From positions 1-64,000 of IMG/VR virus record IMGVR_UViG_3300031951_000041: a stretch of 64,000 bases of DNA, one strand, 5' to 3'. Shown piece by piece: positions 1-64,000 of the stretch. The stretch is from a virus. The notes under the pieces were generated by a model. The model made no database searches. It saw only the letters and a program-made list of their open reading frames with translations, and was not told where the DNA came from. How positions within the stretch are numbered: position 1 is the first letter of the stretch; each line of letters begins with the position of its first letter. Made by a program: the position numbers and the translations under genes.

Positions 1-24
1 AAATAATGCATCGGTGGAGGTAAA

Positions 25-210
25 ATGAGTGTTAAAGAAATCAGCAAACATACGTCTGATGACGGTCAAAGAACGGCCCTAGTATTAGCCAGAGGTGATG
101 CTTACAGAGTAACATGCTTTGATAGTTACTTTGAAACGTCAATGGAATATTTTTGTGATCGTTTACAAGAGGCAGAGGATAAAGCGGAAGACTGGGTGCT
201 TCGAGCATGA
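25..210 (+). CDS. Small conserved phage protein, unknown function
   Basis: A 61-residue protein with no recognised domain. The ATG follows a strong ribosome binding site (GGTGGAGG), and the stop overlaps the start of the clamp-loader gene as ATGA, so the two are translationally coupled. T4-like marine phages often carry a small ORF next to genes 44/62; I infer it belongs to that group but cannot assign a function. The upstream neighbour (expected gene 44) is outside the window. Confidence 0.7.
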   Translation: MSVKEISKHTSDDGQRTALVLARGDAYRVTCFDSYFETSMEYFCDRLQEAEDKAEDWVLRA

Positions 211-662
211 CCGATATTAATGATGTATTCGGAAAACCAGTAGAGGTTATCAAGCAAGTGGAAGAAAAACCACCTGCTATTTCTCCGTTTGATTTTATCA
301 ATGCTATCTCGTTTGGCAAAGATAATCTTATTGTAGATGAATGGTCAGAAAAACAGTACAATTCGTACGTTATTAATAAAGGTCTATCCTTCGGTTCAGA
401 TACGGTAATTCAAGCAAACGAGATGAATTCAAGACCGCATCTGGATAAGAAACTGCAATTTGATTTTCTTATAAATATCATCAGGCCACGTAAGAGATTC
501 AATAAATGGATCAAGGCTCAGAGAATTGAAGCGATAGATATAGTTAAAGATTACTATGGTTACAGCACTGAAAAAGCTCGCCAAGCCCTTTCTATTCTAT
601 CCGATTCACAGATAGATCATTTAAAACAAAAATTAAAAAAGGGTGGAAGTGATGTCAAATGA
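207..662 (+). CDS. 62: Clamp loader small subunit gp62
   Basis: At 151 residues it is shorter than T4 gp62 (187). It carries the SPFDFINAIS segment (about residues 26-35) typical of gp62 of T4-like cyanophages and a basic C-terminal half. gp62 works with the gp44 ATPase to load the gp45 sliding clamp onto DNA for gp43 polymerase. Position directly before regA matches the T4 order 44-62-regA-43. It starts inside the stop of the preceding ORF and ends 11 nt inside regA. Assignment rests on remembered family similarity and gene order. Confidence 0.8.
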   Translation: MTDINDVFGKPVEVIKQVEEKPPAISPFDFINAISFGKDNLIVDEWSEKQYNSYVINKGLSFGSDTVIQANEMNSRPHLDKKLQFDFLINIIRPRKRFNKWIKAQRIEAIDIVKDYYGYSTEKARQALSILSDSQIDHLKQKLKKGGSDVK

Positions 663-1083
663 TTTTTTTCGTGTAGATATTCCAGGCTACACGCCATTAG
701 AAGTAACTTTAGTGCAGCCAGATGATTTTCTTAAAGTACGTGAAACGCTAACTAGAATAGGGGTTGCATCTAGGAAAGATAAAATTTTATATCAATCCTG
801 TCATATATTACATAAGCAAGGTAAATATTACATTGTACACTTTAAGGAATTATTTGCATTAGACGGTAAGAGTACAGATTTAACCGATAACGATTTACAA
901 AGACGTAATACTATTGCAAAATTATTGTCTGACTGGGGTCTAGTAAAAATTTTAAACCCAAATAACTTCTCAGATCTTGCACCTTTATCGCAGATTAAAG
1001 TAATTGCCTTCAAGGATAAGGATGACTGGGAACTTCAAACTAAGTATAATATTGGTAAGAAGAAACTGGATTACGAAGAATAA
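652..1083 (+). CDS. regA: RegA translational repressor
   Basis: A 143-residue protein, close to T4 RegA (122) with a short N-terminal extension. The central run KILYQSCHILHKQGKYYIVH is almost the T4 sequence, and DWGLVKI and KYNIGKKK near the end also match. RegA binds initiation regions of phage early mRNAs, including its own cluster, and blocks translation. I chose ATG 652 (GGTGGA 5-6 nt upstream) rather than the in-frame GTG at 643. It overlaps gene 62, so repression of one could affect the other. Confidence 0.95.
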   Translation: MSNDFFRVDIPGYTPLEVTLVQPDDFLKVRETLTRIGVASRKDKILYQSCHILHKQGKYYIVHFKELFALDGKSTDLTDNDLQRRNTIAKLLSDWGLVKILNPNNFSDLAPLSQIKVIAFKDKDDWELQTKYNIGKKKLDYEE

Positions 1084-1094
1084 GCATATATAAT
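1067..1094 (+). promoter_or_regulatory. Probable sigma70-like promoter after regA
   Basis: TGGATT at 1067-1072 and TATAAT at 1089-1094 are separated by 16 bp. The site overlaps the regA stop and faces the phasin-like/Hsp20 pair. The -35 is weaker than in the other promoters of this window. Confidence 0.45.
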
Positions 1095-1099
1095 ATCGG

Positions 1100-1205
1100 A
1101 TTCCTCGGGATGGGGAACCTCCCTGGACAAGGAGATCAAAACTGTCCGACCTATGCCAATTGGATAGGTTTTACTGACTACAACTCGCTTAACAAGGAGA
1201 AAACT
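1100..1205 (+). promoter_or_regulatory. Structured 5' leader before the phasin-like/Hsp20 operon
   Basis: About 100 nt between the predicted promoter and ATG 1206. Two neighbouring hairpins are visible: GGACA 1125-1129 with TGTCC 1143-1147 (an AGGAG lies in the loop), and ACCTAT 1149-1154 with ATAGGT 1164-1169 followed by TTTTA. The region is also open in the frame of the downstream gene from ATG 1110. It could be a simple attenuator or an RNA thermometer-like leader; no known riboswitch class was recognised. Confidence 0.4.
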
Positions 1206-1424
1206 ATGTTGTATTACGCTGACATGGCTATCGATGCCATTCAGTCAAGCAAGTCTGCTTGGCTAAACACCTTCATCAAAGAAGAAACAGTTCGCAAGCC
1301 TCTTCAACAATTTGTTGATGCTCAAACATCTTTTACAAAACAAGTTACAAAAACTTGGTATGATGTAACTGGTGCTGCAGCAAAAGCAGTAGTTGAAAAA
1401 ACTTTTAATAAGGAGGCAAAATAA
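1206..1424 (+). CDS. Small phasin-like protein
   Basis: 72 residues, amphipathic helical, with a FVDAQTSFTKQ stretch and an Ala-rich tail reminiscent of phasin-type granule-associated proteins; this resemblance is weak. Start ATG 1206 has AAGGAG 7 nt upstream; a longer in-frame start at 1110 lacks such a site. Stop and Hsp20 start share one base, and AAGGAGG for hsp20 lies inside this gene, so the pair is coupled. A role as client or partner of the chaperone is only inferred from that coupling. Confidence 0.65.
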   Translation: MLYYADMAIDAIQSSKSAWLNTFIKEETVRKPLQQFVDAQTSFTKQVTKTWYDVTGAAAKAVVEKTFNKEAK

Positions 1425-1933
1425 TGAACTGGTTGTTACAAACTACACCTAAAGATTTTGGCTCATTAACTAAGGACTTTGATAAGTTCTTTGTTGGTTT
1501 CGATGATCATTTTAATCGCATGGCTAAAATGCATGACGAGATTGCCAAAAACATCCCTAACTATCCGCCTTACAATATTCGTAAGGCAGATGAAAACAAA
1601 TATGTGATTGAGCTAGCCGTTGCTGGTTTTGCTAAATCAGATATTGAAATTACTCTAGAGGATAATAAAATTATTGTCAAGGGTAATGCTAAGGATGATG
1701 GTGACAACTTCTTATGGAAGGGTATTGCCAACCGTGCATTTACTAGAGTGTTTGCTATTGATGACCAAATTGAGCTCAAAGATGCAGCACTACTTAACGG
1801 TATGCTTAAAATTGCTTTGGAGAGAATCATTCCTGAGCATAAGAAGCCTCGTAAGATCGAAGTTAAGAGCGAAGAAGATATTATTACCACTAAAAGTGAG
1901 AAGCAGCTTTTAACTGAGGAACTTTCTCAGTAA
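1424..1933 (+). CDS. hsp20: Small heat-shock protein (Hsp20/alpha-crystallin)
   Basis: 169 residues. The alpha-crystallin domain spans about residues 48-145: NIRKADENKYVIELAVAGF, then DIEITLEDNKIIVKG, and an A-x-L-x-NGMLKI element near 125. A divergent I-x-I-like tail follows. This ATP-independent holdase keeps unfolded proteins soluble. Hsp20 genes are a regular feature of T4-like cyano- and pelagiphages. The gene is preceded by an excellent AAGGAGG site. Confidence 0.95.
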   Translation: MNWLLQTTPKDFGSLTKDFDKFFVGFDDHFNRMAKMHDEIAKNIPNYPPYNIRKADENKYVIELAVAGFAKSDIEITLEDNKIIVKGNAKDDGDNFLWKGIANRAFTRVFAIDDQIELKDAALLNGMLKIALERIIPEHKKPRKIEVKSEEDIITTKSEKQLLTEELSQ

Positions 1934-2134
1934 ATGTATCTGGCAACATTACAGACCGTAATGTTGGGGGACTGGCTAATCAAAGCCAGTTCCTTTGATG
2001 ATCAGATATTGGTTTTTTTTCATAATGAGCGTATAATTAGTACTCACATAAAAATGTTTTATGATGAAGAAGTAGCTCATGACTATATTGAAAGGTTTTT
2101 AAATGATAAAGTATATCAAACTAACAACAGGTGA
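1934..2134 (+). CDS. Hypothetical protein, 66 aa
   Basis: It begins at the base after the hsp20 stop and overlaps the next gene by 32 nt. GAGGAAC lies 15 nt upstream of ATG, a weak distance for a ribosome binding site. Residues 20-60 are mixed alpha/beta with no motif I recognise. Kept because the frame is open and fills the operon without a gap. Confidence 0.55.
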   Translation: MYLATLQTVMLGDWLIKASSFDDQILVFFHNERIISTHIKMFYDEEVAHDYIERFLNDKVYQTNNR

Positions 2135-2414
2135 AGAACTTATTACTGACATTGAAGATGTAGATAGTGATAACTACAAGCTCAAAACACCTGTCCGTGT
2201 CAATGTTATCCCCATGCCTCCCGATTCTGACAGCAGTAAGTTTCAGGTAGCTCTCTTTCCATTCGGTACAATCTCTAAAACTCATTCAGTTATACTTAAG
2301 AAAACTTTTGTAATGTGGGTGGAAGATCCTGTAGATGACCTTTATGATCAGTATAATGAAAACTTTGGTTCTGGTCTTAAAGTAGTTAAAAAGGGTGGTA
2401 TTGTTACTCCATGA
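2103..2414 (+). CDS. Conserved phage protein, Sm-like small beta-barrel
   Basis: 103 residues opening with YIKLTTGEELITDIE, followed by alternating beta segments. The K-L-x-x-G-E-x-I opening is common in small Sm/LSm-like proteins of T4-type marine phages; the fold is inferred, the function unknown. It overlaps both neighbours (32 nt and 4 nt). Confidence 0.7.
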   Translation: MIKYIKLTTGEELITDIEDVDSDNYKLKTPVRVNVIPMPPDSDSSKFQVALFPFGTISKTHSVILKKTFVMWVEDPVDDLYDQYNENFGSGLKVVKKGGIVTP

Positions 2415-2602
2415 AAAAGCTAAAAGTAAGATTGCAAAATCCGCTTAATACAGAAGAGTGGATTTGTGAAGATTACAATACAGTTACTTTTATTGATGGT
2501 GTGGAATATATTAAGGTCCATAAACCATCAGATACACGCTCGTTTTTAATGCGTAAAGAAGCATTAAAAGTTATCAAAAAGTTAATAAAAAGTAACGATT
2601 GA
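2411..2602 (+). CDS. Hypothetical protein, 63 aa
   Basis: ATGA overlap with the previous gene. The sequence starts MKKLKVRLQNP and contains the pattern EYIKVHKPSDTRSFLMRKEA, which looks like a small beta-hairpin plus helix. No family recognised. It ends just at the -35 box of the next promoter. Confidence 0.65.
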   Translation: MKKLKVRLQNPLNTEEWICEDYNTVTFIDGVEYIKVHKPSDTRSFLMRKEALKVIKKLIKSND

Positions 2603-2627
2603 TTTTTGGTATGCTTGCATCTATAAT
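2599..2627 (+). promoter_or_regulatory. Sigma70-like promoter
   Basis: TTGATT at 2599-2604, 17-bp spacer, TATAAT at 2622-2627. It drives the exported-protein genes starting at 2652; a TAAGGAG ribosome binding site follows. Confidence 0.75.
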
Positions 2628-2651
2628 ATCTTTACTAACTAAGGAGATGTT

Positions 2652-2951
2652 ATGAAAAAGTTAATTGTTACGTTATTGTTTGCTGGTGTTACAGGAAATG
2701 CTGTAGCCAGTGACTGGATTTTACCTTTGGTGGGTGGTGTAGTTCTTGGTTCTGTGATTACTAAATCACAACAACCTTACGCCTATCCACCTCAGGTCTA
2801 CGGTCCTGGTGGCCTTGCTACACTTCCTCCTAGGACGGTGTACCATACTCCCATACAGAACTATTTTCAGCAGACTTATAACTGTCTGGTACCCGTTCGT
2901 GACCCTTTAACAGGTATGGTTCGTAACGAAGTAATGGTCTGCGTGCAGTAA
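2652..2951 (+). CDS. Small exported protein
   Basis: 99 residues. Residues 1-20 form a signal peptide (MKK, hydrophobic core, cleavage likely after AVA-S). A second hydrophobic Gly/Val stretch follows at 24-38, then a Pro/Tyr-rich region and two cysteines (CLVP and a terminal VCVQ). It looks like a periplasmic or outer-envelope protein made early in infection. No named family recognised. Confidence 0.75.
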   Translation: MKKLIVTLLFAGVTGNAVASDWILPLVGGVVLGSVITKSQQPYAYPPQVYGPGGLATLPPRTVYHTPIQNYFQQTYNCLVPVRDPLTGMVRNEVMVCVQ

Positions 2952-2967
2952 ACTCTTTTTCTATATT

Positions 2968-3159
2968 ATGCCATTAGTGCTCTCTAAAACCGTAGCTGCT
3001 ACTGCTGTTTCGGCCGCAGTAGCTACTACAACCCCACAACAAGTTTGTTACTATGTTCCTACTAATCATGTATTCTGGGATAGAATAGAAACTGTAGTTG
3101 ATGTTGTATGTGTAGTTGTTCCTCAACCTTTGAATGAAACTAAATGGAGTGAAAGATGA
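2968..3159 (+). CDS. Small hydrophobic protein, related in style to its neighbour
   Basis: 63 residues with an Ala/Val-rich hydrophobic N-terminus and two Val/Cys segments (QVCYYVP and VVCVVVP). It overlaps the nucleotidase gene by 4 nt. No good ribosome binding site is visible upstream, so the start is uncertain. Probably an envelope protein; function unknown. Confidence 0.5.
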   Translation: MPLVLSKTVAATAVSAAVATTTPQQVCYYVPTNHVFWDRIETVVDVVCVVVPQPLNETKWSER

Positions 3160-3677
3160 TACGCACCATCTACTTAGATATGGATGGAGTGGTAGCGGAC
3201 TTCAATAAGTTCGCTTCTGACCTTTTAGGTCGTGAGATCGGCTGGAATGAAAAAGATCTTTCTTCCGAAGAATGGGATACACTTACTTCTGTAGAAAATT
3301 TTTACTTTAAGTTACCTTTAATTGAAGAATCAACTATGCTCGTTGCGGCAGCTAAAAGTTTCTCAACAAGGTTTAAAGTAGAGTTTCTTACAGCTGTACC
3401 TCGAGCAACTACCATGCCTTCCGCTGCACTAGATAAGAAGATGTGGTTAGATAAGTACTTTCCAGGTTTTAAAGTTAATTACGGTCCTTATTCTAGAGAC
3501 AAGCAGAAATGGGCTAAACCAGGTGATATACTGATAGATGATAAACGGTCTAACATAGAAGAATGGTTTAGCGCCGGTGGTATCGGTATCTTACATACAG
3601 GTGACTTTAAAGTAACGGTGGATAATTTAATTAAAGCAGTAGATAATAATAGACCTACATTGTATAATTTTGATTGA
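3156..3677 (+). CDS. 5'(3')-deoxyribonucleotidase, HAD superfamily
   Basis: 173 residues. The N-terminal LDMDGVVADF (residues 7-16) is the HAD DxDGV nucleophile motif of the NT5C family; LTAVPR near 77 fits motif II; the second acidic motif is LIDDKRSNIEEW around 125-136. Such enzymes remove the 5' phosphate from deoxynucleoside monophosphates, tuning dNTP pools. It overlaps the preceding ORF (ATGA). Confidence 0.85.
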   Translation: MIRTIYLDMDGVVADFNKFASDLLGREIGWNEKDLSSEEWDTLTSVENFYFKLPLIEESTMLVAAAKSFSTRFKVEFLTAVPRATTMPSAALDKKMWLDKYFPGFKVNYGPYSRDKQKWAKPGDILIDDKRSNIEEWFSAGGIGILHTGDFKVTVDNLIKAVDNNRPTLYNFD

Positions 3678-3686
3678 GGTTATTTT

Positions 3687-3881
3687 ATGAAAGAAGCAAG
3701 AGCTAATATTCGTAACTCTTATCGACGTGAGATTATTTCTTATCTTAATGATTGTATGTATTACCTTAGGAAGAAAGGTAAAGAGGACGAGCTCTACATA
3801 GTCGAAATGATGTTGGATGTTATTAAAGAAACAACTCCTGATAAAGAATTAGTATTTGATTCAAAGAAGCTAGGTTACTAA
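3687..3881 (+). CDS. Hypothetical helical protein, 64 aa
   Basis: A short, charged, mostly helical protein. AGGTTATTTT precedes the ATG. Its stop shares one base with the next start. No family recognised. Confidence 0.6.
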   Translation: MKEARANIRNSYRREIISYLNDCMYYLRKKGKEDELYIVEMMLDVIKETTPDKELVFDSKKLGY

Positions 3882-4081
3882 TGAAAAACCCACCAGGTAA
3901 ACTTATAGAAGCTGAAGATGGCTCTGGGGACTGGATTCTAGAATTCAGTCCTGAATTTTTAGAAGAAAACGATTGGCGTGAAGGTGATACTATTAACTTC
4001 GATATGGAAAACGGTAATTTAATAGTTAGAAACGCTACTAAAAAGGAACGAGATGAAAGTAACGATAGGCCCGTATCGTAA
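3881..4081 (+). CDS. Small AbrB-like/SpoVT-fold protein
   Basis: 66 residues. The stretch EFLEENDWREGDTINFDMEN resembles the swapped-hairpin AbrB fold seen in MazE-type antitoxins and in many small phage proteins. It has no adjacent toxin gene. It overlaps the following gene by 29 nt. A DNA-binding role is possible but not shown. Confidence 0.6.
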   Translation: MKNPPGKLIEAEDGSGDWILEFSPEFLEENDWREGDTINFDMENGNLIVRNATKKERDESNDRPVS

Positions 4082-4721
4082 TTGGATTGGACCATATCAG
4101 ATAGCTGAGAAGCTTCTTTTCTGGATGGACAGATTTAATGACGACCGTGTTCACGACTTTGGCACCTGGTTAGATAAAAATATTCCAGGGCTTACTCGTT
4201 TCTGCCATTGGGTAGAAAGTAAGAAAAAACGTAAGATTAAAATAAAGATTGATAAGTATGATACCTGGTCAATGGATCATACGCTTGCTTTAATTATTTT
4301 ACCAATGCTTATTCAGCTTAGGGATACTAAGCATGGTTCACCACAAGTTGATTTAGAGGATGTTCCTAAAGAACTTCGCATAGTTGGCCACGAAGATTGG
4401 TCATCTCAATTAGAATTGAAATTTGAGGATCATGAAAAATATGAGAAAGATTCTTGGGATATAACTCATCGTCGTTGGGATTGGGTTCTTAACGAGATGA
4501 TTTTTGCCTTTGAATGTGTATTAAACGAAGACTGGGATGAGCAATTTTGGTCTGGTGAATTGGGTGAAATAAAGTTTATAGATACAGAAGATCCTAATTT
4601 AAAGAGTATGGAAATTTTAGGTAATCGCACCTGTGATTGGAAAGCCCGTCAAGAGATGCAAGATCGTATCTCTAACGGTTTAAGACTATTTGGAAAGTAT
4701 TATCAAGGATTATGGGACTAG
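4053..4721 (+). CDS. Conserved T4-like phage protein, unknown function
   Basis: 222 residues, rich in Trp, Asp and His. The core KYDTWSMDHTLALIILPML with a following KHGSP and WVLNEMIFAFE is a pattern I recognise from very many T4-type marine phages. A zinc- or metal-binding role could be guessed from the conserved H and D residues, but none is established. It overlaps both neighbours. Confidence 0.8.
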   Translation: MKVTIGPYRNWIGPYQIAEKLLFWMDRFNDDRVHDFGTWLDKNIPGLTRFCHWVESKKKRKIKIKIDKYDTWSMDHTLALIILPMLIQLRDTKHGSPQVDLEDVPKELRIVGHEDWSSQLELKFEDHEKYEKDSWDITHRRWDWVLNEMIFAFECVLNEDWDEQFWSGELGEIKFIDTEDPNLKSMEILGNRTCDWKARQEMQDRISNGLRLFGKYYQGLWD

Positions 4722-5437
4722 ATAAAGCTCTTGTTATTATCCCTACGACAGGGAATGAAATTGTAAGTAATGCAATTAAATCGGTACTGCATCAAACGGT
4801 AGATGTAGACCTTTTACTTGTATGTGACGGTAAAAAATTTAAACATGAAGTAGAAACTATTGTTTCTGAGTTTAATGATGACCGTATTGATGTATGTTAT
4901 TTACCTTACAATACCGGTGGTGATGGTTTTTATGGTCATAGAGTTATGGCTGGCTTCAGTCATCTAGTTAACCATGATTATATGCTTTTTTTAGATCAAG
5001 ATAACTGGTATCAACCAGATCACGTTGAAATTTGTTTAGATGAATTGAAACGTTTTAATTTTGATTATGTTTATTCACTAAGACGTATTCATGATGAGCA
5101 TGGTAATTATGTTTGTGATGATAATTGTGAATCTTTAGGTAGATGGCCTGTATGGGTAAATGATGATGCGTTTTTAGTTGATACTAGCTCTTACTGTTAT
5201 AAGACAGAGTTCTTTAACCAGGTAGGTTATCTGTGGCATCATGGTTGGGGTGCTGATAGGCGCTTCTTTACTATCCTTAAAGATCACTTTAAGCATAAAA
5301 ACTTCGGTTGTACTAGTAAATACACTTTGAATTATCGTTGTGGTGGTAATCAAGGTTCGGTACAGCCAGAGTTCTTCCTACAGGGTAATGCTAAGATGGA
5401 AGAAAAGTATAAGGGTAAGTTTCCATGGCGCGATTAA
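4712..5437 (+). CDS. Family-2-like glycosyltransferase (GT-A fold)
   Basis: 241 residues. It opens ALVIIPTTGNEIVSNAIKSV, the nucleotide-sugar binding start of GT2 enzymes. The metal-binding acidic motif is FLDQDNWYQPDH (about residues 93-104), and WHHGWGADRRFF near 180 fits the acceptor region. No membrane segment. Likely substrates are host surface glycan, virion protein or modified DNA; nothing here decides. Next to a sugar-isomerase-like cupin, which suggests a small sugar-modification unit. Confidence 0.8.
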   Translation: MGLDKALVIIPTTGNEIVSNAIKSVLHQTVDVDLLLVCDGKKFKHEVETIVSEFNDDRIDVCYLPYNTGGDGFYGHRVMAGFSHLVNHDYMLFLDQDNWYQPDHVEICLDELKRFNFDYVYSLRRIHDEHGNYVCDDNCESLGRWPVWVNDDAFLVDTSSYCYKTEFFNQVGYLWHHGWGADRRFFTILKDHFKHKNFGCTSKYTLNYRCGGNQGSVQPEFFLQGNAKMEEKYKGKFPWRD

Positions 5438-5862
5438 GCGGTAAAGTTGAAAAAGGTTGGGGGTACGAAGATATATGGGTTACCTCCGATAAATACTGTA
5501 GTAAATTTATGCACTTTAAAACAGGTGCTAAATTCTCAATGCATTTTCATGCTCAAAAAGAAGAAACCTGGTACATTCTTAAAGGTAAGTTTATAGTTAC
5601 CTGGATCGATACAGATACAGCCGACCGGTATTCAAAAGAAGCAGTGGAGGGGGATATAGTACATAATCCCCCTTTGACTCCTCATCAACTTTATTGTATA
5701 GAAGAGGGGATTGTTTTAGAAGTATCTACACCCGACTCTGTAGAAGATAACTACAGAGTCGAACCGGGTGATAGTCAGTCGCGGGGTGGCGCAGAGGTAG
5801 CGCGCTGGACTCATAATCCAGAGGTCATAGGTTCGAATCCTATCCTCGCAACCATTATATAG
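5425..5862 (+). CDS. Cupin protein (mannose-6-phosphate isomerase type II-like), 3' end runs through a tRNA
   Basis: 145 residues. Cupin core: KYCSKFMHFKTG, then MHFHAQKEETWYILKG (metal-binding H-x-H and E) and PHQLYCIEEG. The recognisable domain ends about VEDNYRVEPGDSQ (residue 118). The remaining 27 residues are translated from tRNA sequence to a TAG eight bases after it. The usual family C-terminus is at that GDSQ position, so the original stop was probably lost when the tRNA gene arrived. Overlaps the glycosyltransferase by 13 nt. Confidence 0.8.
   Translation: MARLSGKVEKGWGYEDIWVTSDKYCSKFMHFKTGAKFSMHFHAQKEETWYILKGKFIVTWIDTDTADRYSKEAVEGDIVHNPPLTPHQLYCIEEGIVLEVSTPDSVEDNYRVEPGDSQSRGGAEVARWTHNPEVIGSNPILATII
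5780..5854 (+). tRNA. tRNA-Met (CAT), initiator-like
   Basis: 75 nt with encoded CCA. Acceptor 5' strand CGCGGGG (5780-5786) faces CCTCGCA (5844-5850), leaving a C1 x A72 mismatch, the hallmark of bacterial initiator tRNA. D stem GCGC/GCGC, anticodon stem CTGGA/TCCAG with loop CTCATAA (anticodon 5812-5814), T stem ATAGG/CCTAT with loop TTCGAAT, discriminator A. Two initiator traits are absent: the three G:C pairs below the anticodon loop (here GGA:TCC) and the A11:U24 pair. Confidence 0.92.
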
Positions 5863-6313
5863 ATGTATTACAAATTGCTTTGTAAACCTCGTTTCTAGCA
5901 GTACCTTCTGCTGCAAGATCGGCTATCCAAGTACCCATTTCATGGTACTGTAGATATTGTACTGTATCATCTTCTGCAGAATATAAACTACCTAGTAAGT
6001 AGAGTTGTTTATTTGCACAATCTAACGCACCGTAAGTATAAACTCTCTTTACAGGTTTTTCCATATAGCTATAGATTTCATGACCATCATAAGATGTAAG
6101 TGATTGTATCATAAAGTATCCGTTTTTATTTTCTACTTCACCTTTTGCAAGATAAACGTTATAGTTAGATTCTTTAGCTACAAAGTACCAATCATTTTCA
6201 TCATATGATATAAATTGTTCGTTACCTACTGGTGTAACCTTTAGTCTTAATGGTTCAGCGCCGGCATTTAATATTGACATTAAGAACAATATAGCAAAGA
6301 GCAAGATATTCAT
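5855..6313 (-). CDS. Exported protein resembling surface-adhesin protein E
   Basis: 152 residues. Signal peptide MNILLFAILFLMSILNAGA. The mature part has the layout of the surface-adhesin E family: WYFVAKESNYNVYLA, a mid-protein SLTSYD strand, YGALDCANKQLYLL and a final EVYKAIC, giving a conserved Cys pair. Start ATG 6313 has AAAGGA upstream and overlaps the preceding minus-strand gene by 4 nt. Its stop codon abuts the tRNA CCA end. Likely periplasmic or outer-membrane during infection. Confidence 0.75.
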   Translation of the reverse strand: MNILLFAILFLMSILNAGAEPLRLKVTPVGNEQFISYDENDWYFVAKESNYNVYLAKGEVENKNGYFMIQSLTSYDGHEIYSYMEKPVKRVYTYGALDCANKQLYLLGSLYSAEDDTVQYLQYHEMGTWIADLAAEGTARNEVYKAICNTSI

Positions 6314-7104
6314 TTTCGTTCCTTTAAAATTAAGTATTCGGGTTCGCAGTCGACCCACTTTAAGTTGTTGTAGTGCTGGTATGGCCAAGTTCCTTTTGGG
6401 AGTAGACAAATACCTAGTTCAGGATTATTTTCAATTCTAACCTGAACTACTGCCCACACAAGCCAGCTTAAGTACATTGTAAGAACGAAAGCTATGCCGT
6501 ATTTGTACGCGTTACATTTTATATGCTCTAATCTTTTCTTTCTTTTCGCTGCAGCAATTTTATCTGCAGCTCTTTTTTTAGTCCATGCAACTGCCTGTTC
6601 CTTTTTCATCTTCTCCATCATTTTCTCTACACGGGTGTATAGATCACCTAATTCTGTAGGGCAGTTGTAAACCATAAGCTCACGTAACTCTGCTTGCATA
6701 GCCGTAAGCCTACTTTGCATTAAAACACGTTGTAAAGCTCTTTTTCCTAGACTTGTTTCTCCTGTATAAACTTCTTGAGCATGTTTTTCTTCTTCTTCAA
6801 ATATAGCGGTGCACTTAGCATAATTTTCAAAGTAAACACCTAACTCTTCTCCAATGGTAGTGTAAATGTCGTTAGGTTGTTTTTTACTTAATTCTATTAT
6901 TCGATTTTTTTCTTCTACGTATTGGTTCTTCTCAGCTATAGTAGGGGGTTTATCTTTATGACGAGAGTTAAACTGTGACTCTAAATCGTCTAGTACCCCT
7001 TTTACATCCCCGGCTACCCCGGAGAGTTCTTTATATAATTCACATCCTTTTTTTACTGCTTGCACCGCACCATTTGCTAAGGCAAAAAGTGTTAGCGGAT
7101 CCAT
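6310..7104 (-). CDS. Coiled-coil protein with C-terminal membrane anchor
   Basis: 264 residues. N-terminus MDPLTLFALANGAVQAVKKG is typical of a family common in T4-like marine phages. Residues 55-195 are charged and predicted coiled coil; one membrane segment (KYGIAFVLTMYLSWLVWAVV, about 202-221) is followed by a roughly 40-residue tail with two cysteines. It is the first gene of a two-gene minus operon. Function unknown; an inner-membrane or virion role is possible. Confidence 0.75.
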   Translation of the reverse strand: MDPLTLFALANGAVQAVKKGCELYKELSGVAGDVKGVLDDLESQFNSRHKDKPPTIAEKNQYVEEKNRIIELSKKQPNDIYTTIGEELGVYFENYAKCTAIFEEEEKHAQEVYTGETSLGKRALQRVLMQSRLTAMQAELRELMVYNCPTELGDLYTRVEKMMEKMKKEQAVAWTKKRAADKIAAAKRKKRLEHIKCNAYKYGIAFVLTMYLSWLVWAVVQVRIENNPELGICLLPKGTWPYQHYNNLKWVDCEPEYLILKERK

Positions 7105-7117
7105 TTACCCTTCTCTA

Positions 7118-7146
7118 TTGTTTAGTACATAAATATCCTATATAAT
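7118..7146 (+). promoter_or_regulatory. Sigma70-like promoter for gene 43
   Basis: TTGTTT 7118-7123, 17-bp spacer, TATAAT 7141-7146, just before ATG 7154. The predicted start point would lie within a few bases of the ATG. A late-like CATAAATA at 7128-7135 falls in the spacer and is probably incidental. Confidence 0.65.
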
Positions 7147-7153
7147 CTAAAAT

Positions 7154-9664
7154 ATGCTATACTATACCAATATTGTTACTCGCGGCAATTTCGTTTACTT
7201 TCGTGGTGTTCACGACGGTAAACGCATAAATGAAAAAATACCTTTCAAGCCCTCACTCTTCGTTCGTTCAGGTAAAGAGACAAAATATAAATCTCTTACA
7301 GGTGAGAATCTCGAAAGAATAAGATTCGACAGTCTCAACGAAGCTAGAGATTTCATTAAGAATTATAAGGAAGTTAGTAACTTTCCAATCTATGGAAATA
7401 CTAATTTCGTATATCAATTCATTAGCAAACTTTTTCCAGGTATTATAAAGTTTGATACGTCACATATGAAAATTGTGACCATTGATATAGAAACATCTAC
7501 TGAGTATGGCTTTCCTGACCCTCGAACTGCTCAAGAAGAGATCTTGCTGATTACCGTACAAGATTTTAATACCAAGAGATCTTTGTCTTTTGGTTGTAAA
7601 CCCTACTTGTGCAAAACCGAAGATTCAGAATATATTCAATGTAATGATGAATTCGATTTATTACGTAAGTTTATTGACCATCTTAAAAAGGATTATCCAG
7701 ATATTATAACTGGATGGAACGTTCAACTATTCGATATTGCATATTTATCTTCCCGAATTGAACGAGTATTAGGTAAGGATTCACTTAGCGAATGCTCACC
7801 CTGGGGGATGGTCCAGTTTAGAGAAGTCCCATTCTCCAGAGGTAGGACAGTGATGGCTTGCGACTGGCATGGTATCTCAGTGCTGGATTACATGGATCTA
7901 TATAAGAAATTCTCATATAAGGTTCAAGAGTCTTATTCTCTAGATTATATCTCTAAAGAAGAGTTAGGTAAGCAGAAGATCAAACATAACTATGGATCAT
8001 TCAAAGAATTCTATACAAAAGATTGGGAATTATTCGTAGACTATAATATTACAGACGTAAGACTAGTTGATGAACTAGAAGATAAGATGAAGCTTATTAA
8101 TCTTATCTTGACTATGGCGTATGATGCTAAGTGTAACTTTTTAGATATCTTCTCTTCAGTTCGCACCTGGGACTGTATACTGTATAATGCGTTGTTAAAG
8201 CGAGACATCATAGTACATAATCCACCAGGAGTGGACCCGGAAAGTGATAGACAGATTATGGGTGCGTACGTTAAAGAACCTGTACCTGGTCAGTATGATT
8301 GGGTAGTATCTTTTGACGCTACTTCGCTGTATCCTTCCATAATTATGTCCTGGAATATGTCTCCTGAGACATTAATTAACGGTCAAAAGTACTTAGCAGA
8401 TGACGAAAGATCGATACAAAAATTACTCGATAGAGAGTTCATAACTGATAATTTAAAAGAGAAAAACTATGCAATGACTGCTAACGGTCAATGTTTTAGT
8501 AGAGAAAAGAAAGGTATCTTTCCTGAGCTGATTGAATTTTATTTTGCTGAACGGCAGAAAGCTAAGAAGCTCATGTTAGAGATGCAGACGTTGTACGAAG
8601 AAACAAAAGATGAAAAATATCTAAAAGAGGTATCTAGTTTAAATTCTAAACAGATGGCAGCGAAGATTTTGATGAACTCGCTTTACGGTGCCATGGGTAA
8701 CATTTACTTTAGATACTATGATATACGAGTGGCTGAAGGTATTACCATGACCGGTCAATTTATTATTAGATCGGTCGCCAACAAACTTAACGAATTTATT
8801 AATAAGGAGTGTAAAACAAATGGAATTGATTATTCTTTTTATTCTGATACTGATTCTACCTATTTTACCTTGGGTAATTATGTCAAAAATGTCGGCAAAG
8901 ATGGACCAACGACCGGACTTGTGGAACAAATTGACCACTATTGCAGTACCAGAATCGAGCCTACTATCAACGCAACCTGCGACGAAGTCTCAAACTACCT
9001 CAACGCCTACCAAAAGAAAATCAAGTTCAAAAGAGAAGTAATCGCTGATCGGGGTGTTTGGATTGCTAAAAAACGCTATGCATTAAACGTACACAATGCA
9101 GAGGGTGTTGTTTACGACCCACCTAAACTCAAAGTGTTGGGTATGGAGATTGTTCGGTCATCGACACCCGCTCCTGTACGTAAAGCTCTTAAAGAAGCGG
9201 TAAGTATTGTTCTAACTAAAGATGAAGAAACGCTAAGAGCTTTTGTAAATAAACTGGAAAGTGAGTGGAGAAAGTTAGAACCAGAGGAGATATCTTTTCC
9301 ACGAAGTGTTAATGGGTTGAAAGAGTATAGCGATAAGACTAGTATCTTCCGAAAAGGTACTCCGATTCATGTGAGGGGTGCCTTGATATATAATCATTTA
9401 ATACGTAGTAGAGAACTTGAAAAACAATATCAGTTTATTCAAGAAGGTGACAAAATTAAGTTCGTTTATTTGAAGGAGCCGAATCCTTACAGTACCCATG
9501 TAATTACTTTCAATTCGGTTATTCCAAAAGAACTTAGACTTCGTGAATATGTAGATTATGAAACTATGTTTGAAAAGTCGTTTCTAGAACCGCTTAATTC
9601 ATTATTAAAATGTGTTGGGTGGAATATAAAAGAACAAGCCACATTAGAAGGATTATTTGTATGA
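7154..9664 (+). CDS. 43: DNA polymerase gp43 (family B with 3'-5' exonuclease)
   Basis: 836 residues in one uninterrupted ORF (T4: 898). Exonuclease motifs: DIETS with D111/E113, ITGWNVQLFDIAY (Exo II), YNITDVRLVDE (Exo III). Polymerase motifs: A FDATSLYPSI (D388), B K504-x3-NSLYGAMGN, C YSDTDS (D565, D567). All catalytic residues are present. No intein or intron is inserted at motifs A-C, frequent insertion sites. It replicates phage DNA with gp44/62/45, gp32 and the gp41/61 primosome. Stop overlaps the nuclease start as ATGA. Confidence 0.98.
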   Translation: MLYYTNIVTRGNFVYFRGVHDGKRINEKIPFKPSLFVRSGKETKYKSLTGENLERIRFDSLNEARDFIKNYKEVSNFPIYGNTNFVYQFISKLFPGIIKFDTSHMKIVTIDIETSTEYGFPDPRTAQEEILLITVQDFNTKRSLSFGCKPYLCKTEDSEYIQCNDEFDLLRKFIDHLKKDYPDIITGWNVQLFDIAYLSSRIERVLGKDSLSECSPWGMVQFREVPFSRGRTVMACDWHGISVLDYMDLYKKFSYKVQESYSLDYISKEELGKQKIKHNYGSFKEFYTKDWELFVDYNITDVRLVDELEDKMKLINLILTMAYDAKCNFLDIFSSVRTWDCILYNALLKRDIIVHNPPGVDPESDRQIMGAYVKEPVPGQYDWVVSFDATSLYPSIIMSWNMSPETLINGQKYLADDERSIQKLLDREFITDNLKEKNYAMTANGQCFSREKKGIFPELIEFYFAERQKAKKLMLEMQTLYEETKDEKYLKEVSSLNSKQMAAKILMNSLYGAMGNIYFRYYDIRVAEGITMTGQFIIRSVANKLNEFINKECKTNGIDYSFYSDTDSTYFTLGNYVKNVGKDGPTTGLVEQIDHYCSTRIEPTINATCDEVSNYLNAYQKKIKFKREVIADRGVWIAKKRYALNVHNAEGVVYDPPKLKVLGMEIVRSSTPAPVRKALKEAVSIVLTKDEETLRAFVNKLESEWRKLEPEEISFPRSVNGLKEYSDKTSIFRKGTPIHVRGALIYNHLIRSRELEKQYQFIQEGDKIKFVYLKEPNPYSTHVITFNSVIPKELRLREYVDYETMFEKSFLEPLNSLLKCVGWNIKEQATLEGLFV

Positions 9665-10098
9665 AAAAATTATTACTTTTACTAGCATTCTTACCCCTCC
9701 TTACATTTGCTCAAGGTAAACAGAAACCAGGCGTACTTTATGATGTAACCATTACACGCGTTAAAGATGGAGACACCGTAGCGTTTCAGGCTAACTGGCT
9801 TCCTGACCCACTACCTAAAGAACTCGCAGTGAGAGTGTTCGGGGTTGATACTCCAGAAAAAGGTCATCGCGCACAATGCCCCGCTGAAGACGCGAAAGGT
9901 AAGGCAGCGTCTGAGTTTACTAAAAACGCTGTTGCTAAGTCGTTAAAGCGTCAAGTGCTATTAATGGACTGGGATAAGTTTGGTGGTAGAGTGTTAGGTG
10001 ATGTAATTTTAGACGGGCAAAGCCTTCGTCAAATGCTTATTCAAAATGGTTATGCAAGAGAGTATTACGGTGAAGCGAAACAAAGCTGGTGCAATTGA
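9661..10098 (+). CDS. Exported thermonuclease-like (SNase) nuclease
   Basis: 145 residues from ATG 9661, coupled to gene 43 by ATGA. Signal peptide MKKLLLLLAFLPLLTFAQG. SNase fold motifs: TRVKDGDTVAFQ, VRVFGVDTPEKG (conserved R/D/E) and WDKFGGRVLGDV, then LIQNGYAREYYG. Catalytic Arg and Glu positions appear intact. A secreted nuclease in a DNA polymerase operon is odd; it may degrade DNA in the periplasm or exclude other phages. Confidence 0.88.
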   Translation: MKKLLLLLAFLPLLTFAQGKQKPGVLYDVTITRVKDGDTVAFQANWLPDPLPKELAVRVFGVDTPEKGHRAQCPAEDAKGKAASEFTKNAVAKSLKRQVLLMDWDKFGGRVLGDVILDGQSLRQMLIQNGYAREYYGEAKQSWCN

Positions 10099-10123
10099 TA
10101 TACAGAACTTTATACTCTATAAT
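10095..10123 (+). promoter_or_regulatory. Sigma70-like promoter for uvsX
   Basis: TTGATA 10095-10100, 17-bp spacer, TATAAT 10118-10123, 32 nt before the uvsX ATG. Confidence 0.75.
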
Positions 10124-10155
10124 ACAAGATAATACAAAATACATACGAGGTTATT

Positions 10156-11220
10156 ATGAGTCTTTTGGACAAGTTGAAAAAAAATACTACTATTAAAGAG
10201 ACAGATATACTATCTGATTCCAAGTTTTTTAATTCTAAGGACCTGATACAAACGTCAGTTCCGATGATCAATGTTGCACTTTCGGGCCGTCTTGACGGCG
10301 GCCTTACTCCTGGGTTAACAGTGTTTGCTGGACCCTCTAAGCATTTTAAAACCGCCTTTGCATTACTACTAGCAAAGTCATACCTGGAAAAATACGATGA
10401 TGCAGCTATTCTTTTTTATGATAGCGAGTTTGGGTCTCCTCAGTCTTACTTTGATAGCTTTGGCATTGATACGAAGAGAGTGGTCCATACTCCTATCACC
10501 GATATTGAGCAACTTAAGCACGACTCAATGGCTCAACTTAGCAATATTGAGCGCGGGGATCACGTTATCATCATCGTTGATTCTGTTGGTAATTTAGCAT
10601 CTAGAAAAGAAGTAGAAGATGCTATTGACGGTAAGTCAGTAGCTGATATGTCAAGGGCTAAGCAACTCAAGTCATTATTCAGAATGGTAACACCACATTT
10701 GACCATGAAGGATATTCCTATGGTAGTGGTTAATCATACCTATAAAGAGATTGGTTTATATCCTAGAGATATTGTTTCTGGTGGTACGGGTGTTTACTAC
10801 TCCGCTGATAATATTTACATTATCGGTCGTCAGCAGGATAAAGATGGTTCTGAATTGATCGGTTATAGCTTTATTATTAACGTTGAGAAATCACGTTATG
10901 TAAAAGAGAAATCTAAAATTGCTATTGATGTAAGTTTTGAAGGTGGTATTAGTAGATGGTCTGGTCTCCTGGATGTAGCTTTAGAGGGTGGGTTTGTAAC
11001 TAAACCATCCAACGGTTGGTATCAACGTAAAGGAGATGAAGCAAAGTATAGACTGAAAGATACAATGACTAAGGACTTCTGGTTACCTATTTTAAAGAAG
11101 CAAGAGTTTTCCGACTTTGTATCTAGTAAGTACCAAATCTCTTCATCGGATTTGATAGGCAGTGATCTATCTGAGGAATGGGAAGATATTAACGCAGAGT
11201 ATGATAAGGTAGAGACATAA
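10156..11220 (+). CDS. uvsX: UvsX RecA-like recombinase
   Basis: 354 residues (T4: 391). Walker A is G59-PSKHFKT-66; Walker B-like IIIVDSVGNLAS; downstream VVNHTYKEIGLYPRDIVSGG matches the L2/ATP-coupling region of UvsX. It forms filaments on ssDNA with UvsY and gp32 to drive recombination-dependent replication. An AATTTATT-free leader with ACGAGGT precedes ATG. The stop overlaps the next start. Confidence 0.95.
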   Translation: MSLLDKLKKNTTIKETDILSDSKFFNSKDLIQTSVPMINVALSGRLDGGLTPGLTVFAGPSKHFKTAFALLLAKSYLEKYDDAAILFYDSEFGSPQSYFDSFGIDTKRVVHTPITDIEQLKHDSMAQLSNIERGDHVIIIVDSVGNLASRKEVEDAIDGKSVADMSRAKQLKSLFRMVTPHLTMKDIPMVVVNHTYKEIGLYPRDIVSGGTGVYYSADNIYIIGRQQDKDGSELIGYSFIINVEKSRYVKEKSKIAIDVSFEGGISRWSGLLDVALEGGFVTKPSNGWYQRKGDEAKYRLKDTMTKDFWLPILKKQEFSDFVSSKYQISSSDLIGSDLSEEWEDINAEYDKVET

Positions 11221-11582
11221 TGGGTAGAAGAATTACACATGAGGTTAATTTCTTCGAGGACGGGGACATTACTCCTAATAAGGGGTATAGAAACAAGTTA
11301 TTTAAACCCTGGTTTCAAGATGAGAGCTGGGGTGTAGAAATTATTGACGGTTACTACAAAGACACTATCGTACAGTTTAAAGAGATTGAATTTGTAGAGA
11401 GTGAAGAAGGTAATATTAGTCTAGATTACCATCTTATTCATAGACCTGCTGTTATCACCTCAGAAGAAATACAAAGTGAGGAGTTTAAAGGTTTGTTATC
11501 TATAATTATAGAAGATGTTCTTAGAGAAGCCCTGGAAGCAAATGAGACTAGAGACAACCATTCTGAAAAATCTGGTTCATAA
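11220..11582 (+). CDS. Conserved small protein between uvsX and gene 41
   Basis: 120 residues, acidic, with a WFQDESWGVEIIDG stretch and an acidic C-terminal helix. A protein of this size at this position is a regular feature of T4-like cyanophages; no function known to me. It shares one base with uvsX and overlaps gene 41 by 41 nt. Confidence 0.75.
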   Translation: MGRRITHEVNFFEDGDITPNKGYRNKLFKPWFQDESWGVEIIDGYYKDTIVQFKEIEFVESEEGNISLDYHLIHRPAVITSEEIQSEEFKGLLSIIIEDVLREALEANETRDNHSEKSGS

Positions 11583-12939
11583 CGAACCTTATGCACGCAA
11601 AGTATTACCGTTCTTAGTTAAAGAATATTTTACAGATCTTACTGATCGATCTGTTTTTGATTTAATCTCTCAATTTATACAGAAGTATAATAAGACTCCT
11701 ACTGTTGAAATCCTGGAGTTATCCTTACAAAATACTAATGTTAAAGAGCAAGCCTATTCAGATGCAAGTAACTTAATTAAAGAACTTCAAGATTACCAAG
11801 ATATCGATACTAACTGGTTAGTATCTGAGACTGAGAAGTTTTGCAGAGACAAGGCTGTATACAATGCTATTTTAAAATCTATTGGTGTATTGGAAGGTAC
11901 CGATAAGACAACAAATAAAGATGGTATACCTTCATTACTACAAGAAGCATTAGGAGTATGTTTTGATTCTTCTGTGGGCCACGATTATTTTGAGGATGTA
12001 TCTAACCGGTATGACTCTTATCATAATGTAGAGACACGAGTACCTTTTGATCTTGATCTTTTCAATAAGATTACAAAAGGTGGTTTGCCTAACAAGACAC
12101 TTAATATTGCTTTAGCAGGTACGGGTGTCGGTAAATCTTTGTTTATGTGCCACGTAGCTGCAAGTACGTTGAGTCAAGGTAAGAATGTTCTATACATTAC
12201 TATGGAAATGGCAGAAGAACGTATTGCCGAACGTATTGATGCAAATCTACTTAATATCGAGATGGATCAAATAAAAGATCTACCTAAACAGATGTTTGAA
12301 AGTAGAGTAAAGAAGATTTCAGATAAGTCACACGGTAAGTTAATTATAAAAGAATACCCGACTTCTTCAGCACACTCAGGACACTTTAAATCTTTACTTA
12401 ACGAGTTAGCTCTAAAGAGATCTTTTGTACCTGAGATTATATTTATTGACTACTTGAACATTTGTACATCGTCAAGATTTAAACCAGGTGGAAGTGTAAA
12501 TTCTTATACATATGTTAAAGCCATAGCAGAAGAGTTGCGTGGTCTTGCTGTAGAATTTAACTTACCTATCGTGTCAGCTACTCAGACGACGAGATCTGGT
12601 TTTTCGAATACTGATGTAGATCTGACAGATACATCCGAATCATTCGGACTACCTGCAACAGCAGACTTTATGTTTGCGCTTATAACTACAGAAGAACTAG
12701 AGCAACTTAATCAGATTATGGTAAAGCAGTTGAAGAATCGTTACAATGATCCTTCGTTCCATAAACGTTTTGTTATTGGTGTAGATCGTGCTAAGATGAA
12801 GTTATATGATCTTGAACAGACAGCTCAGAAACTAGCTGATTCAGGACCAGGTTTTGCTGTTGACGATGATGAGCCAGAGATTAATTTTGCTAAATTTCTA
12901 AAGGCGAAACCAAAAGACTTTTCTGGTATAAAGGTTTAA
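11542..12939 (+). CDS. 41: Replicative DNA helicase gp41 (DnaB family)
   Basis: 465 residues from ATG 11542 (GGAAG 5-9 nt upstream; an upstream in-frame start at 11515 is less likely). Walker A G193-TGVGKS; VLYITMEMAEERIAERID is the DnaB H1a segment; FIDYLNICTS is Walker B; SATQTTRSG and LKNRYNDP are the H3/H4 region. Hexameric 5'-3' helicase of the replisome, loaded by gp59 and partnered with gp61. Confidence 0.96.
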   Translation: MRLETTILKNLVHNEPYARKVLPFLVKEYFTDLTDRSVFDLISQFIQKYNKTPTVEILELSLQNTNVKEQAYSDASNLIKELQDYQDIDTNWLVSETEKFCRDKAVYNAILKSIGVLEGTDKTTNKDGIPSLLQEALGVCFDSSVGHDYFEDVSNRYDSYHNVETRVPFDLDLFNKITKGGLPNKTLNIALAGTGVGKSLFMCHVAASTLSQGKNVLYITMEMAEERIAERIDANLLNIEMDQIKDLPKQMFESRVKKISDKSHGKLIIKEYPTSSAHSGHFKSLLNELALKRSFVPEIIFIDYLNICTSSRFKPGGSVNSYTYVKAIAEELRGLAVEFNLPIVSATQTTRSGFSNTDVDLTDTSESFGLPATADFMFALITTEELEQLNQIMVKQLKNRYNDPSFHKRFVIGVDRAKMKLYDLEQTAQKLADSGPGFAVDDDEPEINFAKFLKAKPKDFSGIKV

Positions 12940-12950
12940 AAGGATGTATA

Positions 12951-13601
12951 ATGTTTTTAGGGTTCGCAATAGATGGTGCTCTTAGCAACATAAAGTACTC
13001 CCTGTTGGGTGTTAATACATTTCGTCGCATTACAGCGGTGTTAAATTGCGAATTTAAAAAACAAAATCTACCAATAACCTTTAAATATGAAACGTTTAAA
13101 AACTACGATGTATTTGATTACAGTGTAGGAGGTATTTACGATTCAAATAACGACAGATGTTACATAGTACTTCACTTTTCAACGAATAAGAGATTCTATC
13201 TCGAGGAAAGAGAATGGGATAAATTTAAGTTTCATATTTCCCAAGCTTGCCAGCATGAATTAATTCATAAGTATCAAAATCAATTCAGAGAAAATAATTT
13301 TGAATATGAACCTATTGACCTAAGATCGCTTCAACAAGGTAGCATTGACGACGAGCAGAATTACCTTTCATGTTTAGATGAGATTGATGCTTATGCACAT
13401 GATATCGCCATGGAAATAAAGTTTCATTACCCCTACTTCAATCCCTACTTTGTTTTATCCTCAATAAGTAAAAGACGTAAATTAGACTCATATAATTATT
13501 ATCGTAATACTTTTAAACACGAAGATTGGTCATACATTCGTAAGTTACTTTTAAAGAAAACTTATAAATGGCTTCCATATGTAACTTACTCTAAGGACTA
13601 A
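12951..13601 (+). CDS. Putative zinc metallopeptidase-like protein
   Basis: 216 residues. CQHELIHKYQ (about residue 99) is an HExxH-type zincin motif, here H-E-L-I-H. Downstream SCLDEIDAYAHDIAME could supply the third ligand (E or D). The C-terminal third is basic and aromatic. A similar protein occurs beside helicase genes in other T4-like phages as far as I recall; activity is unproven. Confidence 0.6.
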   Translation: MFLGFAIDGALSNIKYSLLGVNTFRRITAVLNCEFKKQNLPITFKYETFKNYDVFDYSVGGIYDSNNDRCYIVLHFSTNKRFYLEEREWDKFKFHISQACQHELIHKYQNQFRENNFEYEPIDLRSLQQGSIDDEQNYLSCLDEIDAYAHDIAMEIKFHYPYFNPYFVLSSISKRRKLDSYNYYRNTFKHEDWSYIRKLLLKKTYKWLPYVTYSKD

Positions 13602-13751
13602 ATGGATTATTCTTGGCTTAACATTACAGAAATTTTGTTACTACTTCTAGCATGTTCACTATGTTACAAAGCGGGTAAATTAAAAGGGGCAGTTGAACTT
13701 GCCAATGCGTTAATTGATGAAGGTAAAATTACTGTCGAAGATTTAAAGTAA
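13602..13751 (+). CDS. Small membrane protein, 49 aa
   Basis: Reads MDYSWLNITEILLLLLACSL and onward to ITVEDLK. One membrane segment at about residues 8-22, then an amphipathic helix. ATG directly follows the stop of the previous gene, and ACTAAGGAC lies just upstream. Short but well formed. No family recognised. Confidence 0.6.
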   Translation: MDYSWLNITEILLLLLACSLCYKAGKLKGAVELANALIDEGKITVEDLK

Positions 13752-13777
13752 CTATGGCATTTATCTCCTGTTTGGTC

Positions 13778-13783
13778 TATAAT
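13778..13783 (+). promoter_or_regulatory. Possible promoter -10 box
   Basis: GGTCTATAAT ending at 13783, with no good -35 at 16-18 bp. It is the same TCTATAAT shape as the uvsX and 2.6-kb promoters and is followed by TAAGGAGG for the gene at 13803. Could be a middle promoter. Confidence 0.45.
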
Positions 13784-13802
13784 GAACATCTAAGGAGGAA
13801 AT

Positions 13803-14060
13803 ATGACACAGACAAACTCAAGACAACGTGTAAAAGTAGATACTATTGGTACTGAAGGTATGGAATCGCTTTTCGAAGCATATCGTAACGAAGATATCAA
13901 TACGTTTCGTAATACCTGTATTGGTATTATTCAGAAGTCGGCAGGTGACCCTCTTAAGAAAGATACCTTTACCAGTATCTTGCTAAAAGCTACATCTAAA
14001 GACTTTATGGTTACTAAGGTAACTAATTATCTTATGGCAGGGCAAGGTTTGGGTGTTTAA
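13803..14060 (+). CDS. Conserved hypothetical protein, 85 aa
   Basis: Starts after an ideal AAGGAGGAAAT ribosome binding site, implying high expression. Helical, with TEGMESLFEAYRNEDINTF and a C-terminal NYLMAGQGLGV. I recall no function. It probably forms an operon with the next gene (17-nt gap). Confidence 0.7.
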   Translation: MTQTNSRQRVKVDTIGTEGMESLFEAYRNEDINTFRNTCIGIIQKSAGDPLKKDTFTSILLKATSKDFMVTKVTNYLMAGQGLGV

Positions 14061-14077
14061 TTTATAATGGAGGTAAT

Positions 14078-14404
14078 ATGAGCAAGTTCACAGTAGCAGG
14101 TGTTTCAAGATGTAAGGATCAAGTAAAGGTTCGCTTTTGCTCTGATAAAATCCTACGTATCAAAAATCTACAAAAACAGGGCGATACAGATATTCAACTA
14201 ATCGACCTTCCTAACGAAATGACTAAAGAAGAAGCGTGTAAGTATCTTCTTACGTTAGACGAATTCAAAGCTTTTCACTTCGATATCGGGTATGTAATGT
14301 CCCAAAAGAAGTTGACAGTAACCAAGAAAGCGCCTATAATTAAAATCTCAGAAGTTGAAGAAGATAAAGAGCTAGAGAGTATTAAAGAACTCGCAGCAGC
14401 TTAA
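14078..14404 (+). CDS. Conserved phage protein, 108 aa
   Basis: MSKFTVAGVSRCKDQVKVRF and DTDIQLIDLPNEMTKEEACK form a pattern familiar from T4-type cyanophages. Acidic Glu-rich tail. GGAGGTAAT precedes the ATG. A strong hairpin follows immediately. Function unknown. Confidence 0.75.
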   Translation: MSKFTVAGVSRCKDQVKVRFCSDKILRIKNLQKQGDTDIQLIDLPNEMTKEEACKYLLTLDEFKAFHFDIGYVMSQKKLTVTKKAPIIKISEVEEDKELESIKELAAA

Positions 14405-14411
14405 TCTAACG

Positions 14412-14448
14412 GTAACGTAGGAATGACCGCCGCCTACGTTACTTTTCT
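14412..14448 (+). terminator. Hairpin, probable terminator
   Basis: Perfect 10-bp stem GTAACGTAGG (14412-14421) / CCTACGTTAC (14433-14442), 11-nt loop, then TTTTCTT. Ends the 13803-14404 unit. Confidence 0.7.
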
Positions 14449-14473
14449 TGTGGCGGGGCTTTTAGGAGTGACT

Positions 14474-14722
14474 ATGTCATTGCAAACTAAAGTGTTGAAC
14501 GTTCTTCGTTCTGGTAAGCAGTTCACCGCAGGTCAGATCGCTGGCTTGTTCGGTTCTACCGAGAGCTCGGTAGCTGCTCGTGTTTCTGAGCTTCGTGCTC
14601 AGGGCTACTCCATCTATAGCAACACCGCTAAGAATGGTAAGACAGCTTACCGTCTTGGCAAGCCTTCACGGGCTATGGTTGCTGCAGCTTACGCTGTTGG
14701 TGGTAGCCAGATGTTCCAGTAA
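14474..14722 (+). CDS. Small winged-helix/HTH DNA-binding protein
   Basis: 82 residues from ATG 14474 (TAGGAGTG upstream). KQFTAGQIAGLFGSTESSVA is a helix-turn-helix, followed by RVSELRAQGYSIYSN (recognition helix and wing) and TAYRLGKPSRAM. This small protein type is widespread in phages. It sits isolated between two terminators, and its GC content is visibly higher than its neighbours, suggesting separate origin. Probably a transcription regulator. Confidence 0.75.
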   Translation: MSLQTKVLNVLRSGKQFTAGQIAGLFGSTESSVAARVSELRAQGYSIYSNTAKNGKTAYRLGKPSRAMVAAAYAVGGSQMFQ

Positions 14723-14733
14723 TCTAACTGGTA

Positions 14734-14760
14734 CCCGGCGGGAAACCGCTGGGTTTTTAT
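14734..14760 (+). terminator. Rho-independent terminator
   Basis: 8-bp stem CCCGGCGG / CCGCTGGG (one G-T pair) closed by a GAAA tetraloop, then TTTTTATT. Strong, and placed right after the HTH gene. Confidence 0.88.
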
Positions 14761-14761
14761 T

Positions 14762-15025
14762 ATGCCTTTATACCTAGTAGAGACAATTAGTACCTTCCGT
14801 ATCCGTTACGTTATTGATTGTAAAGAAGCAGAACATGCAGGTGATACAGTAGTATGTGAAGAAGCTCCTGAGTTTTCACAGAAACATATTGGTGAAGATA
14901 TTATCGGCATTCGTGAGATCACATATGATGAATTTAAACACATGAATGAAAACTTAGAACCTCATGAGAACGGCTCTCCATGGATGGGTGATAAGCTAAT
15001 TCATATTGTTGACTACGACAGATAA
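14762..15025 (+). CDS. Conserved phage protein, 87 aa
   Basis: Reads MPLYLVETISTFRIRYVIDC; the C-terminus contains SPWMGDKLIHIVDYDR. Beta-rich start and acidic middle. The ATG overlaps the U-tract of the terminator, so its leader must start very close or be made by readthrough. Family seen in marine T4-like phages; function unknown. Confidence 0.7.
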   Translation: MPLYLVETISTFRIRYVIDCKEAEHAGDTVVCEEAPEFSQKHIGEDIIGIREITYDEFKHMNENLEPHENGSPWMGDKLIHIVDYDR

Positions 15026-15046
15026 TGTAAGATTTTCAATTACAAG

Positions 15047-15068
15047 CCCCTCGAAAGAGGGGTTTTTT
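15047..15068 (+). terminator. Rho-independent terminator
   Basis: CCCCTC / GAGGGG stem with a GAAA tetraloop and six T. It insulates the late promoter immediately downstream. Confidence 0.9.
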
Positions 15069-15072
15069 ATAG

Positions 15073-15080
15073 TATAAATA
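15073..15080 (+). promoter_or_regulatory. T4-type late promoter TATAAATA
   Basis: Exact TATAAATA, with ATG 15086 starting six bases after the last A. By T4 spacing the start point would coincide with the ATG. It opens the late virion block. Confidence 0.8.
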
Positions 15081-15085
15081 TTGTA

Positions 15086-16276
15086 ATGGAAAAGAAAATC
15101 GATATTGATAGTATTGCTGCGGCACTATCTCCAAGGAAGACAATTATCACTTCTCTGAGAAAGAAGCTCGGAGAATTAGATAGCGCTTTGTCTCAAATTG
15201 AATCGTATCGTGTACCGGTTAAGGTAGTTTTTTTCGGTAAGAGTGTTGCTTTTAGAGTAGGTTCTAGTTCTATAAAAGATATTAAAGTAGAAGGTATCAC
15301 AGGATTACTTACCGGGTTTAAAGGGGAATTTAGAGGTGATTTTTTAGATGAGTTTTTGAAGTTAGTTTCTAACCCTGGTATTATTAATAAACAGAAATTA
15401 GTTATACTGTCAGCAGGTTATTATATATTATTCAGACGTAATGATGTATTAACGGAGATTGATAAGAGTGTGCAAGCTGAATCAGCACAAATTATTCAAA
15501 CTTCTTCTGAGTTAGCTCAACTAAAAAGAAATGGTGAGTCTATTGCAATAAAGCTAGGTAAAGAAATATATAAGGTTGACGAATTTAAAAAGGTACCAGC
15601 TACCCCTAAAGCTGATGCTGCTTTTTACTATCAAAATAAACCAGTAATTTACCTGTCATTGAAAAAGGGTGCAGGTCCTGCTAATTTTCAACAGTATGGT
15701 GGCTGGGCTGGTGACTTAGGGATAAAAACAAGACATGATGTAAGGGGTAAGCCTATTTTTGAAAATTTTGTAGCACGTGTTGAAAATATATTTGCAAATC
15801 TTGGTCTTGTACCAGATCAAAACGGTAGATTTAATTTTAATGATTTAAAAAAAGGTTCATATTTCGGTAACCCTATTACTAATGAGTACGTAGGTTACAA
15901 AGTAAAATTTGGTAAAGATTATTCACCTTCTTCTTCTTTTGGTATTAACAATGTTCACGCCTTAGTAGATGGGGATATTAAATTTAAGTATGAACAAGGC
16001 TACTACACATTAGATGGTCAATATCATTTTGAGCTTAACCCTATTCTGGAACCTAATATGCTTAAAAGATCACAAAATGATGAAATATATAAACCTGTTT
16101 TAATGGTATATAAATCAGAAGGACAGGGTCTTAATCAAGGCGGATTCTCCAACGCACGTGCTGCTATTTGGCCTAATAATAGAGTAGCTCAATCAGCGGT
16201 AGACAAGTTTAATCTCGCAGAGCAACTTATAAAAAGCAAACAGATTGATAAATTAAAGGAAACGTTCCTTAAATGA
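15086..16276 (+). CDS. Conserved late phage protein, possible PD-(D/E)XK-like fold
   Basis: 396 residues. N-terminal ~150 residues are helical/beta with no motif. The central pattern KADAAFYYQNKPVIYLSLKK followed by GGWAGDLG resembles a family in T4-like phages with the order K-x-D ... (I/Y)xSxK, which can be read as a degenerate nuclease core. That reading is tentative. Expressed from the perfect late promoter, so a virion or morphogenesis role is likely. Overlaps the next gene (ATGA). Confidence 0.6.
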   Translation: MEKKIDIDSIAAALSPRKTIITSLRKKLGELDSALSQIESYRVPVKVVFFGKSVAFRVGSSSIKDIKVEGITGLLTGFKGEFRGDFLDEFLKLVSNPGIINKQKLVILSAGYYILFRRNDVLTEIDKSVQAESAQIIQTSSELAQLKRNGESIAIKLGKEIYKVDEFKKVPATPKADAAFYYQNKPVIYLSLKKGAGPANFQQYGGWAGDLGIKTRHDVRGKPIFENFVARVENIFANLGLVPDQNGRFNFNDLKKGSYFGNPITNEYVGYKVKFGKDYSPSSSFGINNVHALVDGDIKFKYEQGYYTLDGQYHFELNPILEPNMLKRSQNDEIYKPVLMVYKSEGQGLNQGGFSNARAAIWPNNRVAQSAVDKFNLAEQLIKSKQIDKLKETFLK

Positions 16277-17463
16277 ATTTCAAACAATATCTAACAGAAG
16301 CAGCTTCAGAAGAGCGTTTGACTCATCTTGAGCACGCAGAAGATCATATTATTCATTATGGTGAAGATGGATTTACTCATGCTTTCCATAATTTAAATGA
16401 TGTGCATGAGCAACTATCCGATAAGAAAAATAAAACCACTATCATGACTAAGTACGATGGATCACCATCCGTTGTATTCGGTCATCATCCTGAAACCGGT
16501 AAGTTCTTTGTAACTACAAAGTCTGCTTGGAACAAGAACCCTAAGTTAAATTTCTCTGAAAAAGACATAGAAGCTAATCACGGTCATCAACCTGGATTAG
16601 TACAAAAACTTAAAACCGCTTTACAACATCTTCCAAAAGTTACACCTAAAAAAGGTATCTTCCAAGGCGACCTAATGCATTCAGGTGTCAAGTCTTCGTC
16701 TAACCCTCGTGGTGATATTGTCAGCCACGGTGGTAAATATCACTTTACACCTAACACTATTACCTATTCGACATCGCACGGTTCAGATGAAGGTAAGAAT
16801 ATTGAAAAGTCTAAAGTGGGTATTGTCGTACATACAGCGTACCACGGTAATAAGTTTGAGAATTTAAAACCTGATTACGCCCCTGATCTTTCTCATTTTG
16901 GAAAACATCAAGATGTGCACATGATAGATAACAGAAACGATGTTGAAGGTGCTAAGATGTCAACTGAGCAGAGTATGAACTTTAGACATCATATGGGTGC
17001 TGCTACAAACTTCTTTAAAGATAAGAATACATCTAAAGCCTTTAAACATATTCAAGGTCACGAAGACCACCTCTCTACTTTTATCAACAAATCAATTAGA
17101 GATAGCAAAGCTCCTAGTGTTGAAGACTACATGGAGCATGTTAAATCAAGACACCTTAAAGACATATCTAAGGTTAAAACGCAAAAGTCAATTGATCAAA
17201 AAACAGCTACAATGAATGATCAGTTAAGCCATATTGAAAAGAATAAAGCAAGCTTTACGCATGTACTAAATATGCATAAACATTTACAGGGTGCTAAAGA
17301 CGAACTAGTTCATGCGCTATCAGCCAAACCCAAATACGAACATACCATTAACGGTACCTCGTCTAAACCCGAAGGATATGTGGTAGTAAGAAACAATAGA
17401 CCAACTAAACTTGTTGATCGCCAGGAATTCAGTCGTGCTAATTTCTTAGCCAGAGAGACTTAA
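16273..17463 (+). CDS. Ligase-like nucleotidyltransferase with capsid-targeting N-terminus
   Basis: 396 residues. The first residues NFKQYLTEA match the T4 internal-protein targeting peptide (TYQEFIAEA), with a gp21-type LTE|A site. Motif I K60-YDG, GIFQGDLM (motif III-like), KPEGYVV at 365-371 (motif IV) and TKLVD near 378-382 (motif V) follow the order of ATP-dependent DNA/RNA ligases. The I-to-IV spacing is longer than usual and His-rich. Probably packaged in the head and delivered with DNA; ligase activity inferred only. Confidence 0.65.
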   Translation: MNFKQYLTEAASEERLTHLEHAEDHIIHYGEDGFTHAFHNLNDVHEQLSDKKNKTTIMTKYDGSPSVVFGHHPETGKFFVTTKSAWNKNPKLNFSEKDIEANHGHQPGLVQKLKTALQHLPKVTPKKGIFQGDLMHSGVKSSSNPRGDIVSHGGKYHFTPNTITYSTSHGSDEGKNIEKSKVGIVVHTAYHGNKFENLKPDYAPDLSHFGKHQDVHMIDNRNDVEGAKMSTEQSMNFRHHMGAATNFFKDKNTSKAFKHIQGHEDHLSTFINKSIRDSKAPSVEDYMEHVKSRHLKDISKVKTQKSIDQKTATMNDQLSHIEKNKASFTHVLNMHKHLQGAKDELVHALSAKPKYEHTINGTSSKPEGYVVVRNNRPTKLVDRQEFSRANFLARET

Positions 17464-17527
17464 CTTGATCGGTCCACATTGGAATTTTACAGGCAAGGCA
17501 ATAGAAAATCCATACTAAGGTACCAAA

Positions 17528-17860
17528 ATGTCAATCGCATATAATCTATTCATTGACCAGGGAGCTACGTTCTCTGCCAATGTTACAGTAAAAGATAACT
17601 CAAATTCAGTTAGAGATTTAACCGGTTATACAGCACGTTCTCAAATGAGACGTTCATACTATTCTGCTAACTCTACCGCATTCACCGCAACTATTGGAAC
17701 CCCTTTATCAGGTAACGTAACACTCTTCTTGTCAGATGCCGTTACTGCAAACCTAAAACCTGGTAGACATGTTTATGATGTAGAGATCATCAGCTCAGCT
17801 AATGTTGTTGAACGTGTTTATGAAGGTATCGTTACAGTATACCCTGAAGTAACTAGATGA
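17528..17860 (+). CDS. Virion structural protein, Ig/beta-sandwich type
   Basis: 110 residues. IDQGATFSANVTVKDNS, DLTGYTARSQMR, GRHVYDVE and VTVYPEVTR form a pattern I know from many phage baseplate/fibre-associated proteins. All-beta, no signal peptide. Probably a decoration or adaptor domain. ATG follows AAGGTACC. Confidence 0.75.
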   Translation: MSIAYNLFIDQGATFSANVTVKDNSNSVRDLTGYTARSQMRRSYYSANSTAFTATIGTPLSGNVTLFLSDAVTANLKPGRHVYDVEIISSANVVERVYEGIVTVYPEVTR

Positions 17861-18663
17861 AGACTATAAAAGAAAAGCAGATGTTTGTTAAATGGGCTAA
17901 GGCTATGAACCAGCCTATTGACAACACCTTGCTGGAAGAAGTGGATAAGTATGAGAAATTGCAAAATGAAATACTTGAGTCGGTTAGAGGTAATGCATTA
18001 AATGATATAGTTGAAGCTTCACATACAAGACCTTTACCTGAGAAAAAACATATTGAGTTTCCTAAGCCACCCACTTTAGATGAAGTTCTAAATGTATACA
18101 AGGAGGAAACAAATGAGTTGGTACAACCACAAACCGAGCAAGCAGTCGAAACCAGTCAACCCCCCACAACCAAGCCACCCTCCGAAACGCTAATAGATAA
18201 AGTTGCAAGTCATATAACAAAAGAAGTTAAGCTGGAAGAAAAAGCGGATTCATATCAGCAGCCAGATCCTCATATCGATATAAGATCTTTAAATGATGTT
18301 AAGAAAAAAATAAAGTTCTTAGAAGAGTGGGTAGGTAAAATATCCTTAGCAGGGCCCGGTGGTGGTGCTGGTGATGTTATAAATCTGGACATGCCAACCA
18401 AGCTTGTCACAGGTGATTACACTATTACAAGGCGTGATTACTATGTAGGTGTAAATTGTTCTGTAAAAGCTAATATTACTTTACCTGATCCTTCTACTAT
18501 AGTTAACGGTAGAGAAGTAATAATTAAGGATGAATCAGGACATGCTCAATTAACACCTATAAAAGTTATTGGTACGGTAGATAATGACCCTAATGGGTTT
18601 GAAATAAGAATAAACAACGGATCAGTAACTTTAATTTACAGAGATGGATGGAGAATAGTATGA
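17857..18663 (+). CDS. Fibre-like structural protein with coiled N-terminus
   Basis: 268 residues. N-terminal helical region, a Pro/Gln-rich linker (about 85-115), then a Gly-rich stretch (AGPGGGAGD) and a C-terminal beta domain (CSVKANITLPDPSTIVNGRE to LIYRDGWRIV) typical of phage fibre/head-fibre tips. Late, in an unbroken operon with ATGA overlaps. Specific location on the virion is unknown. Confidence 0.7.
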   Translation: MKTIKEKQMFVKWAKAMNQPIDNTLLEEVDKYEKLQNEILESVRGNALNDIVEASHTRPLPEKKHIEFPKPPTLDEVLNVYKEETNELVQPQTEQAVETSQPPTTKPPSETLIDKVASHITKEVKLEEKADSYQQPDPHIDIRSLNDVKKKIKFLEEWVGKISLAGPGGGAGDVINLDMPTKLVTGDYTITRRDYYVGVNCSVKANITLPDPSTIVNGREVIIKDESGHAQLTPIKVIGTVDNDPNGFEIRINNGSVTLIYRDGWRIV

Positions 18664-19928
18664 CGTATTTGTTTGATGATAAGATTAGATACGATGATAG
18701 CGCAAATCTGGACGCATTCGGTGGACTTAGAACCAGCGTTCCTAGAGTTTTAAGTGACTATAGATTTCATTATGATGAGGGTGCAATTACAGTTACAGAA
18801 AATTTAACCACAGGTTCAGGAACAGTCACTCCTGACTTTGCTAATACACAAGTTCTAGGATCTGTCACAACCGCTTCAGGGGATAGAGCACTCCTTCAAT
18901 CCAAACAATATCATCCTTACATTTCAGGCACGTCCAACAAATGTTTAATGACATTTAGAATGGATACTCCAAAGGCTAATGTATCTCAGATGGTTGGTTT
19001 GTTTGATGATGATAATGGAATATTTTTTAGAATGAATGGTACTACACCTGAAATGGTTATTCGTAAAAAAGGTGTTGATAATGAAATAGTAGCGAAAACT
19101 GCATGGAACCTGGACCGTTTAGATGGTTCTATGAATGAAAATAATAAGAGCGGTATTACTGTTGATTTTACTAAGTGTCAAATTTTTATATGTGATTATC
19201 AATGGTTAGGTGTAGGTAGAGTAAGAGTAGGGTTTGTTATAGATGGCCAACCAATCTTCGTACATCAGTTCTTACACGCCAATAATACGACCGAGCCTTA
19301 CATGATGCAACCTAGTTTACCGGTCAGGTGGGAAATACGAAACACAGGTACATCATCATCTAGCACAACTATGCAATTTATTTGTGCAGGAGTTTATTGT
19401 GAAGGAGCCGAGAGAGAAGTTGGGTTTTCTAGATCAGTGAGTACAGATGGAACTGTAACTACCATTAATAATGCTACAGATGGTCAATGTATATTAGCTA
19501 TTAAATTAAAAGATACTATTGTTGGTAAGAAAAATAAAGTATTTGCTCGCTTAAAAGAGTGGGATATATTTGCTACCAACGATATGAATTATAAAGTAAT
19601 TATTGCCCCTAATTCTGATTCTATTTTTAGTGTTACACCTACCTGGTCGGATGTCCCTGGTTACAGTTTTTGCCAGTACGTTAAAGCCCCTACACTTAAA
19701 GCTGGGTGGGCTGCTAATGTAAAATATAGTGTTATTGCAGACGCTTTTGCGGCTGGAGCTACCGGTGTAGGATCTGGTTCTAGTCAGATAACAGGTTCAT
19801 TTTCTATTGCGGATACAATATATCAAAACTACCACTCTAATAACAGTCAAGTTCTAGCTGTTATAGGATATAAATTAGCTAATAACGCTGATACTAAAGC
19901 GTCTTTACGTTGGATAGAGGTAAGATGA
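18660..19928 (+). CDS. Large virion structural protein, jelly-roll-like
   Basis: 422 residues. DAFGGLRTSVPRVLSDYRFH near the N-terminus is the D-x-F-G-R-L-R motif of a protein family widespread in marine phages, usually a fibre or capsid-associated protein; the rest is beta-rich and concanavalin-like. ATG 18660 (ATGA, GGAG upstream) is preferred over 18648. Ends by ATGA coupling to the next gene. Confidence 0.7.
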   Translation: MTYLFDDKIRYDDSANLDAFGGLRTSVPRVLSDYRFHYDEGAITVTENLTTGSGTVTPDFANTQVLGSVTTASGDRALLQSKQYHPYISGTSNKCLMTFRMDTPKANVSQMVGLFDDDNGIFFRMNGTTPEMVIRKKGVDNEIVAKTAWNLDRLDGSMNENNKSGITVDFTKCQIFICDYQWLGVGRVRVGFVIDGQPIFVHQFLHANNTTEPYMMQPSLPVRWEIRNTGTSSSSTTMQFICAGVYCEGAEREVGFSRSVSTDGTVTTINNATDGQCILAIKLKDTIVGKKNKVFARLKEWDIFATNDMNYKVIIAPNSDSIFSVTPTWSDVPGYSFCQYVKAPTLKAGWAANVKYSVIADAFAAGATGVGSGSSQITGSFSIADTIYQNYHSNNSQVLAVIGYKLANNADTKASLRWIEVR

Positions 19929-20545
19929 AGACATTTAAACAAGTTAGAGAAAATTTTATGGATGGTCGTAATCCTCAAGATAAAGGGGATATGGCTAGAC
20001 ATGGTTTAAAGGGTAAATCTATTACTCAATTAAAAAAGATCAGATCATCTGACACAGCTACTAAGCGCCAAAAGCAACTTGCTCATTGGAAAATTAATAT
20101 GACGCAAGGTAGACGTAAGATGGATGAAGAGCTAGACGAAGGTATCAAACAAGCTATTGCTGCTACTGCCCTAGCTACCGCAGCAGCTGCTTCGCCTCAT
20201 ACACATGCACAAGAACCTGTACAACATCCAAGCAATCCACATTTGGTTGCTCATGTTGAGCACGAAGGTAAAGTTCATAGATTTGACCTTGAAAAGATGT
20301 TTAAATCTCATGAACATGCGAGAAAACATATGACGTCCGCTTTAAAGAAGCATGGTATGGGTGGTGCGATCATGCATATTTCTGTTAAAGATCATGAGGA
20401 AAAATCCCCTTCCTACTCTGTAAAGCATAACGCATATATGGAAAAAGAGCCTTATTCACACAAAGGAAGTTCTACTGATTATTCGGATAACAAGCCTTAT
20501 TCACCGAAACATTCAGATAAAGACTACTTTTCTCCAGCAAAATAA
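19925..20545 (+). CDS. Basic His-rich putative packaged protein
   Basis: 206 residues from ATG 19925. Begins MKTFKQVRENFM, a degenerate capsid-targeting peptide, then DKGDMARHGLKGKSITQLKK, a basic domain I recognise from T4-like phages, an Ala-rich hydrophobic segment, and a His/Lys-rich C-terminal half. No enzymatic motif. Strong basic charge fits DNA contact inside the head; inferred. Confidence 0.6.
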   Translation: MKTFKQVRENFMDGRNPQDKGDMARHGLKGKSITQLKKIRSSDTATKRQKQLAHWKINMTQGRRKMDEELDEGIKQAIAATALATAAAASPHTHAQEPVQHPSNPHLVAHVEHEGKVHRFDLEKMFKSHEHARKHMTSALKKHGMGGAIMHISVKDHEEKSPSYSVKHNAYMEKEPYSHKGSSTDYSDNKPYSPKHSDKDYFSPAK

Positions 20546-20548
20546 AAA

Positions 20549-20556
20549 GATAAATA
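20549..20556 (+). promoter_or_regulatory. Late promoter box GATAAATA
   Basis: GATAAATA in the 40-bp gap between genes, 29 nt before ATG 20586. Confidence 0.6.
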
Positions 20557-20585
20557 ATCCAATTGTAACGTTTTTAATATATCCA

Positions 20586-21788
20586 ATGGCCTTCAAAGAA
20601 TACTTAAAAGAAGCTGAAAAAGCTAAAACAGCCGCCATCTTATTTGGTCGCATGAACCCTCCTACTTCCGGTCACGAAGAGAACGTAGAGGGTCTTAAAA
20701 AAATTGCTAAACAGCATAATGCCGATCATCTGGTAATTGCATCTCATTCTCAGGATGCAAAGAAAAATCCTCTTACTGCACAGCAAAAAACTAAACATTT
20801 AAAGCGTGCGTTTCCCGGTACAAATATTACCACCTCTTCAAAAGAAAAACCTACTATCTTCCATCATCTTTCTGATTTGCATAGCAAAGGTTATGAGCAT
20901 GTAGTTATTGCAGGTGGTTCAGACAGAGCTGAAGAGTATAATCGTCTTAAAGCTTACAATGGTAAAGAAGGTAAGCACGGGTATTATAATTTTAAATCCA
21001 TTAAAACAGTTAATACTGGTGAAAGGAAGCAAGGTGTATCCGGTACTGATATGCGCACACATGCCACTAATAATGACTTTGCATCTTTTAGAAAAGGTCT
21101 ACCAAGTAAACTTGCAGCCCATGAGGGACATGCAAAAGAATTATTTCACGATGTTAGATCAGGTATGGGACTTCACGAAATCTACGACCCACATTTAAAA
21201 GTATCTAAGTATCAATGGGGTGAAATAGAAGGAGTAAATAAAATGAAATCTATGACACCAGGTGAAAAACAACAGAAGAAAAAGATACGTGAAGATTATG
21301 TTTCCGGTAATACCTTTAAATTATATGAGAATGTTCGTACAATAGAGGGTAAGGATGCCAAAGTTGTTTTCCGGGGTTCGAATTATGTAACATTAAAGTA
21401 CTTAGATGGTACCGTAGAGAAAAGATGGCTACATGATGTAATGGAAGCTAAGGTACCAGTTACGTATAGAACATTTGTTTCTAATAACGAAAGAAAAATT
21501 CCTTTACTTCTAATGAACGAAGATCAAAGACGTGAATTAGTAGAGCAAAGAATGCAACTTGAGTTCGATGGTATTGAAACTAAGAACTTTGATATGTGTG
21601 CTGATGCTTTCGCACAATTTAGAAAAATGATTGAAACAATTCGTAACGGTGGCTTATTAGGTGAACCAACCGGTCACGCAGTTACTCCATCCCACAGTGC
21701 CCCTACTCATAAAACAGTGCAAGCTGGTATTGCTATGAAACCCGATACTATGAGACGTATGCAATTTAAACAATACTTGAACGTATAA
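20586..21788 (+). CDS. Nucleotidylyltransferase (HIGH superfamily) with capsid-targeting N-terminus
   Basis: 400 residues. Targeting peptide AFKEYLKEA at the start (LKE|A). Then AAILFGRMNPPTSGHEENV, the T-x-GH nucleotide-binding motif of NMNAT/cytidylyltransferases, and GVSGTDMRTHA, the SxTxxR signature, near 155. The C-terminal ~180 residues form a separate domain seen in other phage proteins and end MQFKQYLNV. Product could be NAD-, CDP- or ADP-linked; unknown. Likely virion-packaged. Confidence 0.75.
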   Translation: MAFKEYLKEAEKAKTAAILFGRMNPPTSGHEENVEGLKKIAKQHNADHLVIASHSQDAKKNPLTAQQKTKHLKRAFPGTNITTSSKEKPTIFHHLSDLHSKGYEHVVIAGGSDRAEEYNRLKAYNGKEGKHGYYNFKSIKTVNTGERKQGVSGTDMRTHATNNDFASFRKGLPSKLAAHEGHAKELFHDVRSGMGLHEIYDPHLKVSKYQWGEIEGVNKMKSMTPGEKQQKKKIREDYVSGNTFKLYENVRTIEGKDAKVVFRGSNYVTLKYLDGTVEKRWLHDVMEAKVPVTYRTFVSNNERKIPLLLMNEDQRRELVEQRMQLEFDGIETKNFDMCADAFAQFRKMIETIRNGGLLGEPTGHAVTPSHSAPTHKTVQAGIAMKPDTMRRMQFKQYLNV

Positions 21789-21792
21789 TACT

Positions 21793-22221
21793 ATGTTAAA
21801 AGATACTTTAAAACAAACTTTAGCAGATGCTTTTACTTTTTATTTAAAAGCTCAATTTTATCATTGGAATGTAGAGGGTCCTGATTTCGTTCAATATCAT
21901 GATTTTCTAGGTGAGTTGTATGAGGACGTGCAAGGGTCGGTAGATACCATTGCTGAACTAATTCGTACTTTAGATGAATACGCACCGGGTACTTTAAGAC
22001 GTATGCAAGAACTAACATCTATTACAGAGTCGGATGTTATTCCTAACGGTCTAGAGATGATGCGCAATTTATTTACAGAGAATTTAAAATTGTTAGCTAC
22101 ATTAATGACAGCTTATAAAGATGCTACTGACGCTGGTGAAGAAGGTATTGCTAATTATCTACAAGACAGAATTCAAGCTCATGAAAAACATAGTTGGATG
22201 TTAAGGTCTATAATCAAATGA
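21793..22221 (+). CDS. Dps-like ferritin
   Basis: 142 residues. FYHWNVEGPDFVQYHDFL and DTIAELIRTLDEYAPGTL are the Dps signature; candidate ferroxidase ligands H24, H36, D51, E55 are present, but the Asp expected four residues after H36 is Gly40 (with Glu41 beside it). Dps proteins form 12-mers that bind DNA and oxidise iron. Located among virion genes, it could protect packaged or incoming DNA, or sequester iron. Confidence 0.85.
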   Translation: MLKDTLKQTLADAFTFYLKAQFYHWNVEGPDFVQYHDFLGELYEDVQGSVDTIAELIRTLDEYAPGTLRRMQELTSITESDVIPNGLEMMRNLFTENLKLLATLMTAYKDATDAGEEGIANYLQDRIQAHEKHSWMLRSIIK

Positions 22222-23195
22222 AATTAGAAAATCCAGAATTAAATAAGCAGCATGAGTTGCTAAAAAACGCCATGCAGGCTACTGACAACTACTTGTTTAT
22301 TGAAAAAAAAGCAAAAGAGTTAGGTAAAGCTACCCCTCATATGATACATGATTTTACCTATCATATGTCTGCTGCCCATGATGCTTTAGAGGCATTGGGT
22401 GTACTTAATCAACATGAAGACTACATGAAAGTACATGTTGAAGAAATGCGAAAATTAGCTATTCACGATGACCCGGTATTAGCTGATTTACCCTACGCGC
22501 ATGTACCAGCTTCGGATGTTGGTGAGGTAGAAGAAGCTGTAAAAATGCCAATGTCTGCGCATGAAAAGTTTAAACAAGGTCTTAAAAAGTCAGGTTATGA
22601 TCCAGATGCAGGAGCCAAAAGATTATTAGACGTTATTGCTAAGAATAAAAAAGCCCGTGAAGATTTTGAAGCAAAGCAGAAAAAAGATCATGAAGCTCAT
22701 TTAGAGCGTATGTCAAAACTTAATACTGAAGAAACTGAATCAGATGAGGAAGATAATTTAACCGAAGATGACTTAGATAAAATGGTAAATGATCTTACAT
22801 GGGAAGATATTGTAGATTATTACGAAGATGATGAGCTTGTTGAAGATGATAAAGAAGAAATAGAAGAAGCTCTCTCCGCTCAAGCTCGCATGAAAAAGAG
22901 ACAAGCTTTTTCTAGAACCAAAGGCAAAAGAGGTGTAGCGTTACGTATGAAATTGCGTCGTGCCTCTACTTCTGAAACCTTAAAGAAAAGAGCGATCTTA
23001 GCCGCCCGTAGAGCTTTGTACAAGCGTCTTTTACGTGGAAGAGATAAATCACAATTATCAGCTTCTGAAAAGTCTAGAGTTGAGCAGCAAGTGAAGAGAA
23101 TGAAGACCTTCCAAAATAATCTAGTATTAAAAATGATGCCAAAGATTCGTTCTATTGAACAAAAAAGATTAGCTCACTACAGGTCAAAAAAGTGA
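22218..23195 (+). CDS. Two-part basic phage protein, probable virion component
   Basis: 325 residues from ATG 22218 (ATGA). An N-terminal helical domain to about 95, a charged linker with a very acidic patch (about 175-220), and a highly basic C-terminal domain beginning LSAQARMKKRQAFSRTKGKR and ending IRSIEQKRLAHYRSKK. The basic C-terminal domain recurs in T4-like marine phages. Charge segregation fits contact with packaged DNA. Function unknown. Confidence 0.65.
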   Translation: MKLENPELNKQHELLKNAMQATDNYLFIEKKAKELGKATPHMIHDFTYHMSAAHDALEALGVLNQHEDYMKVHVEEMRKLAIHDDPVLADLPYAHVPASDVGEVEEAVKMPMSAHEKFKQGLKKSGYDPDAGAKRLLDVIAKNKKAREDFEAKQKKDHEAHLERMSKLNTEETESDEEDNLTEDDLDKMVNDLTWEDIVDYYEDDELVEDDKEEIEEALSAQARMKKRQAFSRTKGKRGVALRMKLRRASTSETLKKRAILAARRALYKRLLRGRDKSQLSASEKSRVEQQVKRMKTFQNNLVLKMMPKIRSIEQKRLAHYRSKK

Positions 23196-23614
23196 AACAG
23201 TTTAAACATTTAAGACAGGAACTGTTTGAAGAAAGTTGTCCTGTAGCAACTCAAAACTTAGATGTGAATGTTGCTAATAGACAACATGCTATAGATGAAT
23301 ATCATTATGGGCCTGCTAATCCAGACGTACCAGGTGACTATTGGAAAAAAGCCGCTAAAATTTGGGGCATAGATGAAAAAACTGCTATGTCTATGAAGTG
23401 TGAAAATTGCGCTGCATTTGATATCTCAGACAAAATGAGAAGATGTATAGAAGTAGGTATGAAAGGTAAGGAAGATGCGGCAGATACGATGGCAACTGCA
23501 GAAAAAGCCGATCTAGGTTATTGTAATATATTACATTTTAAATGCGCAGGTACAAGATCCTGTAGTGTATGGTTAACTAACGGTCCTATCGATAATCAAG
23601 ACAGAACTGAGTAA
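23192..23614 (+). CDS. Cysteine-rich conserved phage protein
   Basis: 140 residues with GTG start (GTGA overlap). N-terminus MKQFKHLRQELFEES has a possible gp21-type LFE|E site. Core: NVANRQHAIDEYHYGPANP, then CENCAAFDISDKMRRC, GYC, FKCAGTRSCSVW: seven clustered cysteines that could bind zinc or an Fe-S cluster. A conserved marine myophage family; function not known. Confidence 0.7.
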   Translation: MKQFKHLRQELFEESCPVATQNLDVNVANRQHAIDEYHYGPANPDVPGDYWKKAAKIWGIDEKTAMSMKCENCAAFDISDKMRRCIEVGMKGKEDAADTMATAEKADLGYCNILHFKCAGTRSCSVWLTNGPIDNQDRTE

Positions 23615-23616
23615 TA

Positions 23617-24237
23617 ATGTTTACAGTTACAGATAGTAACTTGAGGCCTTTTTTACATTTATGTAATCGAGTAAGTAACGATGTAATAAATGAGCAGTAT
23701 ATTAGATATTTTGATAATGATGGTTTTGAGTTATCATACCTTGAGCAAGAATACTATAGAGAAAATAACATTAACATGAATTCCTGCCTTAATCATACAT
23801 GCGATCAAAAAGTATGGTTTGAAGGTGGTAGTGATGGTTTAAAAGTTGATCATGCTTTAATTCTACATAGATGGGAATTTCAAGGTGAAGCAAGATGTCA
23901 ACTTTTAAATCATGTTCACAGGTTTCGCGAGCTTAATAAATACTTAATGCTTAAGCCCAAGTGGGGTATAGATTTTGCATTAGAGTATTATACTGAGAAT
24001 GAAGCTATTGAGGTAATGCATTTTGAAAATGACTATCCTTCTTATCAGCTAGCTCAAGAAGCAAAATTATATTTTGAGAATAAAATATTAAGTACTGATT
24101 GGTTAGATTTTGCTAAGTATCTAATTAATAATAAAGACCAATGGCAGTACTTACAGGGCATGGCTCAAAATGATTGGAAAGCTAAACATTGGGGCCTTAA
24201 TAAAGCAGAAGAAACATTAAAGTCATTCACACAATGA
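23617..24237 (+). CDS. Hypothetical late protein, 206 aa
   Basis: Tyr/Asn-rich alpha/beta protein with HALILHRWEFQGEARCQLL and KPKWGIDFALEYY in the middle. No domain recognised. It sits in the row of probable packaged proteins and overlaps the next gene by 4 nt. Confidence 0.6.
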   Translation: MFTVTDSNLRPFLHLCNRVSNDVINEQYIRYFDNDGFELSYLEQEYYRENNINMNSCLNHTCDQKVWFEGGSDGLKVDHALILHRWEFQGEARCQLLNHVHRFRELNKYLMLKPKWGIDFALEYYTENEAIEVMHFENDYPSYQLAQEAKLYFENKILSTDWLDFAKYLINNKDQWQYLQGMAQNDWKAKHWGLNKAEETLKSFTQ

Positions 24238-24776
24238 AATTTAAAGAATATTTACAGAGCGAAGCAGTTTGGGATCAGCCTAATCCTAATAGGGGTAAGG
24301 GTGGTAAAATGACACCAGCTCAGAAAGCAGAAGCTAAACGTCGTGCCAAAGCTGCAGGTAGACCATATCCAAATTTAGTAGATAACATGGCTGCTATGAA
24401 AGAGTCAATTATCTACAATACTTATTTTTGTGGTGAGGATGATGGTATAGTTGAAGATGTATTTACATCAGATGGAAATGATCTTTATGAGGACTGGGGA
24501 GAGTTATCCGAAGAGGATAATGAGGGTAAGAAGCTTAACAAGCCGTTTCTTACACCAGGTGGTCCAAAAAAGAGAGCAGTTTACGTTAAGAATGACAAAG
24601 GTAACACAGTAAAAGTAAGCTTTGGGGATCCTAATCTTTCTATTAAAAGAGATGATCCTGAAAGAAGAAAAAGTTTTAGAGCCAGACATAATTGCAGCGA
24701 TCCTGGTCCAAAATGGAAAGCAAGATATTGGTCATGTAAGTACTGGTCTTCTACCCCAGTTTCAAAATTAGATTAA
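24234..24776 (+). CDS. Conserved phage protein with capsid-targeting-like N-terminus
   Basis: 180 residues. KFKEYLQSEA at the start resembles the targeting peptide. PAQKAEAKRRAKAAGRPYPN follows, then an acidic middle and a highly conserved C-terminus: LNKPFLTPGGPKKRAVYVKN, KRDDPERRKSFRARHNC, KARYWSCKYW. This C-terminal block is one of the most widespread unknown phage domains I recognise. Cys/His placement could bind metal. Confidence 0.7.
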   Translation: MKFKEYLQSEAVWDQPNPNRGKGGKMTPAQKAEAKRRAKAAGRPYPNLVDNMAAMKESIIYNTYFCGEDDGIVEDVFTSDGNDLYEDWGELSEEDNEGKKLNKPFLTPGGPKKRAVYVKNDKGNTVKVSFGDPNLSIKRDDPERRKSFRARHNCSDPGPKWKARYWSCKYWSSTPVSKLD

Positions 24777-24787
24777 GAGGAATAACA

Positions 24788-25480
24788 ATGTACGATTTAA
24801 GATCAATTTCAAAAAGTCTTCAGGATGCAGCTAGAGAAATTCTAGAAGCAAAAAAACCATTACATCCTAATCAGCAGAAGATTGATGTTCATGAGCCTGA
24901 GAAGGATAAAATTACAGCTAAAGATTTTGAGATGCTTCGCAAAGGTAAAAAAGTTGCTGAAGAAAAGATGAAAGAAAAAGAAGATGAGATGGAAGATGAG
25001 AACGATATGGATGATGAAAAAGAGGATAAAAAGAAAAAGCGTATGCATGAAGCGCGCTCGAAGAAATTCTTAGCTAAAGAAGATGTAGATGTGATGGATG
25101 ATGCAGATGAGATTCTTTTAGCTACACCAATCGTGGTAGATATTAAAGAGTCATATATGTTTGGTGACTACTTATTAGCAGCTAAAGAAATTGTAGGTGA
25201 AGATCAAGCTATTGAGTTAGCTAACTATGCTTTCAATAAGCAAGACACTAATTTGTTTGTTGAACAAGTGACCAGAAGCGATATTATGTCAAAAGTTGCA
25301 ACTCACAAAGCTGCAGGTCACCAAGTCTCTGAGCCTAAATATATGACAAAGGATGGTAAGCTCCATGCCGAATATGTAGTGACCGATAAGGAAACTGGTA
25401 TTCGTAGAAAGTATATTCATCATGGAACTTCGCGAAAAGTCGAAAACATGGGCGCCAAAGGTAAAAGAGACGACGAATAA
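24788..25480 (+). CDS. Highly charged putative internal/scaffold-like protein
   Basis: 230 residues. Early ILE|A site (residues 18-21) like a gp21 cleavage site. A lysine/glutamate-rich helix (about 50-90) resembles scaffold or internal proteins; the C-terminal part (SKVATHKAAGHQVSEPKYMT) is a separate small domain seen in phage proteins. AGAGGAATAAC ribosome binding site. Function inferred only. Confidence 0.55.
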   Translation: MYDLRSISKSLQDAAREILEAKKPLHPNQQKIDVHEPEKDKITAKDFEMLRKGKKVAEEKMKEKEDEMEDENDMDDEKEDKKKKRMHEARSKKFLAKEDVDVMDDADEILLATPIVVDIKESYMFGDYLLAAKEIVGEDQAIELANYAFNKQDTNLFVEQVTRSDIMSKVATHKAAGHQVSEPKYMTKDGKLHAEYVVTDKETGIRRKYIHHGTSRKVENMGAKGKRDDE

Positions 25481-25490
25481 GGAGAATTAA

Positions 25491-25997
25491 ATGTCTTCAT
25501 GGGGCAATTTAGATAACGTTGCTGCGACAGGTACCGTTACTGCATATGCTGGAAACACCCGTGTTAATGGTTCGGGTACAGCATTTACATCAAACATTAA
25601 AGAGGGTGACTATCTTACAATTACAGGTTCAAAGTATCAAGTTGCAACTATTGCATCTGATACATCATTAGAGCTTACAAGTAATGGTAAGGCTGTATCA
25701 GGGGCTACTGCTTATATTCAACAGGGCCCAAAGTACATTAGTAATGTTGCTGTTTCTGAAAATGTTTATACAATTCAGAGAGTTTACGGTGTAGATAGAA
25801 CTGAAATTGGTGTTGCTAATGCAGCAGCAAACGCATCACATACCGGGTGGATCCATTTTACGGATTATACAGATGCCAATGGTAGTTATAGGCGTAAGTC
25901 AGAAGTCTTAGTAGCTATGTCTAAAAACTTTAATGCAAATGTTACCGGGCATCTACAAACTGATGCTGCTGATGACACCGTACTACCAGATAGTTAA
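25491..25997 (+). CDS. Virion structural protein, beta-rich
   Basis: 168 residues with an AAGGAG site. Repeats of short beta strands (GTVTAYAGNTRVNGSGTAFT), and HTGWIHFTDYTDANGSYRRK plus SEVLVAMSKNF, a pattern typical of marine myophage head or tail decoration proteins. No membrane or enzyme motif. Confidence 0.7.
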   Translation: MSSWGNLDNVAATGTVTAYAGNTRVNGSGTAFTSNIKEGDYLTITGSKYQVATIASDTSLELTSNGKAVSGATAYIQQGPKYISNVAVSENVYTIQRVYGVDRTEIGVANAAANASHTGWIHFTDYTDANGSYRRKSEVLVAMSKNFNANVTGHLQTDAADDTVLPDS

Positions 25998-25999
25998 TA

Positions 26000-26440
26000 A
26001 TGGCTGATTCAAAAGTTAGTGAACTAACAGCTGCCACCACCGTAGGTGGCAGCGACCTCTTATATCTGGTACAAAGCAATACTAGTAAAAGATTACCTAT
26101 CTCTACATTATTCGCAAACGCTAATAATGTTAACCTTAAAGGTAATGTTAATTTAGGTTCTAGCTCACAAGCACTAGAATCTACTGGTAGTATAGATTTA
26201 GGTAATGTTGTTACAGTCTTGACATCAGATGCATCTGGAGGTAATGTTACTATCCCTAATGGAACACCAAATGCCTTGAAGATACTCGTAATGGGTAGTA
26301 CTTCAGGTGGTTCGTACACATTAAGGGGAAATATTGCTGGTAATGCAAATGTATTATTTACTTCTGCAGGAAACACAGCTACACTTTTATATACCAGCGA
26401 CAAGTGGTATATGATTGGGGGAACTGCTCAATTAATCTAA
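26000..26440 (+). CDS. Head-fibre/tail-fibre type structural protein
   Basis: 146 residues. MADSKVSELTAATTVGGSDL is a common opening of phage fibre proteins, followed by Gly/Asn-rich beta strands and a C-terminal DKWYMIGGTAQLI. Probably trimeric; virion position unknown. Confidence 0.7.
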   Translation: MADSKVSELTAATTVGGSDLLYLVQSNTSKRLPISTLFANANNVNLKGNVNLGSSSQALESTGSIDLGNVVTVLTSDASGGNVTIPNGTPNALKILVMGSTSGGSYTLRGNIAGNANVLFTSAGNTATLLYTSDKWYMIGGTAQLI

Positions 26441-26441
26441 T

Positions 26442-26831
26442 ATGAGTTTTGAATTGACCGAAGATAATTTTGTATTGTACGCTATGAAACATTATGATAA
26501 TCCATCATGTAGTGGAATAGCTGAATTTAATGATGATTTAAAAAGATTTAGATATCTAAAAAGACTATTTAAAAAATATAAGGCCGGTTCCGGTTTAAAG
26601 GAAAGACTTATTTTAAATCATATAGTAGTATTATATAATTTGTTTGGCGCATCAACAGTAAAAATGTTATTTTTTAAAATTGATGTAAAACACTGGTCGC
26701 AGTTAAAAACTTTCCTAGTATTTTTAAGTTATATGCCGGTAGGTTTTACAGCTAGATCTTCTGAAGTAGAAATGCAGGGTTACGAAATACCACTAGACGA
26801 TAAAGTTGCTAATGCGTTAGGTAAAATATAA
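26442..26831 (+). CDS. Conserved T4-like phage protein, 129 aa
   Basis: NFVLYAMKHYDNPSC and RLILNHIVVLYNLFGASTVK are familiar from T4-type cyanophages. Helical and hydrophobic, though without a clear membrane span. Followed directly by its usual partner gene. Function unknown. Confidence 0.75.
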   Translation: MSFELTEDNFVLYAMKHYDNPSCSGIAEFNDDLKRFRYLKRLFKKYKAGSGLKERLILNHIVVLYNLFGASTVKMLFFKIDVKHWSQLKTFLVFLSYMPVGFTARSSEVEMQGYEIPLDDKVANALGKI

Positions 26832-27380
26832 ATGGGACGCTTTGTAGATTCAGTTATTGCTTATAGAATTTTAAAAATGTTAGTAACTCCGTTTGAAGAA
26901 ACGGATGCCTACTCACTTGGTATTATTGATGCCAAGGGTAAAGAGCTTAAAAAAATGAGTCAATTGAATACTGTCCAAGAAAGGGATTCGTATTCAATAC
27001 TACATAGAATGATTTTTAGAATTAAAAGAATTATAGAAAAGGTTCCTGTTGAGTCTAAGAAGATAGCTACTTTTGCTGCAGCGTTGGCTTTAATAAAAGA
27101 AAATTATAATAGTACTCAAGAGCCTATAGATTTAGAGACACAGTTTCTAAATAGAATAAATATTAATCATGTAGACGAAATCATGATTTGCGAGCAGTTT
27201 TTTAGTAAAAATAATACTAAAACCTTTAAACAGTTTTTGGAAGATGCTCCTGCAAACAATGCAGCCGCTACCCCAGGTATTGCGGGATTTACCCCAGAAA
27301 CTCTAGGTGTAAAAAAGAAACCTAAATTAATTAGAAGAAAGAGACTAGACAATGTTTCAATTCCTTTTAAACCTATTTAA
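26832..27380 (+). CDS. Conserved T4-like phage protein with internal targeting-like motif
   Basis: 182 residues. Helical domain to about 130 (DSYSILHRMIFRIKRIIEKV), then TFKQFLEDA at 131-139, a copy of the FKxYLxEA peptide found at the start of nearby proteins, and a ~43-residue Ala/Pro/basic tail. The internal copy could be a processing site. Pairs with the previous gene. Confidence 0.7.
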   Translation: MGRFVDSVIAYRILKMLVTPFEETDAYSLGIIDAKGKELKKMSQLNTVQERDSYSILHRMIFRIKRIIEKVPVESKKIATFAAALALIKENYNSTQEPIDLETQFLNRININHVDEIMICEQFFSKNNTKTFKQFLEDAPANNAAATPGIAGFTPETLGVKKKPKLIRRKRLDNVSIPFKPI

Positions 27381-27543
27381 GGGTAAAAAGAAGGAAATAG
27401 TAGAACCGGCCGTTGAGCCGGTTCCGTTACCTTCGCCACCAGAAGAAATTAAAGTAGAAGTAAATTCTCAAATTACAGACGCGGTTACTCAAGTTGAGAA
27501 GCCAGCTAAGTCAAAAAAACCCCGTCAGTCTAAGAAGAAGTAA
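27352..27543 (+). CDS. Small Pro/Lys-rich protein
   Basis: 63 residues, overlapping the previous gene by 29 nt: hydrophobic start MFQFLLNLFKGKK, Pro/Glu-rich middle, basic end KSKKPRQSKKK. Low-complexity; might be a minor internal protein. No family recognised. Confidence 0.5.
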   Translation: MFQFLLNLFKGKKKEIVEPAVEPVPLPSPPEEIKVEVNSQITDAVTQVEKPAKSKKPRQSKKK

Positions 27544-27902
27544 TGGCAACTGAAATGGCAAGAACAAGACCCGAGGATACTGCCTCTAGAATTTCTGTCC
27601 TTGAAAGCCAAGTAGAGGATATTTCGGCTGACGTTTTAAAACTAGAAGTAAAAATTGATGCAAATTATTCTACGCTTCATCATAGAATAAGTGACTTACG
27701 TGATGATATTCACGCTAATATTGACGCAAAGCATACCCTGCTTGTCGACAAACTAGACAAACAGGCTCTTAATAGTACATTACAACATCAAGCATTATCT
27801 GAAAAAATTCAATCTATTGAAAAATGGCGTTGGATGATTATGGGTGGTGCAGTTGTAGTTGGTTATGTACTTGCGCATGTAAAGTTAGATAGTTTATTCT
27901 AA
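27543..27902 (+). CDS. Coiled-coil protein with C-terminal membrane anchor (XhlA-like)
   Basis: 119 residues. Coiled coil from about 18 to 88 and one membrane span (WMIMGGAVVVGYVLAHVKL) near the C-terminus, the layout of haemolysin XhlA/holin-accessory proteins. TAATG overlap with the previous gene. Could act in lysis; inference only. Confidence 0.6.
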   Translation: MATEMARTRPEDTASRISVLESQVEDISADVLKLEVKIDANYSTLHHRISDLRDDIHANIDAKHTLLVDKLDKQALNSTLQHQALSEKIQSIEKWRWMIMGGAVVVGYVLAHVKLDSLF

Positions 27903-27911
27903 CCTTTTTAA

Positions 27912-27940
27912 TTGATTATGTTTAAGTGATAACTTATAAT
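27912..27940 (+). promoter_or_regulatory. Sigma70-like promoter for the primase gene
   Basis: TTGATT 27912-27917, 17-bp spacer, TATAAT 27935-27940, then TAGGAGG before ATG 27963. Confidence 0.8.
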
Positions 27941-27962
27941 TGAGTCTCTAGGAGGCTTAATT

Positions 27963-28973
27963 ATGTCGGTTTTTCTCGACCAAAAATATCTACTGTTAAT
28001 TAGTAACCGTCTTCCTTTGTTCAAAAAGAAAAAGGATCAGGTTTATAATTGTCGCTGTATTCTTTGCGGTGATTCAGCCAAGAAGAAAAATAAAGCGAGA
28101 GGCTACTTCTTTGCCTTTAAGACTGACTTAATGTATAAATGCTACAACTGTGGTGCATCTATGCAGTTTGGTACATTTTTAAAAGGAGTAGATACTCTTA
28201 TACATTCCGAGTATGCTTTGGAAAGATATAGTGAAGGGCATGTAAATTCAAATGTAAGGTTACAGTTTACCTTTGAAGAACCTAAATTTGTTGAAGCAGA
28301 AGAAGCATTACTAGATAAAATCCTTGACAGGTTAGACAAGTTAGATGACACTAATGAAGCAGTGCAGTATTGTATAAAGAGAAATATACCAAAAGAAAAA
28401 TTTAAACAATTATATTTTATAGACAACATTGCAAATATTGTTCAGTTAAATGATAAGTATAAAGCTAGCATCAAAGGACAAGAACCCAGACTGGTACTAC
28501 CGTTTTATGACGAACACGGCCAATTATCTGGAGTTACCTGTAGAGCACTCAGAGGGGAAGCTCTACGCTATGTTACCATCAAAGTCAAAGAAGAAGTACC
28601 GCTCATATTCGGATTCGACTCAGTCGATAAAGAAAAAACAGTCTACGTAGTAGAAGGTCCTATTGATAGTCTTTTTTTACCTAATAGCATAGCTATAGGT
28701 AGTTCTGATCTTAAAACAGTAGGGAAGATTAATTTACCTAAAGAAAAATTAGTATTAATCTTTGATAATCAACCTCGTAATACTGAAATATGCAAGTTAA
28801 TTGACAAGGCTATAACTAATAATTATAAAGTAGTAGTATGGCCACAAACACTCCAGTATAAAGATATTAATGAGATGGTTCTTGGTGGTATAGACCCCGT
28901 TAAAATTATTAATAGTAATACATTTGAAGGTTTGACAGCAAAAGCAAAACTTATGTCATGGAAGCGGTGTTAG
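27963..28973 (+). CDS. 61: DNA primase gp61
   Basis: 336 residues (T4: 342). Zinc ribbon CRCILCGDSAKKKN and YKCYNCGASMQFG in the first 65 residues; TOPRIM segment VYVVEGPIDSLFLPNSIA with conserved Glu, then LVLIFDNQPRN as the second acidic element. Makes RNA primers for lagging-strand synthesis with gp41. Confidence 0.93.
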   Translation: MSVFLDQKYLLLISNRLPLFKKKKDQVYNCRCILCGDSAKKKNKARGYFFAFKTDLMYKCYNCGASMQFGTFLKGVDTLIHSEYALERYSEGHVNSNVRLQFTFEEPKFVEAEEALLDKILDRLDKLDDTNEAVQYCIKRNIPKEKFKQLYFIDNIANIVQLNDKYKASIKGQEPRLVLPFYDEHGQLSGVTCRALRGEALRYVTIKVKEEVPLIFGFDSVDKEKTVYVVEGPIDSLFLPNSIAIGSSDLKTVGKINLPKEKLVLIFDNQPRNTEICKLIDKAITNNYKVVVWPQTLQYKDINEMVLGGIDPVKIINSNTFEGLTAKAKLMSWKRC

Positions 28974-29093
28974 ATGGATCAGAATGAATTGATTAGATCT
29001 CTTAAAAAGATTTATGTATGGATACCTGGTAATTCTACTGCAAAAGCTTTGATGAAAGATTTAATATTACAACTTGGAGGTAGATGTGATTGA
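28974..29093 (+). CDS. Very small hypothetical protein, 39 aa
   Basis: Starts right after the primase stop, reads MDQNELIRSLKKIYVWIPGN then a helix to GGRCD, and covers the ribosome binding site of thyX, overlapping it by 8 nt. Plausible as a coupled leader ORF. No family recognised. Confidence 0.45.
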   Translation: MDQNELIRSLKKIYVWIPGNSTAKALMKDLILQLGGRCD

Positions 29094-29769
29094 GGAAGTG
29101 AGCAACGTTGAATTAATTTCTTATTCTCAACCTGATATGTATTTTGTGGAGAACACAACTGAGCTGATAGCTTTTTGTGCAAGAGTGTCTAACCCGTCTA
29201 ATCAGATGAATAGTCAAACATCTGAAAAGCTTATTAAGTATCTTATTAAACATAAGCATTGGTCTCCTTTAGAAATGGTTTCAGTATGTCTTGAGATTAC
29301 TACTACAAGAGATATCGCAAGGCAGATGCTTAGACATAGAAGTTTTTCATTTCAAGAATTTAGCCAGCGTTATGCTAATCCTACAGAGGAATTAGATTTT
29401 GTATTCCGTGAGGCGAGACTTCAAGATGAAAAAAATCGTCAAAATAGTATTGAGATAGAGGATGAATATATACAAGAGAGGTGGGAAGAGGAACAAGCAT
29501 CTGTTATATTGAGAGCTAGACAAGCTTATGAGTGGGCTATTAAAAATGGTTTAGCAAAAGAACAGGCTCGGGTAGTTCTCCCAGAAGGACTCACTATCTC
29601 GAAACTATACATGAATGGAACATTGAGGTCTTGGATACACTATATACAATTAAGAGCAGCAAATGGCACTCAAAAAGAGCATATTTTAATCGCTAGAAAA
29701 TGTGCAGAAGTCATTGCTAAAATATTTCCAATGGCTAGCGAAATGGTAGAAGGTAATGTGGATTCTTAA
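29086..29769 (+). CDS. thyX: Flavin-dependent thymidylate synthase ThyX
   Basis: 227 residues from GTG 29086, with GGAGG seven bases upstream (TTG 29074 is possible but lacks a site). The ThyX motif RHRSFSFQEFSQR is complete. NGTLRSWIHYIQLRA is the conserved C-terminal R-S-x-x-H region. Converts dUMP to dTMP with FAD and methylene-folate. Works with the nearby nrdA/nrdB, dCMP deaminase and nucleotidase. Confidence 0.96.
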   Translation: MIEEVSNVELISYSQPDMYFVENTTELIAFCARVSNPSNQMNSQTSEKLIKYLIKHKHWSPLEMVSVCLEITTTRDIARQMLRHRSFSFQEFSQRYANPTEELDFVFREARLQDEKNRQNSIEIEDEYIQERWEEEQASVILRARQAYEWAIKNGLAKEQARVVLPEGLTISKLYMNGTLRSWIHYIQLRAANGTQKEHILIARKCAEVIAKIFPMASEMVEGNVDS

Positions 29770-30202
29770 TTTTCTTCCTTTCTGGGTTTTTCATTTAATA
29801 ACCCTAGCAGGTGTTATTGGTTTAGTAGTAGGTTTTGCTCTTGGGTTTATTCCGTTTATTAATAAATACAAACTACCGATTCAAATTTTCTCAATACTTT
29901 TATTAGTTGCCGGTATCTATATGGAAGGGGCTATAAGTAATGAAGAGAAATGGCAGGCATTGGTAAAAGAAATGGAAGCAAAAGTAGCACTAGCTGAAGA
30001 AAAAGCTAATAACGCTAATAGTAAAATTGAATATAAATTTGTCGATAAAGTTAAAGTTGTAAAGGACGTACAGGTGGTAGTTCAAGAAAAGATCAAAGAA
30101 GTATCTAAAGTTATTGATTCAAAGTGTGAACTAACACCGGAAGCCGTTTCATTAATTAACGCTGCAGCAAGAAACAGTGTTCCAGCAGGAGGGCAGAAAT
30201 GA
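29756..30202 (+). CDS. Probable i-spanin (Rz-like)
   Basis: 148 residues: two hydrophobic segments in the first 60 residues, then a long coiled coil (about 65-125) and a periplasmic tail. Directly followed, with a 4-nt overlap, by a small lipoprotein, the classical Rz/Rz1 pairing. Two N-terminal spans instead of one is unusual for Rz. Role: joining inner and outer membrane at lysis. Confidence 0.65.
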   Translation: MWILNFLPFWVFHLITLAGVIGLVVGFALGFIPFINKYKLPIQIFSILLLVAGIYMEGAISNEEKWQALVKEMEAKVALAEEKANNANSKIEYKFVDKVKVVKDVQVVVQEKIKEVSKVIDSKCELTPEAVSLINAAARNSVPAGGQK

Positions 30203-30465
30203 GATTGCTTCTATTATCTGCTATTTTATTGACCGGGTGCGCAACACAACCGGTTCCAGTTAAACCAAAATTTCCCGAAGCACCACAATCATTGAAGGCG
30301 TCATGCCCTGAACTTAAAGAAATACCACCTGAAACAACAAAACTATCAGATGCTATTTCTATCATTGCACAAAATTATGGAACATACCAGGAATGTAAAC
30401 TCAAAGTAGAACTTTGGAACGAATGGTATACTGAACAAAAGAAGATATACGACGAAGTAAAATAA
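30199..30465 (+). CDS. Probable o-spanin lipoprotein (Rz1-like)
   Basis: 88 residues. Signal peptide with lipobox LLTGC (Cys14), then the Pro-rich stretch TQPVPVKPKFPEAPQ typical of Rz1, and a helix with two cysteines. Outer-membrane lipoprotein predicted. Coupled to the i-spanin candidate. Confidence 0.7.
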   Translation: MRLLLLSAILLTGCATQPVPVKPKFPEAPQSLKASCPELKEIPPETTKLSDAISIIAQNYGTYQECKLKVELWNEWYTEQKKIYDEVK

Positions 30466-30482
30466 TAACAATTAGGTAAAAT

Positions 30483-32276
30483 ATGGCCCAGTTTTTAGGT
30501 ATAGAGATAGACTATTCTCGCGATAATTTATTCGATGAATTAGGTGTTAAAAGATTGCAAGAGTCTTACATGCGAGAAGACGAAAAATCACCACAGGAAA
30601 GATTCGCATATGTTTCAAAAGCTTTTGGTAGTAATCAAGAACACGCTCAGCGCCTTTATGAGTATAGTTCTAAGCACTGGCTTAGCTACTCTACTCCTAT
30701 TCTTTCTTTCGGCCGTAGTAGTCGTGGTTTGCCTATTAGTTGCTTCTTACCCTATTTGGACGACAGCGCGGAAGGCTTGGTCAGCACATTGTCAGAAGTC
30801 AATTGGCTTTCAATGCTAGGGGGAGGGGTAGGTATTGGATTGGGTATTCGCTCTGCTGATGATAAGTCCGTTGGCATTATGCCTCACTTACGTACTTACG
30901 ATGCATCTTCACTGGCATATAGACAAGGTCGTACAAGGAGGGGTTCTTACGCTGCTTATCTTGACATTTCTCACCCTGATATTCTCTTGTTCTTAGATAT
31001 GCGTAAGCCAACGGGTGACCCTAATATGCGTGCGCTAAATCTTCATCACGGTATTAACATCCCTGATTCTTTTATGGAATTAATCGAAAGATGTATGCAG
31101 GATAAAGAAGCAGATGATTCTTGGCAACTTGTTGACCCACATAACGGTGAAGTAAAAGAAGTAGTTTCGGCAAGAGAGCTCTGGCAAAGAATTTTAGAAG
31201 TAAGAATGCAAACCGGTGAACCGTATCTGCATTTTATCGATACTAGTAATAATAAGATGCCTGAGTTTCAGAAGAAGTTAGGGCTAAGTATTAAGCAATC
31301 TAACCTTTGTTCAGAAATTATTTTACCAACAGATAAAGAACGTACTGCTGTATGCTGTTTATCATCTGTGAATTTGGAGTATTTTGATGAATGGAAAAAT
31401 GACCCTCTTTTCCTCAGAGACACGGCTGAGATGCTTGATAATGTGTTACAGTATTTTATTGACAATGCTCCTGATGCAATCGCCCGTGCAAAATATTCTG
31501 CATCCCGTGAGCGTAGTATTGGGGTTGGTGCTCTCGGTTTCCACGCTTATCTACAACGCAATAATATTGCTTTTGAAAGTCCAATGGCAGTTGGACAAAA
31601 TAGACGAATCTTTAGGTATATACGTGAAGGACTAGATGATGCAAACCGACAACTTGGTAATGAGCGTGGGGAAGCGCCGGATGCTGCAGGTACTGGTCTC
31701 CGCTTCAGCCATCTCATGGCTATTGCACCCAATGCTAGCTCTTCTATCATCATGGGCAACACTTCACCTAGCGTTGAACCTTATCGAGCAAATGCATATA
31801 GACAGGATACACTCTCAGGGGCGTTCTTAAACAAAAACAAATATCTAGATAAAATTATCAAGGATAGGTGTAATGATGATCCAAAACTCGACTATAATGA
31901 AATTTGGTCAAGTATCATTGCTAACGATGGATCGGTACAGCACCTGGACATTATCGACGACTGGACCAAAGATGTATTCAAAACGTCTATGGAGATTGAC
32001 CAAAGATGGGTCGTGGAGCACGCAGCTGACAGACAACATTACATTGACCAAGCGCAATCCATTAATTTATTCTTTAGACCCGATGTAAATGTTAAATACC
32101 TACATGCAGTACATTTTCAAGCATGGAAGCAAGGGTTAAAAACATTATACTACTGCCGCTCAGAAAAAATTGGTAAGGCAGATAAGGTAGCTAAAAAGAT
32201 AGAAAGACAAGCTATACAAGAAATAGATTTGAAAGCATTAACTGAAGGTGATGTTTGTTTAGCATGTGAAGGTTAA
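30483..32276 (+). CDS. nrdA: Ribonucleotide reductase class Ia large subunit
   Basis: 597 residues (E. coli: 761); the N-terminal ATP-cone is missing, so dATP feedback inhibition is probably absent. Catalytic residues present: Cys in ISCFL, SNLCSEI (N, C, E), CCLSSVNL, LYYCRSEK tyrosines, and the C-terminal CLAC redox pair. Reduces NDPs to dNDPs with NrdB. First gene of nrdA-trx-iscU-desaturase-erpA-nrdB. Confidence 0.95.
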   Translation: MAQFLGIEIDYSRDNLFDELGVKRLQESYMREDEKSPQERFAYVSKAFGSNQEHAQRLYEYSSKHWLSYSTPILSFGRSSRGLPISCFLPYLDDSAEGLVSTLSEVNWLSMLGGGVGIGLGIRSADDKSVGIMPHLRTYDASSLAYRQGRTRRGSYAAYLDISHPDILLFLDMRKPTGDPNMRALNLHHGINIPDSFMELIERCMQDKEADDSWQLVDPHNGEVKEVVSARELWQRILEVRMQTGEPYLHFIDTSNNKMPEFQKKLGLSIKQSNLCSEIILPTDKERTAVCCLSSVNLEYFDEWKNDPLFLRDTAEMLDNVLQYFIDNAPDAIARAKYSASRERSIGVGALGFHAYLQRNNIAFESPMAVGQNRRIFRYIREGLDDANRQLGNERGEAPDAAGTGLRFSHLMAIAPNASSSIIMGNTSPSVEPYRANAYRQDTLSGAFLNKNKYLDKIIKDRCNDDPKLDYNEIWSSIIANDGSVQHLDIIDDWTKDVFKTSMEIDQRWVVEHAADRQHYIDQAQSINLFFRPDVNVKYLHAVHFQAWKQGLKTLYYCRSEKIGKADKVAKKIERQAIQEIDLKALTEGDVCLACEG

Positions 32277-32291
32277 ATTATAGAGGAACAT

Positions 32292-32537
32292 ATGAAAAAA
32301 ATTTTACGATTCACGGCAGAATGGTGTAAGCCATGTAAGTCGTTAAAGGAAATATTAAATAGAATAGAAACAAGTATTCCTATTGAGGTAATTGATATTG
32401 ACGAGAATATGGAACTAGCTACAGAATATGGAATACGTTCAGTACCAACCATGATTATGATAGAAGATAATACTATCTTAAAAAAGATGGTTGGATTACA
32501 AACAATACAAGAGGTTGAATCTTTTATTCACGATTAA
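32292..32537 (+). CDS. Small thioredoxin/glutaredoxin-like protein
   Basis: 81 residues with active site C12-KPC-15 after FTAEW and a cis-Pro loop SVPTMIM. CKPC instead of CGPC is known in some phage thioredoxins. Likely electron donor for NrdA, given its position. AGAGGAACAT site upstream. Confidence 0.9.
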   Translation: MKKILRFTAEWCKPCKSLKEILNRIETSIPIEVIDIDENMELATEYGIRSVPTMIMIEDNTILKKMVGLQTIQEVESFIHD

Positions 32538-32538
32538 A

Positions 32539-32922
32539 ATGTCATATTCAGAAAAAGTTTTAGATCATTATGAAAATCCACGTAATGTAGGAACTTTTGC
32601 AAAAGAAGTAAAAAGAGTTGGTACGGGTATGGTAGGTGCACCAGCCTGTGGTGACGTTATGAAGTTGCAAATTAAAGTAAGCGAAGAAGGTGTAATAGAA
32701 GATGCGAAATTCAAGACGTACGGTTGTGGTTCGGCGATCGCTTCGTCGTCACTGGTCACTGAATGGGTTAAGGGAAAAACTCTGGCAGAAGCGTCGCAAA
32801 TTAAAAACACTCAAATTGCTACGGAACTTGCATTACCACCAGTCAAAATTCACTGTTCTATTCTTGCAGAAGATGCGATTAAAGCAGCGATAAAAGATTA
32901 TAAAGACAATTATAATGAGTGA
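32539..32922 (+). CDS. iscU: Fe-S cluster scaffold IscU
   Basis: 127 residues, start ATG 32539. Every functional residue of E. coli IscU is in the same position: Cys37 and Asp39 (APACGDV), Cys63 (YGCGSAIAS), LPPVK 99-103 for the HscA chaperone, His105-Cys106. From memory the similarity to beta/gammaproteobacterial IscU is very high along the whole length, unlike typical diverged phage genes. It would receive sulfur from host IscS. Confidence 0.96.
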   Translation: MSYSEKVLDHYENPRNVGTFAKEVKRVGTGMVGAPACGDVMKLQIKVSEEGVIEDAKFKTYGCGSAIASSSLVTEWVKGKTLAEASQIKNTQIATELALPPVKIHCSILAEDAIKAAIKDYKDNYNE

Positions 32923-33640
32923 GTTAATTTACCTGCTTTTGACAACCCATATTACTATTATCTGCGTTACTTTATTTTTACATAGAGGCCAGGCACATAA
33001 AGCATTAATTTTTCATCCCGTTCTATCTCACTTTATGCGCTGGTGGTTATGGATGACTACTGGTATGGTAACTAAAGAATGGGTTGCAGTTCATAGATTA
33101 CATCACCGTTATTGTGATAAAAAAGAGGACCCTCATTCACCTGTTCATTATGGTTTATTAACAGTGTTGTTTAAAGGTGCTTGGTTATATAATAGTGCGG
33201 CTAAAGATAAAGCTATGGTCAACACGTATGGTGTAGGTACACCGGAGGATTGGTTAGAGAAGAATGTCTACAGTAAGTATACTTATCTTGGTGTACTTGT
33301 TTTGCTTTGTATTAATATTATTCTGTTTGGCTTTGTTGGGTTTGGACTTTGGCTGTGTCAAATCGCTTGGATACCGTTTTGGGCAGCTGGTGTGGTCAAC
33401 GGCGTGGGACATAGCTGGGGATATAGAAACGGCGATACGAGAGAGGAATCTCGAAATGTTATGCCGATTGATGTTTTGGTTGGTGGTGAGTTACTTCATA
33501 ATAATCATCATCTTGATCCTAGTAATCCAAAGCTTAGTTTAAAATGGTTTGAGTTTGATATAGGTTGGATGTATTTTAACATCTTCAAATTTTTAAGGTT
33601 AGCAAAGCAAAATGATCACCATCAGCGATTCAGCAGTTAA
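32915..33640 (+). CDS. Membrane fatty acid desaturase
   Basis: 241 residues. Three His boxes: HRGQAH (23-28), HRLHHRYCD (about 62) and HNNHHLDP (about 195), with three to four membrane segments between. Delta-9-type acyl desaturase, diiron, needs electrons from a ferredoxin. T4-like cyanophages also carry desaturases. Overlaps iscU and erpA, so iron-sulfur supply may serve this enzyme's electron donor. Confidence 0.92.
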
Positions 33641-33935
33641 AAAAATTAAAGAAATTATTGAAGAAGAAGACCCTAATCTAAAGCTAAGAATCTTCGTACA
33701 AGGTGGAGGTTGCTCTGGGTTTCAGTATGGATTTACATTAGAAGAACAACCTGCAGCGGAAGATGATTTTATCTTTGAAAGAGATGGAGTAGGTGTTATA
33801 GTAGACTCTATGTCTATGCAATACTTAACAGAAGCAGAAATTGATTACGAAAAATCTATTATGGGTGCAGAGTTTAAAATAAAAAATCCTAACGTCAAAG
33901 CAACGTGTGGATGTGGTTCAAGTTTTACAGTTTAG
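33612..33935 (+). CDS. erpA: Fe-S insertion protein ErpA (A-type carrier)
   Basis: 107 residues. [11 protein letters not shown] (Cys34) and TCGCGSSF (Cys99, Cys101) give the three ligands; NLKLR and QYL segments are ErpA-like rather than IscA-like as I recall. Accepts clusters from IscU and delivers them to target proteins. Overlaps the desaturase by 29 nt. Confidence 0.93.
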
Positions 33936-33942
33936 GAAAACA

Positions 33943-34932
33943 ATGACAAAAACAAAAAGTAAACTAACAGACGAAAGAAACTTCTTTAGACCATTTTCAT
34001 ATCCTTGGGCATACGATGCTTGGTTAAAGCACGAACAGAGCCATTGGTTACATACAGAAGTACCAATGCTGGAAGATGTTAAGGATTGGAAGAAAAAACT
34101 ATCACCATCGGAAAAACAATTTCTTACTCATATCTTCCGTTTCTTTACACAAGGAGATATCGATGTAGCAGGTGGTTATGTTAAAAACTATTTACCTTAC
34201 TTCCCGCAGCCTGAAGTAAGAATGATGCTTGCAGGGTTTGCAGCGAGAGAAGCTCTACATATTGCTGCGTACTCACATCTTATTGAAACACTTGGGATGC
34301 CTGATACCACATACAATGAATTTTTTCAGTATGCAGAAATGAGAGACAAACATGATTACATTCTTGATATTAGCTCACAGAATGGCAATGCTGCTAGTAC
34401 TGCTACTCATATTGCAGTATTCTCTGCTTTCACCGAAGGGATGCAACTATTTAGTTCCTTTATCATGCTACTTAACTTCCCTAGGCACGGTAAAATGAAA
34501 GGCATGGGTCAGATTGTCACCTGGTCCATTGTAGATGAGACTCAACATGCAGAGTCCATGATTAAATTGTTCCGTACCTATGTAGAAGAAAACAGAGAGA
34601 TCTGGAACGATGATCTAAAATCTAGAATTTATACTATTGCAGAAAAAATGGTTGAGCTTGAAGATCGGTTTATTGATTTAGCATTCTCTATGGGTGATAT
34701 GCCTGATTTAACTGCTAGTGATGTTAAAACATATATTCGTTATATTGCCGATCGTAGACTTATTTCTCTAGGGTTGAAAGGTATCTTTAAAGTTAAAAAG
34801 AATCCTCTACCTTGGGTTGAAGAAATGATCAATGCACCAACACATACTAACTTCTTTGAAAACAGAGCGACCGACTATGCCAAAGGCGCCTTGTCAGGAG
34901 ACTGGACTGATGTATGGGGTAAAGCGGCTTAA
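33943..34932 (+). CDS. nrdB: Ribonucleotide reductase class Ia small subunit
   Basis: 329 residues from ATG 33943 (TTTAGGAAAAC). Diiron ligands: GDIDVAGG Asp/Glu, REALHIAAY (Glu, His, and the radical Tyr four residues after His), FTEGMQLF Glu, VDETQHAE (Glu, His). Tyr radical site intact. C-terminus ends GDWTDVWGKAA. Partner of NrdA. Confidence 0.95.
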   Translation: MTKTKSKLTDERNFFRPFSYPWAYDAWLKHEQSHWLHTEVPMLEDVKDWKKKLSPSEKQFLTHIFRFFTQGDIDVAGGYVKNYLPYFPQPEVRMMLAGFAAREALHIAAYSHLIETLGMPDTTYNEFFQYAEMRDKHDYILDISSQNGNAASTATHIAVFSAFTEGMQLFSSFIMLLNFPRHGKMKGMGQIVTWSIVDETQHAESMIKLFRTYVEENREIWNDDLKSRIYTIAEKMVELEDRFIDLAFSMGDMPDLTASDVKTYIRYIADRRLISLGLKGIFKVKKNPLPWVEEMINAPTHTNFFENRATDYAKGALSGDWTDVWGKAA

Positions 34933-34940
34933 TTTAAATT

Positions 34941-35213
34941 ATGAATAAAATAAAACCTGAAGAGGAAATACAAGACGAAGAAACTCGTATTCGTCGTGAG
35001 AATGAAGAGAATTATATACTTAAAGGGTATTTTCGATTTGCAAAAGAGCGATATAAAATTTGTATGGAGTGTGAGGCCTTTAGCAAGATAGTTAAAGCAT
35101 GCGGGGAATGTTATTGCTTTATGCCGGCAAAAGTAATTATAAAAAGTACTTCGTGTCCAGTAGGTAAGTGGGGAGCTGTTGATGAACAAGAGAGTAATAC
35201 AATCCCACCTTGA
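34941..35213 (+). CDS. Small zinc-binding conserved phage protein
   Basis: 90 residues. Cys pattern CMEC ... ACGECYCFMPAK ... STSCPVGKWG is characteristic of a small phage zinc protein family. N-terminal 30 residues charged. Overlaps the deaminase gene by 32 nt. Function unknown. Confidence 0.75.
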   Translation: MNKIKPEEEIQDEETRIRRENEENYILKGYFRFAKERYKICMECEAFSKIVKACGECYCFMPAKVIIKSTSCPVGKWGAVDEQESNTIPP

Positions 35214-35622
35214 GGTTGCAGAAACTTACTCTAAGTTATCTTATGCAAGAAGACTTAAAGTAGGGGCTATTATTGTAAAGGATAATAGAGTAATAAGTAT
35301 CGGTTACAACGGTACACCTTCAGGTTGGGATAATAATTGTGAGATTGTTACTAGAAGATACGAGAATGGTAAAGAAGAGTTGCAGACTAAACCTGAAGTT
35401 ATTCATGCTGAAGCAAACGCTATAGCTAAATTAGCTCGTAGTCAAGAATCAGGTGAAGGTTCAGATATGTTTATTACACATGCACCATGTTTAGAATGCG
35501 CAAAGCTAATTTACACAGCAGGTATAAAAAATGTATATTATAAACATGTTTATAGAAATGAAGACGGGTTAAATTTCTTACATAAGTGCGGAATAGGGAC
35601 GGAAAGAATTACGGATGTCTAA
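35182..35622 (+). CDS. dCMP deaminase
   Basis: 146 residues from ATG 35182 (GGGGAGC upstream). Zinc site: HAEANAI (His, catalytic Glu) and APCLECAKL (PCxxC). GYNGTPSGWDNNC is the usual loop of phage dCMP deaminases. Supplies dUMP for ThyX. Confidence 0.95.
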   Translation: MNKRVIQSHLEVAETYSKLSYARRLKVGAIIVKDNRVISIGYNGTPSGWDNNCEIVTRRYENGKEELQTKPEVIHAEANAIAKLARSQESGEGSDMFITHAPCLECAKLIYTAGIKNVYYKHVYRNEDGLNFLHKCGIGTERITDV

Positions 35623-35770
35623 GCAATACGAATGCTATAATTGCGATGCCATTTTTAAAATAAAAAATAATAATGACGCATCAATTCAAGAACAATACGA
35701 GGTTTACTATTGCCCCTATTGTGGTGGGGAAATAGAAGATGAGGTAGACGACGAGTCTGATGATGAATGA
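35615..35770 (+). CDS. Small zinc-ribbon protein, 51 aa
   Basis: Two knuckles, CYNC (7-10) and CPYCGG (33-38), then a very acidic tail. ATG 35615 overlaps the deaminase end and has GGACGG nearby; stop overlaps the next gene as ATGA. Typical accessory zinc ribbon of T4-like phages; may bind nucleic acid or transcription machinery. Confidence 0.75.
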   Translation: MSKQYECYNCDAIFKIKNNNDASIQEQYEVYYCPYCGGEIEDEVDDESDDE

Positions 35771-36165
35771 TTGATTGGTTTTATAATGGTGAGCCGTTTC
35801 TTGAACCTGGAGAATATTATGGATTTGTGTATATTATTACGAACAAAACCGATGGTAGAAAATACATCGGTAAAAAGTTCTTTTGGGCAACAAAGCGTAG
35901 ACAAGTTAACAAAGTTAGAAAACGTTATAAGGCAGAATCTGACTGGAAAACGTATTGGTCTTCTTCAGATGAATTACAAAGAGATGTTGAAAGACTTGGA
36001 AAAGAAAACTTTACACGTGAAATAATTCATCTATGTAAAAACAAAGGTACTACAAACTATCTGGAAGCAAAAGAGCAATTTACCAGATCAGTTCTTGAAA
36101 ATAAGGATTTATGGTATAATACGTGGATATCAGTTAAAGTGAACCGTTCCCACGTTAAATTATGA
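35767..36165 (+). CDS. GIY-YIG-like nuclease
   Basis: 132 residues. GFVYIITNKTDGRKYIGKKF carries the two strands of the GIY-YIG core (G-x-VYI ... YIG). Downstream SDWKTYWSSSDELQRDVERL and conserved Glu/Asn fit the small stand-alone phage versions. Could be homing-type or a repair/resolvase-like nuclease. Confidence 0.8.
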   Translation: MIDWFYNGEPFLEPGEYYGFVYIITNKTDGRKYIGKKFFWATKRRQVNKVRKRYKAESDWKTYWSSSDELQRDVERLGKENFTREIIHLCKNKGTTNYLEAKEQFTRSVLENKDLWYNTWISVKVNRSHVKL

Positions 36166-37085
36166 TTACTGTAATTCTTACTCTTCTTTCAGCCCTGGCT
36201 ATCTCAGCTATTGCGGCTTATTTTTCAATTATAGGTTTAATAGCTATATTTCCAACTACACCCTGGGCAATTGCCGTTATGGGTGGTAGTTTGGAATTAG
36301 CTAAACTAGTCACAGCCTCCTGGTTGTATCGTAATTGGAAAACCGCTCCACGTACTATTAAGTACTACTTTACAGTTGCAGTATTAATACTTTCTCTTAT
36401 AACTACTATGGGTATCTTCGGTTACTTATCGAAAGCTCATATGGATCAGAGTGTACCCATTGGAGACGTTGCTGCACAAGTAGCAATGATAGATGAAAAA
36501 ATAAATGTTCAAAAAGAAAATATAGAGACTAATAGAAAAATTCTTCGCCAATTAGATGAGGCTGTAGATAATGTCATGGCTCGTTCTAATGATACGAAAG
36601 GTGCTGAGAGAGCGGTACAAATTAGAAAAGCACAACAAAAAGAAAGATCACAACTTAATGAAAATATTCAACAAGCGCAGAAAGAAATAAAAGCACTTAG
36701 TGAAGAGCGAGCACCACTAGCTAAAGAAGCCCGTAAAGTAGAAGCTGAAGTAGGGCCAATTAAGTACATCGCAGCTTTAATGTATGGTGATAACCCTGAT
36801 CAAAATTTACTAGAACGTGCCGTAAGATGGGTTATCATTCTTATTGTTATTGTATTTGACCCGTTAGCTATCTTACTTCTCATTGCTGCTAATATGACGT
36901 TAAGAGAAGTAAATGGTGAAGCTATTGAAGATATTACAGTGGATTTTCAACCGAAACAAAAACGAAAATATAACCGTAAGTCTAAATGGAGTAAAGAGTT
37001 AGATAATAGAGTAGATATTGAAAAATCTAGAATTTACGAAATCCCTAAGGAAATACTAGATAAAGTGTTCCGTAGTAAATCTTGA
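36162..37085 (+). CDS. Multi-pass membrane protein with periplasmic/cytoplasmic coiled coil
   Basis: 307 residues. Three membrane spans in the first ~90 residues, a long coiled coil (about 105-205), a fourth span (VIILIVIVFDPLAILLLIAA, about 224-243) and a basic tail. The architecture is a recurrent one in T4-like marine phages. Function unknown; envelope reorganisation or superinfection control are possibilities. Confidence 0.75.
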   Translation: MITVILTLLSALAISAIAAYFSIIGLIAIFPTTPWAIAVMGGSLELAKLVTASWLYRNWKTAPRTIKYYFTVAVLILSLITTMGIFGYLSKAHMDQSVPIGDVAAQVAMIDEKINVQKENIETNRKILRQLDEAVDNVMARSNDTKGAERAVQIRKAQQKERSQLNENIQQAQKEIKALSEERAPLAKEARKVEAEVGPIKYIAALMYGDNPDQNLLERAVRWVIILIVIVFDPLAILLLIAANMTLREVNGEAIEDITVDFQPKQKRKYNRKSKWSKELDNRVDIEKSRIYEIPKEILDKVFRSKS

Positions 37086-37110
37086 TTTACTTTTTTAATT
37101 ATTATATAAT
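37082..37110 (+). promoter_or_regulatory. Sigma70-like promoter
   Basis: TTGATT 37082-37087 overlapping the previous stop, 17-bp spacer, TATAAT 37105-37110, then GGGGGTAGT before ATG 37122. Confidence 0.78.
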
Positions 37111-37121
37111 ATGGGGGTAGT

Positions 37122-37424
37122 ATGAGTGTGTTCTGGGAAGGATTTAATGAGGAAGAGCGCAAGGTCTTTATAAAATGGCTTAACGACCATTTACGTTATG
37201 GTGAAGTAACGGTTAAGTTTAATAAAAAAGACGGTGAGTTGCGTACCATGAGATGTACGTTAAATTCAGAGCTTGTACCTCAGGTAGAAAAGAAAACAGA
37301 ACGAGTTAAAGAAGTAAATGAAGATGTCTGCCCTGTTTACGATCTTGATAAGCAAGGCTGGCGATCCTTTCGTTATGATAGTGTAAAAGAGGTGTCAATT
37401 GAAATTAACGGAACCAAAAGTTGA
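37122..37424 (+). CDS. WYL_2-type Sm-like SH3 beta-barrel protein
   Basis: 100 residues. VTVKFNKKDGELRTMRCTLNS and a C-terminal CPVYDLDKQGWRSFRYDSV match the small phage family of WYL/Sm-like barrels (DUF2693). Might bind nucleic acid or modulate transcription. Overlaps the next gene by 26 nt. Confidence 0.78.
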   Translation: MSVFWEGFNEEERKVFIKWLNDHLRYGEVTVKFNKKDGELRTMRCTLNSELVPQVEKKTERVKEVNEDVCPVYDLDKQGWRSFRYDSVKEVSIEINGTKS

Positions 37425-38460
37425 TGTAACTTCAGATGACTATACGTCACATCTTGCGCATGCATTCTCTTTCTATAACATGAACAATGATAAGAAAGAT
37501 GCACGTGCATTCATGCGTACATATCTTAAAAATTCAGACAAAACAGGGCAGGCAGTAAAAGCTTTTGATAACGTCCCTGATTCCTTTTTTGTATCCACAT
37601 ACGGTTGGTTAGCACGTATAAAAAACAACGGATACAACTTACGTGAAGAACACGATAAAAAGTTTAATCAATACATTACTAATATGCTAGTAATGAAGTA
37701 CCCTACTAAAGAAGTTGAAGTAGTAGATACACCTAGACCAACTATTCAAGACCATTTAAAAGAAAAAGTAAAAGAGTATTTGGGTGATCTAGAAGGTGCA
37801 TTGGATGACTTTATTAAACAAGGTACACCGTTTAATCTTTATAATGATTTAAAAACAAAGAATATTCCAAAGCAGTTTGGTAGCGATATAATTGAGTGGG
37901 CGGATAAAAAGACTGTTGAATTTGCTCAAGCTTATGAAGCCACTGAGGGTGATCTTAAAGAAGGTTATTCTAATCTAGGTAAACGTAAACTATCTCAGTT
38001 AGTAAAATTAGTCAATGAGTTTGTTGACGATGTGAACCGCTATTCAGAATTTAAAAAAGCTAATCGTAAACCTAGAGTTAAAAAAGTCAAGCCTGCATCA
38101 CAACAAGTAGCAAAAATGAAGTATAAGAAAGAAGATACAGAAGCAAGAGTAACCTCTATTCATCCTGCCGAAATGGTAGGTGCATCACAGGTATGGGTAT
38201 ATAATTCTAAGTATAAAAAGCTGGCTGTTTATCGTACTGATTCGGCTTTAGGTATTCAAGTTAAAGGCACTACGTTACAAAATTATGATCCGGAATTATG
38301 TGAACAAAAAGTAGTTCGTAGACCCGAAGCTTTTTTACCTATTGTACTACAAGCTACAAAAATACAACTACGTAAGATAATGGAAAATCTTACAACTAAA
38401 GGATCAGACGTTAACGGACGTATTAATGAAGAGTGTATTATTTTGAGAGCGATTAAATGA
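37399..38460 (+). CDS. Conserved T4-like phage protein, 353 aa
   Basis: Starts with TTG at 37399, preceded by AGAGGTG; no ATG fits before residue 28. YTSHLAHAFSFYNMNNDKKD and DARAFMRTYLKN, followed by a basic linker (KPRVKKVKPASQQ) and a C-terminal beta domain (VWVYNSKYKKLAVYRT). Known to me as a ubiquitous unknown in T4-type marine phages near RNase H. Possibly replication-associated. Confidence 0.75.
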   Translation: MKLTEPKVDVTSDDYTSHLAHAFSFYNMNNDKKDARAFMRTYLKNSDKTGQAVKAFDNVPDSFFVSTYGWLARIKNNGYNLREEHDKKFNQYITNMLVMKYPTKEVEVVDTPRPTIQDHLKEKVKEYLGDLEGALDDFIKQGTPFNLYNDLKTKNIPKQFGSDIIEWADKKTVEFAQAYEATEGDLKEGYSNLGKRKLSQLVKLVNEFVDDVNRYSEFKKANRKPRVKKVKPASQQVAKMKYKKEDTEARVTSIHPAEMVGASQVWVYNSKYKKLAVYRTDSALGIQVKGTTLQNYDPELCEQKVVRRPEAFLPIVLQATKIQLRKIMENLTTKGSDVNGRINEECIILRAIK

Positions 38461-38711
38461 TAGCATACAGCACACTTATTGAACTAGAGACTAATCTCAT
38501 TCGTATTGATAGTATTCGTAAAACTATGGAGGCAGTAGCAGCTGGTATTGCTACTATCCCTTCCGAGGATGCTAAGACAGATATTCTATACTTTTTATCA
38601 GAAAGCTTAGGTCAAGAGACGGAACTAGCTCTTGATAAGTTTCAACAAGCCTTCGAAGCTATTCGTGAATACTCTTACCGGCCTGAGGAAAACTCAATTG
38701 ATAATTCTTGA
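38457..38711 (+). CDS. Small helical protein, 84 aa
   Basis: Helical, with a Leu/Ile heptad pattern over its length. ATGA overlap with the previous gene; its 3' end overlaps rnh by 14 nt and contains the rnh ribosome binding site. No family recognised. Confidence 0.6.
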   Translation: MIAYSTLIELETNLIRIDSIRKTMEAVAAGIATIPSEDAKTDILYFLSESLGQETELALDKFQQAFEAIREYSYRPEENSIDNS

Positions 38712-39585
38712 TTATTCGCAGGTAGTGATTTCTAACCTCATGGCTGAAATTGGTAATAGGCGTGGGGAAGATATCGGTTTGGATGTCGGGTTACTTCGAC
38801 ATATGATCATCAATACTATTCGAAGCTTAAAACAAAAATTCGAAGGTAATTATGGTGAATTAGTTATTGCTTGCGACAATAAGAACTACTGGCGTAAAAA
38901 AGTATTTCCGTATTATAAAGCTAATCGTAAAAAAGCTAGAGAAGAATCTGGCTTAGATTGGCCTATGATCTTTGAAACTATTAATCTCATTAAAGAAGAA
39001 GTAAAGACATTTTTTCCCTACAAAGTAATAGAAGTAGAGACCGCTGAAGCAGATGACATTATAGCTACATTAGTTAAATGGTCAGAAGAGAATGACTTAG
39101 GGGAAGGTATGTTTCCTGAACCTAAACCTTTGCTGATTTTATCGGGTGATCACGACTTTATTCAACTACAGAAATTTAAACACGTTAAACAGTTTTCACC
39201 TGTAACTAAGAAGTTTATTTCGTCTGAAATCACCCCTGAAAAATACCTATTTGAGCATATTATTAGGGGTGATAAGGGTGACGGTATTCCTAACGTTCTT
39301 TCTGATGATACTTCTATAGTTGAAAATGAACGTCAGAAGAAGATAATGCAAGTTAAATTAGATCAATGGTTTAGTGATTCGAGTACTTTGCCTCAAGATG
39401 AGAATTTTAAACGTAATTTTGATCGTAATAAAGCATTAGTAGATCTCACAAGAATACCAGATGATCTACAAAACACTATTATAAATACGTTTGTAAATAC
39501 ACCTACTAGAGGTAGAGAGTTACTTCTAGATTATTTTATCAAGAATAAGATGAAACTTATGATTGAACATATTGAGGAATTTTAA
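38698..39585 (+). CDS. rnh: RNase H-like 5'-3' exonuclease (T4 rnh family)
   Basis: 295 residues (T4: 305) when started at TTG 38698, with TGAGGAA upstream. FEN-1-like motifs: LDYSQV, ACDNKNYWRKKVFPYYKANR, ETAEADDIIATL, LSGDHDFIQLQ and RGDKGDGIPN, with all acidic metal ligands. Removes RNA primers from Okazaki fragments. T4 RNase H itself starts at an ATG; TTG here is forced by the frame. Confidence 0.93.
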   Translation: MIILDYSQVVISNLMAEIGNRRGEDIGLDVGLLRHMIINTIRSLKQKFEGNYGELVIACDNKNYWRKKVFPYYKANRKKAREESGLDWPMIFETINLIKEEVKTFFPYKVIEVETAEADDIIATLVKWSEENDLGEGMFPEPKPLLILSGDHDFIQLQKFKHVKQFSPVTKKFISSEITPEKYLFEHIIRGDKGDGIPNVLSDDTSIVENERQKKIMQVKLDQWFSDSSTLPQDENFKRNFDRNKALVDLTRIPDDLQNTIINTFVNTPTRGRELLLDYFIKNKMKLMIEHIEEF

Positions 39586-40076
39586 TGAACAAACTTGTAT
39601 CTGAAATGTTAGAGGATATTGATAAAGCAAAGAGCCGTGAAGAAAAGATCGCTCTTCTACGTCAATATAAAAGACCTGATCTTATATCTGTCTTACGTAT
39701 TAACTATGACCCTAACTTAGTTATGGATTTACCAGAAGGTGAACCTCCTTATAAGAAAGAACTGGATGTACCTATGGGTATGAGCCATACTAGCTTGCTA
39801 AAAGAAGTTAGACGGTTTTACATTTGGTTAGATAAAAAGACAAATCTACCTAAAATTAAAAAAGAAAGTCTCTTTATTAATATGTTAGAAGGCCTTCATT
39901 GGACAGAGGCTGAAGCTTTAATTTTAGCTAAAGATAGAAAGCTAACTAAAAAGTATAAAACTATTAAAGAAGATTTAGTACGCGAAGCATTTCCTTACGC
40001 ATTACCTCCTACAGAAGAGGTGGAGAAACCCGCACCAAAAAAAGCAAAAGCTTCTCGGGCTTCTTCAACCACATAA
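39585..40076 (+). CDS. Conserved T4-like phage protein (DUF6433-like)
   Basis: 163 residues. KAKSREEKIALLRQY, YDPNLVMDLPEGEPPYK and MLEGLHWTEAEALILAKDRK are the pattern of a family that regularly follows rnh. Basic, low-complexity tail. Function unknown. Confidence 0.78.
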   Translation: MNKLVSEMLEDIDKAKSREEKIALLRQYKRPDLISVLRINYDPNLVMDLPEGEPPYKKELDVPMGMSHTSLLKEVRRFYIWLDKKTNLPKIKKESLFINMLEGLHWTEAEALILAKDRKLTKKYKTIKEDLVREAFPYALPPTEEVEKPAPKKAKASRASSTT

Positions 40077-40087
40077 AAGAATACTTT

Positions 40088-40180
40088 ATGTCACCTTCTT
40101 GGTCTGTATCATCTGATATACCTGAGTCTGAGAAGCATTTTAATATTAATGAAGTAAATTTAAGAAGGATGAAGAAATGA
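40088..40180 (+). CDS. Possible 30-aa peptide
   Basis: ATG to TGA, ending LRRMKK and overlapping the next gene as ATGA. Fills an otherwise empty 100-nt gap. No clear ribosome binding site; may simply be a coupling leader. Confidence 0.35.
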   Translation: MSPSWSVSSDIPESEKHFNINEVNLRRMKK

Positions 40181-40416
40181 GCCGTTTTTATTTTGTTCAT
40201 GAAGATACTGATCCCTATTCAAGGGTGGCAGTAGAGACTGACGCAGTTACCTTACCTGATGTATTAAAACAGGTAGAAAATTTTTTACGGGGTGTAGGCT
40301 ACTATATTGATGGTAGGCTAGAAGTTGTGGGGTGGGATCCTGTTGAAGGTTTACCAGAGGTAAGTCAAGATTTTCTAGATCATTTTGAAAGACAGAATAA
40401 TGAGAACTCTGTATAA
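40177..40416 (+). CDS. Conserved small phage protein, 79 aa
   Basis: VTLPDVLKQVENFLRGVGYYIDGRLEVVGW is a recognisable small-protein pattern of T4-like cyanophages. AAGAAGGATGAAG precedes ATG. Acidic. Function unknown. Confidence 0.72.
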   Translation: MSRFYFVHEDTDPYSRVAVETDAVTLPDVLKQVENFLRGVGYYIDGRLEVVGWDPVEGLPEVSQDFLDHFERQNNENSV

Positions 40417-40585
40417 TTTAGAATACTGCGTAGTAGATAAGCTCAATCGCGCTAAAAAGAAATATCATGTAGGAGTGTTTAAATCTGAAAGTGAAGTAGA
40501 GCAAGCTAAATCTAGAGTTCTTAGTACTATTGAGGGTGATGATAGTATTACTTTTAATGTATACATCTGTGAGAATATTTTCTAA
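40400..40585 (+). CDS. Hypothetical protein, 61 aa
   Basis: Start ATG 40400 inside the previous gene. Basic centre RAKKKYHVGVFKSESEVEQA then beta strand. One-base overlap with the next ORF. No family recognised. Confidence 0.55.
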   Translation: MRTLYNLEYCVVDKLNRAKKKYHVGVFKSESEVEQAKSRVLSTIEGDDSITFNVYICENIF

Positions 40586-40848
40586 TGGCTGAAATACTTA
40601 AATTTCCGTCTAGAAACAATAAGTCAATAGTTAGACTTAAATTGTTTTCAGAAGATGAAATTTTTGTAATCTTAATAGCTATTAATACATACAGTGCAGA
40701 CGATTTTAAATATACAGAACATAATATTGAATTTTTAGATCCCGAAATAGCTGTACTTTGTTTAGAAAATTCTTTAAAATCATCTTTCTTCTCGGATGAA
40801 TTTAAAGTTGTAGCTCAAAATATTTTAGATAATGTAGAAAGACAATAG
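40585..40848 (+). CDS. Hypothetical protein, 87 aa
   Basis: Begins MAEILKFPSRNNKSIVRLKL, then an Ile/Leu-rich helix. Adjacent genes overlap by one base at each end, consistent with an operon of coupled small genes. No family recognised. Confidence 0.58.
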   Translation: MAEILKFPSRNNKSIVRLKLFSEDEIFVILIAINTYSADDFKYTEHNIEFLDPEIAVLCLENSLKSSFFSDEFKVVAQNILDNVERQ

Positions 40849-41384
40849 TGAATATATTTTATCTTAGTAACAATACTACGCTATGTGCCATGCAGCATGT
40901 TGACAAGCATGTGGTTAAGATGATCTTAGAATATGGTCAGCTTATGTCAACAGCTCATAGAGTATTAGATGGTGAGCCTTACTATGATAAAACAAAGAAT
41001 AATAGAAGAATTCAACGTTGGTTGTTACCTGATGAAAGAGAAGATGTAATTTGGAAAGCTTCTCATGTCAAGCATCCTTCAGGTATTTGGGTGAGAGCAT
41101 CATCGGCTCACTATTATTGGTTGTATTATCTCTGGTTAGATTTATTAGATGAGTATAAATTTAGATATGGAAAAACTCATTCATCTACAAGGATGAAACA
41201 TATTTTTAGTATGTTACCTAATAACATTCCTAGGATTGGTTGGTTATCGGATCCTACACCTGCCATGCCAGATAAATACAAGGTAGACGGTGATAGTATT
41301 CAATCTTATAGAAATTACTATCTAGGTGATAAACAAAAATTTGCTTCATGGAAACGAAGAAATGTTCCTGAGTGGTATTTATAG
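40848..41384 (+). CDS. Conserved phage protein of the DKHVVKMILE family
   Basis: 178 residues with GTG start overlapping the previous TAG. HVDKHVVKMILEYGQLMSTA, VKHPSGIWVRAS, PTPAMPDKYK and YLGDKQKFASWKRRNVPEWY are the constant blocks of a family found in very many tailed phages. Conserved His, Lys and Glu suggest an enzyme. Sometimes labelled DNA glycosylase-like; I cannot support a reaction. Confidence 0.75.
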   Translation: MNIFYLSNNTTLCAMQHVDKHVVKMILEYGQLMSTAHRVLDGEPYYDKTKNNRRIQRWLLPDEREDVIWKASHVKHPSGIWVRASSAHYYWLYYLWLDLLDEYKFRYGKTHSSTRMKHIFSMLPNNIPRIGWLSDPTPAMPDKYKVDGDSIQSYRNYYLGDKQKFASWKRRNVPEWYL

Positions 41385-41395
41385 AAAGGTTTAAT

Positions 41396-41803
41396 ATGGT
41401 TATTAAAACAGCCGATATGGATGTAGATCCTGGTAAGTTAGGATATTTTGGAAATGTATTTTTAAGAGAATTTAAACTAGGTTTAAAAGAATATAATTTA
41501 GGTCATACACACGAGTATGATCATGTTACATTATTAGCACAGGGTAAAGTACAAGTTGAAATTCAGGGTCACGAACCTAAAATTTTTGAAGCACCTACCT
41601 ACATTGTAATTGATAAAAATCTCAGACATAGATTTCTTTCGCTGGCTGAAAATACTGTTTATTATTGTATCTTTGCTTTAAGAAATGCAGACGGTGAAGT
41701 TATAGAAGACATTTATTCTGCTGATCATGATCCTAGATCTGAAATAGACCCTAAATCTATTAAAAATCGAATTACACCACTTCCCCCTCCGACTATGGGT
41801 TAA
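41396..41803 (+). CDS. Small cupin protein
   Basis: 135 residues from ATG 41396 (GAAAGG upstream). Single cupin: HTHEYDHVTLLAQGKVQVEI and the second motif ATYIVIDKNLRHRF-like strand (HRFL). Metal ligands H, H, and H are available; the usual motif-1 Glu seems replaced by Asp. Substrate unknown. Confidence 0.75.
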   Translation: MVIKTADMDVDPGKLGYFGNVFLREFKLGLKEYNLGHTHEYDHVTLLAQGKVQVEIQGHEPKIFEAPTYIVIDKNLRHRFLSLAENTVYYCIFALRNADGEVIEDIYSADHDPRSEIDPKSIKNRITPLPPPTMG

Positions 41804-41809
41804 TTCCTA

Positions 41810-42064
41810 ATGCCGAGATATACGTTTCTTAACAAACAAACTAATCAAGTAGAAGAACATTACTTTGGTATTTCTTCTTATGATGAGTTTATAAAAAATA
41901 ATCCACAACTAGAACGCTACCATGAATCAGGTCAAGCTGCTGCAATGGGCGATTCAGTGCGTTTAGGTATTCGTAAACCTGATAGTGGATTTCAAGAAGT
42001 CTTATCTAAGATTAGTGCCGCGAATTATAAAAGTAATCTTTCAGATAAGCTATCTAGACGATGA
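41810..42064 (+). CDS. Small conserved phage protein, FmdB-like layout without zinc
   Basis: 84 residues. MPRYTFLNKQTNQVEEHYFG and KPDSGFQEVLSKI match a small phage family whose first half resembles FmdB-type ribbons but without the cysteines. Ends just before a terminator. Confidence 0.7.
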   Translation: MPRYTFLNKQTNQVEEHYFGISSYDEFIKNNPQLERYHESGQAAAMGDSVRLGIRKPDSGFQEVLSKISAANYKSNLSDKLSRR

Positions 42065-42093
42065 CAGTAAATATCTTCTTTTCAACCATATCA

Positions 42094-42133
42094 AGAAAGG
42101 GGTCTATTTGACGTAGATCCCTTTTCTTTTTTT
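42094..42133 (+). terminator. Rho-independent terminator
   Basis: Stem AGAAAGGGGTCTA (42094-42106) with TAGATCCCTTTTCT (42114-42127), one bulged T, 7-nt loop, followed by a T-rich tract. Ends the 37-42 kb unit. Confidence 0.85.
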
Positions 42134-42144
42134 ACGAGGGTTCC

Positions 42145-42888
42145 ATGGCAAGAAAGCAAGCTCAGTTAAACGTAGATAATCAACCAAAAGTTTCATTAGT
42201 ATCAAATAAATTGAAACTACGAATTGATGACCTAAGAACAATACAACCTTTAACTAATAATCAAAGAAAGTTTTTTGAGCTTTATAAAAATTCATCAGCC
42301 ATTTTATTACATGGAGTCGCAGGAACAGGAAAATCTTATATTGCACTTTACAAAGCCCTAGAAGAAGTTCTAGATCGTTCAACCCCCTATCAAAAAGTTG
42401 TTATTGTAAGATCAGCGGTCCCGTCCAGAGATATTGGACATTTACCTGGAGATGAAAAAGAAAAGACCGAGGTTTATCAGCAACCGTATGTAGAAATCTG
42501 CGAAGATCTATTCTCTAGAAAAGATGCATTTCAACGTCTTCAGGAGCAGCAATCTGCTGCTTTTATGATAACTTCATTTGTTCGCGGGATTACATTGGAT
42601 GATTCTATTATTATCGTAGATGAATGCCAGAACATGACTGATATGGAGCTAAATAGTATAATGACTCGTGTAGGTAATCGTTCCAAAATCATCCTATGCG
42701 GGGACTTCAGACAGACGGATTTATATAAGAAAACTGATATGTCCGGTCTGAAGAAATTTATGGCCATCGCGGATATGATGCCATCATTTAATGTTGTAGA
42801 ATTCGAAGTAGGTGATATTGTTCGTTCGGCTTTAGTTAAAGAGTATATTTTAGCAAGGATGGAATATGAAGAAAAATACGGAACGTAA
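42145..42888 (+). CDS. phoH: PhoH-like ATPase
   Basis: 247 residues. Walker A HGVAGTGKSY (about 55-64), RSAVPSRDIGHLPGDEKEK and Walker B IIIVDECQNMTDME, then ILCGDFRQTDLYK: complete PhoH signature. Widespread in marine phages; proposed to act in RNA handling or stress, exact role unproven. First gene after a terminator; ACGAGGG upstream. Confidence 0.95.
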   Translation: MARKQAQLNVDNQPKVSLVSNKLKLRIDDLRTIQPLTNNQRKFFELYKNSSAILLHGVAGTGKSYIALYKALEEVLDRSTPYQKVVIVRSAVPSRDIGHLPGDEKEKTEVYQQPYVEICEDLFSRKDAFQRLQEQQSAAFMITSFVRGITLDDSIIIVDECQNMTDMELNSIMTRVGNRSKIILCGDFRQTDLYKKTDMSGLKKFMAIADMMPSFNVVEFEVGDIVRSALVKEYILARMEYEEKYGT

Positions 42889-42906
42889 TCTATCACTTAA
42901 GGAAAA

Positions 42907-43119
42907 ATGGACGAGTCACCAGAGGATTTTAAGAAGAAACTAAATAAACTTAAACCTAAAAAGAAATTGACCGTACCTAAGGAGTTTTTAGAAGGTGCAA
43001 ATAGTTACGATGATAAACTTATTTTAGTTAAACATTTGACAGAGAGAGAAAAAAACCGCGTATTATTAATTATTAAAGGTATGTTGAAAGACTCGGTTGC
43101 ATCTAAAAATCGTAAATGA
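42907..43119 (+). CDS. Small basic protein, 70 aa
   Basis: Lys-rich, helical, no recognised domain. AAGGAAA precedes ATG, and the stop overlaps the next gene by 4 nt. Confidence 0.6.
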   Translation: MDESPEDFKKKLNKLKPKKKLTVPKEFLEGANSYDDKLILVKHLTEREKNRVLLIIKGMLKDSVASKNRK

Positions 43120-43367
43120 AGGAGCTCCTAAAAAACCTACCCCAGATACTATCTGCGTTACCGGAGATAGTCAAGTATTTAAAATACTTACCTATTATAA
43201 TGTTACTAGGTGGGGTAGGTTATGGAGCATACACCTTTTTTTCATCTTACCGTGATCCTTATAAATGTGTAGATAATGAATTATATGAGCAAGTTCGAGT
43301 TGATTCAAACGTTTATATTTTTAAAGGGGGGTACTGCGTAGAAAATGCTCCTATACAAGAAAAATAA
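43116..43367 (+). CDS. Small single-span membrane protein upstream of the endolysin
   Basis: 83 residues. One membrane span (YLPIIMLLGGVGYGAYTFFS, about 24-43), an amphipathic N-terminus and a C-terminal domain with two cysteines. Next to the endolysin, so a pinholin/antiholin-type role is conceivable, but no holin family was recognised. Confidence 0.6.
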   Translation: MKELLKNLPQILSALPEIVKYLKYLPIIMLLGGVGYGAYTFFSSYRDPYKCVDNELYEQVRVDSNVYIFKGGYCVENAPIQEK

Positions 43368-43379
43368 GAAGGGGAATAA

Positions 43380-44015
43380 ATGAGTAACGGATTTGATTTT
43401 AATTTCACAGAAGCACAACTGAAAGAATTATTACCTAAATTAAAAAACATTCGCGATTGGTATGAGTCGTTAGTAGACGCTCTACCTCAATATGGTATTA
43501 ATTCTAGAAAAAGAGTAGCTGCATTTATTGCTCAATGTGCGCACGAATCGGCAGAATTTACAAGATTGGAAGAGGGTCTTAATTATAGTGCTAAAGGTTT
43601 AACAGGTACCTGGCCAAAAAGATTTCCTCCAGATGTAGCAAAGCAATATGAGAGACAGCCTCAGAAGATTGCTAACAAAGCTTATGCTGATCGCATGGGT
43701 AATGGACCAGAAGCTTCTGGCGATGGTTGGAAGTACCGTGGTAGAGGAATTTTGCAACTAACTGGTAAAGATAATTACCGTGCTTGTTCAAAAGTTTTAT
43801 TCCAAGATGATACCTTACTTACTGACCCAGATATGTTATTTGATCCATATTATGCTATTCACTCAGCATGTTGGTTCTGGCATGTAAATAAATTAAATCA
43901 GTTTGCGGACTCAGGTGATATTTTAACTATGACTAAAAAAATCAATGGCGGTACACTAGGGTTAGAGGATAGAATTAAACATTATAATCACGCAATAGAA
44001 GTCTTATCTCATTAA
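43380..44015 (+). CDS. Endolysin, GH19 chitinase-like
   Basis: 211 residues, no signal peptide. AFIAQCAHESAEFTRLEEGL has the catalytic Glu; YRGRGILQLTGKDNY and TKKINGGTLGLEDR are GH19 endolysin signatures. Cleaves peptidoglycan glycan strands at lysis after holin action. AAGGGGAATAA upstream. Confidence 0.93.
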   Translation: MSNGFDFNFTEAQLKELLPKLKNIRDWYESLVDALPQYGINSRKRVAAFIAQCAHESAEFTRLEEGLNYSAKGLTGTWPKRFPPDVAKQYERQPQKIANKAYADRMGNGPEASGDGWKYRGRGILQLTGKDNYRACSKVLFQDDTLLTDPDMLFDPYYAIHSACWFWHVNKLNQFADSGDILTMTKKINGGTLGLEDRIKHYNHAIEVLSH

Positions 44016-44018
44016 TTA

Positions 44019-44684
44019 ATGCATTTTAATCATGTAAGTTTTGATCGTGAACAAATCACTCTCAAACAAGTAAACGAAGACGGTACACGTTATTATGTTA
44101 CACCGAAGGGTAGCAAATATCCTTCGGTGACTACCGTATTGGCTGAACATTCCAGGCAAGGTATTATGGAATGGCGCAATAAGATAGGTCATGCTGAGGC
44201 CCAGATTATAACTCAACGAGCATCTTCTAGAGGTACAAAGATGCATAAACTTTGTGAGACGTATCTTAACAATGAAGAGTTAAGTTACAAAACACCTATT
44301 GAAAAAGAGTTATTTCAAAGCCTGTTACCTTATATTCATAACATTAATAACATACATTGTCTTGAATCGAGAATGTATTCTGACTATTTACGTCTAGCAG
44401 GTACGGTTGATTGTATTGCAGAGTATAATGGTAAGCTTGCTGTAATTGATTTTAAATCATCTAGTAAACTTAAAAAGAAGGAATATATTAGTAACTACTT
44501 TATGCAATGCTCAGCATATGCTATAATGTATGAAGAGTTATATAAAATACCAGTCAACCGTCTGGTAGTAATTATTGGTGTTGAAGGGGAACCACCTCAG
44601 TTATTTGAAGAAAAAAGAGATAACTGGGTGAACGATTTATTACATTATAGGGATTTATATGAAACAAGATACAAAACTAACTGA
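44019..44684 (+). CDS. PD-(D/E)XK exonuclease (RecB/Cas4-like)
   Basis: 221 residues. RGTKMHKLCE, LAGTVDCIAEYNGKLAVIDF followed by KSSSK form the motif G-T-x-D ... D-x-K, then the Q-x-x-A-Y motif (MQCSAYA). Typical of phage RecB-family exonucleases without Fe-S cysteines. Could process ends in recombination or degrade host DNA. Confidence 0.88.
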   Translation: MHFNHVSFDREQITLKQVNEDGTRYYVTPKGSKYPSVTTVLAEHSRQGIMEWRNKIGHAEAQIITQRASSRGTKMHKLCETYLNNEELSYKTPIEKELFQSLLPYIHNINNIHCLESRMYSDYLRLAGTVDCIAEYNGKLAVIDFKSSSKLKKKEYISNYFMQCSAYAIMYEELYKIPVNRLVVIIGVEGEPPQLFEEKRDNWVNDLLHYRDLYETRYKTN

Positions 44685-45210
44685 TTTAATTTTAACAATT
44701 GACAATGTGTTACCTAAACAACATTGTGAAAAAATGATTGAGCAATTTGAGAAGGAAAAAGAGCAATGGGAAGAAAAGAGAACGGTAGGTTATAAGTTCG
44801 ATCAACTTAACATTAATAAGACCCCTGGTTGGGAACCTATAGTAGAGTATCTTACGGATGTTTCTATAAAGGCATTCGATCAATACTTTAATCATATTAA
44901 CTACAGAGATCCACCTAAGATTCAAGCATTAGAAGAAATTCGTATTAAGAAGTATGAAAACGAAGAACGTTACTTCGACTATCATGTAGATGTAGCTGAT
45001 TATAATAGCGCAAGACGTTACTTAGTTGGATTTATATACTTAGATGATAATGAAGAGGGTAAAACAGTATTCCCTGATTTTGATATTGAAATTAGTCCAG
45101 TTGCAGGTAGAATGTTAATTTTTCCACCACTTTGGATGTATCCTCATGCAGGAATGCCACCTAAAGACAAACCAAAATATATAATCGGTACTTACGCACA
45201 TTACGTTTAA
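44659..45210 (+). CDS. 2-oxoglutarate/Fe(II)-dependent oxygenase
   Basis: 183 residues. YHVDVAD (H-x-D), FIYLDDNEEGKTVFPDFD, RMLIFPPLWMYPHAG (distal His) and KYIIGTYAHYV with a Lys in place of the usual Arg for 2-oxoglutarate. Prolyl-4-hydroxylase-like fold, frequent in marine phages. Target (protein or nucleic acid) unknown. Overlaps the nuclease by 26 nt. Confidence 0.88.
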   Translation: MKQDTKLTDLILTIDNVLPKQHCEKMIEQFEKEKEQWEEKRTVGYKFDQLNINKTPGWEPIVEYLTDVSIKAFDQYFNHINYRDPPKIQALEEIRIKKYENEERYFDYHVDVADYNSARRYLVGFIYLDDNEEGKTVFPDFDIEISPVAGRMLIFPPLWMYPHAGMPPKDKPKYIIGTYAHYV

Positions 45211-45223
45211 TTTACCAAAAGTA

Positions 45224-45252
45224 TTGATTTTCTGTTGCCTTGACGTTAAAAT
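45224..45252 (+). promoter_or_regulatory. Sigma70-like promoter before the Bfd-like gene and tmRNA
   Basis: TTGATT 45224-45229, 17-bp spacer, TAAAAT 45247-45252. Predicted start near 45259. Faces the Bfd-like gene and then the tmRNA locus. Confidence 0.65.
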
Positions 45253-45279
45253 CTTATTGTGGTCGGATGAGAATAGGTT

Positions 45280-45471
45280 ATGATAATTTGCTCCTGTAGA
45301 AATATACGTGAATCAGACTTTCCAGATAAAGATAAATTAATTTTACGTCTGTATGAGGATGACGCGCAATGTAGGGTTTGTTTAGAGAATATCGATAGGT
45401 ACAAGAGTAAACCGAATACGTTTATGGGTGCTTGGGCTTACTATAGTTTAAACAAAGAGTTTAGTAAATAA
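45280..45471 (+). CDS. Bfd-like small ferredoxin ([2Fe-2S]-binding)
   Basis: 63 residues. IICSCRNI at the start and CRVCLENI near residue 32 give the C-x-C ... C-x2-C spacing of BFD-type domains, which in bacteria release iron from bacterioferritin or accept electrons. The distance between pairs (about 25) is slightly shorter than in Bfd. Fits the iron theme of the phage (Dps-like, IscU, ErpA). Alternative: a plain zinc knuckle. Confidence 0.65.
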   Translation: MIICSCRNIRESDFPDKDKLILRLYEDDAQCRVCLENIDRYKSKPNTFMGAWAYYSLNKEFSK

Positions 45472-45474
45472 ATA
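45467..45474 (+). promoter_or_regulatory. Possible late promoter box AATAAATA
   Basis: AATAAATA overlapping the Bfd-like stop; start point would be about 45480, at the head of the tmRNA acceptor piece. Could be coincidence in an AT-rich region. Confidence 0.4.
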
Positions 45475-45479
45475 TTTTT

Positions 45480-45544
45480 AATTGTTGTATGATGCAAACT
45501 GAAAAGGGTTCTGGACGCGGGTTCGACTCCCGCCTGGTCCACCA
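45480..45544 (+). ncRNA. ssrA: tmRNA acceptor piece (3' half) of a circularly permuted ssrA
   Basis: Contains the tmRNA-type block GGACGCGGGTTCGACTCCCG: T stem GCGGG (45517-45521) / CCCGC (45529-45533), loop TTCGACT, acceptor strand CTGGTCC (45534-45540), discriminator A and encoded CCA 45542-45544. No matching 5' acceptor strand lies upstream; it lies 120 nt downstream at 45665. 5' end of the piece is a guess. Confidence 0.88.
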
Positions 45545-45556
45545 AAAGGAGATTGT

Positions 45557-45748
45557 ATGCCAGTAGATATGTACTACTATACTGAGAGTGAATGGAATCG
45601 TTTAGGGTGTGGACCTCTTCCACCTGAACGAGATATTCGTAATAAGGTAAAGTCTTCTTTTGAGGGGCCAGACATGGTTTCGACAGGGTCAAGAGTAGGG
45701 GAGTGGACAACACGTCAGGCGATCGACGTTAATGAAGCAAATAAGTAA
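45557..45748 (+). CDS. ORF between the two tmRNA halves
   Basis: 63 codons starting with ATG 45557 after a very good AAAAGGAG. The first ~35 codons (MPVDMYYYTESEWNRLGCGP and a charged helix) fill the segment removed from the tmRNA precursor; the rest reads through the 5' half of the tmRNA coding piece, stopping just before the tag. Could be a true peptide gene trapped in the intervening segment, or chance. No family recognised. Confidence 0.4.
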   Translation: MPVDMYYYTESEWNRLGCGPLPPERDIRNKVKSSFEGPDMVSTGSRVGEWTTRQAIDVNEANK

Positions 45749-45832
45749 TCGCAAATGACGAGTACTACGCTCTAGCAGCTTAAATTGCTAGATGGGGTTT
45801 CGGTAGCTGTCCTTATTACCCAATCAGCTACC
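45665..45832 (+). ncRNA. ssrA: tmRNA coding piece (5' half) with tag reading frame
   Basis: GGGCCAG (45665-45671) pairs fully with CTGGTCC of the upstream piece, including a G3-U70 wobble, the alanine identity signal. CATGGTTTCGACAGG is the D-loop region. ACGTC 45712-45716 / GACGT 45725-45729 is part of the first pseudoknot. The tag frame GCA...TAA at 45751-45783 encodes ANDEYYALAA (E. coli: ANDENYALAA). After it: CTAGCA/TGCTAG hairpin and an H-type pseudoknot (45795-45798 with 45818-45821; 45802-45809 with 45825-45832). 3' end approximate. Confidence 0.93.
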
Positions 45833-45854
45833 TTAATGATTTTCAGTACGGTAG

Positions 45855-45862
45855 TATAAATA
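45855..45862 (+). promoter_or_regulatory. Late promoter box TATAAATA upstream of pqqA
   Basis: Exact TATAAATA, 76 nt before the pqqA ATG. Predicted start about 45868. Confidence 0.6.
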
Positions 45863-45867
45863 ATATT

Positions 45868-45938
45868 TTAGTAGATTCACTTCATATGTTCAATAGATAA
45901 TATGGACCGGCAATAGTGCCGCCATAAAGGAGAAAAAT
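45868..45938 (+). promoter_or_regulatory. Leader of pqqA with hairpin
   Basis: About 70 nt containing a CGGC-AATAGT-GCCG hairpin (near 45908-45921) just before the AAAGGAG ribosome binding site. GTTCA and GGAC runs faintly recall glutamine-type riboswitch cores, but the diagnostic GGAAGTAGG is absent. Confidence 0.35.
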
Positions 45939-46013
45939 ATGAAGTGGACTACACCTGCAGCTCAAGATATGCGTTTTGGTTTTGAAATTACCATGTATAT
46001 CGCTAATCGATAA
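45939..46013 (+). CDS. pqqA: PqqA, PQQ precursor peptide
   Basis: 24 residues: MKWTTPAAQDMR then FGFEITMYIANR. The length, K/W-x-x-P-x start, and above all Glu16 and Tyr20 in the E-I-T-M-Y motif are those of bacterial PqqA, whose Glu and Tyr side chains are cross-linked by PqqE to make pyrroloquinoline quinone. AAAGGAG sits 6 nt upstream. No pqqB-E nearby, so the host must supply them. Confidence 0.9.
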   Translation: MKWTTPAAQDMRFGFEITMYIANR

Positions 46014-46016
46014 ATA
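46009..46016 (+). promoter_or_regulatory. Possible late promoter box GATAAATA
   Basis: Overlaps the pqqA stop; 58 nt before ATG 46075. The leader between holds a TGGTAG/CTACCA hairpin. Confidence 0.45.
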
Positions 46017-46074
46017 AATTGAGTTGGTAGATCTCTAAAACTACCATCACACAAACACACAAAAGGAGATGTAA

Positions 46075-46347
46075 ATGAGTAATATGTCACCATTCGAGAT
46101 CCGTCTCGAACTTCTTAAGATGGCCAAGGAAATGCTTACTGAAGATTATTACAGTAAGCGAGATCAAGTTTCCAACGACTGGCAAGTTAAAGTAGAAAAC
46201 GCTCGCCACGCCGGTGCAACACCACCTGATCATCCAGGCTTTCCATCATACCCCACTGAAACAGATATTATTAATAAAGCGCAAGCTTTGAATGGTTTTG
46301 TTTCTCAACTTCCAGATGTAAAAGTTACTAAGAAATCTACCGCTTAG
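46075..46347 (+). CDS. Conserved phage protein, 90 aa
   Basis: FEIRLELLKMAKEMLTEDYY then a KRDQVSNDW helix and a Pro-rich turn. Family of small helical proteins in marine phages, often highly expressed; AAAAGGAGATG upstream. Followed by a hairpin. Function unknown. Confidence 0.72.
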   Translation: MSNMSPFEIRLELLKMAKEMLTEDYYSKRDQVSNDWQVKVENARHAGATPPDHPGFPSYPTETDIINKAQALNGFVSQLPDVKVTKKSTA

Positions 46348-46351
46348 TATG

Positions 46352-46369
46352 GGGGGGCTTGCCCCCTTT
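46352..46369 (+). terminator. Short GC hairpin terminator
   Basis: GGGGG / CCCCC stem with a GCTTG loop and only TTT after it; weak to moderate. Confidence 0.55.
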
Positions 46370-46385
46370 AATAGGAGAATTACAC

Positions 46386-46925
46386 ATGACACGCTTTTTT
46401 ACCGTTGCATTAGCAGCTGTTTTATTACTAGGTACGTATACAGGTGTTAGCGCAGTTACTAAACACAAGATTAAAAATATTAAGCAAGTTGAAAATATTA
46501 AAGATAAGCCACCCACATTAGCACAAAGGGAAAGACAACTTAATTGTTTGGCAAAGAATATTTATTTCGAAGCAGCATCTGAGCCTTTTGAAGGTAAGGT
46601 TGCAGTAGCTCAAGTCACATTAAATAGAGCAGAGTCAGGAAAATTTCCTAATGACATCTGTCAAGTAGTATATCAAAAGACAAAGATTGATGAAAAGATC
46701 GTTTGTCAGTTCTCATGGTACTGCGATAAAGGACCTGTAGTAAGATCTAAAGAGATGTATGCGGAATCTATGGAAGTAGCTAAAAAGGTCCTGTTAGAGG
46801 ATTTTAGATTGCCATCTGTAGAGAAGGCATTATACTATCATGCTGACTACATTAAAAAACCTAACTGGGGTAAACCAGTAGTGGCACGTATTGGACGTCA
46901 TATATTTTATGGAGATAGAACGTGA
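46386..46925 (+). CDS. Exported cell wall hydrolase, SleB/Hydrolase_2 family
   Basis: 179 residues from ATG 46386 (TAGGAGAA). Signal peptide to about residue 20 (VSA-V). LNCLAKNIYFEAASEPFEGK has the catalytic Glu of SleB; VAVAQVTLNRAESGKFP, CQFSWYCD and ALYYHADY are family blocks. Lytic transglycosylase-like, periplasmic. A second murein hydrolase besides the GH19 endolysin. Confidence 0.9.
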   Translation: MTRFFTVALAAVLLLGTYTGVSAVTKHKIKNIKQVENIKDKPPTLAQRERQLNCLAKNIYFEAASEPFEGKVAVAQVTLNRAESGKFPNDICQVVYQKTKIDEKIVCQFSWYCDKGPVVRSKEMYAESMEVAKKVLLEDFRLPSVEKALYYHADYIKKPNWGKPVVARIGRHIFYGDRT

Positions 46926-47239
46926 ATTTAATGGAAACACTTATAGTATGGAAAGAAAAAGCAGTAAAGTTTTTTGAGTCGTTTCCTAAAGCATCTGCTG
47001 ATGTATTTGCCTGGATAAGTATTGTTATATTATGCTTAAGTAATATACCAAGTTATTATGCATTGATGACGGCTGTAACGGATAAGACTCCTCCCCTGGA
47101 TATGTCCTTAATTGTATGGGTCGGTCTATTGCTTTATTTCTTCCGTTCAGCTATACTTAAAGACATGATTATGGTAGCAACTATTGGATTAGGTTTTGCT
47201 ATTCAACTCATCTTTTTAGGGCTCATTTATTTCATATGA
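46922..47239 (+). CDS. Membrane protein, three spans, holin candidate
   Basis: 105 residues with GTG start (GTGA overlap with the hydrolase). Three hydrophobic segments (about 28-50, 60-75, 83-104) and a charged N-terminus. Size, topology and coupling to a signal-bearing hydrolase fit a holin, but no family was recognised. Confidence 0.6.
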   Translation: MNLMETLIVWKEKAVKFFESFPKASADVFAWISIVILCLSNIPSYYALMTAVTDKTPPLDMSLIVWVGLLLYFFRSAILKDMIMVATIGLGFAIQLIFLGLIYFI

Positions 47240-47499
47240 CCGACGACATAACTGAACTAACTGATGCGTTAGTAATTACCAAGCGCTTTAGATCACCTAA
47301 TGAGTTTAGTATCTTCATTGATGAGCGAGTTAATAAACTAAAGATTGGTTACATGGATGCAGTTATTAATTACTGCCAGGAAATGGATATTGATGTTGAA
47401 TCCATAGGTCCATTAATAAATCAAAAACTTCGTGAAAAGATACAAGTAGAGGCCGAGCAGGCAAATATGATTAAACCAAGAGGTCATCTGCCTATATGA
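47236..47499 (+). CDS. 33: Late transcription co-activator gp33
   Basis: 87 residues (T4: 112). FSIFIDERVNKLKIGYMDAV and NYCQEMDIDVESIGPLINQK, then KIQVEAEQANMI match gp33 of T4-like cyanophages. gp33 links RNA polymerase to the gp45 clamp for late transcription from NATAAATA promoters, which are present in this window. Position directly before gene 59 supports it. Confidence 0.8.
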   Translation: MTDDITELTDALVITKRFRSPNEFSIFIDERVNKLKIGYMDAVINYCQEMDIDVESIGPLINQKLREKIQVEAEQANMIKPRGHLPI

Positions 47500-48110
47500 T
47501 AATGGAACCATTTGAAGTTTATCGTTATTACCTAGCATTAAGATTACATTTTACTACTGACAAGTATGATGTGATTAAGCAACAAGGAAAAGTCAGAGCA
47601 TCACGCCAGGCGTTTAATAAACGTAAGGATCTATTGTCCATTAAACGCGTTGCAGATACCTATAGTGATAAAGATGTAGTAGATTTTTTAGTAGCAAATT
47701 TCGTATCAGGTGATCGCTGGGGTGGTGTATTTGATTCTGAGGCTAAAACCAGATATACGGAGTGGAAGCGGCGCATTGAATCTTTAAGCTATACCTTCGA
47801 TAAGGAGATATGTAAACTTAGAGATATATGTGATCGAGATAATTTACCGTACGATACTATATTTAAAGTAACAACCGGGCAACACCCGTTTATACTTAAA
47901 GCATTCTTGCGCAACGACATTTCTATAGAAACTCTAGTTATATTGGATAGCATAAATAACTATGTTGCAGCATTAGACGAAGTACTTGCTTTAGACTTAA
48001 TCTGGCCGGATATATCGAGAACTATTAAGAAGTATAAACCTTTTCTTACGGTAAAAAAAGAAAAATACAATGACATCTTTAGAAGACGATTTGGATCTAG
48101 TACAGACTAG
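47496..48110 (+). CDS. 59: Helicase loader gp59
   Basis: 204 residues (T4: 217). MEPFEVYRYYLALRLHFTTD, SRQAFNKRKDLLSIKRVADT and FLVANFVSGDRWGG are gp59 blocks. Loads gp41 on gp32-coated forks. ATGA overlap with gene 33; gene 32 follows two small genes later, as in T4. Confidence 0.92.
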   Translation: MIMEPFEVYRYYLALRLHFTTDKYDVIKQQGKVRASRQAFNKRKDLLSIKRVADTYSDKDVVDFLVANFVSGDRWGGVFDSEAKTRYTEWKRRIESLSYTFDKEICKLRDICDRDNLPYDTIFKVTTGQHPFILKAFLRNDISIETLVILDSINNYVAALDEVLALDLIWPDISRTIKKYKPFLTVKKEKYNDIFRRRFGSSTD

Positions 48111-48288
48111 AATTATACAAATTGAGAAAAACATTAATATGTTAAATGAGAATTGCCAACATCTAGCTGATCATATGAGAGAAACTCAAAGATTTTTGGT
48201 AAAGTTAGCACAAAATCAGGCTGAGATTACTAAGAGGATATCGCAGTGGCCTTATATTGCGGTAGAACGTAAAGGTGAAGAAGAGTAA
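48070..48288 (+). CDS. Small coiled-coil protein
   Basis: 72 residues, almost entirely heptad-patterned helix (about 5-58), overlapping gene 59 by 41 nt. No family recognised. Confidence 0.6.
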   Translation: MTSLEDDLDLVQTRIIQIEKNINMLNENCQHLADHMRETQRFLVKLAQNQAEITKRISQWPYIAVERKGEEE

Positions 48289-48301
48289 ATAGTTAATTTA
48301 T

Positions 48302-48493
48302 ATGAAGCAGAAGAATATAGATTGGGATCGCGAAAAGAAAATTCATCGCGTCGAAAAAGGTTCCAATAAGATGGATAAACATCGGAACAAGATATATAAT
48401 TTAGTTATCAATTCCGATGATTATAATGATCTAGAGGATGAGATTTACAGTGAAGTTTATGATGGCAACACCTTAAAACATAAACGTCGCTAA
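48302..48493 (+). CDS. Small charged protein, 63 aa
   Basis: Basic first half, acidic second half (LEDEIYSEVYDG), basic end. Located between genes 59 and 32. No clear ribosome binding site. No family recognised, though small ORFs here are usual in T4-like phages. Confidence 0.55.
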   Translation: MKQKNIDWDREKKIHRVEKGSNKMDKHRNKIYNLVINSDDYNDLEDEIYSEVYDGNTLKHKRR

Positions 48494-48526
48494 TACAACG
48501 CTATACACATTTATACGGAGATACAC

Positions 48527-49441
48527 ATGGCATTAGATTTTTCTGCCCTGAAGAAGGGTCGTGGTAATTTTGATTCATTGATGAAAGAGGTTGAGAAGAT
48601 CGCGCAACCCCAAGGTCAAGAATCGCAAAAAGATGATCGCTTCTGGCAACCAGAAGTAGATAAATCAGGAAACGGATTTGCAGTTATTCGTTTTCTACCC
48701 CCTCCTAAAGGTGAAGAACTTCCTTGGACACGTATTTGGAATCATGGATTCCAGGGTCCTACAGGTAAGTGGTACATCGAAAATTCACTAACTACATTAG
48801 GTAAGCCAGACCCTGTTTCTGAGCTTAACACCGAATTGTGGGCTACAGGTCTTGAGTCTAACAAAGACATCGTACGTAAACAAAAGCGTAGATTGACTTA
48901 CATTTCTAACATCTATGTAGTCAAAGATCCTGCGCATCCAGAGAACGAAGGTAAAGTATTCCTTTATAAGTTCGGCAAGAAGATCTTCGACAAGATCAAG
49001 GATGTTATGCAGCCTCAATTTGAAGATGAGGATCCAATTAATCCTTTTGACTTCTGGAAGGGTGCTAACTTCAAACTCAAGATTCGTAATGTAGAGGGTT
49101 ATCGTAACTACGATAAGTCTGAATTTGAATCACCATCAGTACTAGCTGACGATGATGAGATGGAAAAGATTTGGAACAGCCAGCATTCTCTACAAGAGTT
49201 TTTGGATCCTAAGCACTTTAAGTCTTACGATGAACTAAAGACTAAACTAATGAATGTGCTTAATGCTAGTGGTAGTTCCCTACCTGCTGCACAAGATCTA
49301 GATAACGAAGAGTTTGAATCACCACCTAAACCAAAAGCAGCTGCTAAACCACATGCAGCACCTTCGCAACCTAAACGTGAGTATGAAGAAGATGACGATG
49401 AATCACTATCCTTCTTCGCCAAGCTCGCCAATGACGACTAA
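48527..49441 (+). CDS. 32: Single-stranded DNA-binding protein gp32
   Basis: 304 residues (T4: 301). N-terminal basic B-domain, then FWQPEVDKSGNGFAVIRFLP, WIENS-like YIENSLTTLGKPDPVSE and RLTYISNIYVVKDP of the OB-fold core. Ends with the acidic tail DDDESLSFFAKLANDD that binds partners. The protein has no cysteine at all, so the T4 zinc site is lost. ACGGAGAT upstream. Confidence 0.95.
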   Translation: MALDFSALKKGRGNFDSLMKEVEKIAQPQGQESQKDDRFWQPEVDKSGNGFAVIRFLPPPKGEELPWTRIWNHGFQGPTGKWYIENSLTTLGKPDPVSELNTELWATGLESNKDIVRKQKRRLTYISNIYVVKDPAHPENEGKVFLYKFGKKIFDKIKDVMQPQFEDEDPINPFDFWKGANFKLKIRNVEGYRNYDKSEFESPSVLADDDEMEKIWNSQHSLQEFLDPKHFKSYDELKTKLMNVLNASGSSLPAAQDLDNEEFESPPKPKAAAKPHAAPSQPKREYEEDDDESLSFFAKLANDD

Positions 49442-49450
49442 GAGGTAACT

Positions 49451-49612
49451 ATGAAACTACTACTAGCATTTTTTCTAGCGGTTAGTTCTTCTGCTTACGC
49501 AGCACCACCTAAGAAAGAAGAACCTAAAAAACTAGAAGTTAAAGTAAAGAAGCCTTGTAAACAAGGGCAAACTGAAGCAGACGGTTGTAGGGTAATGAAG
49601 AAACAGAAATAA
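49451..49612 (+). CDS. Small exported protein, 53 aa
   Basis: Signal peptide MKLLLAFFLAVSSSAYA, then a Lys/Pro-rich mature part with two cysteines (KPCKQGQTEADGCRV). AGAGGTAACT upstream. Ends directly at the bidirectional terminator. Function unknown. Confidence 0.7.
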   Translation: MKLLLAFFLAVSSSAYAAPPKKEEPKKLEVKVKKPCKQGQTEADGCRVMKKQK

Positions 49613-49613
49613 G

Positions 49614-49638
49614 AAAAGGGGCATTAAGCCCCTTTTTT
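49614..49638. terminator. Bidirectional terminator between convergent operons
   Basis: 9-bp stem AAAAGGGGC / GCCCCTTTT with ATTAA loop, flanked by A's and T's, so it works for the plus gp32 unit and for the minus tail operon whose last gene stops at 49637. Confidence 0.9.
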
Positions 49639-51811
49639 AATAAGTAGATACTCTATCTAGATGTTTATCTAAAGAAGAATTAGTGTGACTTCTTGGTACT
49701 GCTTTCATTGGAGCAAACTGTGTACCACTACTATTATTAGTCGTATTGTTCATTATTACAGGTGCAGGGGCTGGTTTAGATTGAGCGGCCTCACGTATCT
49801 GGTCATTATATTCAACACTTAAATTACCTAAACTACTAGGCTCTTTCTTTACTGGAGCTACATTTGGTGCACCACCCCCTTGTTGTAAATAGCGAGCTTT
49901 AGCTTCTCTTTCAGCTTCCCTTACTTGACTCACGCTAAGCGTTTCCGAAGCCTCTCTACCTTCACCAGCAGTACGTACATTTCTACCCCTAATAACTTCT
50001 TGCTCTTCTTGTAATAACTTTTGATACTTTGGATCTTTAGTATAGTCTTTAGAAAAAACTTCTTTAGAAGCAGCAGTAGCCTTTACTGGTTTAGCTTTAT
50101 CACCAGGGGGTGTAAGAGGAAAAGCTGCAGCACCTGTGGTTGTATTAACAGCATCTGCAGGTATTTCTTGCTTTGTATCGCCTGTAAAATAATTCATTAC
50201 TTTACCACCCAGTTCACCAGCTTTCTTACCTAATGAACTTCCTGCGAAGGCTCCTATAGCCCCGCCTGCTACACCTCCAACAACTGTACCTACAGGTCCG
50301 GCAAACGAACCTAATGCAGCACCTAGTTTCATACCGGCTAAACCACCGGCAGCCATACCTACACCTTCACCAACAGCTCCACCTTTTTTCTCGGTAGCTT
50401 GCTCATTAACCTGCTTAGTCATAGCATCAGCTTGTTCAGCAGTTAATTCACCAGATTTCTTTTTAGCTTCAATGTCAGCTAATGCAGCTTTTTGTTCATC
50501 AGATGCTTCTGAAAAACCAGAGTAGGCAGCGTAAGCGCCACCGGCAACAGCCAATGCTGCGCCACCTACTTTAGCAACAGTACCAAGCCTACTAAAACGA
50601 CTAGCTGCACCAGCAGCTTTTCCTGCTGCACCACCTTTCCCTCTACCACCTAATAAATCCTTTGCAGTATCTAATAAACTACCACCCACACCACCGCTAC
50701 CACCGGTAAATTCTTTTTCTTTTACAGTAGTTATAAGTTCGTCTAGTTTTTTGGTAATAGGTTGGTATTGTAAATCTAAATCAACTGGTTCCTTGGGAGA
50801 AATAGACTCAGATATTTTTCTTACAGAGTCTAATTGTTGTTTAGAAGTTTCTAATAAATCAGCAATAATAACATTATTTTCTTCCATGGACTTAGCCATA
50901 GCCTCTTGAGAGGTAACAACATTATCATCATTTTCTTTTTCTGATGCTTTTGCACCTTCCGCTTTTACTTCTTTTAAATTCTGCTCTGCTTCTCTTACTC
51001 TTGGATCAATAGCTGCTAAATTAGTTTGTGCAGCTTCTAATCTAGCTTGTTCTGTATCAGTAGCCTCAAAACCACGTTTTTTGGCAGACGAAATATCACC
51101 TCTAGCTCCAGCTAGCTCTTGTTGAGCACCTTTTGTAGCTTCGTACCTTTTCCTACCTTCAGCCATTGTTTCATCTGAAACATACTCATCAGCTTCTTTT
51201 AATCTTCTTTCTGCTTCTTTTTTATCATACCCTGCTTTAAGGATACGTTCACGCATTTCGTCACGCTTACTTTGATCTCTTGCTCTACCTTCTTCGGTAC
51301 GTAACCCGTAGTCTTTTGCAAATTGTTCTTTTTCCGGATTATAACCCGCTGGTGCAGAAATTATATCTCCTATGTCACCCATTCTTTCATAGGCTTTATT
51401 TTGAACACTAGATGCAAAACCACCTATTGATTCTTTTATATTCTTTATAGGTGCTTTTAAGAACTCTTTTGTAGCTTCTCTTCTAGCTCTAATACCACCA
51501 ACAGCAGACATTAATTTTTCTTTTAATGTTACCGGGGCTTCTTTTTCCCCTAACTTGGTGCTTTCACCAGGAGTCTCTTTATCCTCTTTTCCTCTGCTCG
51601 GCTTATTAAAACTATCTTTTAAATCTTTTAAAGTTTTATTAATATCTTCTAACTGTTTACCAACTTCATCCTTTAAAGTCTTATCTAAGGTCTTCGTACC
51701 TTTTTCTGATATCTGTTCAAACTTCTTTTCCTCAAGTAATACACCTAACGGTTTTTCCCCGGCATCTCCAGTAGATGCAGATTTTTTTATGTCTTCTATT
51801 GCTTTTTTCAT
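49637..51811 (-). CDS. Tape-measure-like tail protein
   Basis: 724 residues. Long charged coiled-coil regions in the first ~330 residues, a Gly/Ala hydrophobic centre with glycine-zipper segments (about 410-440 and 495-540), and a polar C-terminus. This is the layout of tail tape measure proteins; at about 0.15 nm per residue it predicts a tail near 110 nm. It is last in the minus operon after gp26 and the -1-frame ORF. Not obviously similar to T4 gp29 by eye. Confidence 0.6.
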   Translation of the reverse strand: MKKAIEDIKKSASTGDAGEKPLGVLLEEKKFEQISEKGTKTLDKTLKDEVGKQLEDINKTLKDLKDSFNKPSRGKEDKETPGESTKLGEKEAPVTLKEKLMSAVGGIRARREATKEFLKAPIKNIKESIGGFASSVQNKAYERMGDIGDIISAPAGYNPEKEQFAKDYGLRTEEGRARDQSKRDEMRERILKAGYDKKEAERRLKEADEYVSDETMAEGRKRYEATKGAQQELAGARGDISSAKKRGFEATDTEQARLEAAQTNLAAIDPRVREAEQNLKEVKAEGAKASEKENDDNVVTSQEAMAKSMEENNVIIADLLETSKQQLDSVRKISESISPKEPVDLDLQYQPITKKLDELITTVKEKEFTGGSGGVGGSLLDTAKDLLGGRGKGGAAGKAAGAASRFSRLGTVAKVGGAALAVAGGAYAAYSGFSEASDEQKAALADIEAKKKSGELTAEQADAMTKQVNEQATEKKGGAVGEGVGMAAGGLAGMKLGAALGSFAGPVGTVVGGVAGGAIGAFAGSSLGKKAGELGGKVMNYFTGDTKQEIPADAVNTTTGAAAFPLTPPGDKAKPVKATAASKEVFSKDYTKDPKYQKLLQEEQEVIRGRNVRTAGEGREASETLSVSQVREAEREAKARYLQQGGGAPNVAPVKKEPSSLGNLSVEYNDQIREAAQSKPAPAPVIMNNTTNNSSGTQFAPMKAVPRSHTNSSLDKHLDRVSTY

Positions 51812-51954
51812 TATAGGTGCTTACTATTCTGTTGAAGAATTTTTAATTTATCGTTTTCTTTTTTAACATGATCAACCAGAAGAGCTACGTAAATTTCCCT
51901 TTCCCAGGGTAACATATTTTCTAATTCTGTCAACGAGTACTTGTGATGTTGCAT
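51811..51954 (-). CDS. Small ORF downstream of gene 26, probably expressed by -1 frameshift
   Basis: 47 codons from ATG 51954, starting HHKYSLTELENMLPWEREIY, ending in a charged helix; stop overlaps the tape-measure start (TAATG). No ribosome binding site precedes the ATG. Its frame is open upstream for 20 more codons into the end of gene 26, which ends in an A-AAT-TTT slippery heptamer. The H-K-x-S-x-x-E-L pattern is like the extension of tail assembly chaperones. Confidence 0.7.
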   Translation of the reverse strand: MQHHKYSLTELENMLPWEREIYVALLVDHVKKENDKLKILQQNSKHL

Positions 51955-52004
51955 TAACGCAAAATTTAAAGTATAATAATTAAGTAAGTTATCTTGAGAA
52001 AGGG

Positions 52005-52700
52005 TTATACGAAAAAATTTTGTAATCCGGTTAATTTAGTAACATTATGCTTACCACACTCATTACAATCTGCTTCTATAGTCTGTACAACTTTAGGAGA
52101 AGTTGTAAAAAACTTCTCTATTTTTTCGAACTGAGATTTTGTAAAAGATTCAACAAACTCTCTTAATTCGTTTTTAGTCTGATCCTGTGCTTCATAGTAT
52201 TCATCATTACTATAAACACCTTTAATACTGTTAGCAATTAACTCAATAATATCATCTGTACTACCATCTCCGATAACATTTACCACATCATCAAATACTG
52301 GATAATTCATCTCAATACTATACATATCCGTTAACTTTATAATATTAGAGTGATCAGGTTCTTTTTCAATACTAACATTTTCAATATTATAAGTTGCATC
52401 GATCTTATTTCCACATTCACAATTTACAATTACTTCTACTATTTCACTAATAGATTTTGCCCTTAAGTGTAAAAAGATGTACTCTACATCGAAATGCGGC
52501 AGTTTATTAACTTGTAACTTATTAAAGGTACAAACATCTACTAATTCTCTTACAACTCTAGAAACTTCTTCTTCATTAGCGTCAGTTAGTGTTAATAAAA
52601 TCTTATGTTCTTTTACTAGAAAAGGTCTATATGAAATTGGTTTATTGGTTGAAGGTAAAATCAATTCATACGTTGGTGTATCTAATTTTGGTAAAGCCAT
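52005..52700 (-). CDS. 26: Baseplate hub/assembly protein gp26 (T4_baseplate family)
   Basis: 231 residues (T4: 208). YELILPSTNKPISYRPFLVK and EHKILLTL open the domain; two Cys pairs (CECGN at ~120 and CNECGKHN at ~215) could form a zinc ribbon. Family PF12322. AGGAGATATA ribosome binding site. Ends ...QNFFV with the slippery heptamer at 52020-52014. In T4, gp26 acts in hub assembly. Confidence 0.88.
   Translation of the reverse strand: MALPKLDTPTYELILPSTNKPISYRPFLVKEHKILLTLTDANEEEVSRVVRELVDVCTFNKLQVNKLPHFDVEYIFLHLRAKSISEIVEVIVNCECGNKIDATYNIENVSIEKEPDHSNIIKLTDMYSIEMNYPVFDDVVNVIGDGSTDDIIELIANSIKGVYSNDEYYEAQDQTKNELREFVESFTKSQFEKIEKFFTTSPKVVQTIEADCNECGKHNVTKLTGLQNFFV
52014..52020 (-). promoter_or_regulatory. 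Slippery heptamer for -1 frameshift
   Basis: On the minus strand A AAT TTT (X XXY YYZ form, zero frame AAT-TTT of gene 26), nine bases before the gene 26 stop. A -1 slip yields a 296-residue product: gp26 to residue 229 plus 67 residues. Confidence 0.65.
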
Positions 52701-52712
52701 TATATCTCCTAA

Positions 52713-53414
52713 TTAACCAAATGATCCTGCTCCTACTTGTTGTCCGTTTTGATTATCTAAACCATCCGCCAGTCTAGGGGAAGGGCTTTGGATAGGCTTA
52801 TTCGAAACGCTCTTATTAGCAGCTGCAGTAGTAACTGTCTTATTAACAAATATAGGTGTGGGTACGTCAGCTACTCTTGTAGTGCTTAAGTCTCTCCAAT
52901 AACGATATGCAAATAAAACATTTAATCTATGTGTTTGATTAGTTGAGTTGTGATTAAGATCTAATAAATTTGCATTTCTAGGAAATGCATCTATTAACTC
53001 AACTTCATACGTAATATTTTCTTCTTCATCTAACTGTCTTATAATAACAGTGCCTTTATAATCATTTAACCAACCTACAGTATAGCTATCTTTATCTACT
53101 ACGGAATGCAACCAAGAATCAAAAAACCTTTTAATTTTCATCTCTCTGTCTAGATGAAAAACAATAGATGTACCTTCACCACCATAATCACTTGTGATTG
53201 GTTTTTGGTATGCAGGTCCAAATATCTTAAATGGTTTAGTTTGAATATTAAGAATAGGGAAAGAAGCCTGCTCAGCAAATAAACTTACTAAATCTGAACT
53301 CTGTCTAAGAGCAGCAGGGGGAATAATTTGAATTTCAAAACGATTAGTTCTAGCTAGACTTTTAGCTAAAAGAGTGGCTCTAAAATCCGCAATTTTAAAA
53401 TGTGCTTTATTCAT
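52713..53414 (-). CDS. Tail-tube-fold protein (gp19/gp54-like)
   Basis: 233 residues. TNRFEIQIIPP and YEVELIDAFPRNANLLDLNH then HRLNVLFAYRYW follow the pattern of T4 gp19-type tube proteins; a ~50-residue Ser/Pro/Asn tail is extra. In the minus operon with gp4 and gp26, so perhaps the tube initiator or a hub ring rather than the main tube. TAATG overlap with the upstream gene. Confidence 0.65.
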   Translation of the reverse strand: MNKAHFKIADFRATLLAKSLARTNRFEIQIIPPAALRQSSDLVSLFAEQASFPILNIQTKPFKIFGPAYQKPITSDYGGEGTSIVFHLDREMKIKRFFDSWLHSVVDKDSYTVGWLNDYKGTVIIRQLDEEENITYEVELIDAFPRNANLLDLNHNSTNQTHRLNVLFAYRYWRDLSTTRVADVPTPIFVNKTVTTAAANKSVSNKPIQSPSPRLADGLDNQNGQQVGAGSFG

Positions 53415-53983
53415 TAGTATTTTTTCCTGGTCTCTCTCCAGACCGTTTCTTTAGTAGCACCTACAAAACGCTCTACTGGTAATTGAGATGCTGTTATCCA
53501 ATCAGGATATTTAATTTTTAAAAAACGTGATTCTACATGATCATACAGATAATGTTTTACACACGCTCTTGCTGGCTCAAGTTTTGATACTGATTCTACA
53601 ATCTGCCAATTTATTCTTACTTTTGTATCATCACCTATCTTCTCACTTGCTGTGTAATTATGCATTGCACCTAGTACTTTAAATCTTACCATATAGGGTA
53701 GATAATGAAGATTGATTCCATAGAATCCATTCTCAACTCGGCGAAATGCTAATATTAAAGGAAACTTATCCCAGTATGGTAAAGAGTCTTTAAGTTTCGC
53801 TTCATAAAAAAACATATACATGTTACCAGGTATAATTTGCGAAACTAGCTCTCCACCTCTGGACATTAAGCTTTCAGGTCTAGTACTCGCAAGAACTTTA
53901 AGGTTATCGCGATACCATCTAAGTGAGCGATCAAGCTGCTGATTATTTGCTGCTTGACGAATGTTTTCGAAAGGATTTGCCAT
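53414..53983 (-). CDS. Conserved T4-like virion protein (LHYLP family)
   Basis: 189 residues from ATG 53983, five bases after a GATAAATA late box. LPYWDKFPLILAFRRVENGF and YGINLHYLPYMVRFKVL are the constant blocks of a T4-like morphogenesis protein whose exact name I cannot give (candidates: gp2/gp3-type completion proteins). Next to gene 4. Confidence 0.7.
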   Translation of the reverse strand: MANPFENIRQAANNQQLDRSLRWYRDNLKVLASTRPESLMSRGGELVSQIIPGNMYMFFYEAKLKDSLPYWDKFPLILAFRRVENGFYGINLHYLPYMVRFKVLGAMHNYTASEKIGDDTKVRINWQIVESVSKLEPARACVKHYLYDHVESRFLKIKYPDWITASQLPVERFVGATKETVWRETRKKY

Positions 53984-53988
53984 GGTAA

Positions 53989-53996
53989 TATTTATC
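53989..53996 (-). promoter_or_regulatory. Late promoter GATAAATA (minus strand)
   Basis: Box at 53996-53989, TTACC spacer, ATG 53983; identical spacing to the genes 25 and 15086 promoters. It lies at the very end of gene 4. Confidence 0.75.
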
Positions 53997-54443
53997 CTAA
54001 CCAATTCCAAGGTCTTTTTCAGTTAACACTAAAAATTTCATTCCTCTATCTTGGCAGAATTCACCAGCGGCTTTCCATTTAGCCTGATTAGTGCCGTAAT
54101 TAAAAACCTCCTCTATGAATCTTTTGGTTTTACGTTTAGGTATTTCAGGAGGTTTTGTGAATTTTTCCGGTTTAATTTCTATTAAATACTTGGTTACTTT
54201 ATTGGAAGAATCTCTTATTTTTACATAAAAATCAACAAAATATCTATGTACCTTATTATCTACTGGTGAGCGATAAGGTATAATAATTGTCTCAGAACCC
54301 CATTCCACTACAGCATCATTAAAATCACAATACTTCATGAACCTAAGCTCCCACGAAGATCTGTATATTACTTCCTGTAAGTCTCCACGGTACTTGGAAG
54401 GGTTAGAGATACGATAGTAACCTTTGTAGGTTGATTTATACAT
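53997..54443 (-). CDS. 4: Head completion protein gp4
   Basis: 148 residues (T4: 150) from ATG 54443. YRISNPSKYRGDLQEVIYRS, SWELRFMKYCD, VEWGSETIIIPYRSPVD and HRYFVDFYV, then YLIEIKPEK: PD-(D/E)XK-like nuclease core, D-F-Y and E-I-K. T4 gp4 (50/65) closes the head after packaging. First gene of the minus tail operon. Confidence 0.93.
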   Translation of the reverse strand: MYKSTYKGYYRISNPSKYRGDLQEVIYRSSWELRFMKYCDFNDAVVEWGSETIIIPYRSPVDNKVHRYFVDFYVKIRDSSNKVTKYLIEIKPEKFTKPPEIPKRKTKRFIEEVFNYGTNQAKWKAAGEFCQDRGMKFLVLTEKDLGIG

Positions 54444-54447
54444 ACGA

Positions 54448-54455
54448 GATAAATA
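54448..54455 (+). promoter_or_regulatory. Late promoter GATAAATA for gene 48
   Basis: Start point predicted at 54461; ATG 54483. Faces the minus-strand box at 54477-54470. Confidence 0.65.
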
Positions 54456-54469
54456 TAGTACATTTTCAC

Positions 54470-54477
54470 TATTTATA
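54470..54477 (-). promoter_or_regulatory. Late promoter TATAAATA for gene 4 (minus strand)
   Basis: Exact TATAAATA read on the minus strand; start point predicted near 54464, 21 nt before ATG 54443. Confidence 0.7.
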
Positions 54478-54482
54478 ACAAA

Positions 54483-55580
54483 ATGCCAACACAAGACCGC
54501 CCTAGTACCAGCTCAATAAGCAACCTAAAACCAGGTAAAGATGCAAGCACATCAAAAAATAGGTATCAGGCTGGTCCTATTTTTCAGTACCCTGTAGATC
54601 TTAATAATAATGAACTTAAGCATTACATAACATTTGAATTGGTTTCGCGTGGTAAATCTGAGGCTGTAAAAGGTAAAAAAGTACAAGAAATAAGAAACAA
54701 TCCAGATAGCGCAAATCTATCTAGAGAGCAACTATCGGGTCTAGGAACTGGTGCAGTAGGGGCAGGGGCTGTTACATCTGGTGGTGCAGTTTATGCGCTA
54801 ACAAAAAAATTATTTGATACTGTAGGTAAAACTGGAGATCAACAAAAAGGCGCACCTGGTGTAAGTATACCGGGAGTTGTTGCAGGTGGTGTTGCAGGTG
54901 TTGCTGTAGGTAAAGCTATGGCTGATTTCTTGACACCTGATGTCAAATACAAGCTGGAACAAGTAATAGCTTTGTATGTAGACGGGCCTCCTACAGTTCG
55001 CTATGGTATGAACTACACAAATAAAGAGCTAGGTAACTTAGCAGGGTTGATTGGTGGAGCTATCGGGGACACTTATAAAAATTTAAATTCTGCAGAGGCT
55101 TTATCTGCTATAGGTCTTCAGGCTGCAAAATTACCAGGTATATTTTCTGGTGTGGATATATCTACAGCTGCTCAAAAAGGAGCAGGTGTAGCTCTGAACC
55201 CGTTTAAAGAAGTAGTATTTGAATCGGTAGATTTTAGAACATTCCAATTTAAGTATAGATTTTTTCCTAGAAGCCCTGAAGAATCCAGAAGAGCAAAAGA
55301 TATAATTAGCTTATTTAAATACCATATGCACCCGGAGATGTCGGATAATAGGTTATTCTTTAAATATCCATCAGAGTTTATAATTACTTACAATTATAAT
55401 AGCGGGCGTAATACCTATTTTCATAAATTTGCAAACTGTGTATTAGAGACTATGGATTTAAGTTATGGTGGTGAACAGTTCTCTTCATTTAGTGATGGCA
55501 GCCCTACAGAAATTAACATGAGTCTTACATTCCGTGAAATCGAATTGTTAACTAAGAAGATGATCGATCAGGGGTACTAA
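54483..55580 (+). CDS. 48: Baseplate tail-tube cap gp48-like
   Basis: 365 residues, same as T4 gp48 (364). A Gly/Ala-rich hydrophobic middle (about 90-160) and a conserved C-terminal domain: NPFKEVVFESVDFRTFQFKY, FPRSPEESRRAKDIISLFKY, and LSYGGEQFSSFSDGSPTEIN. Forms the cap of the baseplate from which the tube grows. Could be gp54 instead; gene order with 53 and length favour 48. Confidence 0.8.
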   Translation: MPTQDRPSTSSISNLKPGKDASTSKNRYQAGPIFQYPVDLNNNELKHYITFELVSRGKSEAVKGKKVQEIRNNPDSANLSREQLSGLGTGAVGAGAVTSGGAVYALTKKLFDTVGKTGDQQKGAPGVSIPGVVAGGVAGVAVGKAMADFLTPDVKYKLEQVIALYVDGPPTVRYGMNYTNKELGNLAGLIGGAIGDTYKNLNSAEALSAIGLQAAKLPGIFSGVDISTAAQKGAGVALNPFKEVVFESVDFRTFQFKYRFFPRSPEESRRAKDIISLFKYHMHPEMSDNRLFFKYPSEFIITYNYNSGRNTYFHKFANCVLETMDLSYGGEQFSSFSDGSPTEINMSLTFREIELLTKKMIDQGY

Positions 55581-56071
55581 TGTATTTCGAACAGTTTCCA
55601 AAAACGTTTTATTCGTTAGATGACAATAAGAGCGTTCAGCTAGTTACCAATATTTTCTTACGTGTTATTCTTAGTGACGAGATTAAAAATAATCTCACCT
55701 TGTATGAGCTATATGATATAAAAGAAGGGGAGACACCTGAAATTATTGCAGATCAGTTTTATGGCGATCCAAAATTACACTGGGTTATTTGCCACTTAAA
55801 TGAGATAATTGACCCTAGATTTGACTGGCCTTTATCAACAAAAAATTTGAAAAGCTATTGTGAGACCAAATACGATAATATTTTTGGTATTCATCATTAC
55901 ATTAATTCAGAAGGTTATATAGTAAATAGTACTGTTCCAGGTGCAACTTCAGTTTCTAATTTTCAATACGAAGAGCAGTTAAATGAAAAGAAGAGAAGAA
56001 TACGTTTATTAAAACCTGAGTTTATTCGTAATGTAGTTAATGACTTTAAAAATATAGTGAGTAGTGTCTAA
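55580..56071 (+). CDS. 53: Baseplate wedge protein gp53
   Basis: 163 residues (T4: 196). DQFYGDPKLHWVICHLNEII followed by DPRFDWPLS is the LysM-like core of gp53. Links wedges around the hub. One-base overlap with gene 48. Confidence 0.9.
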   Translation: MYFEQFPKTFYSLDDNKSVQLVTNIFLRVILSDEIKNNLTLYELYDIKEGETPEIIADQFYGDPKLHWVICHLNEIIDPRFDWPLSTKNLKSYCETKYDNIFGIHHYINSEGYIVNSTVPGATSVSNFQYEEQLNEKKRRIRLLKPEFIRNVVNDFKNIVSSV

Positions 56072-57429
56072 TGGTAGATAGCGTTCAAAGAGCAGGTGCA
56101 GTAGATATTAGAACTTTAAAATTAATTACCACTGAAAATGTTGTAATTAATTTAAAGGAGTTTTTTGTTGAGCTTAATATTTACGAAGATATCTTTTCAC
56201 CATGTATGAAAGGTGATATTGTTTTATCTGATAGTAGAAATATTATTGATTTAGGTAATTTAGTTGGTGAAGAATTAATTAATATCGAATTTGTCACACC
56301 ATCCTTCGAACATGTAATAAAAAAGACGTTTAGAGTATATCAAATCTCCGATCGCGCTATTGTAAGAGATAATAATACGCAATTATTTACATTACATTTT
56401 GCATCAGTAGAATTTTTTTATGATATTAACCTACCATTATTCAGACCATTTGAGGGTGAAATAACAGATGTAGTTAAAGAAATATTTGGTCAATACATCG
56501 CTACGGGTAGAAATTATGATGCAAACCCTGATGATAAAGGTGCGAAAGAAGAAACCGAAATAATTACACCACTAGTTATTTTAAACCCCACAACTAATAA
56601 AGTTAAATTTATTTCTCCTGGATGGACCCCTTTCAAATGCTTAACCTGGTTAGCCTCTAAATCTATACCTAAAGAAGGTAAAGCTAAAAATTATTTGTTT
56701 TTTGAATCTAATAAATCATTTTACTTTGGATCTTTAGAATATATTTTTAAAGAAACATTACAAAATAAAGAAACTATAGGTACATACTTTAAGTCAGCTG
56801 CAAACTTTAAAGAAGGTATGTTAGATTCTACTCATCTAAATCGAGAATATTTTATCGCTAAAGATGTTACTATGGTTGAAAATATCGACCATATTAAAAA
56901 TTATACTAACGGGTATCTAGCTAATAGACTGTATTTTTTAGATGTAATGAATAAAACCTATGATGTAATTAATTATGATTACGTTGAAGAATATAAGAAC
57001 CAATGGCATACAGCAGGCTTTGGAGATTATGCCGTACCCATTTTCTCTAAGAATGCTTTTAGAAATTCAGCTTCACACATTAGTTATTACCCAAAAAATC
57101 CTAAACTGTTTGATAATTTTAAAGATAATATTAATGAAAAAATGGGTGAGATATATGGAAATAGATTGTCAAGTTTATTGGATTTAACTAACATTAAATT
57201 GAATTTAACAATACCAGGAAGAACCGATGTAGAGGTAGGAAAGATGTTATACTTTTCTTATCCAAGTCTTGGTGGTAAAGATGATAGTAATAACGCTGAT
57301 CCTTCTAAATCAGAAGATCCCAGTTACTCAGGTTACTATTTTATTACCGCAATTCGTCATAAACTTAACTTTAACGAACATAACATGACTATGGAATGTG
57401 TTAAAGATTCATTATATACTCAGAGCTAA
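56071..57429 (+). CDS. 27: Baseplate hub protein gp27-like
   Basis: 452 residues (T4: 391). FVELNIYEDIFSPCMKGDIV with FRVYQISDR is the first tube-like domain of hub proteins; WTPFKCLTWLASKSI is the usual mid-protein helix. Trimeric ring that holds the gp5 spike. One-base overlaps at both ends. Confidence 0.82.
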   Translation: MVDSVQRAGAVDIRTLKLITTENVVINLKEFFVELNIYEDIFSPCMKGDIVLSDSRNIIDLGNLVGEELINIEFVTPSFEHVIKKTFRVYQISDRAIVRDNNTQLFTLHFASVEFFYDINLPLFRPFEGEITDVVKEIFGQYIATGRNYDANPDDKGAKEETEIITPLVILNPTTNKVKFISPGWTPFKCLTWLASKSIPKEGKAKNYLFFESNKSFYFGSLEYIFKETLQNKETIGTYFKSAANFKEGMLDSTHLNREYFIAKDVTMVENIDHIKNYTNGYLANRLYFLDVMNKTYDVINYDYVEEYKNQWHTAGFGDYAVPIFSKNAFRNSASHISYYPKNPKLFDNFKDNINEKMGEIYGNRLSSLLDLTNIKLNLTIPGRTDVEVGKMLYFSYPSLGGKDDSNNADPSKSEDPSYSGYYFITAIRHKLNFNEHNMTMECVKDSLYTQS

Positions 57430-58526
57430 TGCAAAGAATATTCAACAAAGATGGTTTTAATTGGTGGATAGGGGTTGTTGAAGATAGAAACGACCCTGAA
57501 AAAATGGGTCGTTGTAAGGTAAGAATTTTTGGTTATCATACAGAAGTTAAAGAAGTTTTAGATACTAAAGATCTACCCTGGGCAATTCCAATTCAACCTA
57601 TTACATCAGCTGCTACTTCAGGTAAAGGATCCTCACCTTTAGGACCTTTACCAGGTACTTGGGTCCTTGGTTTCTTTTTAGATGGTACCGACATGCAGCA
57701 ACCTGCTATGTTAGGTACGATTGCCTCTAGTACCGTGACATCAGGATTTGAAGAGACACCAGATCCTGAATATAATACTAACCCTAATGATGGTGTTCTT
57801 AGAGATGGAACAGGTAAAGAAGTTCTTGATGAAAAAGGCGAACCGGTTAGATCAGGTACACCAGATATACCTGGGTGGAAGTTAGGACAGACATCAGAGA
57901 AGTATGAAGTAGGATCTGGCGGTCCAGGTACCATAAATGATTACAACGGTGCAGCAGCAGGAGACTTTGGAGGTGCATCGTATGGTATCTATCAAATGTA
58001 TTCTGGTTTACCTGTAAGTAGCCCTAGACTTAGCAAGCCAAGAGATGGAAGCGGGGGTACTGTTAAGTCATATGTTAGAGATCCTAACTGTAAATTTAGA
58101 GATAAGTTTGCTGGTTTAACTCCTGCAACTCCTGAATTTGATAGAGCGTGGAGAGCCTGTGCCTCTAGTAATGCAGCCGCTTTTAGAGAAGATCAACACG
58201 ATTTTATAGAAAGAACTATCTATAATAAAGCAGTAAATATTTTAAAACGTCTTCAACTATGCGATGTAGATAAGTACGGCCCAGCAGTCAAAGATCTTGT
58301 ATGGTCGACAGCAGTACAATGGGGCCCGGATAGAATTGATGATGCATTTAGAATTTTAGCAGATAAGAGTGTAATTACAGAAAGAGAAATTGTTGATTTA
58401 GTCACTCAACATAAAATTAGCTTAATACCGAGAATGTTTGCAAGAAGTAGTGAAGCTACAAAAACGGGTGTACGAAACCGTTACATTGCAGAGAAAGCTG
58501 ACTTATATAAACTTATAAAATCATGA
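57429..58526 (+). CDS. 5: gp5-like spike N-terminal protein with murein hydrolase domain
   Basis: 365 residues. OB-fold (about 1-105): WWIGVVEDRNDPEKMGRCKV and LPGTWVLGFFLDG. C-terminal domain from ~150: SEKYEVGSGGPGTI, GGASYGIYQMYS, FIERTIYNKAVNIL and LVWSTAVQWGP, a peptidoglycan-hydrolase domain common in phage hubs and VgrG-like proteins. No T4 lysozyme domain and no beta-helix: those are replaced by the next gene. Confidence 0.85.
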   Translation: MQRIFNKDGFNWWIGVVEDRNDPEKMGRCKVRIFGYHTEVKEVLDTKDLPWAIPIQPITSAATSGKGSSPLGPLPGTWVLGFFLDGTDMQQPAMLGTIASSTVTSGFEETPDPEYNTNPNDGVLRDGTGKEVLDEKGEPVRSGTPDIPGWKLGQTSEKYEVGSGGPGTINDYNGAAAGDFGGASYGIYQMYSGLPVSSPRLSKPRDGSGGTVKSYVRDPNCKFRDKFAGLTPATPEFDRAWRACASSNAAAFREDQHDFIERTIYNKAVNILKRLQLCDVDKYGPAVKDLVWSTAVQWGPDRIDDAFRILADKSVITEREIVDLVTQHKISLIPRMFARSSEATKTGVRNRYIAEKADLYKLIKS

Positions 58527-60955
58527 GTAATCCTATTTTTGCTTCACAACTAAAAGGCATTTTTGAAAATCAAGTTTTTAATGCTATGAATGGTGTTGTC
58601 TCTAATATTCCAAATGAGACACTTAGAAAAATTGCTTCTAGAGTAGCTGAGACTACCGCTACACAAACCATTAGATTAGTATCTCAAAACGCCAACAAAA
58701 ACATAACAGATATACCTAAAGCCTTAGTTGGACAATTTAACCCAGTTAATTTAGTAACAGGTAATCTAGGTAGCGCGGGTGTATCTAATAATTTAAATAA
58801 TCTTTTAGGTACACAAGTTACTCAACAAATTAACAATTTAATTATTAATGAGCTATCTAGAGAATTAAGAACTATATTACCACCTGGGGTTGGTGGAATA
58901 GTTAATACATCAGCTATTGTAGGTCGTATTGCAGAAATACTAGCTCCTACAGTATCTACGGGTATTACCTCCTCGCTTAAAAACTTTACCGACTCTATTT
59001 TTGGTGTAGGAGGCAAAACTCCTGCTACTGTAAATGGATTAACTACAATCTTAAGTTCAATTACTTCACCTTTCTTAGGTATTTTAGAATCTAACAAAGT
59101 CTTTTCTACAAGCATTGCTTTAAAAGGTTTAACTCAATCTAGAAATTTTAATGTAAATTCTACCGATAATAAAAACAAGTTAGCTGTTACTAAGCAAGGA
59201 TTTACAGATCCAACTGCTAACTATCCAACTAAAGAGTATGCAAAAGGACCTGAGACTAATAAATTAGCTAGAGGTGAAATTCAAGGTACTATTATACAAA
59301 AGAAAAATGACGAACGTATGATAGGTGCCCCTTTACCTAATGGTTCGACATGGGAACAACCTATATCTCCTTATAAAGGTGAATACCCTTATAATAAAGT
59401 AACTGAAACAGAAGCCGGGCATATTATCGAGGTAGATGATACCCCTGGTGCAGAAAGAATTCACGTATTTCACAAATCAGGTACGTTTGTAGAAATAGAC
59501 AATACTGGCTCTTTGGTGCAGAGAATCAAAGGTTCTTCCTACACTATTGTAGATAGAAATGGAAAGATTTTTATTCAAGGTACCGCGGATGTATCTGTTA
59601 AAGGTGCTATTAACGTTTACGTAGCACAAGATGCAACAGTGGAAGTTAAAGGTAATGCTAGTATTGCAGTTTATCAAGACATTAATGCAAGAGCCGGTGG
59701 TAATGTAAATATATCTGCACAAGATAATCTTAACTTAATATCTGCTAATGTTTACATCGAAGCACTAGAAAACTTTAATATTAAGTCTAATGCTCTTCTA
59801 AGCATGCATGTATCTAAAGATTTGCATGTTAGATCTAATGCTAACGCATATGTTCAAGCTACTACTTATTATCAAAATACAACTAACAGTTACAATCAAA
59901 CCATAGAGAATTCATATGAAAAACATGGTAAGTCCAGGTTTATTCAATCAGCAGAAAATATTCATGTAAAGAGTACAGGTACATATAATACTCAATCTGG
60001 TGGAGTAATGAACTTTAAATCGGGCAGTACATATAACATGCAATCAGCTGCTGCTATGAATCTCAAGGCTGGTGGTAATATTAATGAAGATGGTGCGTTG
60101 ATTTATTTAAATTCCGGTACAGCGGGCACTGCTGGGGATACTACTGACTCTAAAGATAGTAAACCAGCAAGAATTGCTGATCGTTCTCTTGCTGGTATGT
60201 TGAATACAAAAGTACTTGCTGGTAGTGCTGATGATGTGCTTGCTCCTAATGAAACTGAAGTAAAAGATCCTGTGGCTGCTAATTTAGGAGACTCCTACTC
60301 AGTCTTGTTAGATGAAGAAATTCAAACTTCCAAAGAGTATAACGCTCATAAAGATAAAATTGTATTATCAGGTATTACTACAAATAGTGATTTTTCAAGA
60401 GCACCTGTCGTAGCTAGAAGTGAATCGGTTTCCTCGCAACAAACCAACACTGTATCTGCAAGTAATGATTTAAAGAGTTACAATGTACTACCAGGCAACT
60501 TTAATTTGTCTCCAAACTTTACAGTAGAAATGCTCTCGGATAAAACTAGCTATACTAAGAGTATAATTAAAACAACTAATAATATTAAGTATGGTACTGT
60601 TATATTTAATTTAAGTAGTCTTGCATTAAATATATTAGAACCAATTTTATTAGTATATCCAGATTTGCAAATTGTTTCTGCATATAGAACACCTAACTTG
60701 GCACCAGCATCTTCATTACATACACAAGGTAAAGCTGTGGACATTCAGTTCCAAGGTTTATCCTATGAAGAATATTTTGATAGATCTATTCAATTAGCAA
60801 GAGTATTAAACTACGATCAATTTATTTTACATTATTGTAGCTATGCTAAATCACCCTGGATTCATATTTCATATCAAGGTTCGAATAATAGAAGACAAAT
60901 ATCTACATTCTGGAATAACAAAAAACACTCTTCTGGTTTAAAGGAGCTTAGATAA
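58523..60955 (+). CDS. Spike beta-helix protein with C-terminal M15-like peptidase
   Basis: 810 residues. Helical N-terminus; DTPGAERIHVFHKSGTFVEI at ~310 is the start of a gp5-C-type beta-helix with repeated V-x-G/N-x-x strands to ~530; then a linker and a C-terminal domain with ASSLHTQGKAVDIQF (HxxGxAxD) and PWIHISY, the zinc ligands of M15 D,D/L,D-peptidases. Also resembles gp5 plus extra peptidase. Penetrates the envelope. Confidence 0.83.
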   Translation: MSNPIFASQLKGIFENQVFNAMNGVVSNIPNETLRKIASRVAETTATQTIRLVSQNANKNITDIPKALVGQFNPVNLVTGNLGSAGVSNNLNNLLGTQVTQQINNLIINELSRELRTILPPGVGGIVNTSAIVGRIAEILAPTVSTGITSSLKNFTDSIFGVGGKTPATVNGLTTILSSITSPFLGILESNKVFSTSIALKGLTQSRNFNVNSTDNKNKLAVTKQGFTDPTANYPTKEYAKGPETNKLARGEIQGTIIQKKNDERMIGAPLPNGSTWEQPISPYKGEYPYNKVTETEAGHIIEVDDTPGAERIHVFHKSGTFVEIDNTGSLVQRIKGSSYTIVDRNGKIFIQGTADVSVKGAINVYVAQDATVEVKGNASIAVYQDINARAGGNVNISAQDNLNLISANVYIEALENFNIKSNALLSMHVSKDLHVRSNANAYVQATTYYQNTTNSYNQTIENSYEKHGKSRFIQSAENIHVKSTGTYNTQSGGVMNFKSGSTYNMQSAAAMNLKAGGNINEDGALIYLNSGTAGTAGDTTDSKDSKPARIADRSLAGMLNTKVLAGSADDVLAPNETEVKDPVAANLGDSYSVLLDEEIQTSKEYNAHKDKIVLSGITTNSDFSRAPVVARSESVSSQQTNTVSASNDLKSYNVLPGNFNLSPNFTVEMLSDKTSYTKSIIKTTNNIKYGTVIFNLSSLALNILEPILLVYPDLQIVSAYRTPNLAPASSLHTQGKAVDIQFQGLSYEEYFDRSIQLARVLNYDQFILHYCSYAKSPWIHISYQGSNNRRQISTFWNNKKHSSGLKELR

Positions 60956-61182
60956 TGGCACATGAGTTCGTAGTAATGAGAAATGGGGTACTAGAAACTT
61001 ATCACAACTATGATGACATACCGGATGATTTTCAACATGTCATTAAATTTATTCCCGAGGCACCTCCACCTCCCCATACACACGAACAACATGAAGAGTT
61101 AGATTCTTGGTTAGGTAGACTTAACAGGCTTATGGAGATAGAAAAGAAAAATGCCGCTAAGTACTTACGGAACACAGTTTAG
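60955..61182 (+). CDS. Small conserved baseplate-operon protein, 75 aa
   Basis: MAHEFVVMRNGVLETYHNYD and a PPPPHTHEQHEE motif, C-terminal helix. Small proteins like this lie between gp5 and PAAR genes in related phages; maybe a chaperone. Overlaps both neighbours. Confidence 0.68.
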   Translation: MAHEFVVMRNGVLETYHNYDDIPDDFQHVIKFIPEAPPPPHTHEQHEELDSWLGRLNRLMEIEKKNAAKYLRNTV

Positions 61183-61753
61183 AACAATACCAGGTGAAAC
61201 TGAGACTTTTAATTCTATATCACCTACAGGGGGTGTTGTATTTGTGGATGTAAAAGTTGACGGTATTGTAATATCTGGGCCTATAGTTACATTAACTTCT
61301 ATTACACCCGGGCCAGGAGCTCCACCTGCATATTATACCTACCTATTTACATTTACAGGTAAGTATTGTACGGATATTGCAACAAACAATACTTTTATAG
61401 GTTATAATTCAGTAAACAAGACGACACATACTTACTCTTCAGCATCTGGAGGTGAATCGTTATATGCTACTTTTGAAAACGATGTCGGTACTGTATTTGA
61501 CAAATTAATTAGCTTTCAACCAGATATGTCAGATGAAAAAACAGCCATTTATACTTTTTTAGTAGATGGTGCACCTACAACAAGATCTCAAAAAATACAT
61601 CTAATTCCTACTAGGTGGTACGAGAGATTACAATTTATTTGTAATCAATTACATAGTGGTAGAAATATGGCCGATGGATCTGGTTCTACTATAAATCCAA
61701 TCGGTTATTACACATCAGACCCAGCTGGCTGGGTCATTCCTTCTAACTGTTAA
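61151..61753 (+). CDS. Baseplate-associated structural protein, 200 aa
   Basis: Beta-rich, Thr/Ser/Gly-rich, ending HSGRNMADGSGSTINPIGYY. Starts within the previous gene. No specific family; position between spike and PAAR genes suggests a baseplate part. Confidence 0.65.
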   Translation: MPLSTYGTQFRTIPGETETFNSISPTGGVVFVDVKVDGIVISGPIVTLTSITPGPGAPPAYYTYLFTFTGKYCTDIATNNTFIGYNSVNKTTHTYSSASGGESLYATFENDVGTVFDKLISFQPDMSDEKTAIYTFLVDGAPTTRSQKIHLIPTRWYERLQFICNQLHSGRNMADGSGSTINPIGYYTSDPAGWVIPSNC

Positions 61754-61762
61754 GGAACTAAT

Positions 61763-62056
61763 ATGCCTGCTGCAACTAGAATTGGTGATTTAGATATAAC
61801 CCATTGCTCAACTCCTGCTAGAGCACAAGGAGCAACCAGAACCTATGTAAACGGTATTCCGTGGAGTTGCCAGGGGCATATTAATACCCCACATCTTATT
61901 CCAAATGATGATCCATGTTCTATTCACGTGGCTGGAATATCGTCTGGCTCTTCTTCTGTAAAAGTAGAAAACCTAGGAGCCGGGCGAGTTGGTGATTCTA
62001 TTTCAGGGTGTACCTCTGTAGCAACCGGATCTCCTAATGTTTTTGCAGGCGGTTAA
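61763..62056 (+). CDS. PAAR-repeat spike tip protein (gp5.4-like)
   Basis: 97 residues. PAATRIGDLDITHCSTP and VENLGAGRVGDSISGCTSVA are PAAR repeats with His/Cys metal ligands; three cysteines and two histidines available. Sharpens the spike. TAAGGAACTA upstream. Confidence 0.92.
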   Translation: MPAATRIGDLDITHCSTPARAQGATRTYVNGIPWSCQGHINTPHLIPNDDPCSIHVAGISSGSSSVKVENLGAGRVGDSISGCTSVATGSPNVFAGG

Positions 62057-62069
62057 CGTAAAAATTTAA

Positions 62070-62077
62070 GATAAATA
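62070..62077 (+). promoter_or_regulatory. Late promoter GATAAATA for gene 25
   Basis: TTACT spacer, ATG 62083; leaderless geometry. No ribosome binding site between. Confidence 0.78.
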
Positions 62078-62082
62078 TTACT

Positions 62083-62481
62083 ATGGCCACCTTAAAAACA
62101 CATAGAAGATACTCAGATATTAATCTGTTATTTTCGAGACATCCTACAACCGGGGATGTTACAAAGAAAACTGATGTCGAAGCTATCAAGGCTTCGGTGC
62201 GTAATATTATTCTGACTAAAAATTATGAAAGACCTTTTCATCCGGAAATAGGTTGCCAAGTACACAGCTTATTATTTGAAAATGTAACTCCGGTTACTAT
62301 TCAAGTAATGCAAAGAACTATCGCTCAGGCTTTAGAAAAATTTGAGCCTAGAGTAACATTAGACAACGTTGTAATTGATCCTGATATTGATAATAATGGA
62401 ATTAGAGTAGATGTATATTTTACAATTAATAATACACAGGAACCTGTAGTCATAAGTACAACTCTAACAAGAATAAGATAA
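62083..62481 (+). CDS. 25: Baseplate wedge protein gp25
   Basis: 132 residues, same as T4 (132). VRNIILTKNYERPFHPEIGC and FEPRVTLDNVVI with the conserved E-P-R motif. Wedge protein related to T6SS TssE. Leaderless late promoter upstream. Confidence 0.95.
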   Translation: MATLKTHRRYSDINLLFSRHPTTGDVTKKTDVEAIKASVRNIILTKNYERPFHPEIGCQVHSLLFENVTPVTIQVMQRTIAQALEKFEPRVTLDNVVIDPDIDNNGIRVDVYFTINNTQEPVVISTTLTRIR

Positions 62482-64000
62482 ATGGCAAATTTACGAATTG
62501 CAGAGCTTGATTTTGATACTATCAAAACCAACCTAAAAACTTTTCTTCAAAGTCAATCTGAATTTTCAGATTACGATTTTGAAGGTTCGGGTCTATCAAT
62601 ATTGTTAGATGTACTAGCTTACAACACTCATTACAATGCTTATTTGGCAAATATGGTAATGAATGAAATGTTTCTTGATTCAGCTGTCAAAAGAGCATCA
62701 GCAGTATCTATTGCAAAACATTTAGGTTATACTCCTACGTCTGTAACAGGAGCGGTCGCTAAAGTAGATATTGTAGTAACCAACCCGGTTGGATTTCCTG
62801 TAACACTTACTCTAGAACGTTATACTCCTTTTACCTGTTTAATAGACGGCTCTCCATTCACATTCTTAAATATTGAACCTGTATCTATCTCACCGGTTAA
62901 TGGTGTTTACTTATTTTCAGATGTTAGTATAAAAGAAGGTAAATTATTAGAATACTCTTATGTCGTACAAACAGGAAATCCATCAGAAAAATTTGTAATA
63001 CCTAACTCCGATGTTGATATTTCTACGTTATATGTTACCGTTCAAAAATCTAATAATGATGCTACGTTAGAATCTTTTATTCGAGCTACCGACATTTCAA
63101 ATTATGACGGGGATTCTAATATCTTTTTTATAGAAGAAAATGCACTGGGCAATTACGAATTGTTTTTTGGTGACGGTATTTTAGGTAAAAAGCTAGTAGC
63201 AGGTAATATTGTAACAATAAGATATCTGGTTAGCTCGGGTACAAATGGAAATGTATCTAATGTCATCGATCAATCGTTTACTGCAGCAGCTCCTATAGGT
63301 GGTTCCACTACAGTAGCTGTTACTACAGTTCAAAATTCTAATGGTGGTACAGCTAGAGAATCTATCGACTCTATTCGCTTCAATGCACCTCGAGCTAATT
63401 TAGCTAAAGATAGAGCAGTTAATAAATCCGATTATCAAACATTAATAAAAACATACTACCCAGGGATTAAATCTGTATCAGTATGGGGTGGTGAGGAAAA
63501 TGTTCCCCCAGCATATGGTAAAGTTTTTATTACTCTTGCTCCTGAACCTGGGTTTGTTATTGATACAGGTACAAAAGAAAGTATTAAAAATGATTTGCTC
63601 AAAGACAGGCAAATTCTAGTAGTCACTCCTGAGTTTATAGATCCTGAATATACATATCTTAATTTAGAAGTTGTTTTAAAATATAATAAAAATTTAACAA
63701 CTTTACCAGTAACATCTATTGAAAGTCTAGCAAGAACCACTGTTAACAACTTCTTTGTAAACAATGTTCAAGCTTTTGGTAAAAATTTCTATTACTCACA
63801 GCTGTTAGAAGAATTGAATAACTGTAATCCTTCTATTGTTAGTTCTAACGCTGAAATAGCCATACAAAAAAGAATTATACCCATATTGAATGTTTCTAAT
63901 GCATATACTGATGAAAATACTCTAAACTTTAATAATCGACTTCACCCAGGTGAAATTGAATCTACGAGATTTTTTATTAGTATAGGTGGCGATCTTATTC
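62482..64000 (+). CDS. 6: Baseplate wedge protein gp6 (partial, cut by window end)
   Basis: Begins right after gene 25: MANLRIAELDFDTIKTNLKT and GSGLSILLDVLAYNTHYNAY, ANMVMNEMFLDSAVKRASAV, the constant start of gp6 (T4: 660 aa). About 506 codons are visible and the frame appears open to 64000; the 3' end is outside. gp6 forms the inner baseplate ring with gp7 and gp53. Confidence 0.92.
   Translation, partial: MANLRIAELDFDTIKTNLKTFLQSQSEFSDYDFEGSGLSILLDVLAYNTHYNAYLANMVMNEMFLDSAVKRASAVSIAKHLGYTPTSVTGAVAKVDIVVTNPVGFPVTLTLERYTPFTCLIDGSPFTFLNIEPVSISPVNGVYLFSDVSIKEGKLLEYSYVVQTGNPSEKFVIPNSDVDISTLYVTVQKSNNDATLESFIRATDISNYDGDSNIFFIEENALGNYELFFGDGILGKKLVAGNIVTIRYLVSSGTNGNVSNVIDQSFTAAAPIGGSTTVAVTTVQNSNGGTARESIDSIRFNAPRANLAKDRAVNKSDYQTLIKTYYPGIKSVSVWGGEENVPPAYGKVFITLAPEPGFVIDTGTKESIKNDLLKDRQILVVTPEFIDPEYTYLNLEVVLKYNKNLTTLPVTSIESLARTTVNNFFVNNVQAFGKNFYYSQLLEELNNCNPSIVSSNAEIAIQKRIIPILNVSNAYTDENTLNFNNRLHPGEIESTRFFISIGGDLI

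Follow-up and report, generated by a model that had tools for sequence, protein, structure and literature searches.

The window analysed here (the whole 64,000-nt stretch, part of a viral record of 117,856 bases) carries a circularly permuted tmRNA gene, and the segment between the two RNA pieces contains a Shine–Dalgarno sequence and an open reading frame. We judge it likely that this is a phage-borne permuted tmRNA of the betaproteobacterial type with a selected protein gene in its intervening segment, in which processing and translation of the same RNA compete.

Anatomy of the permuted tmRNA and its locus

ARAGORN places a permuted tmRNA with the tag ANDEYYALAA at 45452-45874, and two Rfam covariance models concur: RF04321 (tmRNA_permuted) scores 139.8 bits over 45483-45783 (gathering threshold 47), and RF01850 (beta_tmRNA) scores 137.4 bits over 45435-45845 (gathering threshold 84, E 7.6e-42). 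A sequence-only reading had proposed a permuted tmRNA with this tag at 45480-45832, to be checked by covariance models; its boundaries are right to within a few bases and both models exceed their thresholds. The features of the locus are as follows.

42145-42888, plus strand: PhoH-like protein (phrog_170, E 6.9e-79), the upstream marker for finding syntenic loci
45483-45544, plus strand: acceptor piece, with P2 strand, T arm, 3' acceptor strand, discriminator A and encoded CCA (ARAGORN; RF04321/RF01850; 66 relatives)
45517-45533, plus strand: T-stem and loop GCGGG-TTCGACT-CCCGC (sequence reading)
45534-45540, plus strand: 3' acceptor strand CTGGTCC (sequence reading)
45541-45544, plus strand: discriminator A and encoded CCA (sequence reading)
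45545-45664, plus strand: intervening segment of 120 nt between the encoded CCA and the 5' acceptor strand (sequence, Rfam, relatives)
45545-45660, plus strand: precursor hairpin, AAAGGAGATT (45545-45554) paired with AGTCTTCTTT (45651-45660) (covariation in relatives, fold z)
45546-45551, plus strand: Shine–Dalgarno sequence AAGGAG of the nested gene, within the hairpin 5' strand (sequence; same element in the nested relatives L519 and L525)
45557-45748, plus strand: nested gene, 63 aa, MPVDMYYYTESEWNRLGCGPLPPERD... (nested and free-standing homologues; dN/dS against L519)
45665-45833, plus strand: coding piece, with 5' acceptor strand, D-loop, tag-flanking core, tag and 3' pseudoknot-like element (ARAGORN; Rfam; relatives)
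45665-45671, plus strand: 5' acceptor strand GGGCCAG, perfect 7 bp with the 3' strand, including G3-U70
45751-45783, plus strand: tag frame ANDEYYALAA and stop; resume codon GCA at 45751-45753, TAA at 45781-45783 (ARAGORN)
45795-45832, plus strand: 3' pseudoknot-like element, GGTAGCTG/CAGCTACC at 45802-45809/45825-45832, plus GGGT/ACCC
46075-46347, plus strand: downstream neighbour in the position of the late-transcription coactivator gene (gp33) of phage Melnitz (80 homologous loci; Melnitz gene order)

The T arm and the CCA-bearing strand lie upstream of the 5' acceptor strand, as the earlier reading had it, and the D-loop reads ..GGTTTCGAC. The order of parts, the 7-bp acceptor stem with G3-U70, the scores above curated thresholds and the tag frame with its degron-like end are those of a permuted tmRNA. 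A one-piece gammaproteobacterial tmRNA was rejected, the standard gene order being absent in both the ARAGORN and the Rfam results. The group I intron type was also set aside, with the T-loop TTCGACT intact and the Rfam scan returning no group I intron match.

Searches that used PhoH and the downstream gene as queries yielded 160 loci in viral contigs. ARAGORN, run on these loci, six further loci and the window itself, gave 94 hits that represent 68 distinct genes, all permuted, with 27 tags. The acceptor stem is a perfect 7-mer in all 66 parsable distinct genes, in six pair sets; pairing itself helped to locate the 5' acceptor strand, whose distances to the D-loop and tag were kept fixed. The T-stem is a perfect 5-mer in the same 66 genes (ten pair sets), and G3-U70 is kept in every acceptor stem; among the relatives the paired strands change in concert. 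Since the intervening segment ranges from 26 to 208 nt in these relatives, the perfect pairing of strands so far apart is strong evidence, at the level of sequence comparison, for selection on a folded two-piece domain.

The intervening segment itself appears to be folded. The hairpin begins directly after the CCA, and four bases, TGAG (45661-45664), separate it from the 5' acceptor strand. Its mean helix length among the loci is 10.5 bp, compared with 5.4 bp when 3' ends were reassigned among loci (maximum 6.0 in 300 trials). Pairs 2-8 are present in 95-100% of the relatives, with 3-6 pair types each, and the fold z of the window hairpin is -4.8. The covariation of this hairpin, which encloses the intervening segment, supports the view that one precursor is made and processed, in which the segment and the acceptor stem would be folded, transcribed and matured together.

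The body of the RNA is betaproteobacterial in type: RF01850 is over threshold and the best model of its clan in the window, and the relative L031 also matches it. The alphaproteobacterial permuted type of Melnitz and SAR11 (RF01849) was therefore rejected for the window; that model is the best one in Melnitz and in L074. Repeated swaps between the two types at this locus are not claimed, as the PhoH tree requires only two changes. The gammaproteobacterial link as drawn earlier came from the tag alone and is not supported. Tags at this one locus range over ANDERFALAA, ANDDYFYQDLKLAA and ANDNVAFAGYALAA; a tag thus tells little about the host, and host inference by tag similarity was dropped. Some tags lack the LAA end or have an abnormal length (ANDNSYRMVA, ANNDYFYQDLKLVA, ANESSFLMAA and tags of 27 residues; loci L061, L110, L151, L525, L479 and L480), which may reflect a changed degron or a lost tagging role. 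Recent capture from a host is not supported: one of 398 sampled Pseudomonadota and four of 150 genomes of one order pass the RF01850 threshold, and the bacterial relatives found match the coding piece at about 71-78% identity.

Several further observations concern the tRNA-like domain. T-loop position 55 and D-loop position 18 covary among the phage genes, T55 occurring with GG in 45 of 45 and G55 with AG in 20 of 21, the exception (L080) being ambiguous by spacing. The switch requires at least 5-6 changes on the PhoH tree, and the independent pairs are too few for significance. Phage loci used for this pattern include L006, L026, L034, L074, L080 and L137, among others, and the bacterial loci are L170-L282. 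Most of the parsed bacterial G55 tmRNAs (Elusimicrobia, Patescibacteria, Clostridia and a few Rhodobacteraceae) also have AG, and G55 was rejected as a phage novelty because the same combination is found in bacterial tmRNAs of several phyla. In L028, L049 and Melnitz (L404, around 8150-8180) an unusual T-loop, GGCAGTA, replaces TTCGANT; the Melnitz sequence reads GGGGGCAGTACCC. The intervening segment of L019 holds a second T-arm-like sequence, GAGGGTTCGATTCCCCACC, perhaps a duplication or a tRNA remnant. Synechococcus phage BUCT-ZZ01 (ON615601; L403, 3797-4215), whose recorded host is Synechococcus, has an unannotated permuted tmRNA with the tag ANDETFSMALAA, over threshold in the beta model.

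The surrounding genes are T4-like (PhoH, endolysin, exonuclease, 2OG oxygenase, helicase loader and ssDNA-binding protein), in the order phoH, exonuclease, tmRNA, late-transcription coactivator, helicase loader and gp32. The gene at 46075-46347 marks this conserved locus, and its product had no match of its own in the PHROG search. Identical sequence occurs in two other contigs, L082 and L163 (100% over 4.3 and 6.2 kb); a contig of 165,076 bases is among those with identical sequence. An SmpB gene was not found in the 117,856-base record, which may be incomplete, and a scan for promoters and terminators gave no signal exceeding chance. Just 3' of the tmRNA, TATAAATA at 45855-45862 fits the T4-like late promoter motif. 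The only tRNA gene of the window, a tRNA-Met(cat) at 5780-5854, lies far from the tmRNA. Directly upstream of the tmRNA, the ORF at 45280-45471 encodes a small CxC protein (MIICSCRNI...), whose family (L062, L164-L167 and L224) includes free-standing copies next to tRNA genes in L165 and L166 and copies nested within the tmRNA in L062 and L224. An antisense ORF at 45441-45713 (90 aa) was set aside as the complement of the tmRNA.

The gene nested in the intervening segment

The intervening segment is not simply spacer: it carries a Shine–Dalgarno sequence and a reading frame that the earlier reading overlooked. The frame starts with the ATG at 45557, remains open through the segment and the acceptor and D-arm strand, and ends 2 nt short of the resume codon. 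The conserved part of the protein, residues 1 to about 26, lies within the intervening segment. Homologues were searched with the first 50 residues as query. The close nested relatives are L519-L523 (about 80%) and L525 (59%), and about 45 free-standing homologues have 53-67 residues (L524-L569). The family shares an invariant RLGCGPLPPER, with 13 invariant residues across 27 aligned sequences. The nested protein had no significant match among Pfam, PHROGs and PDB profiles, and no free-standing homologue was found among 50,697 phage records; the ORF is a member of an undescribed phage protein family. The structure model is weak overall, its confident part being the conserved N-terminal helix-turn motif. 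The C-terminal half stems from tmRNA sequence and is predicted to be disordered (from residue 35 onward, pLDDT is about 45), so that conservation extends over less than the length of the free-standing relatives.

Most members of the family are free-standing and lie 0.1-0.5 kb upstream of permuted tmRNAs; a permuted tmRNA is found 81-1080 bp downstream in 33 of the 40 free-standing loci with enough flank. Besides the window, at least two further sequence types have the gene nested inside the tmRNA. The nested copy is the only family member in the 117,856-base record, and the same is true of the 165-kb contig. The linkage to tmRNA genes hints, weakly, that the protein may have a role in translation during infection.

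Comparison of the window with the nested copy in L519 over 25 codons reveals 18 base differences, of which 16 fall at third positions, and one amino-acid change. Under an expectation of one-third, the probability of this distribution is about 2e-6 by arithmetic. The dN value is 0.03; with dS saturated, the strength of selection can be given only imprecisely. From this pattern of substitutions, it is well supported that the nested gene is kept intact by purifying selection. L520 and the window have unrelated flanking genes; the tmRNA thus seems to travel or persist together with its nested gene as one unit.

Other genes occupy the same position. We collected 201 distinct intervening segments, 179 of them viral, and grouped the viral segments of at least 75 nt into 79 clusters, each of which was tested for a Shine–Dalgarno sequence, an ATG and a frame open to the end. 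Such a combination is present in 17 of the 79 clusters. In 1000 shuffles of the segment cores, with the ends left in place, the number of such clusters averages 0.69 and reaches at most 4, so that no shuffle attains the observed 17. The frame ends within the segment in 6 of the 17 clusters, in several on a conserved TGAT before the acceptor, and passes the expected RNase P site in the other 11, including the window. In many shorter segments, ORFs are no more frequent than chance. Among the bacterial segments collected, which are mostly short (median about 30 nt), none of 22 examples has a Shine–Dalgarno sequence with ATG and ORF, and only three of these are at least 75 nt long.

One of these other genes encodes the PF09791 (Oxidoreductase-like) domain, which is nested in dozens of contigs (L034, L043, L069, L141 and L464-L500) and is under purifying selection (dN 0.03-0.20, dS 0.65-2.6). 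In the nested copies the segment supplies no start codon; traced backwards, the frame stays open across the CCA and T arm as far as an ATG in the acceptor piece, and tmRNA bases would thus encode the N-terminus, if these copies are translated at all. Free-standing PF09791 copies (L501-L503) have their own ATG. Further cargo includes CxC Fe-S-like peptides related to the window ORF at 45280-45471 (L062, L224), a piece matching phrog_4098 (L084) and short hydrophobic peptides of 24-33 residues (L297, L306, L350, L510 and L566).

A proposed competition within one transcript, and rival readings

In the mechanism that we propose, one precursor RNA would be made, its two pieces pairing in the acceptor stem and P2 with the intervening segment as a hairpin atop the acceptor stem. 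Host RNase P and 3' trimming enzymes would excise the hairpin to leave a two-piece tmRNA, which host AlaRS would charge with alanine via G3-U70. Together with host SmpB and EF-Tu, the charged tmRNA would rescue stalled ribosomes and add ANDEYYALAA; these factors are assigned to the host because no SmpB was found in the viral record. An LAA end, as in this tag, is typical of ClpXP degrons, and the tagged products would pass to host ClpXP-type proteolysis. It is plausible that the phage tmRNA rescues ribosomes on degraded host mRNA. The nested protein would be translated from its own Shine–Dalgarno sequence. This sequence is part of the hairpin, and the frame extends across the 5' acceptor strand; translation would therefore require a precursor that is unfolded or incompletely transcribed. 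With the Shine–Dalgarno sequence paired and the ribosome having to cross the 5' acceptor strand, translation and maturation would be mutually exclusive for each molecule. Each transcript therefore probably yields either protein, early and co-transcriptionally, or tmRNA, as far as the layout of the sequence indicates.

A simpler account is an ordinary phage permuted tmRNA in which the nested ORF is a decaying insert, open by accident and unexpressed. The free variation of intervening segments in length and content (26-208 nt), the PF09791 segments that lack a start codon and the absence from the nested product of the C-terminal part of the free-standing family would all fit such an insert. Yet the window and L519 share a derived junction and the residues MPVDMYYYTESEW and differ almost only at third positions, Shine–Dalgarno sequences with ATG and full-length ORF far exceed the shuffled expectation, and the window genome has no other copy; we regard decay as unlikely. 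The third-position divergence could instead reflect selection on free-standing ancestors, if the nested copies were inserted independently. Many free-standing homologues do lie near tmRNAs, the L520 flanks are unrelated to the window, and the nested L525 sequence (YYYSEDEW) is nearer to the free form than is that of the window; L525 may well be a separate insertion, judging from this sequence. However, the window and L519 have in common the start-site context AAGGAGATTGT-ATG, a truncated N-terminus and the variant DMYYYTESEW, which is in none of the aligned free copies, and their adjoining acceptor pieces differ by a single base over about 60. The near-identical acceptor piece, the shared start context and MPVDMYYYTESEW make one nested ancestor of these two copies more likely than two insertions, and independent insertion as a general explanation seems quite improbable to us.

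Two readings concern the function of the RNA. The tmRNA could lack function or interfere with that of the host, perhaps as a decoy titrating host SmpB, the role proposed for the RNA of mycobacteriophage DS6A (PMC4131195). This would agree with the missing SmpB gene and with the DS6A-type RNA itself, which consists of a tRNA-like domain only and is reported to inhibit tmRNA (PMC4131195). Unlike DS6A, the relatives keep a complete tag frame, mostly with LAA-type ends, and G3-U70 is retained in all 66 acceptor stems; we consider this reading very unlikely. The other reading regards the intervening segment as a cargo slot tied to maturation, where processing makes a nonstop mRNA and the product is tagged by the same tmRNA. 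The E. coli protein ArfA is a precedent, its nonstop mRNA being controlled by trans-translation. The window frame continues beyond the expected RNase P site; should processing release the segment, the resulting mRNA would have no stop and its product would be a tmRNA substrate. ArfA and the nested protein share no homology, and we hold this feedback to be doubtful. If it were true, the nested protein would build up only while tmRNA maturation is delayed or tmRNA activity is scarce, and the phage would have a built-in switch between protein and tmRNA output. Our preferred reading remains that of a functional permuted tmRNA with a selected nested gene.

Relation to known tmRNA genes

Permuted tmRNA in aquatic phages, a rare, split form of the RNA, is itself already known, and one has been described at the same locus. 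The OM43 myophage Melnitz (Methylophilales; MZ577097) has a published two-piece tmRNA, and 53 two-piece forms are among the 133 unique phage structures reported (PMC9004378). The parallel with Melnitz named in the sequence-only reading holds: the tmRNA is of the same phage-borne permuted, probably two-piece kind and the locus is syntenic from phoH to gp32. In Melnitz, too, the tmRNA lies between the exonuclease and the late-transcription coactivator, followed by the helicase loader and the ssDNA-binding protein, and its 142-nt intervening segment holds an unannotated ORF with a Shine–Dalgarno-like site, MFKWLSKTRLVV.... The differences lie in the RNA and its surroundings. Melnitz has an alpha-type tmRNA (RF01849) with the tag ANDNYVPVDYALAA and an adjoining glutamine riboswitch, whereas the window has a beta-type tmRNA with another tag, and no riboswitch in it is over the Rfam threshold. 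A gene in the intervening segment goes unmentioned in PMC9004378, where the word 'intervening' occurs 0 times.

Bacterial permuted ssrA genes (RF04321/RF01850, for example L405 with the tag ANDERFALAA) share with the window the order of parts, the acceptor, the D- and T-loop motifs, the tag frame and the covariance-model scores; they differ in their mostly short intervening segments, which lack nested genes of this kind in the 22 examples. A parallel in arrangement is the group I intron form, where a protein gene also lies inside the removed part of a tmRNA gene. According to the accessible text of the 2025 tmRNA database paper (PMC11915505), that gene encodes a LAGLIDADG endonuclease and resides in a self-splicing intron in the T-loop. 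The window has no intron, and a small non-endonuclease protein is encoded in the intervening sequence of a permuted form. For the permuted form, the same accessible text names a tRNA-Ala gene and a repetitive element as contents of an intervening sequence, and has no mention of protein genes there. No description of a protein gene in a tmRNA intervening segment was found in the open literature searched. To our knowledge, it is new that the excised portion of a tmRNA holds a protein gene under selection and that many phages carry different cargo at this one position.

This arrangement would explain why phage intervening segments far exceed the bacterial ones collected here. If it is true, RNA annotation hides small phage genes, and the locus would provide a natural system in which translation of an RNA competes with its processing by RNase P. 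The reason why aquatic phages retain tmRNA would thereby become directly testable.

Follow-up and report, generated by a model that had tools for sequence, protein, structure and literature searches.

A PQQ precursor gene between a tmRNA and a phage gene

The DNA analysed here, referred to as the window, is the first 64,000 nucleotides of the IMG/VR virus record IMGVR_UViG_3300031951_000041, a single linear and possibly incomplete record of 117,856 bp (117.9 kb). On its plus strand, a short reading frame with a good ribosome binding site lies between a tmRNA gene and a gene for a small phage protein (Table 1), and judged by its sequence it is a real pqqA. The predicted peptide matches over its full length both Pfam PF08042 (38.9 bits, E 7.8e-10, curated cut-off 21.1) and NCBIfam TIGR02107 (39.1 bits, E 4.8e-10, curated cut-off 20), and its Glu-x3-Tyr pair corresponds to the two residues joined by PqqE, in Methylorubrum extorquens numbering (PMC10906245). 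The preliminary description of this DNA had proposed the PqqA identity and a profile search as a check on it, and both curated models support it. The window contains a single PqqA-like motif, and 50 mononucleotide shuffles contain none; a PHROGs search with the peptide returned no family. In comparison to the PqqA of bacterial pqqABCDE operons (PF08042, TIGR02107), the phage copy has the same length, the same W..P....(M/L)RxGFExTMY core and the same Glu/Tyr pair, but it is a stand-alone gene beside a tmRNA, with no pqqB-E.

Table 1. Features at the pqqA locus, in positions of the window
Feature	Positions	Strand	Basis
Two-piece, permuted tmRNA with tag ANDEYYALAA; 64 bp separate its end from pqqA	45452..45874	+	beta_tmRNA 137 bits
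TATAAATA, possible T4-type late promoter box	45855..45862	+	no commoner in window than chance
5-bp hairpin CGGCA-ATAG-TGCCG, immediately 5' of the pqqA ribosome binding site	45908..45921	+	folding, by eye
Ribosome binding site AAGGAGA, 5 nt ahead of the pqqA ATG	45927..45933	+	sequence
pqqA, 24 codons from ATG to TAA; 24-aa PQQ precursor peptide MKWTTPAAQDMRFGFEITMYIANR (Glu16, Tyr20)	45939..46013	+	sequence, profile matches
Stem-loop TGGTAG/CTACCA, between pqqA and the next gene	46025..46046	+	
90-aa phage protein of no known family, neighbour at shared insertion site	46075..46347	+	

As expected of an auxiliary metabolic gene, pqqA is a metabolic gene of host type and the genome around it is genuinely that of a phage: the record encodes a T4-like DNA polymerase, a terminase-like protein, an endolysin and a single-strand DNA binding protein. 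The polymerase is at best 48% identical to those of Synechococcus cyanomyophages, and a DNA-level search for the nearest isolate phage gave no match. The surroundings of pqqA comprise, besides the permuted tmRNA and the 90-aa protein, genes for a GH19 endolysin, an exonuclease, a 2OG-Fe(II) oxygenase, a cell-wall hydrolase and the single-strand DNA binding protein. That the rest of the pathway is missing had been noted before and holds over the whole, possibly incomplete contig, as the TIGR02109 profile found no PqqE across the 117,856 bp and tblastn with the Acinetobacter proteins PqqB to PqqE matched nothing in the window or the three stretches that complete the contig. The search of the record for a PQQ alcohol dehydrogenase was likewise negative.

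Two other groups of genes on the contig deserve mention. At 32536-33935 of the window, IscU-like and IscA/SufA-like Fe-S assembly genes lie on both sides of a fatty-acid desaturase gene; PqqE is an Fe-S enzyme, and a tie between the two would be speculation. Outside the window (7798-9494 of the third further stretch) are a FolE-like gene and a radical-SAM QueE-like gene, the latter with a match below the Pfam cut-off, possibly for queuosine/preQ0 synthesis.

We examined 80 IMG/VR loci, collected independently of pqqA, that encode a protein related to the 90-aa neighbour. Only 11 of them have pqqA nearby (137-166 bp upstream of the neighbour gene in 10), indicating that pqqA is optional in the window phage's group. 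In relatives without pqqA, the interval between the tmRNA and the 90-aa gene varies from none to several kilobases and therefore looks like a cargo site. Among the listed matches of the pattern search described below, 25 of 120 stretches contain a tmRNA, and about half of these 25 have the start of pqqA 46-80 bp beyond the tmRNA on the same strand, an arrangement shared with the window; other copies from this set are located among tRNAs, and the pqqA of the cultured phage Melnitz adjoins tRNA-Leu. As many of these loci belong to related T4-like phages, the tmRNA- and tRNA-linked cases are not independent events.

Relatives with pqqA at the same site have differing stems just 5' of the ribosome binding site (CGGCA/TGCCG, TAGCAA/TTGCTA, CAGG/CCTG and GCAGAA/TTCTGC, identified by eye). 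The 55 bases upstream of pqqA (n=112) fold better than shuffles, with a mean z of -1.25 and 51% below -1, against -0.47 and 25% for regions upstream of other genes in the same loci, a descriptive comparison uncorrected for relatedness and made without a significance test. This persistent stem is possibly an mRNA stabiliser or a terminator. TATAAATA occurs six times in the window, against 12 expected by chance; TATAAATA or ATAAATAT is nevertheless located in a few upstream gaps. An antisense Rfam match to the S15 leader in the pqqA region was rejected as a chance hit, being below threshold (21.5 versus 39.5 bits).

Solo pqqA in uncultured viruses and cultured methylophages

A degenerate DNA pattern for G-F-E-(I/V/M)-T-M-Y...N-R matched at least 120 stretches in IMG/VR, and no pqqB-E lies near pqqA in the examined stretches of the 120 matches listed. 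Whole records were analysed for 43 pqqA-bearing phages (the window record, 36 others from IMG/VR and six from a phage collection), ranging from 15 to 365 kb. None of the 43 encodes a PQQ alcohol or methanol dehydrogenase or a PqqE above the cut-off, and six have radical-SAM matches below the PqqE cut-off. A strong match to the window phage's terminase-like protein was found in nine records, with an identity of at least 44% in six of those nine, window record included; the absence of this protein is no proof of a different group, because many records are fragments. Going by their sequences, the pqqA-bearing records represent several phage groups.

In the phage collection, tblastn located PqqA in 12 records, of which 10 were kept: Melnitz (four isolates), P19250A, Venkman, MEP301, MEP401, MEP402 and the uncultured ctXG6705. 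Leaving ctXG6705 aside, these are nine complete genomes of cultured methylophages, each with a solo pqqA. The remaining two, contigs named 'Acinetobacter phage MD-2021a', were excluded as bacterial DNA, because the contig inspected (CAKLQF020000010.1) contains a full pqqABCDE operon amid ordinary bacterial genes.

As its members were found through their PqqA, this list of ten alone is not a census. The literature up to 2023 provides a list independent of the PqqA search. Venkman, MEP301 and Melnitz, from three distinct viral groups, were the sole OM43 phage isolates reported before a study that added MEP401/402 and the partial genome HIM624-A (PMC10580990), and Venkman has been grouped with the freshwater phage P19250A (PMC8163748). 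All complete genomes on this list have pqqA, and they span at least four viral groups; the gene recurs in unrelated phages. No PqqA match was obtained by tblastn for HTVC008M, a phage of SAR11 that is in the same phage collection and is related to Melnitz (PMC9004378). The solo pqqA is shared between the window phage and all the named phages, ctXG6705 included, but theirs encode peptides of the Methylophilaceae type. The T4-like Melnitz is distantly related to the window phage, and Venkman, P19250A, MEP301, MEP401, MEP402 and ctXG6705 show no clear terminase relationship to it.

Peptide type and the probable host

The bacterial PqqAs closest to the window peptide share 22 of its 24 residues (92%); they belong to Burkholderiales from fresh water, Comamonadaceae among them, and are mostly located inside pqqABCDE operons; five of the six examined genomes with such a PqqA have one pqqA each. 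The search query was an alignment with the window peptide as first row and hand-composed variants as several of the others, and matches were confirmed against the window-peptide row; a hand-composed generic non-methylotroph PqqA served as control query. The window peptide is of the FEITMYIANR type and falls outside the Methylophilaceae type as we define it (an unpublished criterion of our own), whereas peptides of cultured methylophages follow FEVTMY(V/I)(M/L)(N/T)(K/R), e.g. FEVTMYVMNK, and small methylotroph-like genomes encode this or similar peptides too. Small AT-rich genomes of the same order, probably of the Methylopumilus/OM43 kind judging by size and composition, have three dispersed copies of MWTTPAATEMRFGFEVTMYVMNK, which is identical to the P19250A peptide. 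Some genomes of this order contain pqqA in 3-7 scattered copies that are nearly identical and mostly do not lie beside pqqB.

The preliminary description had assumed a methylotrophic host. Neither the nearest bacterial PqqAs nor the different peptide type of the cultured methylophages supports this, and a freshwater Burkholderiales host appears more likely than an obligate methylotroph on these sequence comparisons. When each phage peptide was paired with its nearest bacterial neighbour, in a bacterial sample partly picked for likeness to the window peptide, the bacterial partner was also FEI for 36 of the 41 FEI-type phage peptides and also FEV for all 27 of the FEV type. Of 68 distinct phage peptides, 44 differ from a sampled bacterial PqqA by no more than two residues, and five are identical to one. 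The type of PqqA peptide may thus be a hint to the host. The phage IscU-like protein matches a Burkholderiaceae MAG at 84% and small methylotroph-like genomes at 79-81%. The phage tmRNA is permuted; a one-piece tmRNA is present in the candidate hosts checked, Burkholderiales and methylotroph-like genomes alike.

It had also been suggested that the phage helps PQQ-dependent energy metabolism. PQQ alcohol dehydrogenases score above the cut-off in some candidate Burkholderiales genomes and not in others, and because some candidate hosts have these enzymes such help is plausible without obligate methylotrophy, for which we see no support.

Precursor supply and its alternatives

Since the peptide's second half is set by the search pattern, selection could be measured only on the 11 codons before it, using 100 distinct DNA sequences. 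There, pN is 0.20 and pS 0.52, a ratio of 0.39 (subsample range 0.35-0.45) that pools distant sequences and is not tree-based, compared with 0.68-1.45 in the other five frames of the same region. Trp, Pro and Arg are invariant in this first half; the invariance of Glu and Tyr in the IMG/VR set is uninformative, being built into the pattern. The contrast between frames is clear, and phage PqqA is under purifying selection.

PqqA is consumed in PQQ synthesis, one peptide per PQQ, while the enzymes PqqB-E turn over, which would explain why the phage carries the consumable part alone. During infection, the phage would make extra PqqA, which host PqqD/PqqE would cross-link at Glu16-Tyr20 and host proteases, PqqB and PqqC would complete into PQQ, so that PQQ-dependent alcohol or methanol dehydrogenases of the host would be kept supplied during phage replication. 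We consider it probable that phage PqqA is an auxiliary metabolic gene acting in this way, by substrate supply to a host pathway. The idea of extra precursor, already present in the preliminary description, gains support. The gene and its family, the missing pathway, the purifying selection, the recurrence in unrelated phages and the several solo pqqA copies of some bacterial genomes are results of the analysis, and expression of pqqA, its processing by host enzymes, a benefit to the phage and a freshwater Burkholderiales host are our inferences.

Work on bacteria bears on whether precursor could be limiting. PqqA protein was found at ~20x the level of PqqC or PqqE (PMC2294125), Methylophilaceae have 3-12 pqqA copies and usually one set of the other pqq genes (PMC4109929), and no OM43 transcript was ever more abundant than that of xoxF (PMC5120137); for these reasons pqqA alone would be the cheapest route to more PQQ capacity, if precursor is limiting. 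In Acetobacter, however, overexpression of pqqAB raised PQQ by a modest 29%, compared with eightfold for the whole cluster (PMC7936290), suggesting that precursor may not be limiting. In Methylorubrum extorquens, mutants in pqqA still have 10-20% of the PQQ (PMC2294125). The dispersed solo pqqA genes of Methylophilaceae (PMC4109929, PMC9851590) are likewise extra precursor genes apart from the other pqq genes and imply dosage, but they are chromosomal and encode FEVTMY... peptides.

Purifying selection would be equally compatible with another function that depends on the PqqA sequence, e.g. titration of PqqD/PqqE. A decoy occupying these host proteins would lower PQQ synthesis and shut down PQQ-dependent respiration or redirect carbon, and as a substrate mimic it would likewise retain the PqqA sequence and need no other pathway gene. 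We regard this as improbable: loss of the cross-linked residues would be expected at least occasionally in a decoy, whereas plain tblastn yielded isolate copies that all retain Glu and Tyr, and phage peptides are near-identical to bacterial substrates. Still less credible is a host gene acquired by chance and carried along without benefit in a tRNA/tmRNA cargo region, even though pqqA is short, lies in such regions and is patchy among relatives: the pN/pS result already weakens this reading, and the retained ribosome binding site and the presence in several unrelated phage groups also speak against it. The least probable alternative is a different phage job, e.g. a regulatory micropeptide that only resembles PqqA. 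In its favour, the link between PqqA and PQQ in phages is drawn from sequence, but the full-length match to an equivalog model and the identity of some phage peptides to bacterial PqqAs speak against it.

Phage PqqA as such is already known. The part of the account by Coutinho et al. 2020 available to us describes PqqA in the Lake Baikal virus population VP_266 and proposes a cofactor role, i.e. help to host PQQ metabolism as suggested here; VP_266 additionally has a methanol dehydrogenase, unlike the 43 pqqA-bearing records above, and neither a wider distribution nor a selection test is reported in that part (PMC7678222). Our literature search, which covered few subscription journals, found no other report of phage PqqA. 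This analysis adds the breadth of the distribution, the missing dehydrogenase, the finding that annotation overlooked pqqA in cultured phages, the measurement of selection, the link to the tmRNA and a revised view of the host.

If supply of precursor is indeed the function, phages would tune methanol and alcohol oxidation in water through a consumed precursor peptide rather than an enzyme, many phages may top up the PQQ supply of their hosts, and PqqA supply would appear to limit PQQ during infection. A broader reading, on which we are evenly divided, is that phages of bacteria dependent on PQQ enzymes repeatedly and independently took only the consumable part of the pathway, in many cases just behind a phage tmRNA or between tRNAs, precursor supply being a general strategy missed by annotation because the gene has merely 23-24 codons. 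On a practical matter, cultured phage-host pairs with pqqA exist, namely OM43 with Melnitz, Venkman, MEP301 and MEP401/402, and IMCC19250 with P19250A. PQQ is not mentioned in the papers on MEP301, Venkman and MEP401/402, and the Melnitz paper mentions it solely as a medium component, at 1 nM in the OM43 medium (PMC9004378). Gene callers overlook this auxiliary gene in many viral genomes. It is annotated in none of the 10 phage records: P19250A, Venkman, MEP301, MEP401 and MEP402 have no feature at its position, and in Melnitz (MZ577097.1, 76134-76205) and ctXG6705 (MW202481.1, 2122-2187) it lies under an antisense 'hypothetical protein' call.
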